A stretch of 28,518 bases of DNA from a virus. Below, one piece after another: positions 1 to 28,518 of the stretch. Below the pieces are notes generated by a model that worked only from the letters and a program-made list of their open reading frames with translations, did not search any database and was not told the origin of the DNA. Position 1 is the stretch's first letter. Each line of letters opens with the position of its first letter. The stretch is from IMG/VR virus record IMGVR_UViG_3300027734_000250, positions 1 to 28,518 of that record; one strand, given 5' to 3'. Position numbers and translations under genes: made by a program.

Positions 1-30
1 GGGAAGTGCTGAGATTTTGCTGTCTGCCAT
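1..30 (-). CDS. Partial phage tail-type protein (N-terminus only)
   Basis: Only the first 10 codons are inside the window. An ATG at 30 reads leftwards as MADSKISALP and is still open at position 1. Proteins beginning with a SKISALP-type motif are common among phage tail fibre or appendage proteins, so a virion role is likely, but the body of the gene is not visible. It lies 11 nt after the stop of the head-binding protein gene on the same strand, with only a weak GGA element upstream, which fits continuation of the late operon beyond the left edge. Confidence 0.5.
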   Translation of the reverse strand, partial: MADSKISALP

Positions 31-41
31 GATTAATCCAA

Positions 42-539
42 TCAGTTAAACATTACTTCAATAAGTGAAGTGAGAGGTGGTGCTTCTGAAAACGTGAGCG
101 TTGTGCTGCTAACCGTATATGTATTTTTGTTTTGGTACACGCCATTGATGTAAACAAATGTGAAGTTTTCGCCCAATGACGCTGCGCTTAATGTAAATAC
201 CGTCTGCGATCCCGTACCAGTAAAATTGTCTACTTGGTAACTTGCAGCCCCAATGCCAGAAATATTGTCATAAGTGGCAATCAAAACATCGTTGCTGTCT
301 TTTAATAAAAACTTGTATGGCGGTGGGTTTAACCAAATCTCACCCGTAGCCACACGCCCCGCTGAATTTAAAATGATGGGGTTGGTATGGGCTGTAGCGC
401 CGCTAACACTGGTAAAAGTAGTTGCGGGTGTGGTTGTGCCAGCCGCATAGGTGTAGAGCTTGCCGCCAGATAAAGGAATGCCGCTATTGGTAAAAAACTG
501 GGCCGCAGCACCGCCCACAGGGGAAAGAAAGACGGCCAT
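42..539 (-). CDS. Tailspike/tail fibre head-binding-domain protein
   Basis: 165 aa. The first ~95 residues have the pattern of P22-tailspike-like head-binding domains: a start resembling 'FLSPVGGAAAQFFTNSGIPL', then 'GGKLYTYAAGTTTPATT', an 'NPIILNSAGR' segment and 'NPPPYKFLLKDSND'. Such domains plug a receptor-binding appendage into the tail. The rest (about 98-165) is a beta-rich stretch ending in 'LIEVMFN', with no enzyme or long spike domain, so this looks like an adaptor to which a separate fibre, perhaps the next gene, attaches. The start is set by GGAG 8 nt upstream of ATG 539. The family is confident; the adaptor role is inferred. Confidence 0.75.
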   Translation of the reverse strand: MAVFLSPVGGAAAQFFTNSGIPLSGGKLYTYAAGTTTPATTFTSVSGATAHTNPIILNSAGRVATGEIWLNPPPYKFLLKDSNDVLIATYDNISGIGAASYQVDNFTGTGSQTVFTLSAASLGENFTFVYINGVYQNKNTYTVSSTTLTFSEAPPLTSLIEVMFN

Positions 540-544
540 TTAGG

Positions 545-706
545 TCACTCCAAAAGAATCAAGCCGCCGTCCTCTTGCACGAGGTTGTCGGAGGACTCGG
601 TAAGAAGATTGCTCTGCGATTGTTCGCTACCGCGCCCACCAAACAGCGAAATAATACCGCTCAAACCAATGGCAACGCTATTGCGAAGGGCTACGCCGTA
701 GCTCAT
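545..706 (-). CDS. Small hypothetical protein, 53 aa
   Basis: This ORF starts at ATG 706, which overlaps the stop of the 101-aa gene as ATGA, and ends at TGA 545-547 just before the head-binding gene. The product begins MSYGVALRNSVAIGLSGIIS, a glycine/hydrophobic segment, followed by an acidic, glutamine/serine-rich tail ending GGLILLE. The ATGA junction and the exact fit between two structural genes argue that it is translated. I do not recognise the family. Its position suggests a minor tail or virion-assembly protein. Confidence 0.6.
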   Translation of the reverse strand: MSYGVALRNSVAIGLSGIISLFGGRGSEQSQSNLLTESSDNLVQEDGGLILLE

Positions 707-1008
707 TGCTTGTTAATCGGTTTGGCGTACACATTTCCGCCAGTGGACACTTGGATGGCGCTTACACGCCATACGCCGCTGACAGTGATTGGCACTGCAA
801 AGGGAATAGGTGTAAATGCAGGGATTGGGGTGCTGGAAGTGGTTGCCACAGCACCTTCACCTACTTCTACAAAGCAGGGTTGGTCAGACCAAACCATTAC
901 ACCTTGAGGACCAGCGTTCCATGTAGAAGTGTTACCTGCCGAGCCTGTAAAAGCCACAGAAAAGGCAGGGAAGTCAGTTTTGCTAAGCGGTTTTAAGAGT
1001 TCCATCAT
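703..1008 (-). CDS. Small probable virion protein, 101 aa
   Basis: 101 aa, rich in Thr, Ser, Val and Pro, with alternating hydrophobic residues typical of a beta-sandwich and no catalytic motif. It reads 'FPAFSVAFTGSAGNTSTWNA' near residues 13-32 and 'GVWRVSAIQVSTGGNVYAKP' near the C-terminus. Proteins of this kind occur beside portal and tail genes in many podoviruses as minor decoration or tail proteins. The gene lies between the 120-aa gene and the 53-aa gene, which it overlaps by ATGA, so it should be translated from the late transcript. Function is inferred from position only. Confidence 0.6.
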   Translation of the reverse strand: MMELLKPLSKTDFPAFSVAFTGSAGNTSTWNAGPQGVMVWSDQPCFVEVGEGAVATTSSTPIPAFTPIPFAVPITVSGVWRVSAIQVSTGGNVYAKPINKQ

Positions 1009-1014
1009 ATTTCC

Positions 1015-1377
1015 TTATGCCAAGAATTTGAGTTTGTACAGAGTTCTTAGATAAACTTCAACGATATTATCTATCAATTGCTGAAGCGATGAGTCAGATT
1101 TATCACATATATCGTATCGAGCCGCCTCAATTTCCTCAAGCGAGTCTTGCAAAAACTCAATGATGTTGCTTGTCTTTTTGGCCGAGTTCAAGGTAATTGG
1201 GCCAATCAAACCGTACCTGCCTTGATAGGCTTCGGCAAAGTCATCAGCCGCACCAACAATGCGTTCATAAAATATATTGAGCGCCACATGCTTGCTGTAG
1301 CTGCGGGTGTTCAAATGCACCGAATGGGCAACATCTCGAGCCAAAAACAGCAAGCCTAGAAATTCATTTGCTTTCAT
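1015..1377 (-). CDS. Alpha-helical phage protein of unknown function (DUF5856-like)
   Basis: 120 aa, almost wholly helical. Landmarks are 'FLGLLFLARDVAHSVHL' (residues 6-22), 'SYSKHVALNIFYERIVGAAD' (27-46) and 'FAEAYQGRYGLIGP' (48-61). The spacing of His, Glu and Asp in these helices recalls small ferritin-like bundles, and the pattern resembles a phage family I remember as DUF5856; both are recollection, not a search. The start ATG overlaps the portal stop as ATGA (1374-1377), implying coupled translation with portal and probably a structural or assembly role in stoichiometry with it. No metal-binding site can be asserted. Confidence 0.6.
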   Translation of the reverse strand: MKANEFLGLLFLARDVAHSVHLNTRSYSKHVALNIFYERIVGAADDFAEAYQGRYGLIGPITLNSAKKTSNIIEFLQDSLEEIEAARYDICDKSDSSLQQLIDNIVEVYLRTLYKLKFLA

Positions 1378-3572
1378 TGTGGCATTCCCATAGGTTGTTC
1401 AGGTGGCATTTCTTGTGGTGGTGGCATCATCTCCATTGGCATGGATTCCTCACGCATCTCAGGCATCTGGTTCATCATGCTTTGTGACTCCATAGCCGCT
1501 GCAACCACACCCATGGCAATGTCTTGAATCTGTTGCTCACTCATGCCAGCCTGCACCGCCGATATACGCTTGGTTTCAGCTTCGTACATCTTAACTTCTG
1601 CCTCAAAGTCCTTGCGCTGCTGCTCTTGCATCTCAATGGACTTGCCCACATTCTGAATCATCGTGTGCATCTGCTCCATCTCAGCGCCCATAGCTTCCAT
1701 CTGCTGCTGCGCTGCCTGCAACGCTGGATTCTCATCAGCCTCCGACAAGAACTTGGGATCAATGGTCTTGGCAAAGCGTTTGCTCATCTCTTGGGCGCCC
1801 GGCCAGTCCATGTTTTTCACAAACAGGTCACCGGCCACTTGCCACAATTGAGGATTACCTTGCAACAGTTGTGCCATTGCTTCGAGTGCCTCTTGACGTT
1901 TGGTCGCATAGCCAGGGCCGGTGGTCGCTACGACATCGTACTTCCCAACGCCAGGGTTGTAGATTTTCTCAATCACAACGCCGTTTTGGTCCACGATCTT
2001 GTTGACCGGCTCGGGCTGGTCAGGATTAATCTTGACCATCTTAGTCTCACCGTCTTCACCAATGATGCGAGCAATGCGCTGAGTGTCGTAAATCTTAGGA
2101 ATCAAGTCCACTAACTGACGGGCCACATGGCGCACAGCGCGGGTGAGGTTATCCCCATAATGGAAAGTACCTACATCGCCCTCTCGCTGACGCGCAAGAA
2201 TGGCTTTGCCCGAACGCTCATTGGATGTCATTCCCAAACTGGCGTTGTATTGCCCAGTGGTGGACTTGATGTCTTCCGATGCACCTGCCTTGGCTTGCAA
2301 CAAGCCGCTAGAAGCCATTGGCGGCTGCGCCCTTTGGGGCAGTGGCAAAACAACCCCTTGACCGTCTGTCACATCAGGATTTACTTCCAAATACGGCCAA
2401 TTGTTGGTGTTTGCCGTCTTCCACTTGTCCTCATAACCCTCAAACTGCCCACCATAGCCAATAAATGGGGCTTTAGGCGCAAGTGCCAACATCTCAGCCT
2501 CTTGGCTTACCCAATAGTTGTACATGCGCTGTGCATCTTTGGCGTTTCTGACCAAACCAGACACGTACAAACGGCCATCTACCTCAAATTCGTTGCCAAC
2601 AACACGGATCACAGGAATCCACTTGCCTGCCCACTCTTTTTGCTCAAGGATTTCGTACCCGTTGATCTTGCAATACATTACCCGTGGACGCTCAGACTCA
2701 CGCGACTTGATAGGTTTGCCAAACATGTCCTTGAGCATCCTGTCTTCAGGCGTATTTGCAAAGGCCGATTGATTGCCAGGGTACAAATTCAACGTAGTTG
2801 TGTCGTAGTCAATGTAGTAATACCCCGCAATACGCACTGTATCCTCATTCAACCAGTTGCTAATTGACTGATCGCCTACACCAAGTGACTGAAGTGTCGA
2901 AATAGGCGCAGCATCAGGATACTGGCGCTCATATTCGGCTTTTGTCAGGTCTTCGGTAATAAAGCAGTACGTTGCATCCGCACCCGTTGGGTCTTGGATC
3001 AGCGGGTCCATGTAGACGCTAAACGAATTACGCACACGGCCAATCTTAATGTCCTGATCAAATGTATTGTCATCGCAATACTCAGTCATCAAGGTGATGT
3101 ACCCCTCACCATAAGACACCTGATTCTCACAAGCCGTGTCATACGCCACATCCGCATCAGAGATGTATTCAATATGCCGAATCATGCCATTAAAAATCTC
3201 AGCCACCTGCACATCGGCTTTATCATCCACAGGAATGACCTTGGCCCCTGGCCGGTTCTGCCGCATGTCATTCGTCACTTGACGAACGTGCTGCGGCAGT
3301 TTGTTAATTGTGAGTGTTGGGCGTGCATTGATAGTCTGACCCTGCACCGCACCGCGAGTGGCCAATACGTCAGCAGGCCACTGCCAGTGGTTGTCGGGAG
3401 ATCCGGCATAAAAGCGCAGATCGTCAATCTCATCTTCACGGCTCTCAGCCAGTGCAGAGACTGCCATATCCAACCGCGAGCGAGCCGTGGTCAGAATGTC
3501 TGAGTCACTCTTTTTGGGCTTGCCGCCAGCAGCTACATTAGCCGCCGCGATCATTCCGGTTGGATCAGCCAT
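1374..3572 (-). CDS. Portal protein (P22-like)
   Basis: 732 aa, the usual size for P22-type portals. It would form the dodecameric ring at the capsid vertex through which TerL pumps DNA and to which the tail docks. Supporting stretches are 'QVTNDMRQNRPGAKVIPVDD' (about 97-116), 'CENQVSYGEGYITLMTEYCD' and 'MGLTSNERSGKA'-like text here reading 'SLGMTSNERSGKAILARQRE', a hallmark of this family. The last ~110 residues are a Met/Gln/Glu/Pro-rich low-complexity tail ending MGMPQ, comparable to the barrel/tail extension of P22 portals. It lies directly downstream of the small basic genes, whose stop overlaps its ATG as TAATG. Confidence 0.93.
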   Translation of the reverse strand: MADPTGMIAAANVAAGGKPKKSDSDILTTARSRLDMAVSALAESREDEIDDLRFYAGSPDNHWQWPADVLATRGAVQGQTINARPTLTINKLPQHVRQVTNDMRQNRPGAKVIPVDDKADVQVAEIFNGMIRHIEYISDADVAYDTACENQVSYGEGYITLMTEYCDDNTFDQDIKIGRVRNSFSVYMDPLIQDPTGADATYCFITEDLTKAEYERQYPDAAPISTLQSLGVGDQSISNWLNEDTVRIAGYYYIDYDTTTLNLYPGNQSAFANTPEDRMLKDMFGKPIKSRESERPRVMYCKINGYEILEQKEWAGKWIPVIRVVGNEFEVDGRLYVSGLVRNAKDAQRMYNYWVSQEAEMLALAPKAPFIGYGGQFEGYEDKWKTANTNNWPYLEVNPDVTDGQGVVLPLPQRAQPPMASSGLLQAKAGASEDIKSTTGQYNASLGMTSNERSGKAILARQREGDVGTFHYGDNLTRAVRHVARQLVDLIPKIYDTQRIARIIGEDGETKMVKINPDQPEPVNKIVDQNGVVIEKIYNPGVGKYDVVATTGPGYATKRQEALEAMAQLLQGNPQLWQVAGDLFVKNMDWPGAQEMSKRFAKTIDPKFLSEADENPALQAAQQQMEAMGAEMEQMHTMIQNVGKSIEMQEQQRKDFEAEVKMYEAETKRISAVQAGMSEQQIQDIAMGVVAAAMESQSMMNQMPEMREESMPMEMMPPPQEMPPEQPMGMPQ

Positions 3573-3709
3573 TATTTCTTCTTCTTTTCTGCTTCACGTT
3601 TGACTGAATACGCGATGGCCACGGCCTGCTTGACGGGCTTGCCAGCTTTAACTTCAGCTTTTACGTTCTTGCGAAAGGCTTCGGGTGATTTTGATTTAAC
3701 CAGTGGCAT
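3572..3709 (-). CDS. Small basic phage protein, 45 aa
   Basis: An ORF from ATG 3709 to TAA 3572-3574 encodes 45 aa starting [19 protein letters not shown] and ending in a run of four lysines. The pattern '[19 protein letters not shown]' followed by '[14 protein letters not shown]' is one I recognise from short lysine-rich proteins encoded beside portal genes in many tailed phages; no function is established that I know of. Both junctions are one-base overlaps (TAATG), with portal downstream and the 52-aa gene upstream, so translation by re-initiation is likely. A DNA- or capsid-interior-binding role is only a guess from charge. Confidence 0.7.
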
Positions 3710-3867
3710 TACTTCGCCTTCTTAGCCGTCTTAGCCGAATCTTTAAAGTCCTTGGCCGTAGGCGCTGCCTTGCTGCCCACCTTATTCATCTTCTCGCCAG
3801 AGCCAGCCTTGATACGCTCTTGTTTGGCATTAATGTTGGCATACAAGCCAGGTTTAGTAGATTTCAT
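3709..3867 (-). CDS. Small basic phage protein, 52 aa
   Basis: An ORF from ATG 3867 to TAA 3709-3711 encodes 52 aa beginning [19 protein letters not shown] and ending KTAKKAK. The '[21 protein letters not shown]' type of start followed by '[18 protein letters not shown]' recurs in short lysine/alanine-rich proteins near terminase and portal genes of tailed phages. Its stop overlaps the next ATG by one base, and its ATG follows the 90-aa gene's stop by 3 nt. Function is unknown; it could be a minor capsid-interior protein. Confidence 0.7.
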
Positions 3868-3870
3868 GAT

Positions 3871-4143
3871 TTAGCACTTCCATCGTTTAAGCGCAGCTTT
3901 AGCACGTTCGCCATCTTTGGCATTTGCCGCTACTGCACCCATTCTTGCACAAAATGAATCCTTGCGCCCCTGATCTGCCTTGGTCTTAGGATTAGGCGCT
4001 GGCGCTTTCAAATTCGACCCCGTGGCCGCATTGTACTTCTCGCGCCCCTTGGCCGTCAAACCCGCACCCTTGGACACCGGCAACTTCTCGCCGCGCCCGA
4101 CTGATAAAGATACTGACTTTGCAGTTTGACTCTTCGTTGCCAT
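3871..4143 (-). CDS. Small basic phage protein, DUF6321-like, 90 aa
   Basis: 90 aa, strongly basic. Residues 26-46 contain 'KGAGLTAKGREKYNAATGSN' and the C-terminal half contains 'GRKDSFCARMGAVAANAKDG' followed by 'KAALKRWKC'. This layout of a GLTAKGREKYN block followed by a SFCARM block matches phage proteins I know as DUF6321, found beside terminase genes. No biochemical role is established. The ATG follows the terL stop after a single nucleotide (TAACATG), so it is co-transcribed and probably translationally coupled with terL. Confidence 0.7.
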   Translation of the reverse strand: MATKSQTAKSVSLSVGRGEKLPVSKGAGLTAKGREKYNAATGSNLKAPAPNPKTKADQGRKDSFCARMGAVAANAKDGERAKAALKRWKC

Positions 4144-4144
4144 G

Positions 4145-5731
4145 TTAACTTCCCATCCAACTGGTTGTTACAGAACCACGGTCGTATGTCCGTAGTGTAC
4201 GGGTTTTCTCACTGTACTCCCTGTGCGCCACAGGAAATGCAAACGTCACACATATCGCATCCGCAGCATCAGGTGACGCCAACCCCCGTGCTTTCATGTC
4301 CTTCTTAGACTCCAAAAATATAGTCCCCTTGGAGTCAGGCTTGATCATAGGCGAAATCAAATCCGTTTTCAAGAACCTGTCCTTTGGAATGCTCGCCGTC
4401 CTCAACCAATCCTTCATCTTCCCCCACATCTCAGCCCTCTTGTTCCCATACATAATAGGACTCGCACTCTTGTTCCCAAAGTTGACGCCCTTAATCTTAT
4501 ACCTTTGCTCCTTCAGCCGATCCACAATACCCGCACCCAACCCGCCCTCATCAATCACCACCAACGCAGGCTTCCACTCCTCAATCGCCTCAATAATATG
4601 CCCCACCACCGTCATCGTATCATCCCCCCGATGCCGCATAATCTTCACAATGTCCCTCCCTTGACGGATTGCAATCACCGTAGCGTCCGCACCAAACCGC
4701 GCAGGGTCCACACCAATAATAATTGGCGCAGTCTCATCCTTGTACTTATCCCTCCCCATCGCCTCGTCCACAATGTCAGCCGGTATAAACTGATCATCCC
4801 CCTCTGACGGAAACATCCCATACACCTCCACATGCGCCTGACTACTCTCAGAACCATACTCCTGAATAATCCTTTCATACACCGCCTTGTCCGTTCCCTC
4901 CACCGTCCTAGCATCCACCACCCTAGTCGCCCAAAAATCCCTCTTACTGTTAAAACACTCGTAAAAATACCCCGTGTTGCGCCTCGGGTTACTGAACGCC
5001 AGCCAAAACCTATTCGGCGTGTTCTCCGTAAAAAATCCACCAGTAACAGACCATATCGGGTCCGCAATACCACTGGCCTCATCAAAGATTACCAACACAC
5101 CATCATAGTTATGCACCCCCGCATAAGCATCCGGATTCTCTTCACTCCACAACCTACCCTCCACTCCCCAATACCTCGTCCCCTTCTTTAAATCCCCCTC
5201 CACCAATTCAGTCAACCATTTAGCAGGCGCTAGTCTCGTTGCACTCACCTCAAACCAATGCGAATTGAGTGACATAGCCAACCACTTGGTTATCTCAGCC
5301 CAAGTAATACTCCTCAATTGATTCTCAGAGTTAGCCGAGATAATAGTAGTCGAGCCAATCCTTGTAGTTAACATCCATATAGTTAACCATGAAACTAATG
5401 CCGACTTACCAATACCACGACCACTAGATATTGCCTCTTGCAATACCTTGTACATTATTTCTTGGTTAGAAGTTGGGTTAGAAACTGGGTTAGAAGTTGG
5501 GTTAGATTTATTATTAGCTAACTCATTGTTGGTTTTAATATGATCAGTAATATCTTGCAATATCTCCCTTTGCCATTTTCTTGGACCAGAGAAATGCTCC
5601 AACGGCGTACCCTTAACACCCCATGGAAATACATACCTTACAAACGCCAGTGGATTATCCTTTAACGTTGGACTCCAAAGCCTTGCCATTAATTCCTGCT
5701 CATCTTCTGGTTTGTATATTGTTGTTTGCAT
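4145..5731 (-). CDS. terL: Terminase large subunit (packaging ATPase/nuclease)
   Basis: 528 aa. The N-terminal ATPase has Walker A SGRGIGKS at 103-110 and Walker B VLVIFDEAS at 212-220. The C-terminal RNase-H-like nuclease has acidic residues D342 (GVDPARFG), D394 (VVIDEGG) and D488 (SPDAADA). It powers DNA into the prohead through the portal and cuts the concatemer. An unusual low-complexity insert at about 75-90, built from SNPT/SNPV units, is encoded by a 12-bp tandem repeat just before Walker A. No Shine-Dalgarno is visible: the 15 nt before ATG 5731 are nearly pure A/T. The start is kept because the N-terminal 'ELMARLWSPTLKDNPLAFVR' fits the family. Confidence 0.95.
   Translation of the reverse strand: MQTTIYKPEDEQELMARLWSPTLKDNPLAFVRYVFPWGVKGTPLEHFSGPRKWQREILQDITDHIKTNNELANNKSNPTSNPVSNPTSNQEIMYKVLQEAISSGRGIGKSALVSWLTIWMLTTRIGSTTIISANSENQLRSITWAEITKWLAMSLNSHWFEVSATRLAPAKWLTELVEGDLKKGTRYWGVEGRLWSEENPDAYAGVHNYDGVLVIFDEASGIADPIWSVTGGFFTENTPNRFWLAFSNPRRNTGYFYECFNSKRDFWATRVVDARTVEGTDKAVYERIIQEYGSESSQAHVEVYGMFPSEGDDQFIPADIVDEAMGRDKYKDETAPIIIGVDPARFGADATVIAIRQGRDIVKIMRHRGDDTMTVVGHIIEAIEEWKPALVVIDEGGLGAGIVDRLKEQRYKIKGVNFGNKSASPIMYGNKRAEMWGKMKDWLRTASIPKDRFLKTDLISPMIKPDSKGTIFLESKKDMKARGLASPDAADAICVTFAFPVAHREYSEKTRTLRTYDRGSVTTSWMGS
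5459..5506 (-). repeat. 12-bp in-frame tandem repeat inside terL
   Basis: Four 12-bp units lie end to end at 5459-5470, 5471-5482, 5483-5494 and 5495-5506. Read on the coding strand, the unit is TCTAACCCAACT with small changes (CCCAGTT in one copy, CCAAGAA in the last). Each unit encodes Ser-Asn-Pro-Thr/Val, so copy number can change without a frameshift. It lies in the linker between the N-terminal segment and Walker A of TerL. Confidence 0.85.
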
Positions 5732-5801
5732 ATTAATATATTTTAAAAAAAAATAAATTGTTTACGGGGTATCCGTCACCGTGGCCCATCAGCCCTTGGC
5801 C
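5732..5801 (-). other. A/T-rich spacer between terS and terL
   Basis: Seventy bases separate the terS stop from the terL start, the longest gap in this otherwise abutting gene set. On the coding strand it holds a short CGG-rich potential stem, then AAACAATTTA, a T9 run (plus-strand A9 at 5745-5753) and an A/T-only leader up to the terL ATG. No clear Shine-Dalgarno is present. It could act as a weak terminator or an unstructured leader that sets terL expression relative to terS; neither is proven. Confidence 0.4.
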
Positions 5802-6254
5802 CTACCCCCCCCCTGCGTTTTCTGCATGTGCAATGCGCGGCACAGCGTCAGTGACATCTAGCAAGCGCGACTGCGCTGCAGCTAGGGCTCCCGTTATGCT
5901 TATGCGGTTGTCGGTCACGCTAACGTCGAGCCTGTCGCCATAGACTTTTGGGGCCAGTTTTGACGCGCGCCACCGCATACTATCTAGCACCACGCGCGCC
6001 GCGTGGCTATCCATAGTGCCAGCGCTTACAGCCTCTTCCACTTCTTCCATCCGATCAAACAGGGTATCGGCCTGGGCGACTCGCGCGCGCGTGTACTTGA
6101 TAGCGAAGTCAGCGTCGGAAGCAACCCACCGCAATACTGTAGTGAAATGAGGCATTCCCTCGTCTTTGCAAACTTGACGCAAAGAGCGCCCGGTCTGTAT
6201 CTCAGCAACAAGCCGTTCCTGAATTTCCGTCACTTCTTCTATTGCATATGCCAT
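5802..6254 (-). CDS. terS: Terminase small subunit (Sf6 gp1-like)
   Basis: 150 aa. An N-terminal helix-turn-helix, 'GRSLRQVCKDEGMPHFTTVL' (residues 22-41) followed by 'RWVASDADFAIKYTRARVAQ', matches the small-terminase family typified by phage Sf6 gp1, which recognises the packaging site and regulates TerL. A central helical oligomerisation region follows (about 62-105). The C-terminal 'KVYGDRLDVSVTDNRISI' is also typical. AGGAG lies 9 nt before ATG 6254. The last three codons are GGG in a G9 homopolymer before TAG, so the exact C-terminus depends on that run length. It is the first gene of the left part of the late operon. Confidence 0.85.
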   Translation of the reverse strand: MAYAIEEVTEIQERLVAEIQTGRSLRQVCKDEGMPHFTTVLRWVASDADFAIKYTRARVAQADTLFDRMEEVEEAVSAGTMDSHAARVVLDSMRWRASKLAPKVYGDRLDVSVTDNRISITGALAAAQSRLLDVTDAVPRIAHAENAGGG

Positions 6255-6313
6255 TTGTGTTTTCTCCTGGTTGCCTTAAATTTTGCCACAATCCCTAGTT
6301 CAACTCAAACCAT

Positions 6314-6330
6314 AGGGTAATCCCTAACAC
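6314..6330 (+). promoter_or_regulatory. AGGGTAA repeat, copy 1 (candidate operator)
   Basis: The 17-mer AGGGTAATCCCTAACAC is partly palindromic (AGGG-taat-CCCT). It matches the copy at 6480-6496 at most positions (AGGGTAAACCCTAACAT). It sits about 60 bp upstream of the terS start, where a repressor or activator could act on a terS promoter. No binding protein can be identified. Confidence 0.4.
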
Positions 6331-6363
6331 TCTAAATTATGCTCTGCGAACCCGCACAATGCT

Positions 6364-6470
6364 TGCGTATTTGCGTATCTCTTAAGAGAGATACGCAGGA
6401 TACGCAGAAAAAGCACTGTTTTGTCACGGTTTGCGTTTTCTGCATACGCAACAAATACGCAAAATACGCA
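6364..6470. repeat. ATACGCA iteron-like repeat cluster
   Basis: The heptamer ATACGCA occurs five times on the plus strand (6391, 6400, 6444, 6455, 6464) and twice on the minus strand (TGCGTAT at 6364 and 6372) within 107 bp. Spacings of 8, 9, 11 and 9 bp place neighbouring copies roughly one helical turn apart, as for cooperative protein binding. Plausible roles are operator array, replication origin iterons or packaging site next to terS. The sequence alone does not decide between them. Confidence 0.7.
6372..6397. repeat. 11-bp inverted repeat within the ATACGCA cluster
   Basis: TGCGTATCTCT (6372-6382) and AGAGATACGCA (6387-6397) are perfect reverse complements separated by TAAG. No T-run follows on either strand, so it is a poor terminator and better explained as a dimeric protein-binding site. 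The outer arms are themselves copies of the ATACGCA heptamer. Confidence 0.75.
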
Positions 6471-6479
6471 GAAATCCTA

Positions 6480-6530
6480 AGGGTAAACCCTAACATCAAA
6501 AAGATGGTCAATCCAAGGGTAAACACCTAG
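6480..6530 (+). repeat. AGGGTAA repeats, copies 2 and 3 (candidate operators)
   Basis: AGGGTAAACCCTAACAT at 6480-6496 contains a perfect 5-bp inverted repeat (AGGGT-aa-ACCCT). AGGGTAAACACCTAG at 6516-6530 is a degenerate third copy. Both lie just upstream of the plus-strand promoter, about 40-95 bp before its -10, a usual place for an operator or activator site. No cognate regulator is recognised in the window. Confidence 0.4.
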
Positions 6531-6568
6531 GAAAACATGCAAATAAACTATTTTGCTGTAACTGAATC

Positions 6569-6577
6569 TGTTACACT
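6569..6577 (+). promoter_or_regulatory. Extended -10 promoter for early plus-strand operon
   Basis: TGTTACACT carries the TGn extension followed by TACACT, a sigma70-type -10 hexamer. No good -35 is found at 16-18 bp, as expected for extended -10 promoters. Transcription would start near 6584, giving a leader of about 45 nt before ATG 6629. The T/A-rich stretch at 6540-6556 could serve as an upstream contact region. Confidence 0.45.
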
Positions 6578-6628
6578 GATGGTCAAGTCAATGCAATAGT
6601 GCAATGGCTAACATCAGGAGAAAACATC

Positions 6629-6820
6629 ATGACTAAATCAGAAACACGTGAAATCAGCAAGGCTATTAGCTACACCGCTGCTGGTCTTGGCCCCGATTAT
6701 TTGGCTCGCGCATTGTCCGCACTGTATCGCGCAGCCCGCAGCGCAAAGAGTCAAAATGAAATTCTGACCATTGCATTGTCTTATGGTGTTGTGTCCAACA
6801 ACGAATTTATCATTCGCTGA
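6629..6820 (+). CDS. Small early protein of unknown function, 63 aa
   Basis: 63 aa beginning MTKSETREISKAISYTAAGL, mostly helical and mildly basic, with 'LARALSALYRAARSAKS' in the middle. I do not recognise a family. The start was placed at ATG 6629 because AGGAG lies 8 nt upstream; an in-frame ATG at 6599 has no such site. It is the first gene after the control region, so it should be expressed first in infection, like small host-takeover proteins. It is followed 10 nt later by a strong hairpin, which may separate its expression from the next gene. Confidence 0.65.
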   Translation: MTKSETREISKAISYTAAGLGPDYLARALSALYRAARSAKSQNEILTIALSYGVVSNNEFIIR

Positions 6821-6830
6821 CACTCTCACT

Positions 6831-6853
6831 GTATGCCCATGATGTGGGCATAC
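6831..6853 (+). promoter_or_regulatory. Intergenic RNA hairpin 1 (9-bp stem)
   Basis: GTATGCCCA (6831-6839) and TGGGCATAC (6845-6853) pair perfectly around a 5-nt loop and are followed by GGGG, not by a T-run. A second, weaker stem, ACGGGG with TCCCGT (6852-6869), follows. The hairpin lies 10 nt after a stop codon and 34 nt before the next ATG. Processing, stability or attenuation roles are more likely than intrinsic termination. Confidence 0.65.
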
Positions 6854-6887
6854 GGGGAAATTGTCCCGTTAACCTATTGGAGAAAAA

Positions 6888-7574
6888 ATGGAGAATTCAA
6901 TCACTAGGGCCATCAATCTAGCATGGCCTCGTATTAGCGTCACTAGCAAGCTTGACGGGATCCGATCTTGGAGCCTGCAGGCCATCGATACCTGCCCCGG
7001 TTCGATTGAGAGCCCCGGCGTACTAGTAGACGCCTGTAAGGGATGCTATGCGACTACTGGCTTTTATGTGATGGATAGCGTTAAGGCACCACGTGAGCAT
7101 AATAAGCTTGACTGGCAGCGCATCGACTGGACAGATAACATGGTTCAAGAATTAGAACGTGATGAATATTTTCGCTGGCTTGATTCTGGTGATCTTTACT
7201 CTCTCGCACTGGCTGAAAAGGTTTTAGAAGTTATGCAGCGTACGCCTTGGGTTAAACACTGGCTTCCAACCCGTATGTATAAATTCCCTAAATTCCGCAT
7301 GGTATTTGACGCTATGCGCGCTTTGCCAAATGTATCGGTTCGATTTAGTGCCGATAGCATCGATGGCTCATTTATACCCGGCTTGCATGGTTCTACCATT
7401 GGACCGGCTGCCGATACTTTCAGTCAAATTGATGGTGTTTCATTATGCCGTGCATATGAGCATGAGGGCAAATGTTCGGGATGCCGTGCTTGCTGGGATA
7501 AATCAATTGAATTGATCTGCTACCCTGCCCATGGCCGGAAAATGATGAAAGTAATTAGCATTAAATCAATCTAA
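6888..7574 (+). CDS. GP88-like cysteine-rich phage protein
   Basis: 228 aa. Two cysteine clusters stand out: C36, C50 and C53 (a 'TCPGS' motif, then 'DACKGCYATTG'), and C187, C196, C199, C202 and C211 ('GKCSGCRACWDKS', then 'CYPAHGRK'). Between them is 'TPWVKHWLPTRMYKFPKFR' (119-137). This matches my memory of the 'gene product 88' family, widespread in phages and first named from mycobacteriophage, whose biochemical role I do not know to be established. The cysteines could bind zinc or an iron-sulfur cluster; that is inference. TTGGAG precedes the ATG by 6-7 nt. It is the largest gene of the early plus-strand operon. Confidence 0.7.
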   Translation: MENSITRAINLAWPRISVTSKLDGIRSWSLQAIDTCPGSIESPGVLVDACKGCYATTGFYVMDSVKAPREHNKLDWQRIDWTDNMVQELERDEYFRWLDSGDLYSLALAEKVLEVMQRTPWVKHWLPTRMYKFPKFRMVFDAMRALPNVSVRFSADSIDGSFIPGLHGSTIGPAADTFSQIDGVSLCRAYEHEGKCSGCRACWDKSIELICYPAHGRKMMKVISIKSI

Positions 7575-7584
7575 GGGAAAAATT

Positions 7585-7836
7585 ATGATTAAGACAATGA
7601 CAGCAAAATATCCTGGCCGTTGCAGCCAGTCCGGCGCACGTATAAACCCTGGAGACGTCATCTTATATGACACGGCCACAAAAAGGGCGAGTTTACAACC
7701 CGATAGCGACACAATCCAATTTACAACGGTTAGCCCCCGCGTAAGCGATGTTTTTAACTTTAGCGGCCGCGAATTTTACCGCAACAAAAAGGGTCGTTGC
7801 GAAGACGCGCCATGTTGTGGGTGTTGCACTATATAA
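7585..7836 (+). CDS. Small protein with zinc-finger-like N-terminus, 83 aa
   Basis: 83 aa. The first ~35 residues, 'AKYPGRCSQSGARINPGDVI' then 'LYDTATKRA', resemble the small domain seen in phage and bacterial proteins where CxxxGxxIxxGD forms a beta hairpin around a metal or substrate. The tail contains 'CEDAPCCGCC', a dense cysteine cluster (C72, C77, C78, C80, C81) near the C-terminus that may bind metal. It follows the GP88-like gene by 10 nt with AAGGGA as ribosome-binding site, suggesting a joint function. The family is unassigned. Confidence 0.6.
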   Translation: MIKTMTAKYPGRCSQSGARINPGDVILYDTATKRASLQPDSDTIQFTTVSPRVSDVFNFSGREFYRNKKGRCEDAPCCGCCTI

Positions 7837-7847
7837 GCGCTTGACTT

Positions 7848-7870
7848 TATGCGGCCGGTGTGGCCGCATA
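7848..7870 (+). promoter_or_regulatory. Intergenic RNA hairpin 2 (9-bp stem)
   Basis: TATGCGGCC (7848-7856) and GGCCGCATA (7862-7870) pair perfectly around the 5-nt loop GGTGT and are followed by GGGG. The geometry copies hairpin 1 at 6831-6853: 11 nt after a stop codon, 9-bp stem, 5-nt loop, GGGG after it, next ATG some 40 nt downstream. There is no T-run, so ordinary intrinsic termination is unlikely. Confidence 0.65.
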
Positions 7871-7912
7871 GGGGCGCGCGCTTGTGCACGCTATATTTCA
7901 GGAGAAAACTTT

Positions 7913-8125
7913 ATGAACATAGCATTTAAAATTCAAGATATTCAAAAAGTCACTTATAACGGCCAAAAGATTAAACTGTTCAAAGTTTGGCGCTATTCGG
8001 AGATGGCTAAGGGTTATATTTTTGATGGTCAATATAGCGTCCCGCAAAGGACTGCCAACAAAAATATTGCAAGCCTTTATGCAAATGGCGACATTTTCAG
8101 AAATTCTCACGCAAAAGGTCATTAA
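7913..8125 (+). CDS. Small early protein of unknown function, 70 aa
   Basis: 70 aa starting MNIAFKIQDIQKVTYNGQKI, basic, with alternating polar and hydrophobic residues suggesting a small beta domain ('KIKLFKVWRYSEMAKGYIFD'). I do not recognise it. ATG 7913 was chosen because the upstream AGGAGAAAAC is identical to the ribosome-binding segment of the 63-aa gene and of terS; the longer in-frame reading from 7748 runs through the previous gene and hairpin 2. It belongs to the early plus-strand operon. Confidence 0.6.
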   Translation: MNIAFKIQDIQKVTYNGQKIKLFKVWRYSEMAKGYIFDGQYSVPQRTANKNIASLYANGDIFRNSHAKGH

Positions 8126-8127
8126 TT

Positions 8128-8265
8128 ATGAAATACACTTATTCCCCGTCACGCGAAGCGATTGAAAAACGACGCGCGGCCGCTATGGACTTTTTAGCGG
8201 TGCTGGTTATCGCTGCTGGCTTAACCCTGCTGGGTCTGGCTTACTTTGATATTCTCACGTTCTAA
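8128..8265 (+). CDS. Small single-pass membrane protein, 45 aa
   Basis: An ORF from ATG 8128 to TAA 8263-8265 encodes 45 aa. The N-terminal 18 residues are polar and basic (ending 'AIEKRRAAA'), followed by a hydrophobic helix of about 22 residues, 'FLAVLVIAAGLTLLGLAYF', and a short tail DILTF. The charge pattern predicts an N-in, C-out inner-membrane protein. It starts 3 nt after the previous stop. There is no recognisable family; small early membrane proteins of phages often modify the host envelope or exclude other phages, but nothing here shows that. Confidence 0.55.
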   Translation: MKYTYSPSREAIEKRRAAAMDFLAVLVIAAGLTLLGLAYFDILTF

Positions 8266-8274
8266 AGGACTACC

Positions 8275-8478
8275 ATGCACCCCACAATGGCCCAAGCCCT
8301 AAAACCCTTCACGCCACCACCCCCCACGGTTGACGAACTGAAAGCACAAATAAATGATCTAAGGGAGGAAATGGGTTTCTATCTTGAAGCCCTGACTTAT
8401 ATTTACGATGGTATCGAAGATCATTCAATTTGGCACGTTAACCAGGTGCGGGGCGTATGCGCCAGAGTGCTGCCTTGA
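8275..8478 (+). CDS. Small hypothetical protein, 67 aa
   Basis: 67 aa. It has a Pro-rich N-terminus ('LKPFTPPPPTVDELKAQIND', residues 9-28) followed by an amphipathic helix, 'LREEMGFYLEALTYIYDGIE', and a short basic end. The helix could be a short coiled coil. AAGGAC lies 6 nt before ATG 8275, and the gene follows the 45-aa membrane protein by 9 nt. I do not recognise the family. The 3' end contains the start of the 25-aa hydrophobic ORF in another frame. Confidence 0.55.
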   Translation: MHPTMAQALKPFTPPPPTVDELKAQINDLREEMGFYLEALTYIYDGIEDHSIWHVNQVRGVCARVLP

Positions 8479-8534
8479 TTGTGCTGCTGGCCCTGCTGCT
8501 GGCGGCTTTGCTGGCGGTTCTACTTGACCTCTGA
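8457..8534 (+). CDS. Micro membrane peptide, 25 aa (tentative)
   Basis: An ORF from ATG 8457 to TGA 8532-8534 overlaps the end of the 67-aa gene in another frame. The product is MRQSAALIVLLALLLAALLA plus VLLDL: one basic residue, then a continuous hydrophobic helix of about 19 residues. The lead-in GGGGCGT is only a fair ribosome-binding site. CTG/GCG-rich DNA can give such ORFs by chance, so this is tentative, but it is the last ORF before the terminator and is the second membrane-type micro ORF in 400 bp. Confidence 0.35.
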   Translation: MRQSAALIVLLALLLAALLAVLLDL

Positions 8535-8557
8535 CTCACTCAAGCCCCCCAAAAATT

Positions 8558-8914
8558 CTAAGCCCCAGTAGGGGCTTTTTTTATGATCTGCTCCCTTGCA
8601 TCCTCAAAACCCCTGCCGACAATTACTTGGTGCCCAATGCTCTCAAGGTAGCTAATCCAGTCCCTTTGTGCTGGCGATACCGTGCCGCCGGTGCTGCGCT
8701 TCATCTCAATCCACAATAACCATTCGGGCACGAATAAATCAGGCACCCCTGCACTTACCCCTTCGGCCTTCAATGATGCCCCTGCACTCGCGCTCCTGAT
8801 GCCCCCATTAGGAATAGCCAGGATACGGGTATCAGGGTACGTTTTGCGAAACCATGACACTAGGCGCACTTGCTCTAAGTGCTCGCTGTTCAAAATGGTA
8901 CCTCTTGTTCCCAT
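8558..8914 (-). CDS. VRR-NUC domain nuclease
   Basis: 118 aa from ATG 8914. The VRR-NUC fold (PD-(D/E)XK superfamily) shows as 'HLEQVRLVSWFRKTYPDTRI' (N-terminal Glu/Gln helix), 'AIPNGG', 'GVPDLFVP' (catalytic Asp), 'LLWIEMKR' (Glu-x-Lys) and 'VSPAQRDWISYL'. Phage VRR-NUC proteins act as structure-specific nucleases, for example Holliday-junction resolvases, which fits the recombination genes upstream in this operon. A GTG at 8923 is also in frame, but AGGTGAG lies 8 nt before ATG 8914 and too close to the GTG. It overlaps the 63-aa zinc-binding gene, and its last bases form part of the terminator. Confidence 0.85.
   Translation of the reverse strand: MGTRGTILNSEHLEQVRLVSWFRKTYPDTRILAIPNGGIRSASAGASLKAEGVSAGVPDLFVPEWLLWIEMKRSTGGTVSPAQRDWISYLESIGHQVIVGRGFEDAREQIIKKAPTGA
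8560..8580 (+). terminator. Intrinsic terminator between convergent operons
   Basis: AAGCCCC (8560-8566) and GGGGCTT (8571-8577) pair around AGTA and run into a T-tract to 8581 on the plus strand, ending the early plus-strand operon. Read on the minus strand the same stem is followed by AGAATTTTT, so it may also work for the replication operon. It overlaps the stop codon of the VRR-NUC gene (8558-8560). Confidence 0.8.
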
Positions 8915-9081
8915 TTGGGACACTCACCTACGGCCCGAGAAAACTCAGGCGGTGGAACCATAAAGAACTCAACACACAGCCCATCCGTGCCATAGTGCTC
9001 GCATGTATGACAGCATCTAGGGGGGCCAGTTTTGGCCCACTCGCGGTACAGGGTAACAATCTCGGGTTCAGGGTGTCTCAT
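8890..9081 (-). CDS. Small cysteine-rich (zinc-ribbon-like) protein, 63 aa
   Basis: 63 aa from ATG 9081, which overlaps the helicase stop as TAATG and has AAGGAG 9 nt upstream; an in-frame TTG at 9090 abuts that site and is less likely. Cysteines occur as 'RCCHTCEHYGTDGLCVEFF' and later 'GECPKWEQE', giving CxxC, C and C ligands for one zinc. The 'CxxCxxYGxxGxCxxFxxxPPxxF...CPxWE' layout recurs in small phage proteins encoded near replication genes. The role is unknown; nucleic-acid or protein docking is plausible. Confidence 0.65.
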   Translation of the reverse strand: MRHPEPEIVTLYREWAKTGPPRCCHTCEHYGTDGLCVEFFMVPPPEFSRAVGECPKWEQEVPF

Positions 9082-10676
9082 TAATTCCAACTCCTTTTAA
9101 GTACAGTAAAAAACTTTCCACTTTTTTTGTATTCAATGGCGTTTGGCGGCTGGCCTTCGGTTAGCTGCTGCGCCATATCGTGAAGGTCGGTGGCTCTGTA
9201 GTCCAGTGCCACTTGTGCTTTGTATGCAATATCAGACAGTAGGCGGCGAGACTTTTCCCCGGCATAACCATCGTGAGTCACTGCCAGATACTCGGTCACT
9301 GGTGGGTCACTCAAACCCCCGTAATAACTTAACGCTAACATCTCTTTGCCTGATGCTCTGCTGATGTGCTTGCGCCACGTCCACGCGGTAACGTCTAAAT
9401 CAATGCCTTCAATTCCCATTATGTCAAGGGTTGAAAGTTTCAAGGCTGGCTTTACTGGCTCGGGAAACTCAACGCCGCAGGCTGGGCAGACCCGTACCGA
9501 CAGGGCACATATTTCCTGGCAGTGGTTGCAAACCTTAACCGGCGCTTCACCTACCTTGTCGCCCTTTTTGGGTGGTGGCCTGACTGCTGTAATCGGGCCA
9601 TGCTGCTCAACTACACCAGCAAAATCCAGCACCAAGCAATCGGTTTTGCCCTCGGCAATGCGAAGCCCACGGCCTCCTTGCTGGAGATAAATTCCTGGGC
9701 TGCACGTTGGCCTAGCCATTACAAGCAAGTCAATTTCTCCATGGTCAAAGCCAGTGCTTAAACAATTGACATTTGTAACCGCCTTGATTTTTCCTGATTT
9801 AAAGTCTGCAATAGCTTTTTCTCGTTCAGTTTTTGGCATGTCACCAGTCACGGCAATGGCGGGTATTCCTTTTTGGTTCAACAAATCGGCAATGTGTTGA
9901 GCATGTACCACGCCAGTACAAAAAACCATCCAGCATTTTCTATCTGATGCCTTTTCAATAACTTCATTGACCATTCGCTCGTTGTTGTCCTTGGTGTCAA
10001 CAACCTTTTGCAGTTCGCTTTCAATGTATTCGCCGCCACGTTTTTTTACCCCATCGGTGCTAATTTTAAATTTTGGCAGTTTGCTGCGAAGTGGTGACAA
10101 AAAACCCTTATGCACCAACTCTTCAATGCTGACAGGCTCAATTAATGCATCAAAAATGGCGGGCTTGTCGGTAATGTATCCGTGGCCCATCCTAAAAGGC
10201 GAGGCTGTATAACCTATGACGCGCATGTTAGGATTTGTCTCCAGTAGTTTGCTAATAATTTTTCGATAGCTGCCTTCGTCTTTGTGAGAAATGTCGTGGC
10301 ATTCGTCGCAAATCAGCAAATCTATGTGACCAATTTGATCTAGTGTATTAATAATTGACAATGGCCCCGCAATGGTTATAGGCTCACCTAATTCTTTTCT
10401 GCCCACGCTGGCGCTGTAAATTCCAACGGGCGCATTGGGCCAAATTGCCCTCAATTTTGCGTAATTTTGCTCAATCAATTCTTTGCTTCTTGTAAGCATA
10501 AGAATTTTTGTTTCCGGCCATTCAGTTACGGCTTGTCTGCACAATTCAGCAATGACTACACTTTTACCGCTACCAGTAGGCAATGACACGCATGGATTTC
10601 CTGAGTTTTCCTCCATCCATTCATAAAGCATTGTTAGGCTTCTGGTTTGATATTCTCTAAGTTGCATTTGTGACAA
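9081..10676 (-). CDS. SF2 DEAD/DEAH-type helicase with C-terminal zinc ribbon
   Basis: 531 aa. The Q-like motif 'LREYQTRSL' (6-14) is followed by Walker A LPTGSGKS (32-39), DECH box (124-127), 'GYTASPF' (motif III-like, 155-161), motif V 'NCLSTGFDHGEIDLLVMA' and motif VI 'LQQGGRGLRI' (331-340). A CxxC...CxxC zinc ribbon (C383, C386, C397, C400) and a ~120-residue extension follow. It resembles phage ResIII/UvsW-like helicases that remodel forks and recombination intermediates. The start is TTG 10676 with AGAGG 6 nt upstream; ATG 10667 lies 15 nt from that site. The first ~14 codons overlap the end of the HNH gene in another frame. Confidence 0.9.
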   Translation of the reverse strand: MSQMQLREYQTRSLTMLYEWMEENSGNPCVSLPTGSGKSVVIAELCRQAVTEWPETKILMLTRSKELIEQNYAKLRAIWPNAPVGIYSASVGRKELGEPITIAGPLSIINTLDQIGHIDLLICDECHDISHKDEGSYRKIISKLLETNPNMRVIGYTASPFRMGHGYITDKPAIFDALIEPVSIEELVHKGFLSPLRSKLPKFKISTDGVKKRGGEYIESELQKVVDTKDNNERMVNEVIEKASDRKCWMVFCTGVVHAQHIADLLNQKGIPAIAVTGDMPKTEREKAIADFKSGKIKAVTNVNCLSTGFDHGEIDLLVMARPTCSPGIYLQQGGRGLRIAEGKTDCLVLDFAGVVEQHGPITAVRPPPKKGDKVGEAPVKVCNHCQEICALSVRVCPACGVEFPEPVKPALKLSTLDIMGIEGIDLDVTAWTWRKHISRASGKEMLALSYYGGLSDPPVTEYLAVTHDGYAGEKSRRLLSDIAYKAQVALDYRATDLHDMAQQLTEGQPPNAIEYKKSGKFFTVLKRSWN

Positions 10677-11338
10677 GATTCACCTCTTTTAATTCTATTA
10701 ACTGTTGATCTGGTTACGCCATAAATTTGAGCAAGTTCAGGCCCACTTTTGGCTGACGTTTTGATTTCATTGGCTTGTTGGTCAGTAATTTTTGCCCTAC
10801 CATTTTTTTCGCCAACGTAATGGCGTCCTTTTTTTAAAGCATCTTGTGCGTTATCTTTTACTGTCCCGACAAATAGATGCTCTGGATTAACGCATCCGGG
10901 GTTATCGCATTTATGGCAAACAACCATTTCATCTGGTATTGGCCCACAATGAAATTCAAAAGAAAATCTGTGTGCTCTAGTGTTTTTTAAATCACCCGGC
11001 AAAACCCCATAGCCATCTTTATCTGTATGTGATCGCCATTGCCAGCATCCATTTTCGGTTTTAACAAAACGACTAAAAAATCTTTCTTCAATAGTTCCAG
11101 ATTGTTTTAGGCGCATGACTCTCATTGCTGTTGAGTTAACCTCAGACTTTAAACAGCCACAAGATTTGCTATGGCCGCAACGAATGGTTGTTCCATACAC
11201 CACGCGATGAGTTCCGCACTCACACACACAATTCCAAAAATTACCTGATTGTTTAGCGCCATCCGGCTTTTCAGCCTTAGACGTTACAGTCCAACGGTAA
11301 AATTTTTGCCCAGTCATATCAATAGATGGCTTGCCCAT
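10634..11338 (-). CDS. HNH homing endonuclease
   Basis: 234 aa in three parts. Residues 7-63 form a cysteine-bearing DNA-binding-type domain ('DMTGQKFYRWTV', 'CVCECG', 'SCGCLKSE'). Residues 83-165 are an HNH_3 core ('GCWQWRSHTDKDGYG', 'RAHRFSFEFHCGPIP', 'CHKCDNPGCVNPEHLFVGT'), with the catalytic His in the AHR or CHK region and zinc-binding cysteines. Residues 180-220 hold a helix-turn-helix ('ELAQIYGVTRSTVNRIKRGE'). This is the usual make-up of free-standing phage homing nucleases, which cut cognate alleles and spread by repair. It interrupts the replication operon, its 3' end runs into the helicase coding region, and its ribosome-binding site lies in a hairpin. Confidence 0.9.
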   Translation of the reverse strand: MGKPSIDMTGQKFYRWTVTSKAEKPDGAKQSGNFWNCVCECGTHRVVYGTTIRCGHSKSCGCLKSEVNSTAMRVMRLKQSGTIEERFFSRFVKTENGCWQWRSHTDKDGYGVLPGDLKNTRAHRFSFEFHCGPIPDEMVVCHKCDNPGCVNPEHLFVGTVKDNAQDALKKGRHYVGEKNGRAKITDQQANEIKTSAKSGPELAQIYGVTRSTVNRIKRGESCHKCNLENIKPEA

Positions 11339-11343
11339 AATAT

Positions 11344-11370
11344 AAACATCCTTACTTCGTGAGAATGTTT
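11344..11370 (-). promoter_or_regulatory. RBS-sequestering hairpin upstream of the HNH gene
   Basis: On the coding strand, AAACATTCTCAC (11370-11359) can pair with GTAAGGATGTTT (11355-11344) around a GAA loop: ten Watson-Crick pairs, one G-U and one A-C mismatch. The 3' arm contains AAGGA (11353-11349), the Shine-Dalgarno 10 nt before ATG 11338, so the stem would block ribosome binding on read-through transcripts. Confidence 0.6.
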
Positions 11371-11372
11371 AC

Positions 11373-11378
11373 ATTATA
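11373..11378 (-). promoter_or_regulatory. Candidate internal promoter (-10) for the HNH gene
   Basis: The minus strand reads TATAAT here, a perfect -10 hexamer, within an A/T-rich 40-bp gap. No good -35 is found 16-18 bp upstream. Transcription would begin near 11366, inside the 5' arm of the sequestering hairpin, giving a transcript that lacks the outer part of that arm. Confidence 0.45.
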
Positions 11379-11380
11379 CA

Positions 11381-11845
11381 TCATCCAGCATGGATAGCCT
11401 CCCACTTAAATTTTGCTTGACCTACAACCTCTTGCCATTCACGACCTGGCCTTGTCTGCCATCCAGCGGCACTGTTGCCGGGTAGTTCGGCTATTACTTT
11501 CCAGCCAGCACCTTTAAGGCTAGCCCCCGATTCGCTTTGCAAAGTGTAGGTAATGCAGCGATTCCAGCCCAGCGCCTTGGCCGCATTCCAGCAACGGGCG
11601 TAAAGAAACGAGCAAGAACCCTTTGGTGCGTCATCCAGCACACAGCAGCGCACCACTTCAACTGTTTGTCCATCATCCATGTGGCGGCTTACAGGTCTGC
11701 CAACAATTGCAACGCCTACGCAATTTAGTCCATTTGATACACCAACGGCAAATAATCCGCCGTGAGGCGGCTTATTGTGGCGGTGAAAATTACGGACAAA
11801 CTCAGCCGCCTCTTTTAATTTCATAGGTATTGCGACAAGTTTCAT
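11381..11845 (-). CDS. XF1762-family protein (GNAT-like)
   Basis: 154 aa. 'IPMKLKEAAEFVRNFHRHN' (6-24), 'PPHGGLFAVGV' , 'CVGVAIVGRPVSR', 'EVVRCCVLDDAPKGSCSFLY' and 'TLQSESGASLKGAGWKVI' match a phage and prophage family I know as XF1762, which has the layout of a GNAT acyltransferase: a central beta strand with VGRPVSR, the SCSFLYARCW helix and an ESGASLKGAGW loop. The substrate is unknown; many phages carry it near replication genes. The ATG overlaps the stop of the 49-aa zinc-finger gene (ATGA), so the two are co-translated. Confidence 0.75.
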   Translation of the reverse strand: MKLVAIPMKLKEAAEFVRNFHRHNKPPHGGLFAVGVSNGLNCVGVAIVGRPVSRHMDDGQTVEVVRCCVLDDAPKGSCSFLYARCWNAAKALGWNRCITYTLQSESGASLKGAGWKVIAELPGNSAAGWQTRPGREWQEVVGQAKFKWEAIHAG

Positions 11846-11991
11846 TTGGTAAAACTCCTAAACACTGGCTGTGCTGGTGGGTTTCCATTACAAGAATGGC
11901 GGTTAGCCTCTTGCAATGATTGCCAAGCCCAATTGCACTTAGTGCAAACGTAATAAGGTGGCTCTGAAGATGGTCTTATTTGTTTAATCAT
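11842..11991 (-). CDS. Micro zinc-finger protein, 49 aa
   Basis: An ORF from ATG 11991 to TGA 11842-11844. It reads MIKQIRPSSEPPYYVCTKCN, then WAWQSLQEANRHSC and a short Pro-rich tail. C16, C19, H32 and C34 form a C-x2-C-x12-H-x-C finger that could fold around one zinc. ATGA overlaps bind it on both sides: to the Cas4-like exonuclease upstream and to the XF1762-type gene downstream. That arrangement strongly suggests real translation. A role as adaptor or DNA-binding partner of the exonuclease is inference. Confidence 0.65.
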   Translation of the reverse strand: MIKQIRPSSEPPYYVCTKCNWAWQSLQEANRHSCNGNPPAQPVFRSFTK

Positions 11992-12995
11992 CCCACCACC
12001 CTCCCATCCCACTCACCCCTGATCTTGTTCACCGCAGGGTGACTGCAAGCCTTGGCATTGGCAAGCAATTCCTTGCTACCGTACACGCCCTCGCCTGGCT
12101 CACCATTAGCCAAGCCAAGGCCATTTATCTCATAGACTGCAACCCAGTCGTTTGGCCCTTCCATGAGTTTCCACGGCACTAGATCAGGGTGCAACACATG
12201 GGCCTCGCATCCTTCATACTGCGCGTCAGTCGGTACAACAGCATCCCATTTGGTGCAGTGCCACGTTGAATCGGACAATGGCGTAATATGGACGCAGGTG
12301 CGGCAGTTGACTTCTTTAGTTGTTTTTGACCCGTGACAAAAGTCATGCGCCGCACACATCTTGCATTCAAACCATGTCGGGTCGGTGCTAATCGGTGGTG
12401 GTAGGCGGTCGGTCAGTGCTAGGCGCTGGCCCTTGGCAATGGCCTTCAAAGCATGGTCACGGTCGTACTCCAAACGCTCGGTGTAAATGCGGTCATCGTC
12501 TTTGCAAACTGCGATATACAAGGCCCGTTTCAGGTCGGTGCCGTGCATGTACACTTGGCATTGTGTAAAGTGCATGGGCTTACTCTTTGCCACGCCATTT
12601 TTCTCTAAGTCGTTGAATGACTTTAGGCTGTGCGTCTTAAATTCCAGCACGTGTTCAGTCTTGATTGCCCCAGGCACACCCTTACCAATACCGTCCAGAC
12701 TGCCTGATACATGGCTTCCAAAATCAACCTTGCGTTGGGTGCCCGTCACGCTCATGCCAATGGCCCGAAGGTCGCTGACAATGGTGGCCTCCTCGTTCTG
12801 ACCACGCCTAAACAGTCTCAGGATGCGGCCCTTGAACTTTTCCTGTACCGCCCAACGAAAGGACAACCACATCCAGCGTTCACAGTGGTGGCCTAAAGTG
12901 CTGGCCCCCATGTGGGCGCGTGGCTGCTCTAGCCGTGCTTCATGGGCTTTGTCAATTAAACTGGTAATTGTTACTTCTGGCTCTGGTATCATCAT
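11988..12995 (-). CDS. Cas4/RecB-like PD-(D/E)XK exonuclease
   Basis: 335 aa. The nuclease core shows D101 (GSLDGIG), E118 and K120 (LEFKTHS) and the motif-IV-like Q145/Q147 (TQCQVYMH). Four cysteines, C38 ('HHCERW') and C211, C214 and C220 ('FECKMCAAHDFCHG'), are placed as in Cas4/AddB-type nucleases that hold a 4Fe-4S cluster. An extra region with C231, C234 and C247 ('CRTC...WHC') follows and may bind zinc. It probably resects double-strand ends to make ssDNA for the Sak4-like protein of the same operon. AGGAG lies 7 nt before ATG 12995. Confidence 0.85.
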   Translation of the reverse strand: MMIPEPEVTITSLIDKAHEARLEQPRAHMGASTLGHHCERWMWLSFRWAVQEKFKGRILRLFRRGQNEEATIVSDLRAIGMSVTGTQRKVDFGSHVSGSLDGIGKGVPGAIKTEHVLEFKTHSLKSFNDLEKNGVAKSKPMHFTQCQVYMHGTDLKRALYIAVCKDDDRIYTERLEYDRDHALKAIAKGQRLALTDRLPPPISTDPTWFECKMCAAHDFCHGSKTTKEVNCRTCVHITPLSDSTWHCTKWDAVVPTDAQYEGCEAHVLHPDLVPWKLMEGPNDWVAVYEINGLGLANGEPGEGVYGSKELLANAKACSHPAVNKIRGEWDGRVVG

Positions 12996-13018
12996 GTTTG
13001 TTCTCCTGTAAAGTAGTT

Positions 13019-13049
13019 GACCCCGCCGTTACAAGCGGGGTCTTTTTTT
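13019..13049 (+). terminator. Plus-oriented intrinsic terminator inside a minus-strand operon
   Basis: GACCCCGC (13019-13026) and GCGGGGTC (13035-13042) form an 8-bp GC-rich stem with an 8-nt loop, followed by T7 (13043-13049) on the plus strand. In the direction of the flanking genes (minus) the stem is preceded by A7 and has no T-run after it, so it should not end the replication transcript efficiently. It would stop antisense transcription or act as an mRNA stabiliser or processing site between the DUF669-type and Cas4-like genes. Confidence 0.7.
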
Positions 13050-13051
13050 GC

Positions 13052-13540
13052 TTACTTCTTAGCCCACGGTGGTGCAGCCTTGATAGGCGCAGCCGAAGGC
13101 GCAGCCTTGGAAAACGGCACACTTGAAGCAACAGATGGTGCAGACCCACCCAAAGCCCGAAACCCCTTCACTTCGTTGCCTGCATACTCACCAGTCTTGA
13201 CAGTCAACTTGATGCCAAGGTTGCCGCCGATCAGTTGGTCGGTGTCGGATACCTTACCCAAGCCAATGGCTCGCATGATCTCGCCGAGCTGCTGGCGTCC
13301 AATCTCCTCGGCCTTGGTGCTGGCGTTCTTAATGTTCAAGTTACCAAAAATGACACGCCCTTGGTGGCTTGGGCCAGTAATGGTGTACTTGCAAGCAATA
13401 AATTTGCCGTCACCCGACTTAGTGGCTTTGATCTCAGCGCCGGTAATAGTGGCGTTGTACCAACCCTCTGGCAGTGGTTCAAAGTTGTTTGTACCAACGG
13501 GCAACGAGTCAACGCTAAATTCTTCGTCTAAAAAAGCCAT
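13052..13540 (-). CDS. DUF669 family protein, probable ssDNA-binding protein
   Basis: 162 aa. 'FEPLPEGWYNATITGAEIKA' (20-39), 'GKFIACKYTITGPSHQGRVI' and 'FGNLNIKNASTKAEEIGRQQ' are characteristic of DUF669, phage proteins with an OB-like fold encoded beside Sak4/RecA-type ATPases and thought to bind ssDNA. A disordered Ala/Pro/Ser tail follows, ending in 'PPWAKK', where a typical bacterial SSB would carry an acidic DDDIPF tip. The ATG sits 2 nt after the 123-aa gene's stop with AGGAA upstream. The SSB role is inferred from family and context. Confidence 0.8.
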   Translation of the reverse strand: MAFLDEEFSVDSLPVGTNNFEPLPEGWYNATITGAEIKATKSGDGKFIACKYTITGPSHQGRVIFGNLNIKNASTKAEEIGRQQLGEIMRAIGLGKVSDTDQLIGGNLGIKLTVKTGEYAGNEVKGFRALGGSAPSVASSVPFSKAAPSAAPIKAAPPWAKK

Positions 13541-13542
13541 GA

Positions 13543-13914
13543 TTATTCCTTAGTGATTGTAAAAGTTGGGCGTCCAGGTGTGGACGTAATTGCACCAAGC
13601 AAAGGTCCGGTCACGACACTAGATGCCGCACCCCAAGCCTTTGCATTGATTTCGGGTTTCCAGCGAAAAAGGCTGGACAGATGTTCGGACAAACCAGCTT
13701 CAGCGGCCAACACTTGCAACTTGTCGGCGTCAATCTTTTGATTAATACGGCCTTCAATCTTGACAGTAAAACCCTCAAGTTCTTTTTTGATGGTGCCGTC
13801 CAAATTTTTAGGCAAAGCAAACTGCAAAGCCATTTGGTCTTCCAACTCGCGGCGATCAGCAACCGCTTTAGTTTCAACTTTTTTGGCATCAAGCCAGCGT
13901 TGATATAGGCTCAT
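13543..13914 (-). CDS. Recombination-operon protein of unknown function, 123 aa
   Basis: 123 aa. An N-terminal amphipathic helix ('QRWLDAKKVETKAVADRREL') is followed by a small domain with 'GFTVKIEGRINQKIDADKLQ' (residues 48-67), 'LSEHLSSLFRWKPEINAKAW' (75-94) and 'GRPTFTITKE' at the end. The 'LFRWKPEIN' block recurs in phage proteins encoded with Sak4 and DUF669 genes (I recall a DUF7173 label, unverified). It probably works with the recombination machinery. Its start overlaps the stop of the 93-aa gene as ATGA. Confidence 0.65.
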   Translation of the reverse strand: MSLYQRWLDAKKVETKAVADRRELEDQMALQFALPKNLDGTIKKELEGFTVKIEGRINQKIDADKLQVLAAEAGLSEHLSSLFRWKPEINAKAWGAASSVVTGPLLGAITSTPGRPTFTITKE

Positions 13915-14192
13915 GCTGTGTACTCCAGTGCAGTCAATTTACTAATGCGTTCGTTAATCTCGGTAACTGACTTTTGGTAGTCAGCCATTGTTTTGATTTT
14001 CTTTGCCTCTAAAGCAGCGATTTGCTGTACCCGAGGGTCAAAGTCTTCTGGAATTTCAATTTCAATCTCTTGCGAACACACATAAGTCTGGTGTTCGGCT
14101 TCCTCTATCTTTACGTAAAGAACAAGGTATTCGCCTTTTGGTTCCCATGAATACTTAGAAAAGTAAATATGGATTTTTGTTTTGATTTTCAT
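13911..14192 (-). CDS. Hypothetical protein, 93 aa
   Basis: 93 aa. The first ~50 residues are predicted beta-rich ('IKTKIHIYFSKYSWEPKGEY', 'LVLYVKIEEAEHQTYV'), then comes an acidic 'IEIEIPEDFDP' and a C-terminal helix of ~40 residues ('VQQIAALEAKKIKTMADYQK' and 'VTEINERISKLTALE') that could form a coiled coil. I do not recognise a family. It is locked into the operon by ATGA overlaps at both ends, so it is very likely expressed with the Sak4-like and DUF669-type genes. Confidence 0.6.
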   Translation of the reverse strand: MKIKTKIHIYFSKYSWEPKGEYLVLYVKIEEAEHQTYVCSQEIEIEIPEDFDPRVQQIAALEAKKIKTMADYQKSVTEINERISKLTALEYTA

Positions 14193-14392
14193 TTTGTCCT
14201 CGCTTTCATCATGGCATCAGCCAATTTATAAGAATGTTCAGCGGCAAACTGGCGAAGCAGATCGTGATCGTCAACTACGCCTTCGTCGTCTAGCTTAGTA
14301 AGAAACCAAGTCACTGACTTGGCTGCAAAGTAGTCGCGCAGGGTCATGCCGTAATTAACATCATCTGGAAAGGCTTGTTGTTCGATGTTCAT
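14189..14392 (-). CDS. Hypothetical protein, 67 aa
   Basis: 67 aa starting MNIEQQAFPDDVNYGMTLRD, then 'YFAAKSVTWFLTKLDDEGVV' and a helix ending MMKARTK. The 'GMTLRDYFAAKS' phrase is frequent in small phage proteins of unknown function. ATG 14392 overlaps the Sak4-like gene's stop as ATGA, which is why it is preferred to an upstream in-frame start at 14443 that lies inside that gene. Its own stop overlaps the next ATG in the same way. It is co-translated with the recombination genes. Confidence 0.65.
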   Translation of the reverse strand: MNIEQQAFPDDVNYGMTLRDYFAAKSVTWFLTKLDDEGVVDDHDLLRQFAAEHSYKLADAMMKARTK

Positions 14393-15054
14393 GCTACACC
14401 CCCAATCTTTGCAATAATCTCGCCCAAGTCTGGCGCTTCCCAAGCACCCAACTTGCCTGACCTATCCTTGGCAAGCCACAGACCGTCCGAGTCGCACATC
14501 AAAGCACGTTGGGTATTTCCCTCGGCATCCTTTTCAACCCGCAGCGCCAGCACTTCGTCAAAGAAGTAAGGCAAGGCTTGGCCGGTCTTGTTGCCAGGCA
14601 TAGATGGGCTATACAGCACTCGCCCCATTTCGTCTTGAGTCTTTTCCAACTTGGCGGTCATCAAAACATGGCGGTTGGGCAGGTCACGGAAGGCCCGAAT
14701 GATGTCGGCCATCTGCTCTTGCATAGCACCATAAGCAGCGCGTGGGTCTTTGTTGACCTTTTTCTCATGGTTCAGGCAAACTTCAGCAATCTCTGAAATG
14801 CTGTCCAATGCAACCGACTTGTAATCAGACTCCAACACCCAAGAGTAGGCTTCCCGCAGGTCGTCCATACTGGTGATTTCCAGATACGGCAGGTCGGCGT
14901 CTTGGATAGACAGCAAACCACCTTCAGCAGACAATACAACGGGGCTTGGCAACGTCTTGATTAGACTTGTCTTACCCGCACCAGCCTGCCCGTAGACAAG
15001 CAATTTAACACCGTTGGCACTCAAGCCGCCGGTACGTTTTAACGATATAGCCAT
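14389..15054 (-). CDS. Sak4-like RecA-fold ATPase (ssDNA annealing/recombination)
   Basis: 221 aa from ATG 15054. Walker A GQAGAGKT is at 22-29. 'VVLSAEGGLLSI' follows, then a Walker B-type strand 'YKSVALDSISEIAEV' and 'HVLMTAKLEKTQDEMGR', as in Sak4/AAA_24 phage ATPases, which are short RecA/Rad51 relatives that promote single-strand annealing. With the Cas4-like nuclease and DUF669-type protein it makes a complete phage recombination set. The longer in-frame start at 15114 was rejected: AAGGAG lies 8 nt before ATG 15054, and the 15114 codon lies upstream of the predicted transcription start. It is first in the minus-strand operon. Confidence 0.85.
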   Translation of the reverse strand: MAISLKRTGGLSANGVKLLVYGQAGAGKTSLIKTLPSPVVLSAEGGLLSIQDADLPYLEITSMDDLREAYSWVLESDYKSVALDSISEIAEVCLNHEKKVNKDPRAAYGAMQEQMADIIRAFRDLPNRHVLMTAKLEKTQDEMGRVLYSPSMPGNKTGQALPYFFDEVLALRVEKDAEGNTQRALMCDSDGLWLAKDRSGKLGAWEAPDLGEIIAKIGGVA

Positions 15055-15108
15055 GTGGCTTTCTCCTTCTCTGTTTGCGCTTCCGTCTGGACTCAGTTCG
15101 AAGCGTGA

Positions 15109-15138
15109 TTGCATCTTAGCACAGGTTCGTGATACAGT
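15109..15138 (+). promoter_or_regulatory. Promoter for the primase-helicase operon
   Basis: TTGCAT (15109-15114), an 18-bp spacer and TACAGT (15133-15138) with a TGa extension (15130-15132) form a sigma70-type promoter. Transcription would start near 15145, about 27 nt before ATG 15172. Confidence 0.6.
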
Positions 15139-15143
15139 GTCAA
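15113..15143 (-). promoter_or_regulatory. Promoter for the replication/recombination operon
   Basis: On the minus strand, a perfect TTGACA -35 (15143-15138) is followed, after a long 19-bp spacer, by TAAGAT (15118-15113) preceded by TGC, an extended -10. Transcription would start near 15106. It occupies nearly the same base pairs as the plus-strand promoter. Confidence 0.6.
15130..15142. promoter_or_regulatory. Candidate operator across both promoters
   Basis: TGATACAGTGTCA is a 13-bp near palindrome (TGATAC-A-GTGTCA, 5 of 6 half-site positions matching). It covers the plus-strand -10 and the minus-strand -35, so one bound dimer could shut both promoters. Confidence 0.35.
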
Positions 15144-15171
15144 CAACTTTTTAACAACAAGTGAAAAATAA

Positions 15172-17175
15172 ATGTCAGACCTCTCAAGCATCCTCGGTGG
15201 CCCTTGGTCGCCACCAGAACAACAAGCCCCCGCCGCACCCGACATACAGCTAAAAGACGCCATGCTTGGCGCAGGCTTAAAGCCACCGGAAACACTGCAC
15301 TTGGACGGTAAAGTCCACCGATTTAACAGTGGCACCAAGGGCGAGAAAGGCCACGACAAGCCGGGTTGGTACATCATTTTTAACGATGGCATACCCGCAG
15401 GGCGCTTTGGTTGCTGGCGTTCTGGCGTTGAGCTAACTTGGAAGGCAGACATAGGCCGCAGCCTGACGGTGGCCGAGGAAATGGCACAGTCGCGCAGGCT
15501 ATCTGAAGCCAAGGCACAGCGCGATGTGGAGCAAGCCAAAACCCGCGAAGTGGCCGCCAACACCGTGGATTTAATCTGGTCGCAGGCAGGGGCCGCAAGC
15601 CCTGAACATCCCTACTTACAGCGCAAAGGCATACAGCCCAATGGCGCACGGATTACAGGTGATGGGCGCTTGATGGTGCCTCTGTATAACTCAGACGGCG
15701 AACTCTCTAGCATCCAATACATTGACCACCAAGGCGGCAAACTGTATCACCCAGGTGGGCAAACAGGTTCAATGTTTTGGCTTGTGGGAAGCACTGATGA
15801 TGTTGACACCCTCTACATTGCCGAAGGCTTTGCAACAGCGGCAACTATCTCCGAGGTGACAGGCAAGCCATGCGCTGTTGCGTATAGCGCCAGCAACTTG
15901 GTGCCTGTGACGGGCATTCTCAAAACTGCACATCCGACATTAGACATTTGCATTGTTGCCGACAATGATGCAAGCGGCGTAGGCCAGCGTTATGCCGAGC
16001 AAGCTAGTGCTAAATTTGGGGTACGCATGACCATGCCGCCAATTGAAGGTGACGCCAATGATTACGTTCAAACAGGGCATGACTTGGCACTGCTTTTAAA
16101 GCCCCAAATAGCAACGGACTACCTAATCCATGCCGATGGCTTTTCAGAGCAGCCTGCGCCTATTTCGTGGCTTGTGAAGCACTGGATACAAGACCAAGCT
16201 TTGGTCATGGTGCATGGGCCTAGTGGCGGCGGCAAGACCTTTGTGACCCTTGATTGGATGCTGCACATTGCCAGTGGAAAAGCAAGCTGGTTCGGCCATA
16301 AGGTTAGGGCTGGAAACATGGTGTATTTAGCTGGTGAAGGACACCACGGCTTGCGAAGTAGGATTGCAGCTTGGAAGCACCATAACAATGTCACTAGCCT
16401 CAATATGTGGGTTAGCAAGTCAGGCGTAGACCTTAACACCGCCGAAGGGTATTTGAAGGTGCTGGAAGCAGTCAGGGCGCTCAAGATCAAGCCAAGCGTT
16501 ATTACCGTGGACACCCTGCACCGATTTATGGCCGGTGACGAGAACTCAGCCCAAGACGCCAAAACCATGCTAGATGCTTGCGCTGCGCTCATGCAAGAGT
16601 TTGATTGCACCGTTATTCTGGTTCACCACACGGGCGTATCAGACGAAGCTCAACACCGCGCCCGAGGCTCTAGCGCATGGCGTGGTGCATTAGATATTGA
16701 GATCAGCGTGGTGCCAAGTAAGCCAGGCAAGCCAATGGAAATTATCCAGCGCAAGTCCAAAGATGCTGAGATGGCGCATACCGTTTATGTTGAACTGGAA
16801 TCGGTAGCGATACCCAACTGGTTTGACGAGGACGGAGAGCAGGTCACCAGCGCAGTGGTGGTCAAAGGCGAAGCACCAGAAAGCGCAAAGAAAACAAATG
16901 CAGGTTTTGTATCGTTTGAGAAAGCATGGTGGACATCAGGCGCAGAAGATCGAGGCGGCGCACCGTACCTCACCAGATCGGCCTTGGTTGACTATGGCAA
17001 AGAGAATGGATTGGAGGGAACCAAACAAAAACGCATTACTGATGCCATCAAACCAGACTTAATTAGTGGCTCATTCATTGCGCCGTTGATCGAAGCTAAG
17101 TTAATTGAACCCCATGAAAACGGATGGCTTGTCATTGACCCTGGCACGGCATCAGGAATGATGTTGAAGAAATAA
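15172..17175 (+). CDS. Toprim primase-helicase (bifunctional replication protein)
   Basis: 667 aa. The N-terminal ~130 residues recall phage/plasmid primase leaders. A toprim domain follows: E218 in 'LYIAEGFATAATI' and D264/D266 in 'IVADNDASG'. Then comes an AAA_25/RepA-like hexameric helicase domain: Walker A GPSGGGKT (349-356), 'VYLAGEGHHGLRSRIAAW' (384-401), Walker B VITVDTLH (443-450) and 'VILVHHTG' (481-488) with 'ARGSSAWRGALD'. The C-terminal ~100 residues look winged-helix-like. It should prime and unwind at the fork; no zinc ribbon is seen in the primase part. It is the first gene of the plus-strand operon, 27 nt from its predicted transcription start, with a weak AAGTGA ribosome-binding site. 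No DNA polymerase gene accompanies it in the window. Confidence 0.88.
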   Translation: MSDLSSILGGPWSPPEQQAPAAPDIQLKDAMLGAGLKPPETLHLDGKVHRFNSGTKGEKGHDKPGWYIIFNDGIPAGRFGCWRSGVELTWKADIGRSLTVAEEMAQSRRLSEAKAQRDVEQAKTREVAANTVDLIWSQAGAASPEHPYLQRKGIQPNGARITGDGRLMVPLYNSDGELSSIQYIDHQGGKLYHPGGQTGSMFWLVGSTDDVDTLYIAEGFATAATISEVTGKPCAVAYSASNLVPVTGILKTAHPTLDICIVADNDASGVGQRYAEQASAKFGVRMTMPPIEGDANDYVQTGHDLALLLKPQIATDYLIHADGFSEQPAPISWLVKHWIQDQALVMVHGPSGGGKTFVTLDWMLHIASGKASWFGHKVRAGNMVYLAGEGHHGLRSRIAAWKHHNNVTSLNMWVSKSGVDLNTAEGYLKVLEAVRALKIKPSVITVDTLHRFMAGDENSAQDAKTMLDACAALMQEFDCTVILVHHTGVSDEAQHRARGSSAWRGALDIEISVVPSKPGKPMEIIQRKSKDAEMAHTVYVELESVAIPNWFDEDGEQVTSAVVVKGEAPESAKKTNAGFVSFEKAWWTSGAEDRGGAPYLTRSALVDYGKENGLEGTKQKRITDAIKPDLISGSFIAPLIEAKLIEPHENGWLVIDPGTASGMMLKK

Positions 17176-17199
17176 TTTATTTGTGATAAACTTTCCAAC

Positions 17200-17367
17200 A
17201 TGAACAAAAAACTTACTCAACTCAAAGCCAAGCTAAGAGCCGCGCAAGCGGAACTTGCTATTCGAACCCGTACAAACAACAGTGCGTCACGGGCCTACAA
17301 CAAAGTTACGGCACACATTGCCGAATTGGAGAAACGCATTGCTGACATGGAGAAAATTTCAGAGTGA
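17200..17367 (+). CDS. Small coiled-coil protein, 55 aa
   Basis: An ORF from ATG 17200 to TGA 17365-17367. The product, starting MNKKLTQLKAKLRAAQAEL and ending IAELEKRIADMEKISE, is almost wholly helical with heptad spacing of Leu/Ala/Ile broken by a short 'RTRTNNSAS' turn, which fits a helical hairpin. It follows the primase-helicase by 24 nt without a strong ribosome-binding site. I do not recognise a family. Its end overlaps the next ORF by about 29 nt. Confidence 0.55.
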   Translation: MNKKLTQLKAKLRAAQAELAIRTRTNNSASRAYNKVTAHIAELEKRIADMEKISE

Positions 17368-17527
17368 ATTACCGAACTACACCGAAGCCGATTTATTGGT
17401 TTTGTTGCACGAGGAGCGCAGCCAACATAAACGTGTGTCTATGCTTGAACGCATACACCAACGTTACAACACTTTGCGCGTTGCCCGTGAGCGCGTAGAA
17501 CTTTTAAAGATTGGGAAAAGACCGTGA
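17339..17527 (+). CDS. Small helical protein, 62 aa (non-ATG start)
   Basis: The reading frame 'SELPNYTEADLLVLLHEERS' followed by 'HKRVSMLERIHQRYNTLRVA' and 'RERVELLKIGKRP' has clear helical protein character and ends at TGA 17527, overlapping the next GTG as GTGA. No ATG opens it near the previous gene's end. TTG 17339 has GGAG 7 nt upstream and gives 62 aa; an upstream in-frame codon at 17255 would run through the preceding gene. The start is therefore uncertain. The function is unknown. Confidence 0.5.
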   Translation: MLTWRKFQSELPNYTEADLLVLLHEERSQHKRVSMLERIHQRYNTLRVARERVELLKIGKRP

Positions 17528-17721
17528 AATCTTCACAAGAAATGTATGACGAAGGGTATGCCATACCTCAGTACGACATTTCAACTGTAAAACGAACGTG
17601 GCGTTACAAGGACAAAATTTTTACCACGCCGTATGACGCACCCGTTGAAAAAATAATGTGGAACGGGCACTTAATGGAATTTTTGAAAATGGAGAAGACT
17701 GATGAACGCAGTACCCGCTAA
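17524..17721 (+). CDS. Hypothetical protein, 65 aa (GTG start)
   Basis: 65 aa starting at GTG 17524, overlapping the previous stop as GTGA. It reads 'MYDEGYAIPQYDISTVKRTW' early, then 'RYKDKIFTTPYDAPVEKIMW' and a charged tail. The Tyr/Trp-rich beta character suggests a compact small domain. I do not recognise it. The 4-nt overlap and lack of a separate ribosome-binding site imply translation by re-initiation. It overlaps the next gene by about 20 nt. Confidence 0.55.
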   Translation: MKSSQEMYDEGYAIPQYDISTVKRTWRYKDKIFTTPYDAPVEKIMWNGHLMEFLKMEKTDERSTR

Positions 17722-17902
17722 ATACTTTGCATTCCCACCCTACCGAGCCGAAGACCTTGGCGGCAAGATGGGTTGGTGGGGCGTAATGAACCGTAATGGC
17801 GTTAATTGCTTGACGTTTCCCGATAAGCCAGGGGCAGTGGTGACAAGTGAGGAATGGGCAAAACAGATTGCAACTGAGTGGAATGACGCATATAAAGAAT
17901 GA
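17702..17902 (+). CDS. Hypothetical protein, 66 aa
   Basis: 66 aa starting MNAVPAKYFAFPPYRAEDLG, then 'GWWGVMNRNGVNCLTFPDKP' and 'VVTSEEWAKQIATEWNDAYK'. The N-terminal part is aromatic and glycine-rich, and the C-terminal part a helix. Small proteins of this type ('WGVMNRNGVNCLTF', then 'AxxIAxxWN') appear in phage accessory regions; no function is known to me. GGAG lies 8 nt upstream of ATG 17702. Its stop overlaps the ATG of the broken gene that follows (ATGA). Confidence 0.6.
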   Translation: MNAVPAKYFAFPPYRAEDLGGKMGWWGVMNRNGVNCLTFPDKPGAVVTSEEWAKQIATEWNDAYKE

Positions 17903-18063
17903 ACAATTTTTAAACATGGGAGCAAAGAAATTTAGCAAAGTTTGCCGCAGAAGCAAACAAGAAAGTGTTAGAGCAACAAGAAGAAATCAAGGCGCTGCGT
18001 GAAGATTTGCGCGTTGCACTTGACGCATATCGACAACTACTCACAAAGGAAGCAACCAAATGA
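17899..18063 (+). pseudogene. Small coiled-coil gene broken by an in-frame TAA
   Basis: An ATG at 17899 overlaps the previous stop as ATGA, the junction used throughout this operon. The frame reads MNNF, then TAA (17911-17913), then TWEQRNLAKFAAEANKKVL and on through a helical segment ending 'YRQLLTKEATK' at TGA 18061-18063. Without the stop it would encode a 54-residue protein, so one substitution (for example AAA to TAA) probably broke it. Alternatively GTG 17965 starts a 32-aa remnant. A third possibility, an extra G after ATG 17916, would also restore most of it. It could be a sequencing error. Confidence 0.55.
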
Positions 18064-18146
18064 ACATAACTCGATTAACCCAAGCACGTAGCATCCGACT
18101 GCTTGGCAGCCGGTGGCTGTTGGCTACACCAAGGGGGCGCTTATGA
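18060..18146 (+). CDS. Tiny ORF, 28 aa (tentative)
   Basis: ATG 18060 overlaps the preceding TGA (ATGA), and its own TGA (18144-18146) overlaps the next ATG in the same way. The product, MNITRLTQARSIRLLGSRWL plus LATPRGRL, is basic with one short hydrophobic patch. The two perfect ATGA junctions are the main support; the length is too small for any family call. It could be just a coupling leader that delivers ribosomes to the next gene. Confidence 0.35.
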   Translation: MNITRLTQARSIRLLGSRWLLATPRGRL

Positions 18147-18349
18147 CCGGCTGGCGTAAACGAACAATCGAGATGGCGCGTGAGGCTGGAATCTGTACAT
18201 GGTTAAAACCTCCGTCAGATGTAGTAGAAAGAATTGAACGCTTTGCCGCGCTAGTCCGTGCTGATGAGCGTGAAATGTGCGCGAAGGTGTGTGACGTCAT
18301 TTACTGTGATTACTGCGCTGACGCCATCCGAGCAGGGAGACAAGCATGA
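18143..18349 (+). CDS. Hypothetical protein, 68 aa
   Basis: 68 aa from ATG 18143, with AAGGGG 6-7 nt upstream, and overlapping the 28-aa ORF as ATGA; a longer in-frame reading from 18113 is less likely. It reads MTGWRKRTIEMAREAGICTW, then 'DVVERIERFAALVRADEREM' and 'CAKVCDVIYCDYCADAIRAG'. Proteins with 'AREAGI...LERFAALVRADERE.CAKVC' recur in phages of Gram-negative hosts as short accessory proteins. The cysteines near the C-terminus may bind metal. The function is unknown. Confidence 0.65.
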   Translation: MTGWRKRTIEMAREAGICTWLKPPSDVVERIERFAALVRADEREMCAKVCDVIYCDYCADAIRAGRQA

Positions 18350-18699
18350 AAGAAGCATTGAAGCTGGCGTTGGAGGCGTTGGAGAATGTGACAAAAGATT
18401 ATGTAGAAGGCAGACAGTACAAACATAACAAAGCCATCGCCGCAATCAAAGAAGCCTTGGCACAGCCAGAGCAGGAGCCTGTGGCGTGCAAGCATGAGTG
18501 GTTCCGCACTGGTGCAATGGAGCAAACGGAATTCCGATGTATTAAATGCGGGGTTTGGAATAACACCACCCCACTACAGCGCACATGGGTAGGGCTGACG
18601 GAGGAAGAACGCTTGTTTTTGCATGGCCGTGATTCTGAACTTGACGATTTTATTAGCGTCATTGAAGCCAAGTTAAGGAGTAAGAACAATGCCACTTAA
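18346..18699 (+). CDS. Hypothetical protein with CxxC finger, 117 aa
   Basis: 117 aa. The N-terminal helix 'MKEALKLALEALENVTKDYV', then 'AIAAIKEALAQPEQEPVACK', is a modular segment common at the start of many unrelated small phage proteins. The middle has 'CKHEW...FRCIKCGVW', a possible CxH...CxxC zinc site, and 'WVGLTEEERLFLH' precedes a helical end. The 'QPEQEPVA' phrase suggests shuffling of a shared N-terminal cassette. It overlaps the previous gene as ATGA. The function is unknown. Confidence 0.65.
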   Translation: MKEALKLALEALENVTKDYVEGRQYKHNKAIAAIKEALAQPEQEPVACKHEWFRTGAMEQTEFRCIKCGVWNNTTPLQRTWVGLTEEERLFLHGRDSELDDFISVIEAKLRSKNNAT

Positions 18700-18988
18700 A
18701 CCACACCCTACCGATAAAGACAAGCTGGTCTACGTCAGCCGTCAGTATGAAATACCACAATCTTACCGCTACGTTAAGACTGTTCACGAATGCAAGCCAG
18801 TGTATGTAGCGCAGCAAGACGAAGACGACGACACCCAAGGGTTTATGCCTGATTGGGCAAACTTTGAAGAAGGCCGCAAGGTCGGAAGGGCTGAAGCCTT
18901 TGAACAGATTGCTGAAAAGGTCAAAGAGATGCCGTGGGAAAACGACACGAAAGACAGTTTCCTGATTTGGTTGAAGGAGCAGAGATGA
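18689..18988 (+). CDS. Hypothetical protein, 99 aa
   Basis: 99 aa, with a Pro/Tyr-rich N-terminus ('MPLKPHPTDKDKLVYVSRQY'), an acidic stretch 'QQDEDDDTQGF' and a C-terminal helix 'EEGRKVGRAEAFEQIAEKVK' ending in WLKEQR. The helix resembles the 'GRxxGxxEA' helices that end many small phage proteins. It overlaps the 117-aa gene by 11 nt, with AAGGAG upstream of ATG 18689. No family is recognised. Confidence 0.6.
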   Translation: MPLKPHPTDKDKLVYVSRQYEIPQSYRYVKTVHECKPVYVAQQDEDDDTQGFMPDWANFEEGRKVGRAEAFEQIAEKVKEMPWENDTKDSFLIWLKEQR

Positions 18989-19212
18989 GCAAATACTTAA
19001 CGCCGTGGTTTCCGGTGCACATTACGCCCGTGCATATTGGGGTGTACGAGACAGAAATGGAGGGAGTCAAATGGAGCAAGGGATTCAGTTTTTGGAACGG
19101 CAAGCGGTGGGGTGATACACAATTTTTACCAGGATTGGCGCTAGATACTGTAGGCTTACAGAATAAAAAATGGCGCGGTCTTAAGGAGAGGAGCGCACAT
19201 GATACGCACTGA
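18985..19212 (+). CDS. Hypothetical protein, 75 aa
   Basis: 75 aa from ATG 18985, overlapping the previous stop as ATGA with AAGGAG upstream; an in-frame ATG at 18934 lies inside the previous gene. It reads MSKYLTPWFPVHITPVHIGV, 'YETEMEGVKWSKGFSFWNGK' and 'RWGDTQFLPGLAL'. This 'PVHIGVYET...SYWNGKxW' beta-rich layout is frequent in small phage accessory proteins. Function is unknown. Confidence 0.65.
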   Translation: MSKYLTPWFPVHITPVHIGVYETEMEGVKWSKGFSFWNGKRWGDTQFLPGLALDTVGLQNKKWRGLKERSAHDTH

Positions 19213-19360
19213 AGAAGACGACGAGTTTGCTCGCATTGAGATGGAGCAACGAATTCGTTCTAAACAAAAAGAAATATTTGGCATCCCGTTTGTCACTCAA
19301 GATGAACTGCAAGAACTTTTAAAAGACGAAGATGAAGTCCAGACACCACGCGATACGTGA
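19199..19360 (+). CDS. Small acidic protein, 53 aa
   Basis: An ORF from ATG 19199 to TGA 19358-19360 encodes 53 aa starting MIRTEEDDEFARIEMEQRIR and ending DEDEVQTPRDT. It is rich in Glu and Asp and helical, with no cysteine and no hydrophobic core to speak of. GGAG lies about 8 nt before the ATG. It overlaps the previous gene by 14 nt and the next by 29 nt. No family is recognised; such short acidic proteins can act as decoys or adaptors, but nothing here shows that. Confidence 0.55.
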   Translation: MIRTEEDDEFARIEMEQRIRSKQKEIFGIPFVTQDELQELLKDEDEVQTPRDT

Positions 19361-19556
19361 CCTGCTACTGGCGTCCGAAGATGGTCTGACAGTTAATGAG
19401 ATTGCAGATCACTTTGGCGCAACTTCTGACACTATCTGTAAGACGCTAAAAACCGTTTGCGGCGTGTATGTAGACCGTTGGACGGGGCCAACCCGAGGCC
19501 AGTATGCTGCGGTATATGTGTGTGTGGAAACGCCTGAAAACGCTCCACATCCTTAG
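19332..19556 (+). CDS. Small winged-helix/HTH DNA-binding protein, 74 aa
   Basis: 74 aa. 'IRDLLLASEDGLTVNEIADH' followed by 'FGATSDTICKTLKTVCGVYV' is a good helix-turn-helix (recognition helix around 30-41), followed by a wing-like 'DRWTGPTRGQYAAVYVCVET'. This is the winged-helix pattern of small phage regulators. It is the last gene of the plus-strand operon and the only clear HTH regulator candidate in it, so it could act on the divergent promoter at 15.1 kb or on the 6.4 kb repeats; both are inference. Its stop overlaps the endolysin stop tail to tail. Confidence 0.65.
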   Translation: MKSRHHAIRDLLLASEDGLTVNEIADHFGATSDTICKTLKTVCGVYVDRWTGPTRGQYAAVYVCVETPENAPHP

Positions 19557-19975
19557 ACGTAAAGCCGAGTGCCTGCTTTGTCAATTATTAGCTTACTCTT
19601 GCGTGGCACAGCACCGGCCACGTTGGGTATGCTGATGTGAGTCCAACGGTCAAACTCGCGTATCACTTGGTCAAATGGCAGATTGGCGGCAATAATGGCT
19701 TTGACAACCTCATCTGGCGTCATGCTGGGAACCCGAAAGTCAGCAGCGCAGCCGATACGATGCTGACTAGAATCTTTGCTGCCCACAGCATCATTGACTT
19801 GCTTTGATCGGAAAGCCGAATTGACCATGATGGGCTTGCCTCCAAGTACTGTTTTGACTTGCTCAAGAAATTCTGCAAGACGTTTGAGGTTTGCAAGTTC
19901 TGCTTCATTTGGGATATTGTCAAATTCACGATGGTCGGTGTGCGTAAGTTCTGCAAGGGTGAAGTGAGGTGTCAT
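19553..19975 (-). CDS. Endolysin, M15-type peptidase
   Basis: 140 aa, a typical length for single-domain M15_3 endolysins. Zinc ligands are H72 and D79 in 'SSQHRIGCAADF' and H113 in 'RWTHISIP', with the substrate-side 'VNSAFRSKQVNDAVGS' (51-66). It would cleave the peptide cross-links of peptidoglycan (L-Ala-D-Glu or D-Ala type) at the end of infection. No signal peptide is seen, so it depends on the holin encoded just upstream, whose stop overlaps its start as ATGA. It is the last gene of the right-hand late operon. Confidence 0.9.
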   Translation of the reverse strand: MTPHFTLAELTHTDHREFDNIPNEAELANLKRLAEFLEQVKTVLGGKPIMVNSAFRSKQVNDAVGSKDSSQHRIGCAADFRVPSMTPDEVVKAIIAANLPFDQVIREFDRWTHISIPNVAGAVPRKSKLIIDKAGTRLYV

Positions 19976-20463
19976 TTTGCTGCCCTAGAAAGCAGATCGG
20001 TTTTGGCTTGCGAGCCTGCCGATGAGCCAAAGTAATAGGCAATGATGCCCGTCCAAGCCGTACCAAGTGACCCAAGCATCATCAGAATAGCGGGGTTGCT
20101 GCTGTCGATCTGATTGAAGAACATCATGACCATAATGCCAAAGAAGCCGATGGTCACAGCGCCAGCCAGCAATGGCGGCATCATTGAACGGGTAGTGGCC
20201 TGCATATCCCGTGCTGATTTGCGATCTTCGACTTCCAACTTCTCAAAGTTCAGGCCAAGTTCCTGCGCTTGTTTTTGCAGTTCAATCTCGGCCAGCTTGA
20301 CTTGGGCGATCTGCTCGGCTGACAGCTTGTTGTTGGCGATCAGGTCACCCACCTTTGCCTCATCCACACCAATGGCCTTAGAGATTGCCGACACCGCCAT
20401 GCCAGCCAAAGGGCCACCAAGTGCGGTAGCAATGGTAGGTGCAATTTGTTTAAGCCAGTCCAT
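19972..20463 (-). CDS. Holin, 3-TM type
   Basis: 163 aa. An N-terminal Ala/Gly-rich helix ('IATALGGPLAGMAVSAISKA', 11-30) precedes a long charged helix ('KLAEIELQKQAQELGL', 'LEVEDRKSARDMQ') and two clear transmembrane segments ('PPLLAGAVTIGFFGIMVMMF', about 97-116, and 'LMMLGSLGTAWTGIIAYYFG', about 127-146). This is the pattern of the phage/GTA 3TM holin family, which opens the inner membrane for the endolysin. The 'DRKSARDMQ' motif is typical. It lies directly before the endolysin gene. Confidence 0.8.
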   Translation of the reverse strand: MDWLKQIAPTIATALGGPLAGMAVSAISKAIGVDEAKVGDLIANNKLSAEQIAQVKLAEIELQKQAQELGLNFEKLEVEDRKSARDMQATTRSMMPPLLAGAVTIGFFGIMVMMFFNQIDSSNPAILMMLGSLGTAWTGIIAYYFGSSAGSQAKTDLLSRAAK

Positions 20464-20465
20464 AA

Positions 20466-20921
20466 TTACCCTTTCAATTCAAAACTTAGGTTTGGGTGGC
20501 GGGGATATTGAACCACACGTTCACCCTCTGGACATTTGTATTTAATGGTTGCCAGCAGTGTGGCTGTGCCGGGTGCAATCTTTTCTTTTTGCACCATAGT
20601 CAATTGATAGGTAAACGTGTCAATAGTTGGCCCTGCTGGGCCGCTGAACTTGCTTGCGGTTGTGGTTGCTTCATGCACCATGCCAGCCGCATCACGGATG
20701 CTTGGCGTAAAACTTTCAACAGAGCAATCGTCCCGTTTTTTTATCCGTGCAACTGTGACAATGATGGGCTGTCCAACTTCTGCCGTAATCTTAAAATTCT
20801 CTGGCGACCATTCCAAAATAGCTTTGTCAAACCAACCAAACTTATCGGCAAGCGTGTAGCTGCCACCTAATGCGGCGATACTAGCGGCAACGGCTCCGAT
20901 GGCTTTGGTCAGGTCAATCAT
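20466..20921 (-). CDS. Membrane-anchored protein of the lysis cassette, 151 aa
   Basis: 151 aa. An N-terminal hydrophobic stretch ('AIGAVAASIAALGGSYTLAD', residues 7-26) is a likely signal anchor, followed by a beta-rich domain ('FKITAEVGQPIIVTVARIKK', 'FTYQLTMVQKEKIAPG') with two cysteines (C66, C130) that could form a disulfide in the periplasm. I do not recognise a family. It sits between a TM/coiled-coil protein and the holin, so a role in lysis, such as a spanin substitute or holin regulator, is possible; no lipobox or Rz-like coiled coil supports a classical spanin. Confidence 0.6.
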   Translation of the reverse strand: MIDLTKAIGAVAASIAALGGSYTLADKFGWFDKAILEWSPENFKITAEVGQPIIVTVARIKKRDDCSVESFTPSIRDAAGMVHEATTTASKFSGPAGPTIDTFTYQLTMVQKEKIAPGTATLLATIKYKCPEGERVVQYPRHPNLSFELKG

Positions 20922-21139
20922 TTGTCCACCTTTGAGTCCAGCTTATCAAAAATCTTGCCAAGCATTTCTTTGATGTCGTCAATGTCTCGGCGGTAATCGT
21001 CTTTGGATACGTAATTGGTAGGCATGGCTCTGACATCCGTATCAAGGCGCTCAATGGTTCTGGTAATGTTGTTCAGCACCCAGCCGCCAAGGAAAGCAAT
21101 CAGGCCAAGGGCAACGTTGATGATTTGTTGAGTATCCAT
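20918..21139 (-). CDS. Small TM plus coiled-coil protein, 73 aa (XhlA-like)
   Basis: 73 aa. One transmembrane helix at the N-terminus ('INVALGLIAFLGGWVLNNIT', 7-26) is followed by a charged, coiled-coil-like region ('TIERLDTDVRAMPTNY', 'DDYRRDIDDIKEMLGKIFDK'). This is the reverse of the XhlA order but the same kind of protein as small holin-associated or lysis-accessory proteins. It overlaps the 151-aa gene as ATGA and starts one base inside the 816-aa gene's stop (TAATG). The lysis role comes from position. Confidence 0.65.
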   Translation of the reverse strand: MDTQQIINVALGLIAFLGGWVLNNITRTIERLDTDVRAMPTNYVSKDDYRRDIDDIKEMLGKIFDKLDSKVDK

Positions 21140-23589
21140 TATTTTGCTAAAGCGTTTTGGTTTTCTGATGCGGGCATTTGTGCGGCAGCGGCGGCAGCGC
21201 GGGGTGCAATTTGCCTTGCCAATTGATTTGTTGCTTGTTGTTCAACCTGTCGCGCCATTGCTTTTTGGATAGATTCTGCTGTAACCGCTGGGCTTAACAT
21301 TTCACGCGCCAACTCCATAGCCAACTTATCGTCCACAACACCCAGCAGTCGTTTAACCACTGCGTTATAAATGGTGATGGGCATGGACAGAATAGATGGC
21401 GCAGGCACCACGCCGGTTTCCTTACCGGCTTGAGTTGCTAACCGGCTTACGTCTTTGCTGCTTTTTCTGCCTGCGGATGCCAAGCGCTCAAACTCAGCTT
21501 CACGGGCTAAATCGTCACGCACAGAATTGATTGCGGTCAATTGACGGTTGTCTAACCCTTTTGTCAATTCGCCAATCCGCGCTTCTACGGCCAAAGCGTT
21601 AGATCCGGGAGGCAAAGCGGGGGCCAACTTGTTGCCGCTTGCCTTTGCCATGTCTTCAACACGCGCCAAACGCTGCGCGTCTTTGTCAATAACATCAAAA
21701 CGCTGGCGCAAGTTCATCCCTGCGTTGTCATAGATGTCAATCGTGCGCCCGTAATCCCGCATAAAGTTAGCGTGAGACGTGCCGCCTTGTGCAACTTTTT
21801 TGCGATAAACGTCTTCAATACCTGCCCGCGCAATTTTTAACGCATCTGGATTGTTGCCAAACAACTGGGTAAATTGCCGCGCTTCCGACTCACCGTTAGG
21901 CGTGAAGTAGCGGTTTATAACATCTTCAGGCCGAATTTTGCCTTCGCTCAAACTGGTGCGCTTAAACAAGTTGGCGTTGACGCCTTCTTTAAACCGAGGC
22001 GCATACTCAGTGCGATATTTAGATACGGCGTTGGCGTACAACGTTTTAGCATCGTCGGTCAAGGCGGTGCTTTTGCCAATTGCGTCATCAATTGCAGTGT
22101 GTAACTGCCGTAAATTTTTTAGTGTTGTAGCCGCCATTGGCGCGTTGCTAGTTGAGGCCGCAGCAATGTCGGCGTTAATGGCTTTGCGAACATCATCAAG
22201 TTGCAAAAGAGTTGCTTCAGGCGTTGCTGGTGGCGGTGTAGGTTGCTTTGCTGTTTTAAAACCTGCTTTACCAACAGTTACTGCTTCTGCTTCAGGCACA
22301 GTCGGTATAAAGCCGCGCAACTTGCGTACTGTATCGGGCGCAGTTTCAGTGGCAAAACTTGATAGCTTGCGGTCCAGAATACGTTCGGCGTCAGCAATAA
22401 CATTTGAAATGTCAATTTTGGCATCGCCGGCAGCGTCAAACGCAGCTTTATATGCAGGCTGAGTCACGTTAGCTTTGACAGATTGTCTTTCAGCGTTGGC
22501 AGCGACAGATAAGGCATTGCCTACTTCAGACGGGCTGACATCAACCAAATTACGGTCAATCTTTGCTTGCAGTTTGCCCGCAACATTTTGAAACCGTTGT
22601 TGAGCACGTGTTTCTTGTGCTAGTCTGGCTTGGTTTGTTTGCGCGGCTGCGCCAGCGTATTCAGTAGCCACGCCAGGTAACTCGGACAACTCTTGTTGCA
22701 ACGCAGAAAATTTAGCCCCACCAACAGGTGCGGCCACTTGGCCCGCAGTTGGCGCAGAACCAGGAACAATTACAGCCCCTTTGTTGCGTAAGGCGTTGAC
22801 AATATCTTGACCTTTACCTTCAACAGCGTCTAAATACGTGGCCGATTTAAGGTCTGTAATTTTGCGCCCATAATTTACCGCCTTACTAATTAACGGTGCA
22901 ATTACAGTAGGCACCGCAGCGCCTATGGCCGCGCCCATTTCGGTGTCTTCTGGGTTAACCGCAGCAGCAGACGCACCGCCCACCACAGCGCCGCCTACGC
23001 CTTTTGTTGCTACGTTTACTACGCCTGGTTTAAGGCCAGTTTGAAACCCCGCGCTCTCAATAGTTGTGGCCAACGGCGTCAAAAATTTGGCCAGCGATGG
23101 GGCCATTTGAGCCGCTTTTTTTATCGGCGCAGCGATTGCGCCGCCCACAGGCAGCGTACCTACTATTTGACCGCCTACTCGCCCAACTTCTGCACCAGCT
23201 ACGCCACCGTACTGTTGTTCAAACTCAGATTTTTGACGTGCGGATTCTTCTCTGGCACCTTTAATGCCCAACGCTTCCGTGGCCGCAATGTACGCCGTAT
23301 CCGTAATATCCTGCAAGCCTCTGTATGCGCCCACAACAGGCGAATACAGCGCTTTAAGCGCGGGGTTTGATAGCGCAACAGAGTAAGGCGTTGCACCCCT
23401 ACGAGGTGCGGGAATTTCAGATGGCGCGGCAGCAGGCGCTGCACCGTTGTCAGTCAGCCATTTGTCGCCAACAAGATAGGCTTTTACGCCCTGCTTATTG
23501 GTGGCCGATTGCAAAATGGGTTGCCATTGGTCACCGACCAAAGCAACACGTTCGCCCGTGGTAGGGTTTGTCGCAGTTTGCAAAGGCAT
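21139..23589 (-). CDS. Large DNA-ejection / internal virion protein, 816 aa
   Basis: 816 aa, Ala-rich and largely helical. It starts with two tandem copies of a ~24-residue motif, 'ATNPTTGERVALVGDQWQPI' and 'ATNKQGVKAYLVGDKW' (residues 5-48). Hydrophobic Gly/Ala segments occur at about 128-160 and 195-240 ('GGAVVGGASAAAVNPEDTEM', 'GAAIGAAVPTVIAPLISKAV'), and long coiled-coil helices follow. No catalytic motif of a transglycosylase was found. Size, composition and position, after two other ejection-type genes and before lysis, fit the large injected protein of podoviruses (P22 gp16- or T7 gp16-like role) that enters the cell envelope with DNA. Confidence 0.7.
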   Translation of the reverse strand: MPLQTATNPTTGERVALVGDQWQPILQSATNKQGVKAYLVGDKWLTDNGAAPAAAPSEIPAPRRGATPYSVALSNPALKALYSPVVGAYRGLQDITDTAYIAATEALGIKGAREESARQKSEFEQQYGGVAGAEVGRVGGQIVGTLPVGGAIAAPIKKAAQMAPSLAKFLTPLATTIESAGFQTGLKPGVVNVATKGVGGAVVGGASAAAVNPEDTEMGAAIGAAVPTVIAPLISKAVNYGRKITDLKSATYLDAVEGKGQDIVNALRNKGAVIVPGSAPTAGQVAAPVGGAKFSALQQELSELPGVATEYAGAAAQTNQARLAQETRAQQRFQNVAGKLQAKIDRNLVDVSPSEVGNALSVAANAERQSVKANVTQPAYKAAFDAAGDAKIDISNVIADAERILDRKLSSFATETAPDTVRKLRGFIPTVPEAEAVTVGKAGFKTAKQPTPPPATPEATLLQLDDVRKAINADIAAASTSNAPMAATTLKNLRQLHTAIDDAIGKSTALTDDAKTLYANAVSKYRTEYAPRFKEGVNANLFKRTSLSEGKIRPEDVINRYFTPNGESEARQFTQLFGNNPDALKIARAGIEDVYRKKVAQGGTSHANFMRDYGRTIDIYDNAGMNLRQRFDVIDKDAQRLARVEDMAKASGNKLAPALPPGSNALAVEARIGELTKGLDNRQLTAINSVRDDLAREAEFERLASAGRKSSKDVSRLATQAGKETGVVPAPSILSMPITIYNAVVKRLLGVVDDKLAMELAREMLSPAVTAESIQKAMARQVEQQATNQLARQIAPRAAAAAAQMPASENQNALAK

Positions 23590-23598
23590 CTTGCGTCC

Positions 23599-25065
23599 TT
23601 ACTGTTGATCTGGGGTAAAGCCTGCGGGCGGTGCAATGCGAGGGGCTGCGGCAGCAGGACTTGCGTTGCGGCTCGTCTTGTAATCGTAAGTCATGTCGTA
23701 TGCTTCACGCACACGTTGTTTGGCTGCTCGGGCTACGTTGGCTGCGGATTCTAAAGCTGTTTTTAAATCTGCCGTGTCTTGTGATCGTCCAATTGCCGCA
23801 AACGCATCGCGTAAATATTGATTTTCTTGGTTGGATACGTTGCCCAACGCGCCGCCAGTTGGAGAAGCCGCGCGCATAGATTGCAATTCTGAAAAACCAC
23901 CACGCGCTAAAATGCTTTTATACTTTTCTAAAGCTACACGTGCATTTTTAGTAATCGCTGGGGTATTACCATAAATAAGACCGGAAATTCCAGATAAACC
24001 TGGGTGTTTTGCCAATTCGTCCAAATCAGCAGCTAACCTATCTGAACTAGACTCAATTGTTTTAACCGCCAAAGTTGCCGCTGGATACTTGGCTTCACGA
24101 GTTTGAATCTCTTTGGGGTTTAAACCTTCTAGTGCCGTTGCGGGCGTCATACGCCCTTGCAAGGCTTGTTCACGGCTTGCAAAAACTATTTTTCCAGTAA
24201 CTGGATCAACCACTTTTTCAAGCGGTTGTTCTGCGCGAGGCTGTGGTGGTGGTGCTGGCGGACGACTTGCTAACGCCATACGAATGCGTTGCGCTTCTAC
24301 TTCTGGATTAAGCAAAAGATCTGGACGTTCTGCACGTTTTGCGTCTTGGTACGCTTTAAAACCTGCTTGCGTTAATGGGTAACCTAACTGTTGCATCATT
24401 ACGGCATCTGGCGGTTCGTTCTGCCCCCGCTTTGAGAACAACTCAAGTTGATCTTGCAAAATACGCGCTTCGGACATTGCTTGTGAAGCCATGCGTGGAT
24501 TAGCACGGGCAAAGTCTAGCAACTGTCTTATTCGTTGTTGAGTCGGTGCAATTTGATCTGCGTTAGATTGTGGTGCCAAAGCATTAACTGGCATAGCGGC
24601 AGGTGTGGGCGCAGCCAAAGCATTTACTGGCGCAAGCTGCTCAGGGACTTTAAACACCTCTACGCCAAAGGCGGCGTTGGGTTCATTAACGCGATTAGAA
24701 CTAACTGCTGGCGCAGGAGCGCCGGTAGGCATAGCGCCGCCGCCACCTAACTTTGCATACGCATCTAAATCTTTGAGTTTTTGCTTACCTTCCAAAGCCA
24801 TTTGGACATATTGAGGTTTTCCTGTTTTAGCAATTTCATCAAAAAACGCATTAAGGTCACCGTCATGACCCAAACTTTTAAGTTGCGTTTGAAGTTGCAT
24901 TGCTTCCTCACGGTCGCGCTTAAGCTCCTCAAGTTTAAACCGGCTAGTGTCTTGCGCGATTTGATTGGTTTCTTGCGCCATTCGTTGCTCTTGGCCTTGC
25001 TCATAGCCTTGCATAAAGCCACGTGGTCCGGGCCGCGCTAGGGCATTAAAATTTAATTCAGCCAT
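23599..25065 (-). CDS. DNA-ejection / internal virion protein, 488 aa
   Basis: 488 aa. It begins MAELNFNALARPGPRGFMQG, then a long Gln/Glu helix ('NQIAQDTSRFKLEELKRDRE'), an Ala/Pro/Val-rich linker with a repeated 'PVNALA' phrase (about 128-170), a helical centre and a conserved-looking C-terminal helical domain ('GFSELQSMRAASPTGGALGN' near 390). Helical, low-complexity internal proteins of this size are encoded beside the P22 gp7/gp20-type ejection genes. No enzyme motif is seen. It lies between the 263-aa and 816-aa ejection genes. Confidence 0.65.
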   Translation of the reverse strand: MAELNFNALARPGPRGFMQGYEQGQEQRMAQETNQIAQDTSRFKLEELKRDREEAMQLQTQLKSLGHDGDLNAFFDEIAKTGKPQYVQMALEGKQKLKDLDAYAKLGGGGAMPTGAPAPAVSSNRVNEPNAAFGVEVFKVPEQLAPVNALAAPTPAAMPVNALAPQSNADQIAPTQQRIRQLLDFARANPRMASQAMSEARILQDQLELFSKRGQNEPPDAVMMQQLGYPLTQAGFKAYQDAKRAERPDLLLNPEVEAQRIRMALASRPPAPPPQPRAEQPLEKVVDPVTGKIVFASREQALQGRMTPATALEGLNPKEIQTREAKYPAATLAVKTIESSSDRLAADLDELAKHPGLSGISGLIYGNTPAITKNARVALEKYKSILARGGFSELQSMRAASPTGGALGNVSNQENQYLRDAFAAIGRSQDTADLKTALESAANVARAAKQRVREAYDMTYDYKTSRNASPAAAAPRIAPPAGFTPDQQ

Positions 25066-25074
25066 GTTTGTTCC

Positions 25075-25866
25075 TTAAGGTGCAAAACCAGTTGGACCTT
25101 CGCCAGCATAACCTGATCCGTACCCGCCGCCAAAAGACATGGGGCTTGTAGACATGGGGTTTCCTCCACCACCCGACAAATACTTGCCAAAGGCACTGCC
25201 AATGTCTCCGTATGTAGATTCGCGGCTTCGTTGGCCTGAAATTAAAGCGTTGCCAGTGTTTACGCCTTGCTGATACATTTGTGGCCCTGCACCGGCAGCG
25301 TAGTTTTGCCCACCAGCAGACATTGACCCCGCCGCTGTTGGAGCAAACCCAACAACGCCAGCAAGTGCATTACGGCGCAATCCTTGGGTGTCTCTAAAAC
25401 GGTTGTATGCGTTTGAGTATTCTTGCGAACCCATTTCTTGACCAAATCGAGTAGCAGCTTTAAGAGCGCCACCAGAAATCAAACCACCACGTGCGGCGGC
25501 TTGACGATCAAGCCCTTTTTGACCTTCCGACAAACGGAATGCGTAACCTGGGTCGGTAGTAAAGTCGCCCATATTAAAACCGCGCACCAATTCACCGCCC
25601 TGCCCAATACCTTGAAGATACCCCGGCAAAGCGTTAACGCCAGCTTCGTAGAAAGGTTTTTGACGGGCAACACCTTCTTCATACATCTGGCGGCGTAGCG
25701 CAATGTCTTTTTCTGCTGCTGCGTTTGCTGCATTTGCCGCGCTAGACGCCGCATTGCCAGCTTGGTTGCTTTCTATTGCGCCGCCCAATGCTCCACCAAT
25801 TGCGCCGCCAACACCTGGGAACAATAAATTTCCACCAATTGCACCCAATGCAGATAATAAACCCAT
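25075..25866 (-). CDS. DNA-ejection protein (DNA transfer protein type), 263 aa
   Basis: 263 aa. The N-terminus has a Gly-rich hydrophobic hairpin, 'LLFPGVGGAIGGALGGAIES' (14-33), then an Ala/Asn helix. The central block 'DFTTDPGYAFRLSEGQKGLD' followed by 'RQAAARGGLISGGALKAATR' and 'FGQEMGSQEYSNAYNRFRDT' is a well-known signature of phage DNA-transfer/ejection proteins. The C-terminal third is disordered and Gly/Ser-rich. The protein is packaged in the capsid and released into the host envelope ahead of the genome. AGGAG precedes ATG 25866. Confidence 0.8.
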   Translation of the reverse strand: MGLLSALGAIGGNLLFPGVGGAIGGALGGAIESNQAGNAASSAANAANAAAEKDIALRRQMYEEGVARQKPFYEAGVNALPGYLQGIGQGGELVRGFNMGDFTTDPGYAFRLSEGQKGLDRQAAARGGLISGGALKAATRFGQEMGSQEYSNAYNRFRDTQGLRRNALAGVVGFAPTAAGSMSAGGQNYAAGAGPQMYQQGVNTGNALISGQRSRESTYGDIGSAFGKYLSGGGGNPMSTSPMSFGGGYGSGYAGEGPTGFAP

Positions 25867-25876
25867 AGCATTCTCC

Positions 25877-26212
25877 TTATGTCACCTCACGCCCAGAGAC
25901 GCGAATATTGATTGCACTGGCAGTACCAGCAATTGTACTGATGAAGTCACCAACACCAAGCACTTGGCCCACCAGTTCAGGGAACGTGTAGACCTCAGAC
26001 GCTTGCAGGGTCTTGGTCTTGGTAATCAAGTTGGTGTTACCGGCAGAACCAGCAGACGTCACCAAATTCACGCTGATCGTAGCTGCCGTGGCAGTGATGT
26101 TGGTTGCTGTGAACTTGTCAAGAATTGCGGTAACGCCAGTAGCTGTGTACTGAGTTGTTTGCGAATTTTCGGCAAACTTTGCGGGTACAAGTACCTTTAC
26201 TGATACGGTCAT
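25877..26212 (-). CDS. Small virion structural protein, 111 aa
   Basis: 111 aa, Thr/Ala/Val-rich and beta-stranded, reading 'QYTATGVTAILDKFTATNIT' (21-40) and 'ITKTKTLQASEVYTFPELVG' (63-82). This kind of small beta-sandwich protein, with a 'LQASEVYTFPELVGQVL' phrase, recurs in tail gene clusters and may be a decoration or baseplate-like component. It follows the fibre-like 231-aa gene with a 3-nt gap. No enzyme motif is seen, and the assignment is from composition and position. Confidence 0.6.
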   Translation of the reverse strand: MTVSVKVLVPAKFAENSQTTQYTATGVTAILDKFTATNITATAATISVNLVTSAGSAGNTNLITKTKTLQASEVYTFPELVGQVLGVGDFISTIAGTASAINIRVSGREVT

Positions 26213-26215
26213 GGT

Positions 26216-26911
26216 TTACTCCAATAGCAGGTTGTTGTTAGCGGCCTGTTGCATGATGATCCAATTTGTGCCGTCAGACACCATTGTCGCCCAATTTCCT
26301 ACAACTGCCAAGAGGATTGCGGTTCCAGCAGTCGTGCTGTCAATCAGCACAACGTTACTGGTTGCAGACACCAAGGTCTGCGCCTGCAAGTTTTTAAAGA
26401 CTAAATACCTACCAGAATATGCAGATGCAGAGGGCAAGGTCACCGTGCAAGTCGAGCCTGACTTGTTGTTGATAAGCCAAGTCTCGTTAGCGGCAACAGT
26501 AAAGTCAGCAGTCTTGGTAACTGGCGCTGATGACGCAGCGCTAATGGCGGCAGTGATAGCTGCGGTGTCAACAATTGGCTGCACCTGCAAAGCCTCAATC
26601 TGCTTTTGCATTTCAGCAGTCTGAGACACCAAGGCCGAGCAGCAGTCGCCCAATACGTCAGGCGCAGGCAGGGTAACTACTGGCGGCAGGGTCTGCAATT
26701 CTTGATTGACCGAGCGAAGCGCCGCATCGTAAGACGCAAGCAAAGAATCAGTATCAGTGCCAATATCAACGGTATCAACAACAGCCGTGGCAATGTTGTT
26801 CAGTGACAAGAAAAACAAATACCAAGCGCGATCAATCAGACCCGTGCGAGGGTCAACCAACGGCACTCGGGGCGGCGTGATTGGCGTTGGATTTGCATTA
26901 GGGCTAGGCAT
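26216..26911 (-). CDS. Tail fibre-like structural protein, 231 aa
   Basis: 231 aa. The N-terminus has 'PPRVPLVDPRTGLIDRAWYL' followed by FFLSLNN, an adaptor motif found in many phage tail or neck proteins. A helical/coiled segment follows (about 55-130, with C88/C89 adjacent), then a C-terminal beta-rich domain ('ETWLINNKSGSTCTVTLPSA', 'VVLIDSTTAGTAILLAVVGN', 'WATMVSDGTNWII') of the type used in fibre shafts or carbohydrate-facing domains. It overlaps the gp10-like gene by 8 nt. It probably forms a needle or fibre component; which one is not decidable here. Confidence 0.65.
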   Translation of the reverse strand: MPSPNANPTPITPPRVPLVDPRTGLIDRAWYLFFLSLNNIATAVVDTVDIGTDTDSLLASYDAALRSVNQELQTLPPVVTLPAPDVLGDCCSALVSQTAEMQKQIEALQVQPIVDTAAITAAISAASSAPVTKTADFTVAANETWLINNKSGSTCTVTLPSASAYSGRYLVFKNLQAQTLVSATSNVVLIDSTTAGTAILLAVVGNWATMVSDGTNWIIMQQAANNNLLLE

Positions 26912-28518
26912 TTGTTGGACTTAGAATAAGTTCTGCGCCCATGATTGCAATCTTCACAGGGTCAGTGCCCGATAGCTCGTACACACGGTCACGCAGTTTG
27001 ACAGTCATGCCCAGACGCCGCCAAAATGTTCGGTGGCCGTAAGCGCCGATCTTGCCAATAGGTGACCAGTGTTCGTTTGAATACGTGTGGCCTCCGTCAT
27101 CTGACCAGCGCAACATAACTTGGGGATCGTAGCCAGGTGCGGCAAGGTAGGCGTTGGTAACAATCTCATAGCCCGTAATGTCAGTGTCTGATAAATCATA
27201 CTGACCTAAAGGCTCAAAACCGTCCCCTGCTTCAGTGGTCAAGATGACGCCAGATTGCGTAGCCAAAAACGTTTGCACATATTCTGCAACAAGATTTAAT
27301 CCTGACTCCGTATCAATATTTTCGCTGTCATAGCCAGGGTACAAATTTAGCCCCACACCTGTCTCGCAATCTAGTTGCAAGCTGTGCTGCGCGGTGCGCT
27401 TGAGGTTGTTTTGGCCGGTGGGTAGCGCCCTCCATGAGCGCAACCACTTTTGAATGCTGCCATTGTCCGAATAGTCGTCCAAGTCAAACGCATAGATGTT
27501 GCCGTTCTCAAAGTCGCCAACAACAATTTTGTTGTTAAACGCCATCTGGCAGTTACTGCGGTGACGGGTAAACTCACCATTAGCAAAACCTGCACGTTCG
27601 TGCCAAGCCTGCGTAGAGGCATCGTAGACCCAAGTGGTATTTGCACTAGGGAAAATCAGCACATAAAAACTGTGGCCGTCTTGTTGGTAGGTGTACGCAA
27701 TAGCGTCCGTCAGGTCAGCGTACTGTTGAATCTGCCACTCAACAGCATGGGTAGAAATGCGGACACCCGAATAGCCATTGGCACGGTAGACAATACCTTG
27801 ACCACGGCGGTCACGACCAAGCCAGAAAATGCCGTTGTCCATCTTGGCTATGGAGTAAGGAGCAGCGCAGCCTAGCTCGTTGAACGCCCCTTGGATGCGC
27901 TGCAAAGGGAAGTCTGTAGCACCAGAGTCAAACCAGACCTCAATCGAGTTTGTGCCAAAAGCCCACACTTCGCGGAAGTTGGATACCACAGCAAGCAAGC
28001 CATCAGGCGAGCCTTCAGTGCTGGCAAACTCCAGTGGGTCAATGGATGTGCCGTCCAGCAACTGAGTCACCCACATCAACTGGCTGTTTGGCTCGTTGAA
28101 TACAAAGTAGCCATCCAGATAGCAAACAGTTACAGCGCCTGGGAAGTCAGGGTCAGTGATCTGACCAAAGGCGTTTGTCGTGTTGTTGTAAATGTAGCTT
28201 GGACCATTGGCCGCAATAAACAACTGAGTGCCGTTGTCAGCCAAACTTACAGGGCCGGTGCCAGCTACTGTGCCAAGCAATGTTGCTGCATAGGCATTGT
28301 CAATCTTGTAAAGCTGTGTGCCTGACACAACAAAGGCAATACCGTCATTGGGTGAGAACGCCCACAAGCCACGGATCGGGCCGGTGCCAATGGTGTTGAG
28401 TAAGTTCAAGCCAGGGGCGCGGTTTAAAAACGCCGGTTCCTTGCCTGCCTCGGGCACAATTTCTGGGAATAAGTTGACCATTCGCGCATCAGCAGCATTG
28501 ACGCTACGTGCTACATAG
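26904..28518 (-). CDS. P22 gp10-like packaged-DNA stabilisation / tail hub protein (5' partial)
   Basis: At least 537 aa are visible. From the internal Met at 28481 it reads MVNLFPEIVPEAGKEPAFLN, but the frame stays open upstream to the window edge with family-like residues YVARSVNAADAR. The true start therefore lies beyond 28518, and Met 28481 is not the start. 'GPIRGLWAFSPNDGIAFVVS', 'LDGYFVFNEPNSQLMWVTQL', 'REVWAFGTNSIEVWFDSGAT' and 'PLQRIQGAFNELGCAAPYSI' match P22 gp10, a beta-propeller-like tail protein that closes the portal after packaging. Directly downstream are tail and ejection genes. Confidence 0.9.
   Translation of the reverse strand, partial: YVARSVNAADARMVNLFPEIVPEAGKEPAFLNRAPGLNLLNTIGTGPIRGLWAFSPNDGIAFVVSGTQLYKIDNAYAATLLGTVAGTGPVSLADNGTQLFIAANGPSYIYNNTTNAFGQITDPDFPGAVTVCYLDGYFVFNEPNSQLMWVTQLLDGTSIDPLEFASTEGSPDGLLAVVSNFREVWAFGTNSIEVWFDSGATDFPLQRIQGAFNELGCAAPYSIAKMDNGIFWLGRDRRGQGIVYRANGYSGVRISTHAVEWQIQQYADLTDAIAYTYQQDGHSFYVLIFPSANTTWVYDASTQAWHERAGFANGEFTRHRSNCQMAFNNKIVVGDFENGNIYAFDLDDYSDNGSIQKWLRSWRALPTGQNNLKRTAQHSLQLDCETGVGLNLYPGYDSENIDTESGLNLVAEYVQTFLATQSGVILTTEAGDGFEPLGQYDLSDTDITGYEIVTNAYLAAPGYDPQVMLRWSDDGGHTYSNEHWSPIGKIGAYGHRTFWRRLGMTVKLRDRVYELSGTDPVKIAIMGAELILSPTNA

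Follow-up and report, generated by a model that had tools for sequence, protein, structure and literature searches.

Homing endonucleases of T4 and related phages provide the closest described examples of a nuclease gene held under a combined transcriptional and RNA-structural control. For T4 I-TevI, a hairpin is joined to a late promoter: the hairpin hides the Shine-Dalgarno sequence on early and middle RNA, whereas late transcripts, which start inside the structure, escape it. Similar arrangements have been described for I-TevII, I-TevIII, T4 segB and mobE of Aeromonas phage Aeh1 (PMC2988022), and a second account agrees on Aeh1 mobE and, by implication, on segB (PMC3014915). I-TevI also represses its own late promoter (PMC2988022). 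In T4 genes e and soc, as at the locus described below, the Shine-Dalgarno sequence and/or the AUG lies in a helix on the long early RNA, and gene e is translated much more efficiently from transcripts that lack it; unlike the present gene, e and soc are not mobile endonucleases (PMC3014915).

The leader of a free-standing HNH endonuclease gene in a 28.5-kb virus contig (the window, meaning the whole stretch of 28,518 nucleotides analyzed) is, in its sequence layout, a real new case of this known kind, one in which the hairpin is optional. It resembles Aeh1 mobE, which is likewise a free-standing HNH gene whose Shine-Dalgarno sequence is sequestered by a hairpin and freed through a late-promoter arrangement (PMC2988022, PMC3014915). 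However, mobE belongs to the nrd locus of a T4-type phage, whereas the window derives from a small phage encoding a Cas4-like exonuclease and a helicase; its −10 box lacks other known late-promoter features, and the stem is present in some relatives but not in others. T4 segB shares the free-standing endonuclease and a similar arrangement of promoter and RNA structure, but encodes a GIY-YIG enzyme in the tRNA region (PMC2988022). I-TevI, whose hairpin and internal late start have predicted counterparts here, is intron-encoded and its expression and start sites have been mapped, whereas start and fold at the present locus are predicted from sequence. A sequence-only reading of the window had presented the I-TevI logic at an unrelated free-standing HNH gene as new; this premise fails, since Aeh1 mobE, a free-standing HNH gene, and T4 segB already show the layout (PMC2988022). 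The contribution of the present locus is an example from beyond the T4-type phages, together with a set of relatives that allows box and stem to be compared and in which the box persists where the stem does not.

The genes are ordered on the minus strand as Cas4-like exonuclease, Mom-like gene, HNH gene and helicase gene. The HNH gene (10634..11338, minus strand) matches Pfam HNH_3 (E=2.9e-13) and PHROGs HNH/endonuclease families, and encodes a 234-aa protein with a Cys-rich N-terminal part, an HNH_3 domain whose Cys/His/Asn motif positions are invariant in HNH alignments, and an HTH-like C-terminal end. Upstream lies the gene for a Mom-like DNA modification protein (11381..11845, minus strand; PHROG 1384, E=8.2e-34), and downstream a DEAD/ResIII-type helicase gene (9081..10676, minus strand), the target neighborhood of the cassette, whose start overlaps the end of the HNH gene. 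The Mom stop and the HNH start are separated by 42 bases, which contain TATAAT and an inverted repeat. Elsewhere in the window, a strong terminator-like stem followed by seven T is present on the plus strand at 13019-13042, adjoining the start of the exonuclease gene.

In the minus-strand RNA, AAACATTCTCAC (11370-11359) pairs with GTAAGGATGTTT (11355-11344) around a GAA loop (11358-11356), with one C.A mismatch. This is the stem that the sequence-only reading had proposed to bury the AAGGA Shine-Dalgarno sequence (11349..11353, minus strand), and it is longer than claimed: the predicted fold spans 11378-11336 and has 19 pairs, 17 outer and two inner. The 5' arm (11359..11378, minus strand) overlaps with its outer part the −10 box and its spacer, while the 3' arm (11336..11355, minus strand) contains the Shine-Dalgarno sequence and the start codon, and the hairpin thus encloses TATAAT itself, AAGGA and the AUG. 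Folding of 49 nt gave −15.8 kcal/mol, where shuffles averaged −5.7, and four in 10,000 dinucleotide shuffles did as well; in an 81-nt context the z score was −2.87, with two of 200 shuffles as good. RNA starting at 11366 retained a residual weak helix of −4.1 kcal/mol. In the long read-through RNA the Shine-Dalgarno sequence is predicted to be paired (unpaired probability 0.01), and the probability rises to 0.44 in the short RNA. The observation made in the sequence-only reading thus stands, and its interpretation is partly supported. The earlier expectation that RNA from the internal promoter is translatable is in line with this predicted opening of the Shine-Dalgarno sequence, but a small helix persists in the short RNA and the AUG is still predicted to be paired, so that “translatable” applies only in a relative sense. 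An exact search of viral contigs with the 29-nt hairpin, in which its own or a very near genome was possibly outside the search, returned no match, nor did an Rfam search with the hairpin. An intrinsic terminator was considered and rejected, as the 3' arm lacks a T run and a terminator scan gave no call there.

The reading that we favor, with belief and doubt about evenly balanced, is that of a portable HNH homing-endonuclease cassette with a −10-type promoter box whose hairpin, where present, silences read-through RNA in the manner of T4 I-TevI. The cassette would bring its own start signals, namely TAYAAT, a 6-nt spacer, an A at +1 and a Shine-Dalgarno sequence, to which the window phage and roughly half of its relatives would add a hairpin over the Shine-Dalgarno sequence. 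Transcripts that read through from the operon would include both arms, and HNH translation from them should therefore be low. RNA begun at 11366 would lack the outer 5' arm, which lies between the −10 box and +1, and its Shine-Dalgarno sequence should therefore be more open. We infer a working promoter, a timed use of it and a lowering of translation by the hairpin. If true, the control logic of T4-type homing endonucleases, known from a handful of examples, would extend to small uncultured phages, and at least 16 leaders in which the box is fixed and the RNA lock comes and goes would form a natural series in which the value of the lock to nuclease or phage could be examined.

The TATAAT box (11373..11378, minus strand) stands at the base of the stem, and the seventh base after it, an A at 11366 (minus strand), is the predicted transcription start, in agreement with the position within the 5' arm proposed in the sequence-only reading. 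TATAAT is avoided elsewhere: it occurs once in the window, both strands counted, against 8.7 occurrences expected, and six times in eight related contigs, where the reversed word occurs 29 times; two of these six are the leaders themselves. The rarity of TACAATG, which is unique in several related contigs, was dropped as a candidate signal when the reversed control proved equally rare. The proposal of an internal promoter gains support from the −10 and +1 positions, conserved in 16 of 16 leaders, but is weakened by the lack of a −35 element and of a consistent extended −10. No −35 hexamer was found 15-19 nt upstream of the box, the best window match being 2/6 and the mean best match across leaders 2.3/6, below the shuffle mean of 2.9; TG precedes the box in only four of 18 leaders; and a promoter consensus scan did not call a site at TATAAT. 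The T4 late promoter element is TATAAATA; it is absent at the box, where the window sequence reads TATAATGT. Among HNH leaders outside the family, TAYAAT lies within 60 nt of the start in eight of 108, slightly above the shuffle expectation of 3.8.

For comparison, viral and genome contigs were scanned for relatives, giving 16 distinct leaders including that of the window, with close HNH relatives at 97 to 64% identity, plus several remote ones. All 16 share a common layout, with small changes: TAYAAT, at about −40, followed by 6 nt, A (+1), TTCTCAC, about 3 nt, GTAAGGA, about 10 nt and ATG. Across these leaders, mean column identity is 0.93 at the −10 box and 1.0 at +1, against 0.52-0.55 in the outer arms and a mean of 0.45 at 4-fold degenerate sites (0.31-0.44 for the window against all but its two nearest relatives). 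Synonymous sites are thus nearly saturated, yet TAYAAT, the 6-nt spacer and the A at +1 are kept in 16 of 16. Since the outer arms vary approximately as 4-fold sites do while the −10 box and +1 are near-invariant, the promoter-like box is the best-kept part of the leader, which suggests that it is under selection.

The stem is far more variable. It is strong in six leaders (the window, L002, L055, L056, L058 and L064), weak in four (L003, L046, L053 and L133) and lost in six (L013, L050, L051, L052, L063 and L065), and the HNH genes of the weak and stemless leaders are open. The sequence-only reading had named relatives with a destroyed stem and unchanged HNH expression as evidence against the lock, and the sequence half of that situation is found in these six of 16. 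The many open forks in the protein tree mean that stem gains and losses can be counted only with low confidence. This variable retention says that the lock, as read from the leaders, would be helpful or tolerated and not essential. It also lends weight to a reading in which there is only a promoter: TAYAAT would drive the HNH gene and the overlapping helicase gene, and the stem would be a by-product of AT-rich flanks, neutral in most members. This reading, which we consider rather doubtful, would account for the near-invariant box and +1 beside outer arms varying at about the 4-fold-site rate and for the absence of the stem from six of 16 leaders, and it fits the position of the helicase start inside the HNH end, as T4 cassettes carry promoters for downstream genes (PMC2988022).

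Against a promoter alone stands the pairing of the arms. Six members that keep the stem carry compensatory changes in its outer part, the 5' arm of which falls between the −10 box and +1, and the retained stems differ in their bases, as in AATGTAAACAT/ATGTTTATATT of the window and AATGCAAATAT/ATATTTGCATT of L064. Pairing of each leader's own arms beats that of swapped arms, with p=0.0025 for the full set and 0.014, 0.056 and 0.12 as related rows are removed; relatedness among the leaders inflates the covariation and pairing statistics. In the alignment, 81.1% of cells are paired, against 77.3% in shuffles (two of 500 as high) and 33-45% in slid structures; there are 15 doubly changed cells (six of 500 shuffles as high), and the covariation score is 0.140 against 0.099 (four of 500). 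The excess over swapped arms and slid controls and the scarcity of shuffles matching the window stem both argue against a neutral by-product, and the covariation expected among homologues was found in part, as compensatory outer-stem changes, but with the stem lost in six of 16. The predicted opening of the Shine-Dalgarno sequence from long to short RNA is likewise seen in other leaders, with unpaired probability rising from 0.03 to 0.64 in L064, from 0.22 to 0.78 in L058 and from 0.00 to 0.54 in the remote L067.

The recurrence of the hairpin at unrelated sequence also stands against the promoter-only reading. The remote HNH genes L067 (about 50% identity; z −3.4) and L072 (z −3.2) have hairpins unrelated in sequence with the same geometry: the Shine-Dalgarno sequence is in the 3' arm, TAYAAT is at the 5' arm or in the loop, and a start at the predicted position would drop pairing bases. 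A z score of −2 or lower with a hidden Shine-Dalgarno sequence was found in 13 of 123 HNH leaders, a set in which family members are included and add to the excess, against 11 of 365 control genes. The nearest phage records gave partial HNH matches only; the exception was Vibrio phage 1.191.O (56%), and in its leader a strong stem is absent (z +0.35, 91 nt). Another remote HNH gene, in L185 (start 2255), has a very stable leader hairpin of −32.6 kcal/mol covering the Shine-Dalgarno sequence and AUG.

Translational coupling offers a second account of a hidden Shine-Dalgarno sequence. Here the hairpin would limit fresh initiation, and ribosomes finishing the upstream frame at its foot would open it, so that HNH yield would track the upstream gene. 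The Mom-like gene does stop 2 nt before the stem base; the remnant upstream frame in L064 crosses the whole 5' arm and stops at a TAA before the Shine-Dalgarno sequence, and the truncated upstream frame in L046 ends within the 5' arm. Among members, however, the upstream stop varies in distance and frame. With a ribosome at the Mom stop the inner stem would persist, and RNA beginning at 11370 still has a fold of −10.7 kcal/mol. Coupling also leaves the invariant −10 and +1 unexplained, and we regard it as unlikely. The inverted repeat could instead act as DNA, as an operator over the −10 box and +1 bound by the HTH-like C-terminal end of the HNH protein or by a host regulator. In favor of this are the overlap of the repeat with the promoter, the operators that lie over the I-TevI promoter and, putatively, over those of I-TevII and I-TevIII (PMC2988022), and the palindrome that another HNH subfamily carries centered on a −10-like box. 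The kept stems, however, use G.U pairs (GU in four members at one pair), which are mismatches in a DNA palindrome, and the sequence of the repeat varies between members; we hold an operator to be quite improbable. A chance hairpin, invited by the many gene starts in the window open to inspection and by the modest z score of the 81-nt fold, is very improbable in view of the shuffle, swap and comparative tests, with the compensatory changes and the hairpins of L067 and L072 weakening it further.

The favored reading of a portable cassette is further supported by the borders of the homology. Window DNA matches L017, which bears the Mom-like gene and lacks the HNH gene, up to 11387, and matches L002 and L003, which bear the HNH gene and lack the Mom-like gene, from 11386 and 11390, respectively. 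The break between Mom-side and HNH-side homology places the left cassette junction at 11386..11390 (minus strand), about 8 nt upstream of TATAAT, and the leader therefore moves with the gene; indeed, the cassette retains its leader beside differing left neighbors. Occupied and empty versions of one site are both found: in L015 the exonuclease gene overlaps the helicase gene with no insert, and in L017-L019 the Mom-like gene directly precedes the helicase gene with no HNH gene. In L051, L053, L055-L062 and L128, a remnant of a helicase 5' end precedes the HNH leader and a helicase gene with an intact start of its own lies beyond the HNH gene, an arrangement expected if a break inside the recipient helicase gene had been repaired.

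The same slot holds a gene for a GIY-YIG endonuclease with a NUMOD-like end in L008 (1-930) and, in L010 (2382-3020), an Endonuclease_7 gene before the helicase gene. The L008 leader aligns to that of the window with a score of 31, against a best of 26 in 1000 shuffles, a match that is a single case in a contig that begins there; it suggests that the two leaders were shared or exchanged. Tentatively, the leader, with its −10-type box and hidden Shine-Dalgarno sequence, might then be a portable control module that has stayed with, or moved between, homing endonucleases that are not homologous, the HNH family and the L008 GIY-YIG enzyme, at one pre-helicase hot spot, a view that we hold to be possible and not probable.

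A second HNH subfamily (L014, L073, L076, L080, L081, L159, L172, L175, L192 and L198) carries, upstream of its HNH genes, a GTGTC-type palindrome centered on an ATAMAATGGA box directly 5' of an AAGGAG-type Shine-Dalgarno sequence, as exemplified in L175 by ATATAATGGA. One member, L014, is located in the slot that the HNH gene fills in the window, ahead of a helicase gene of the same kind.
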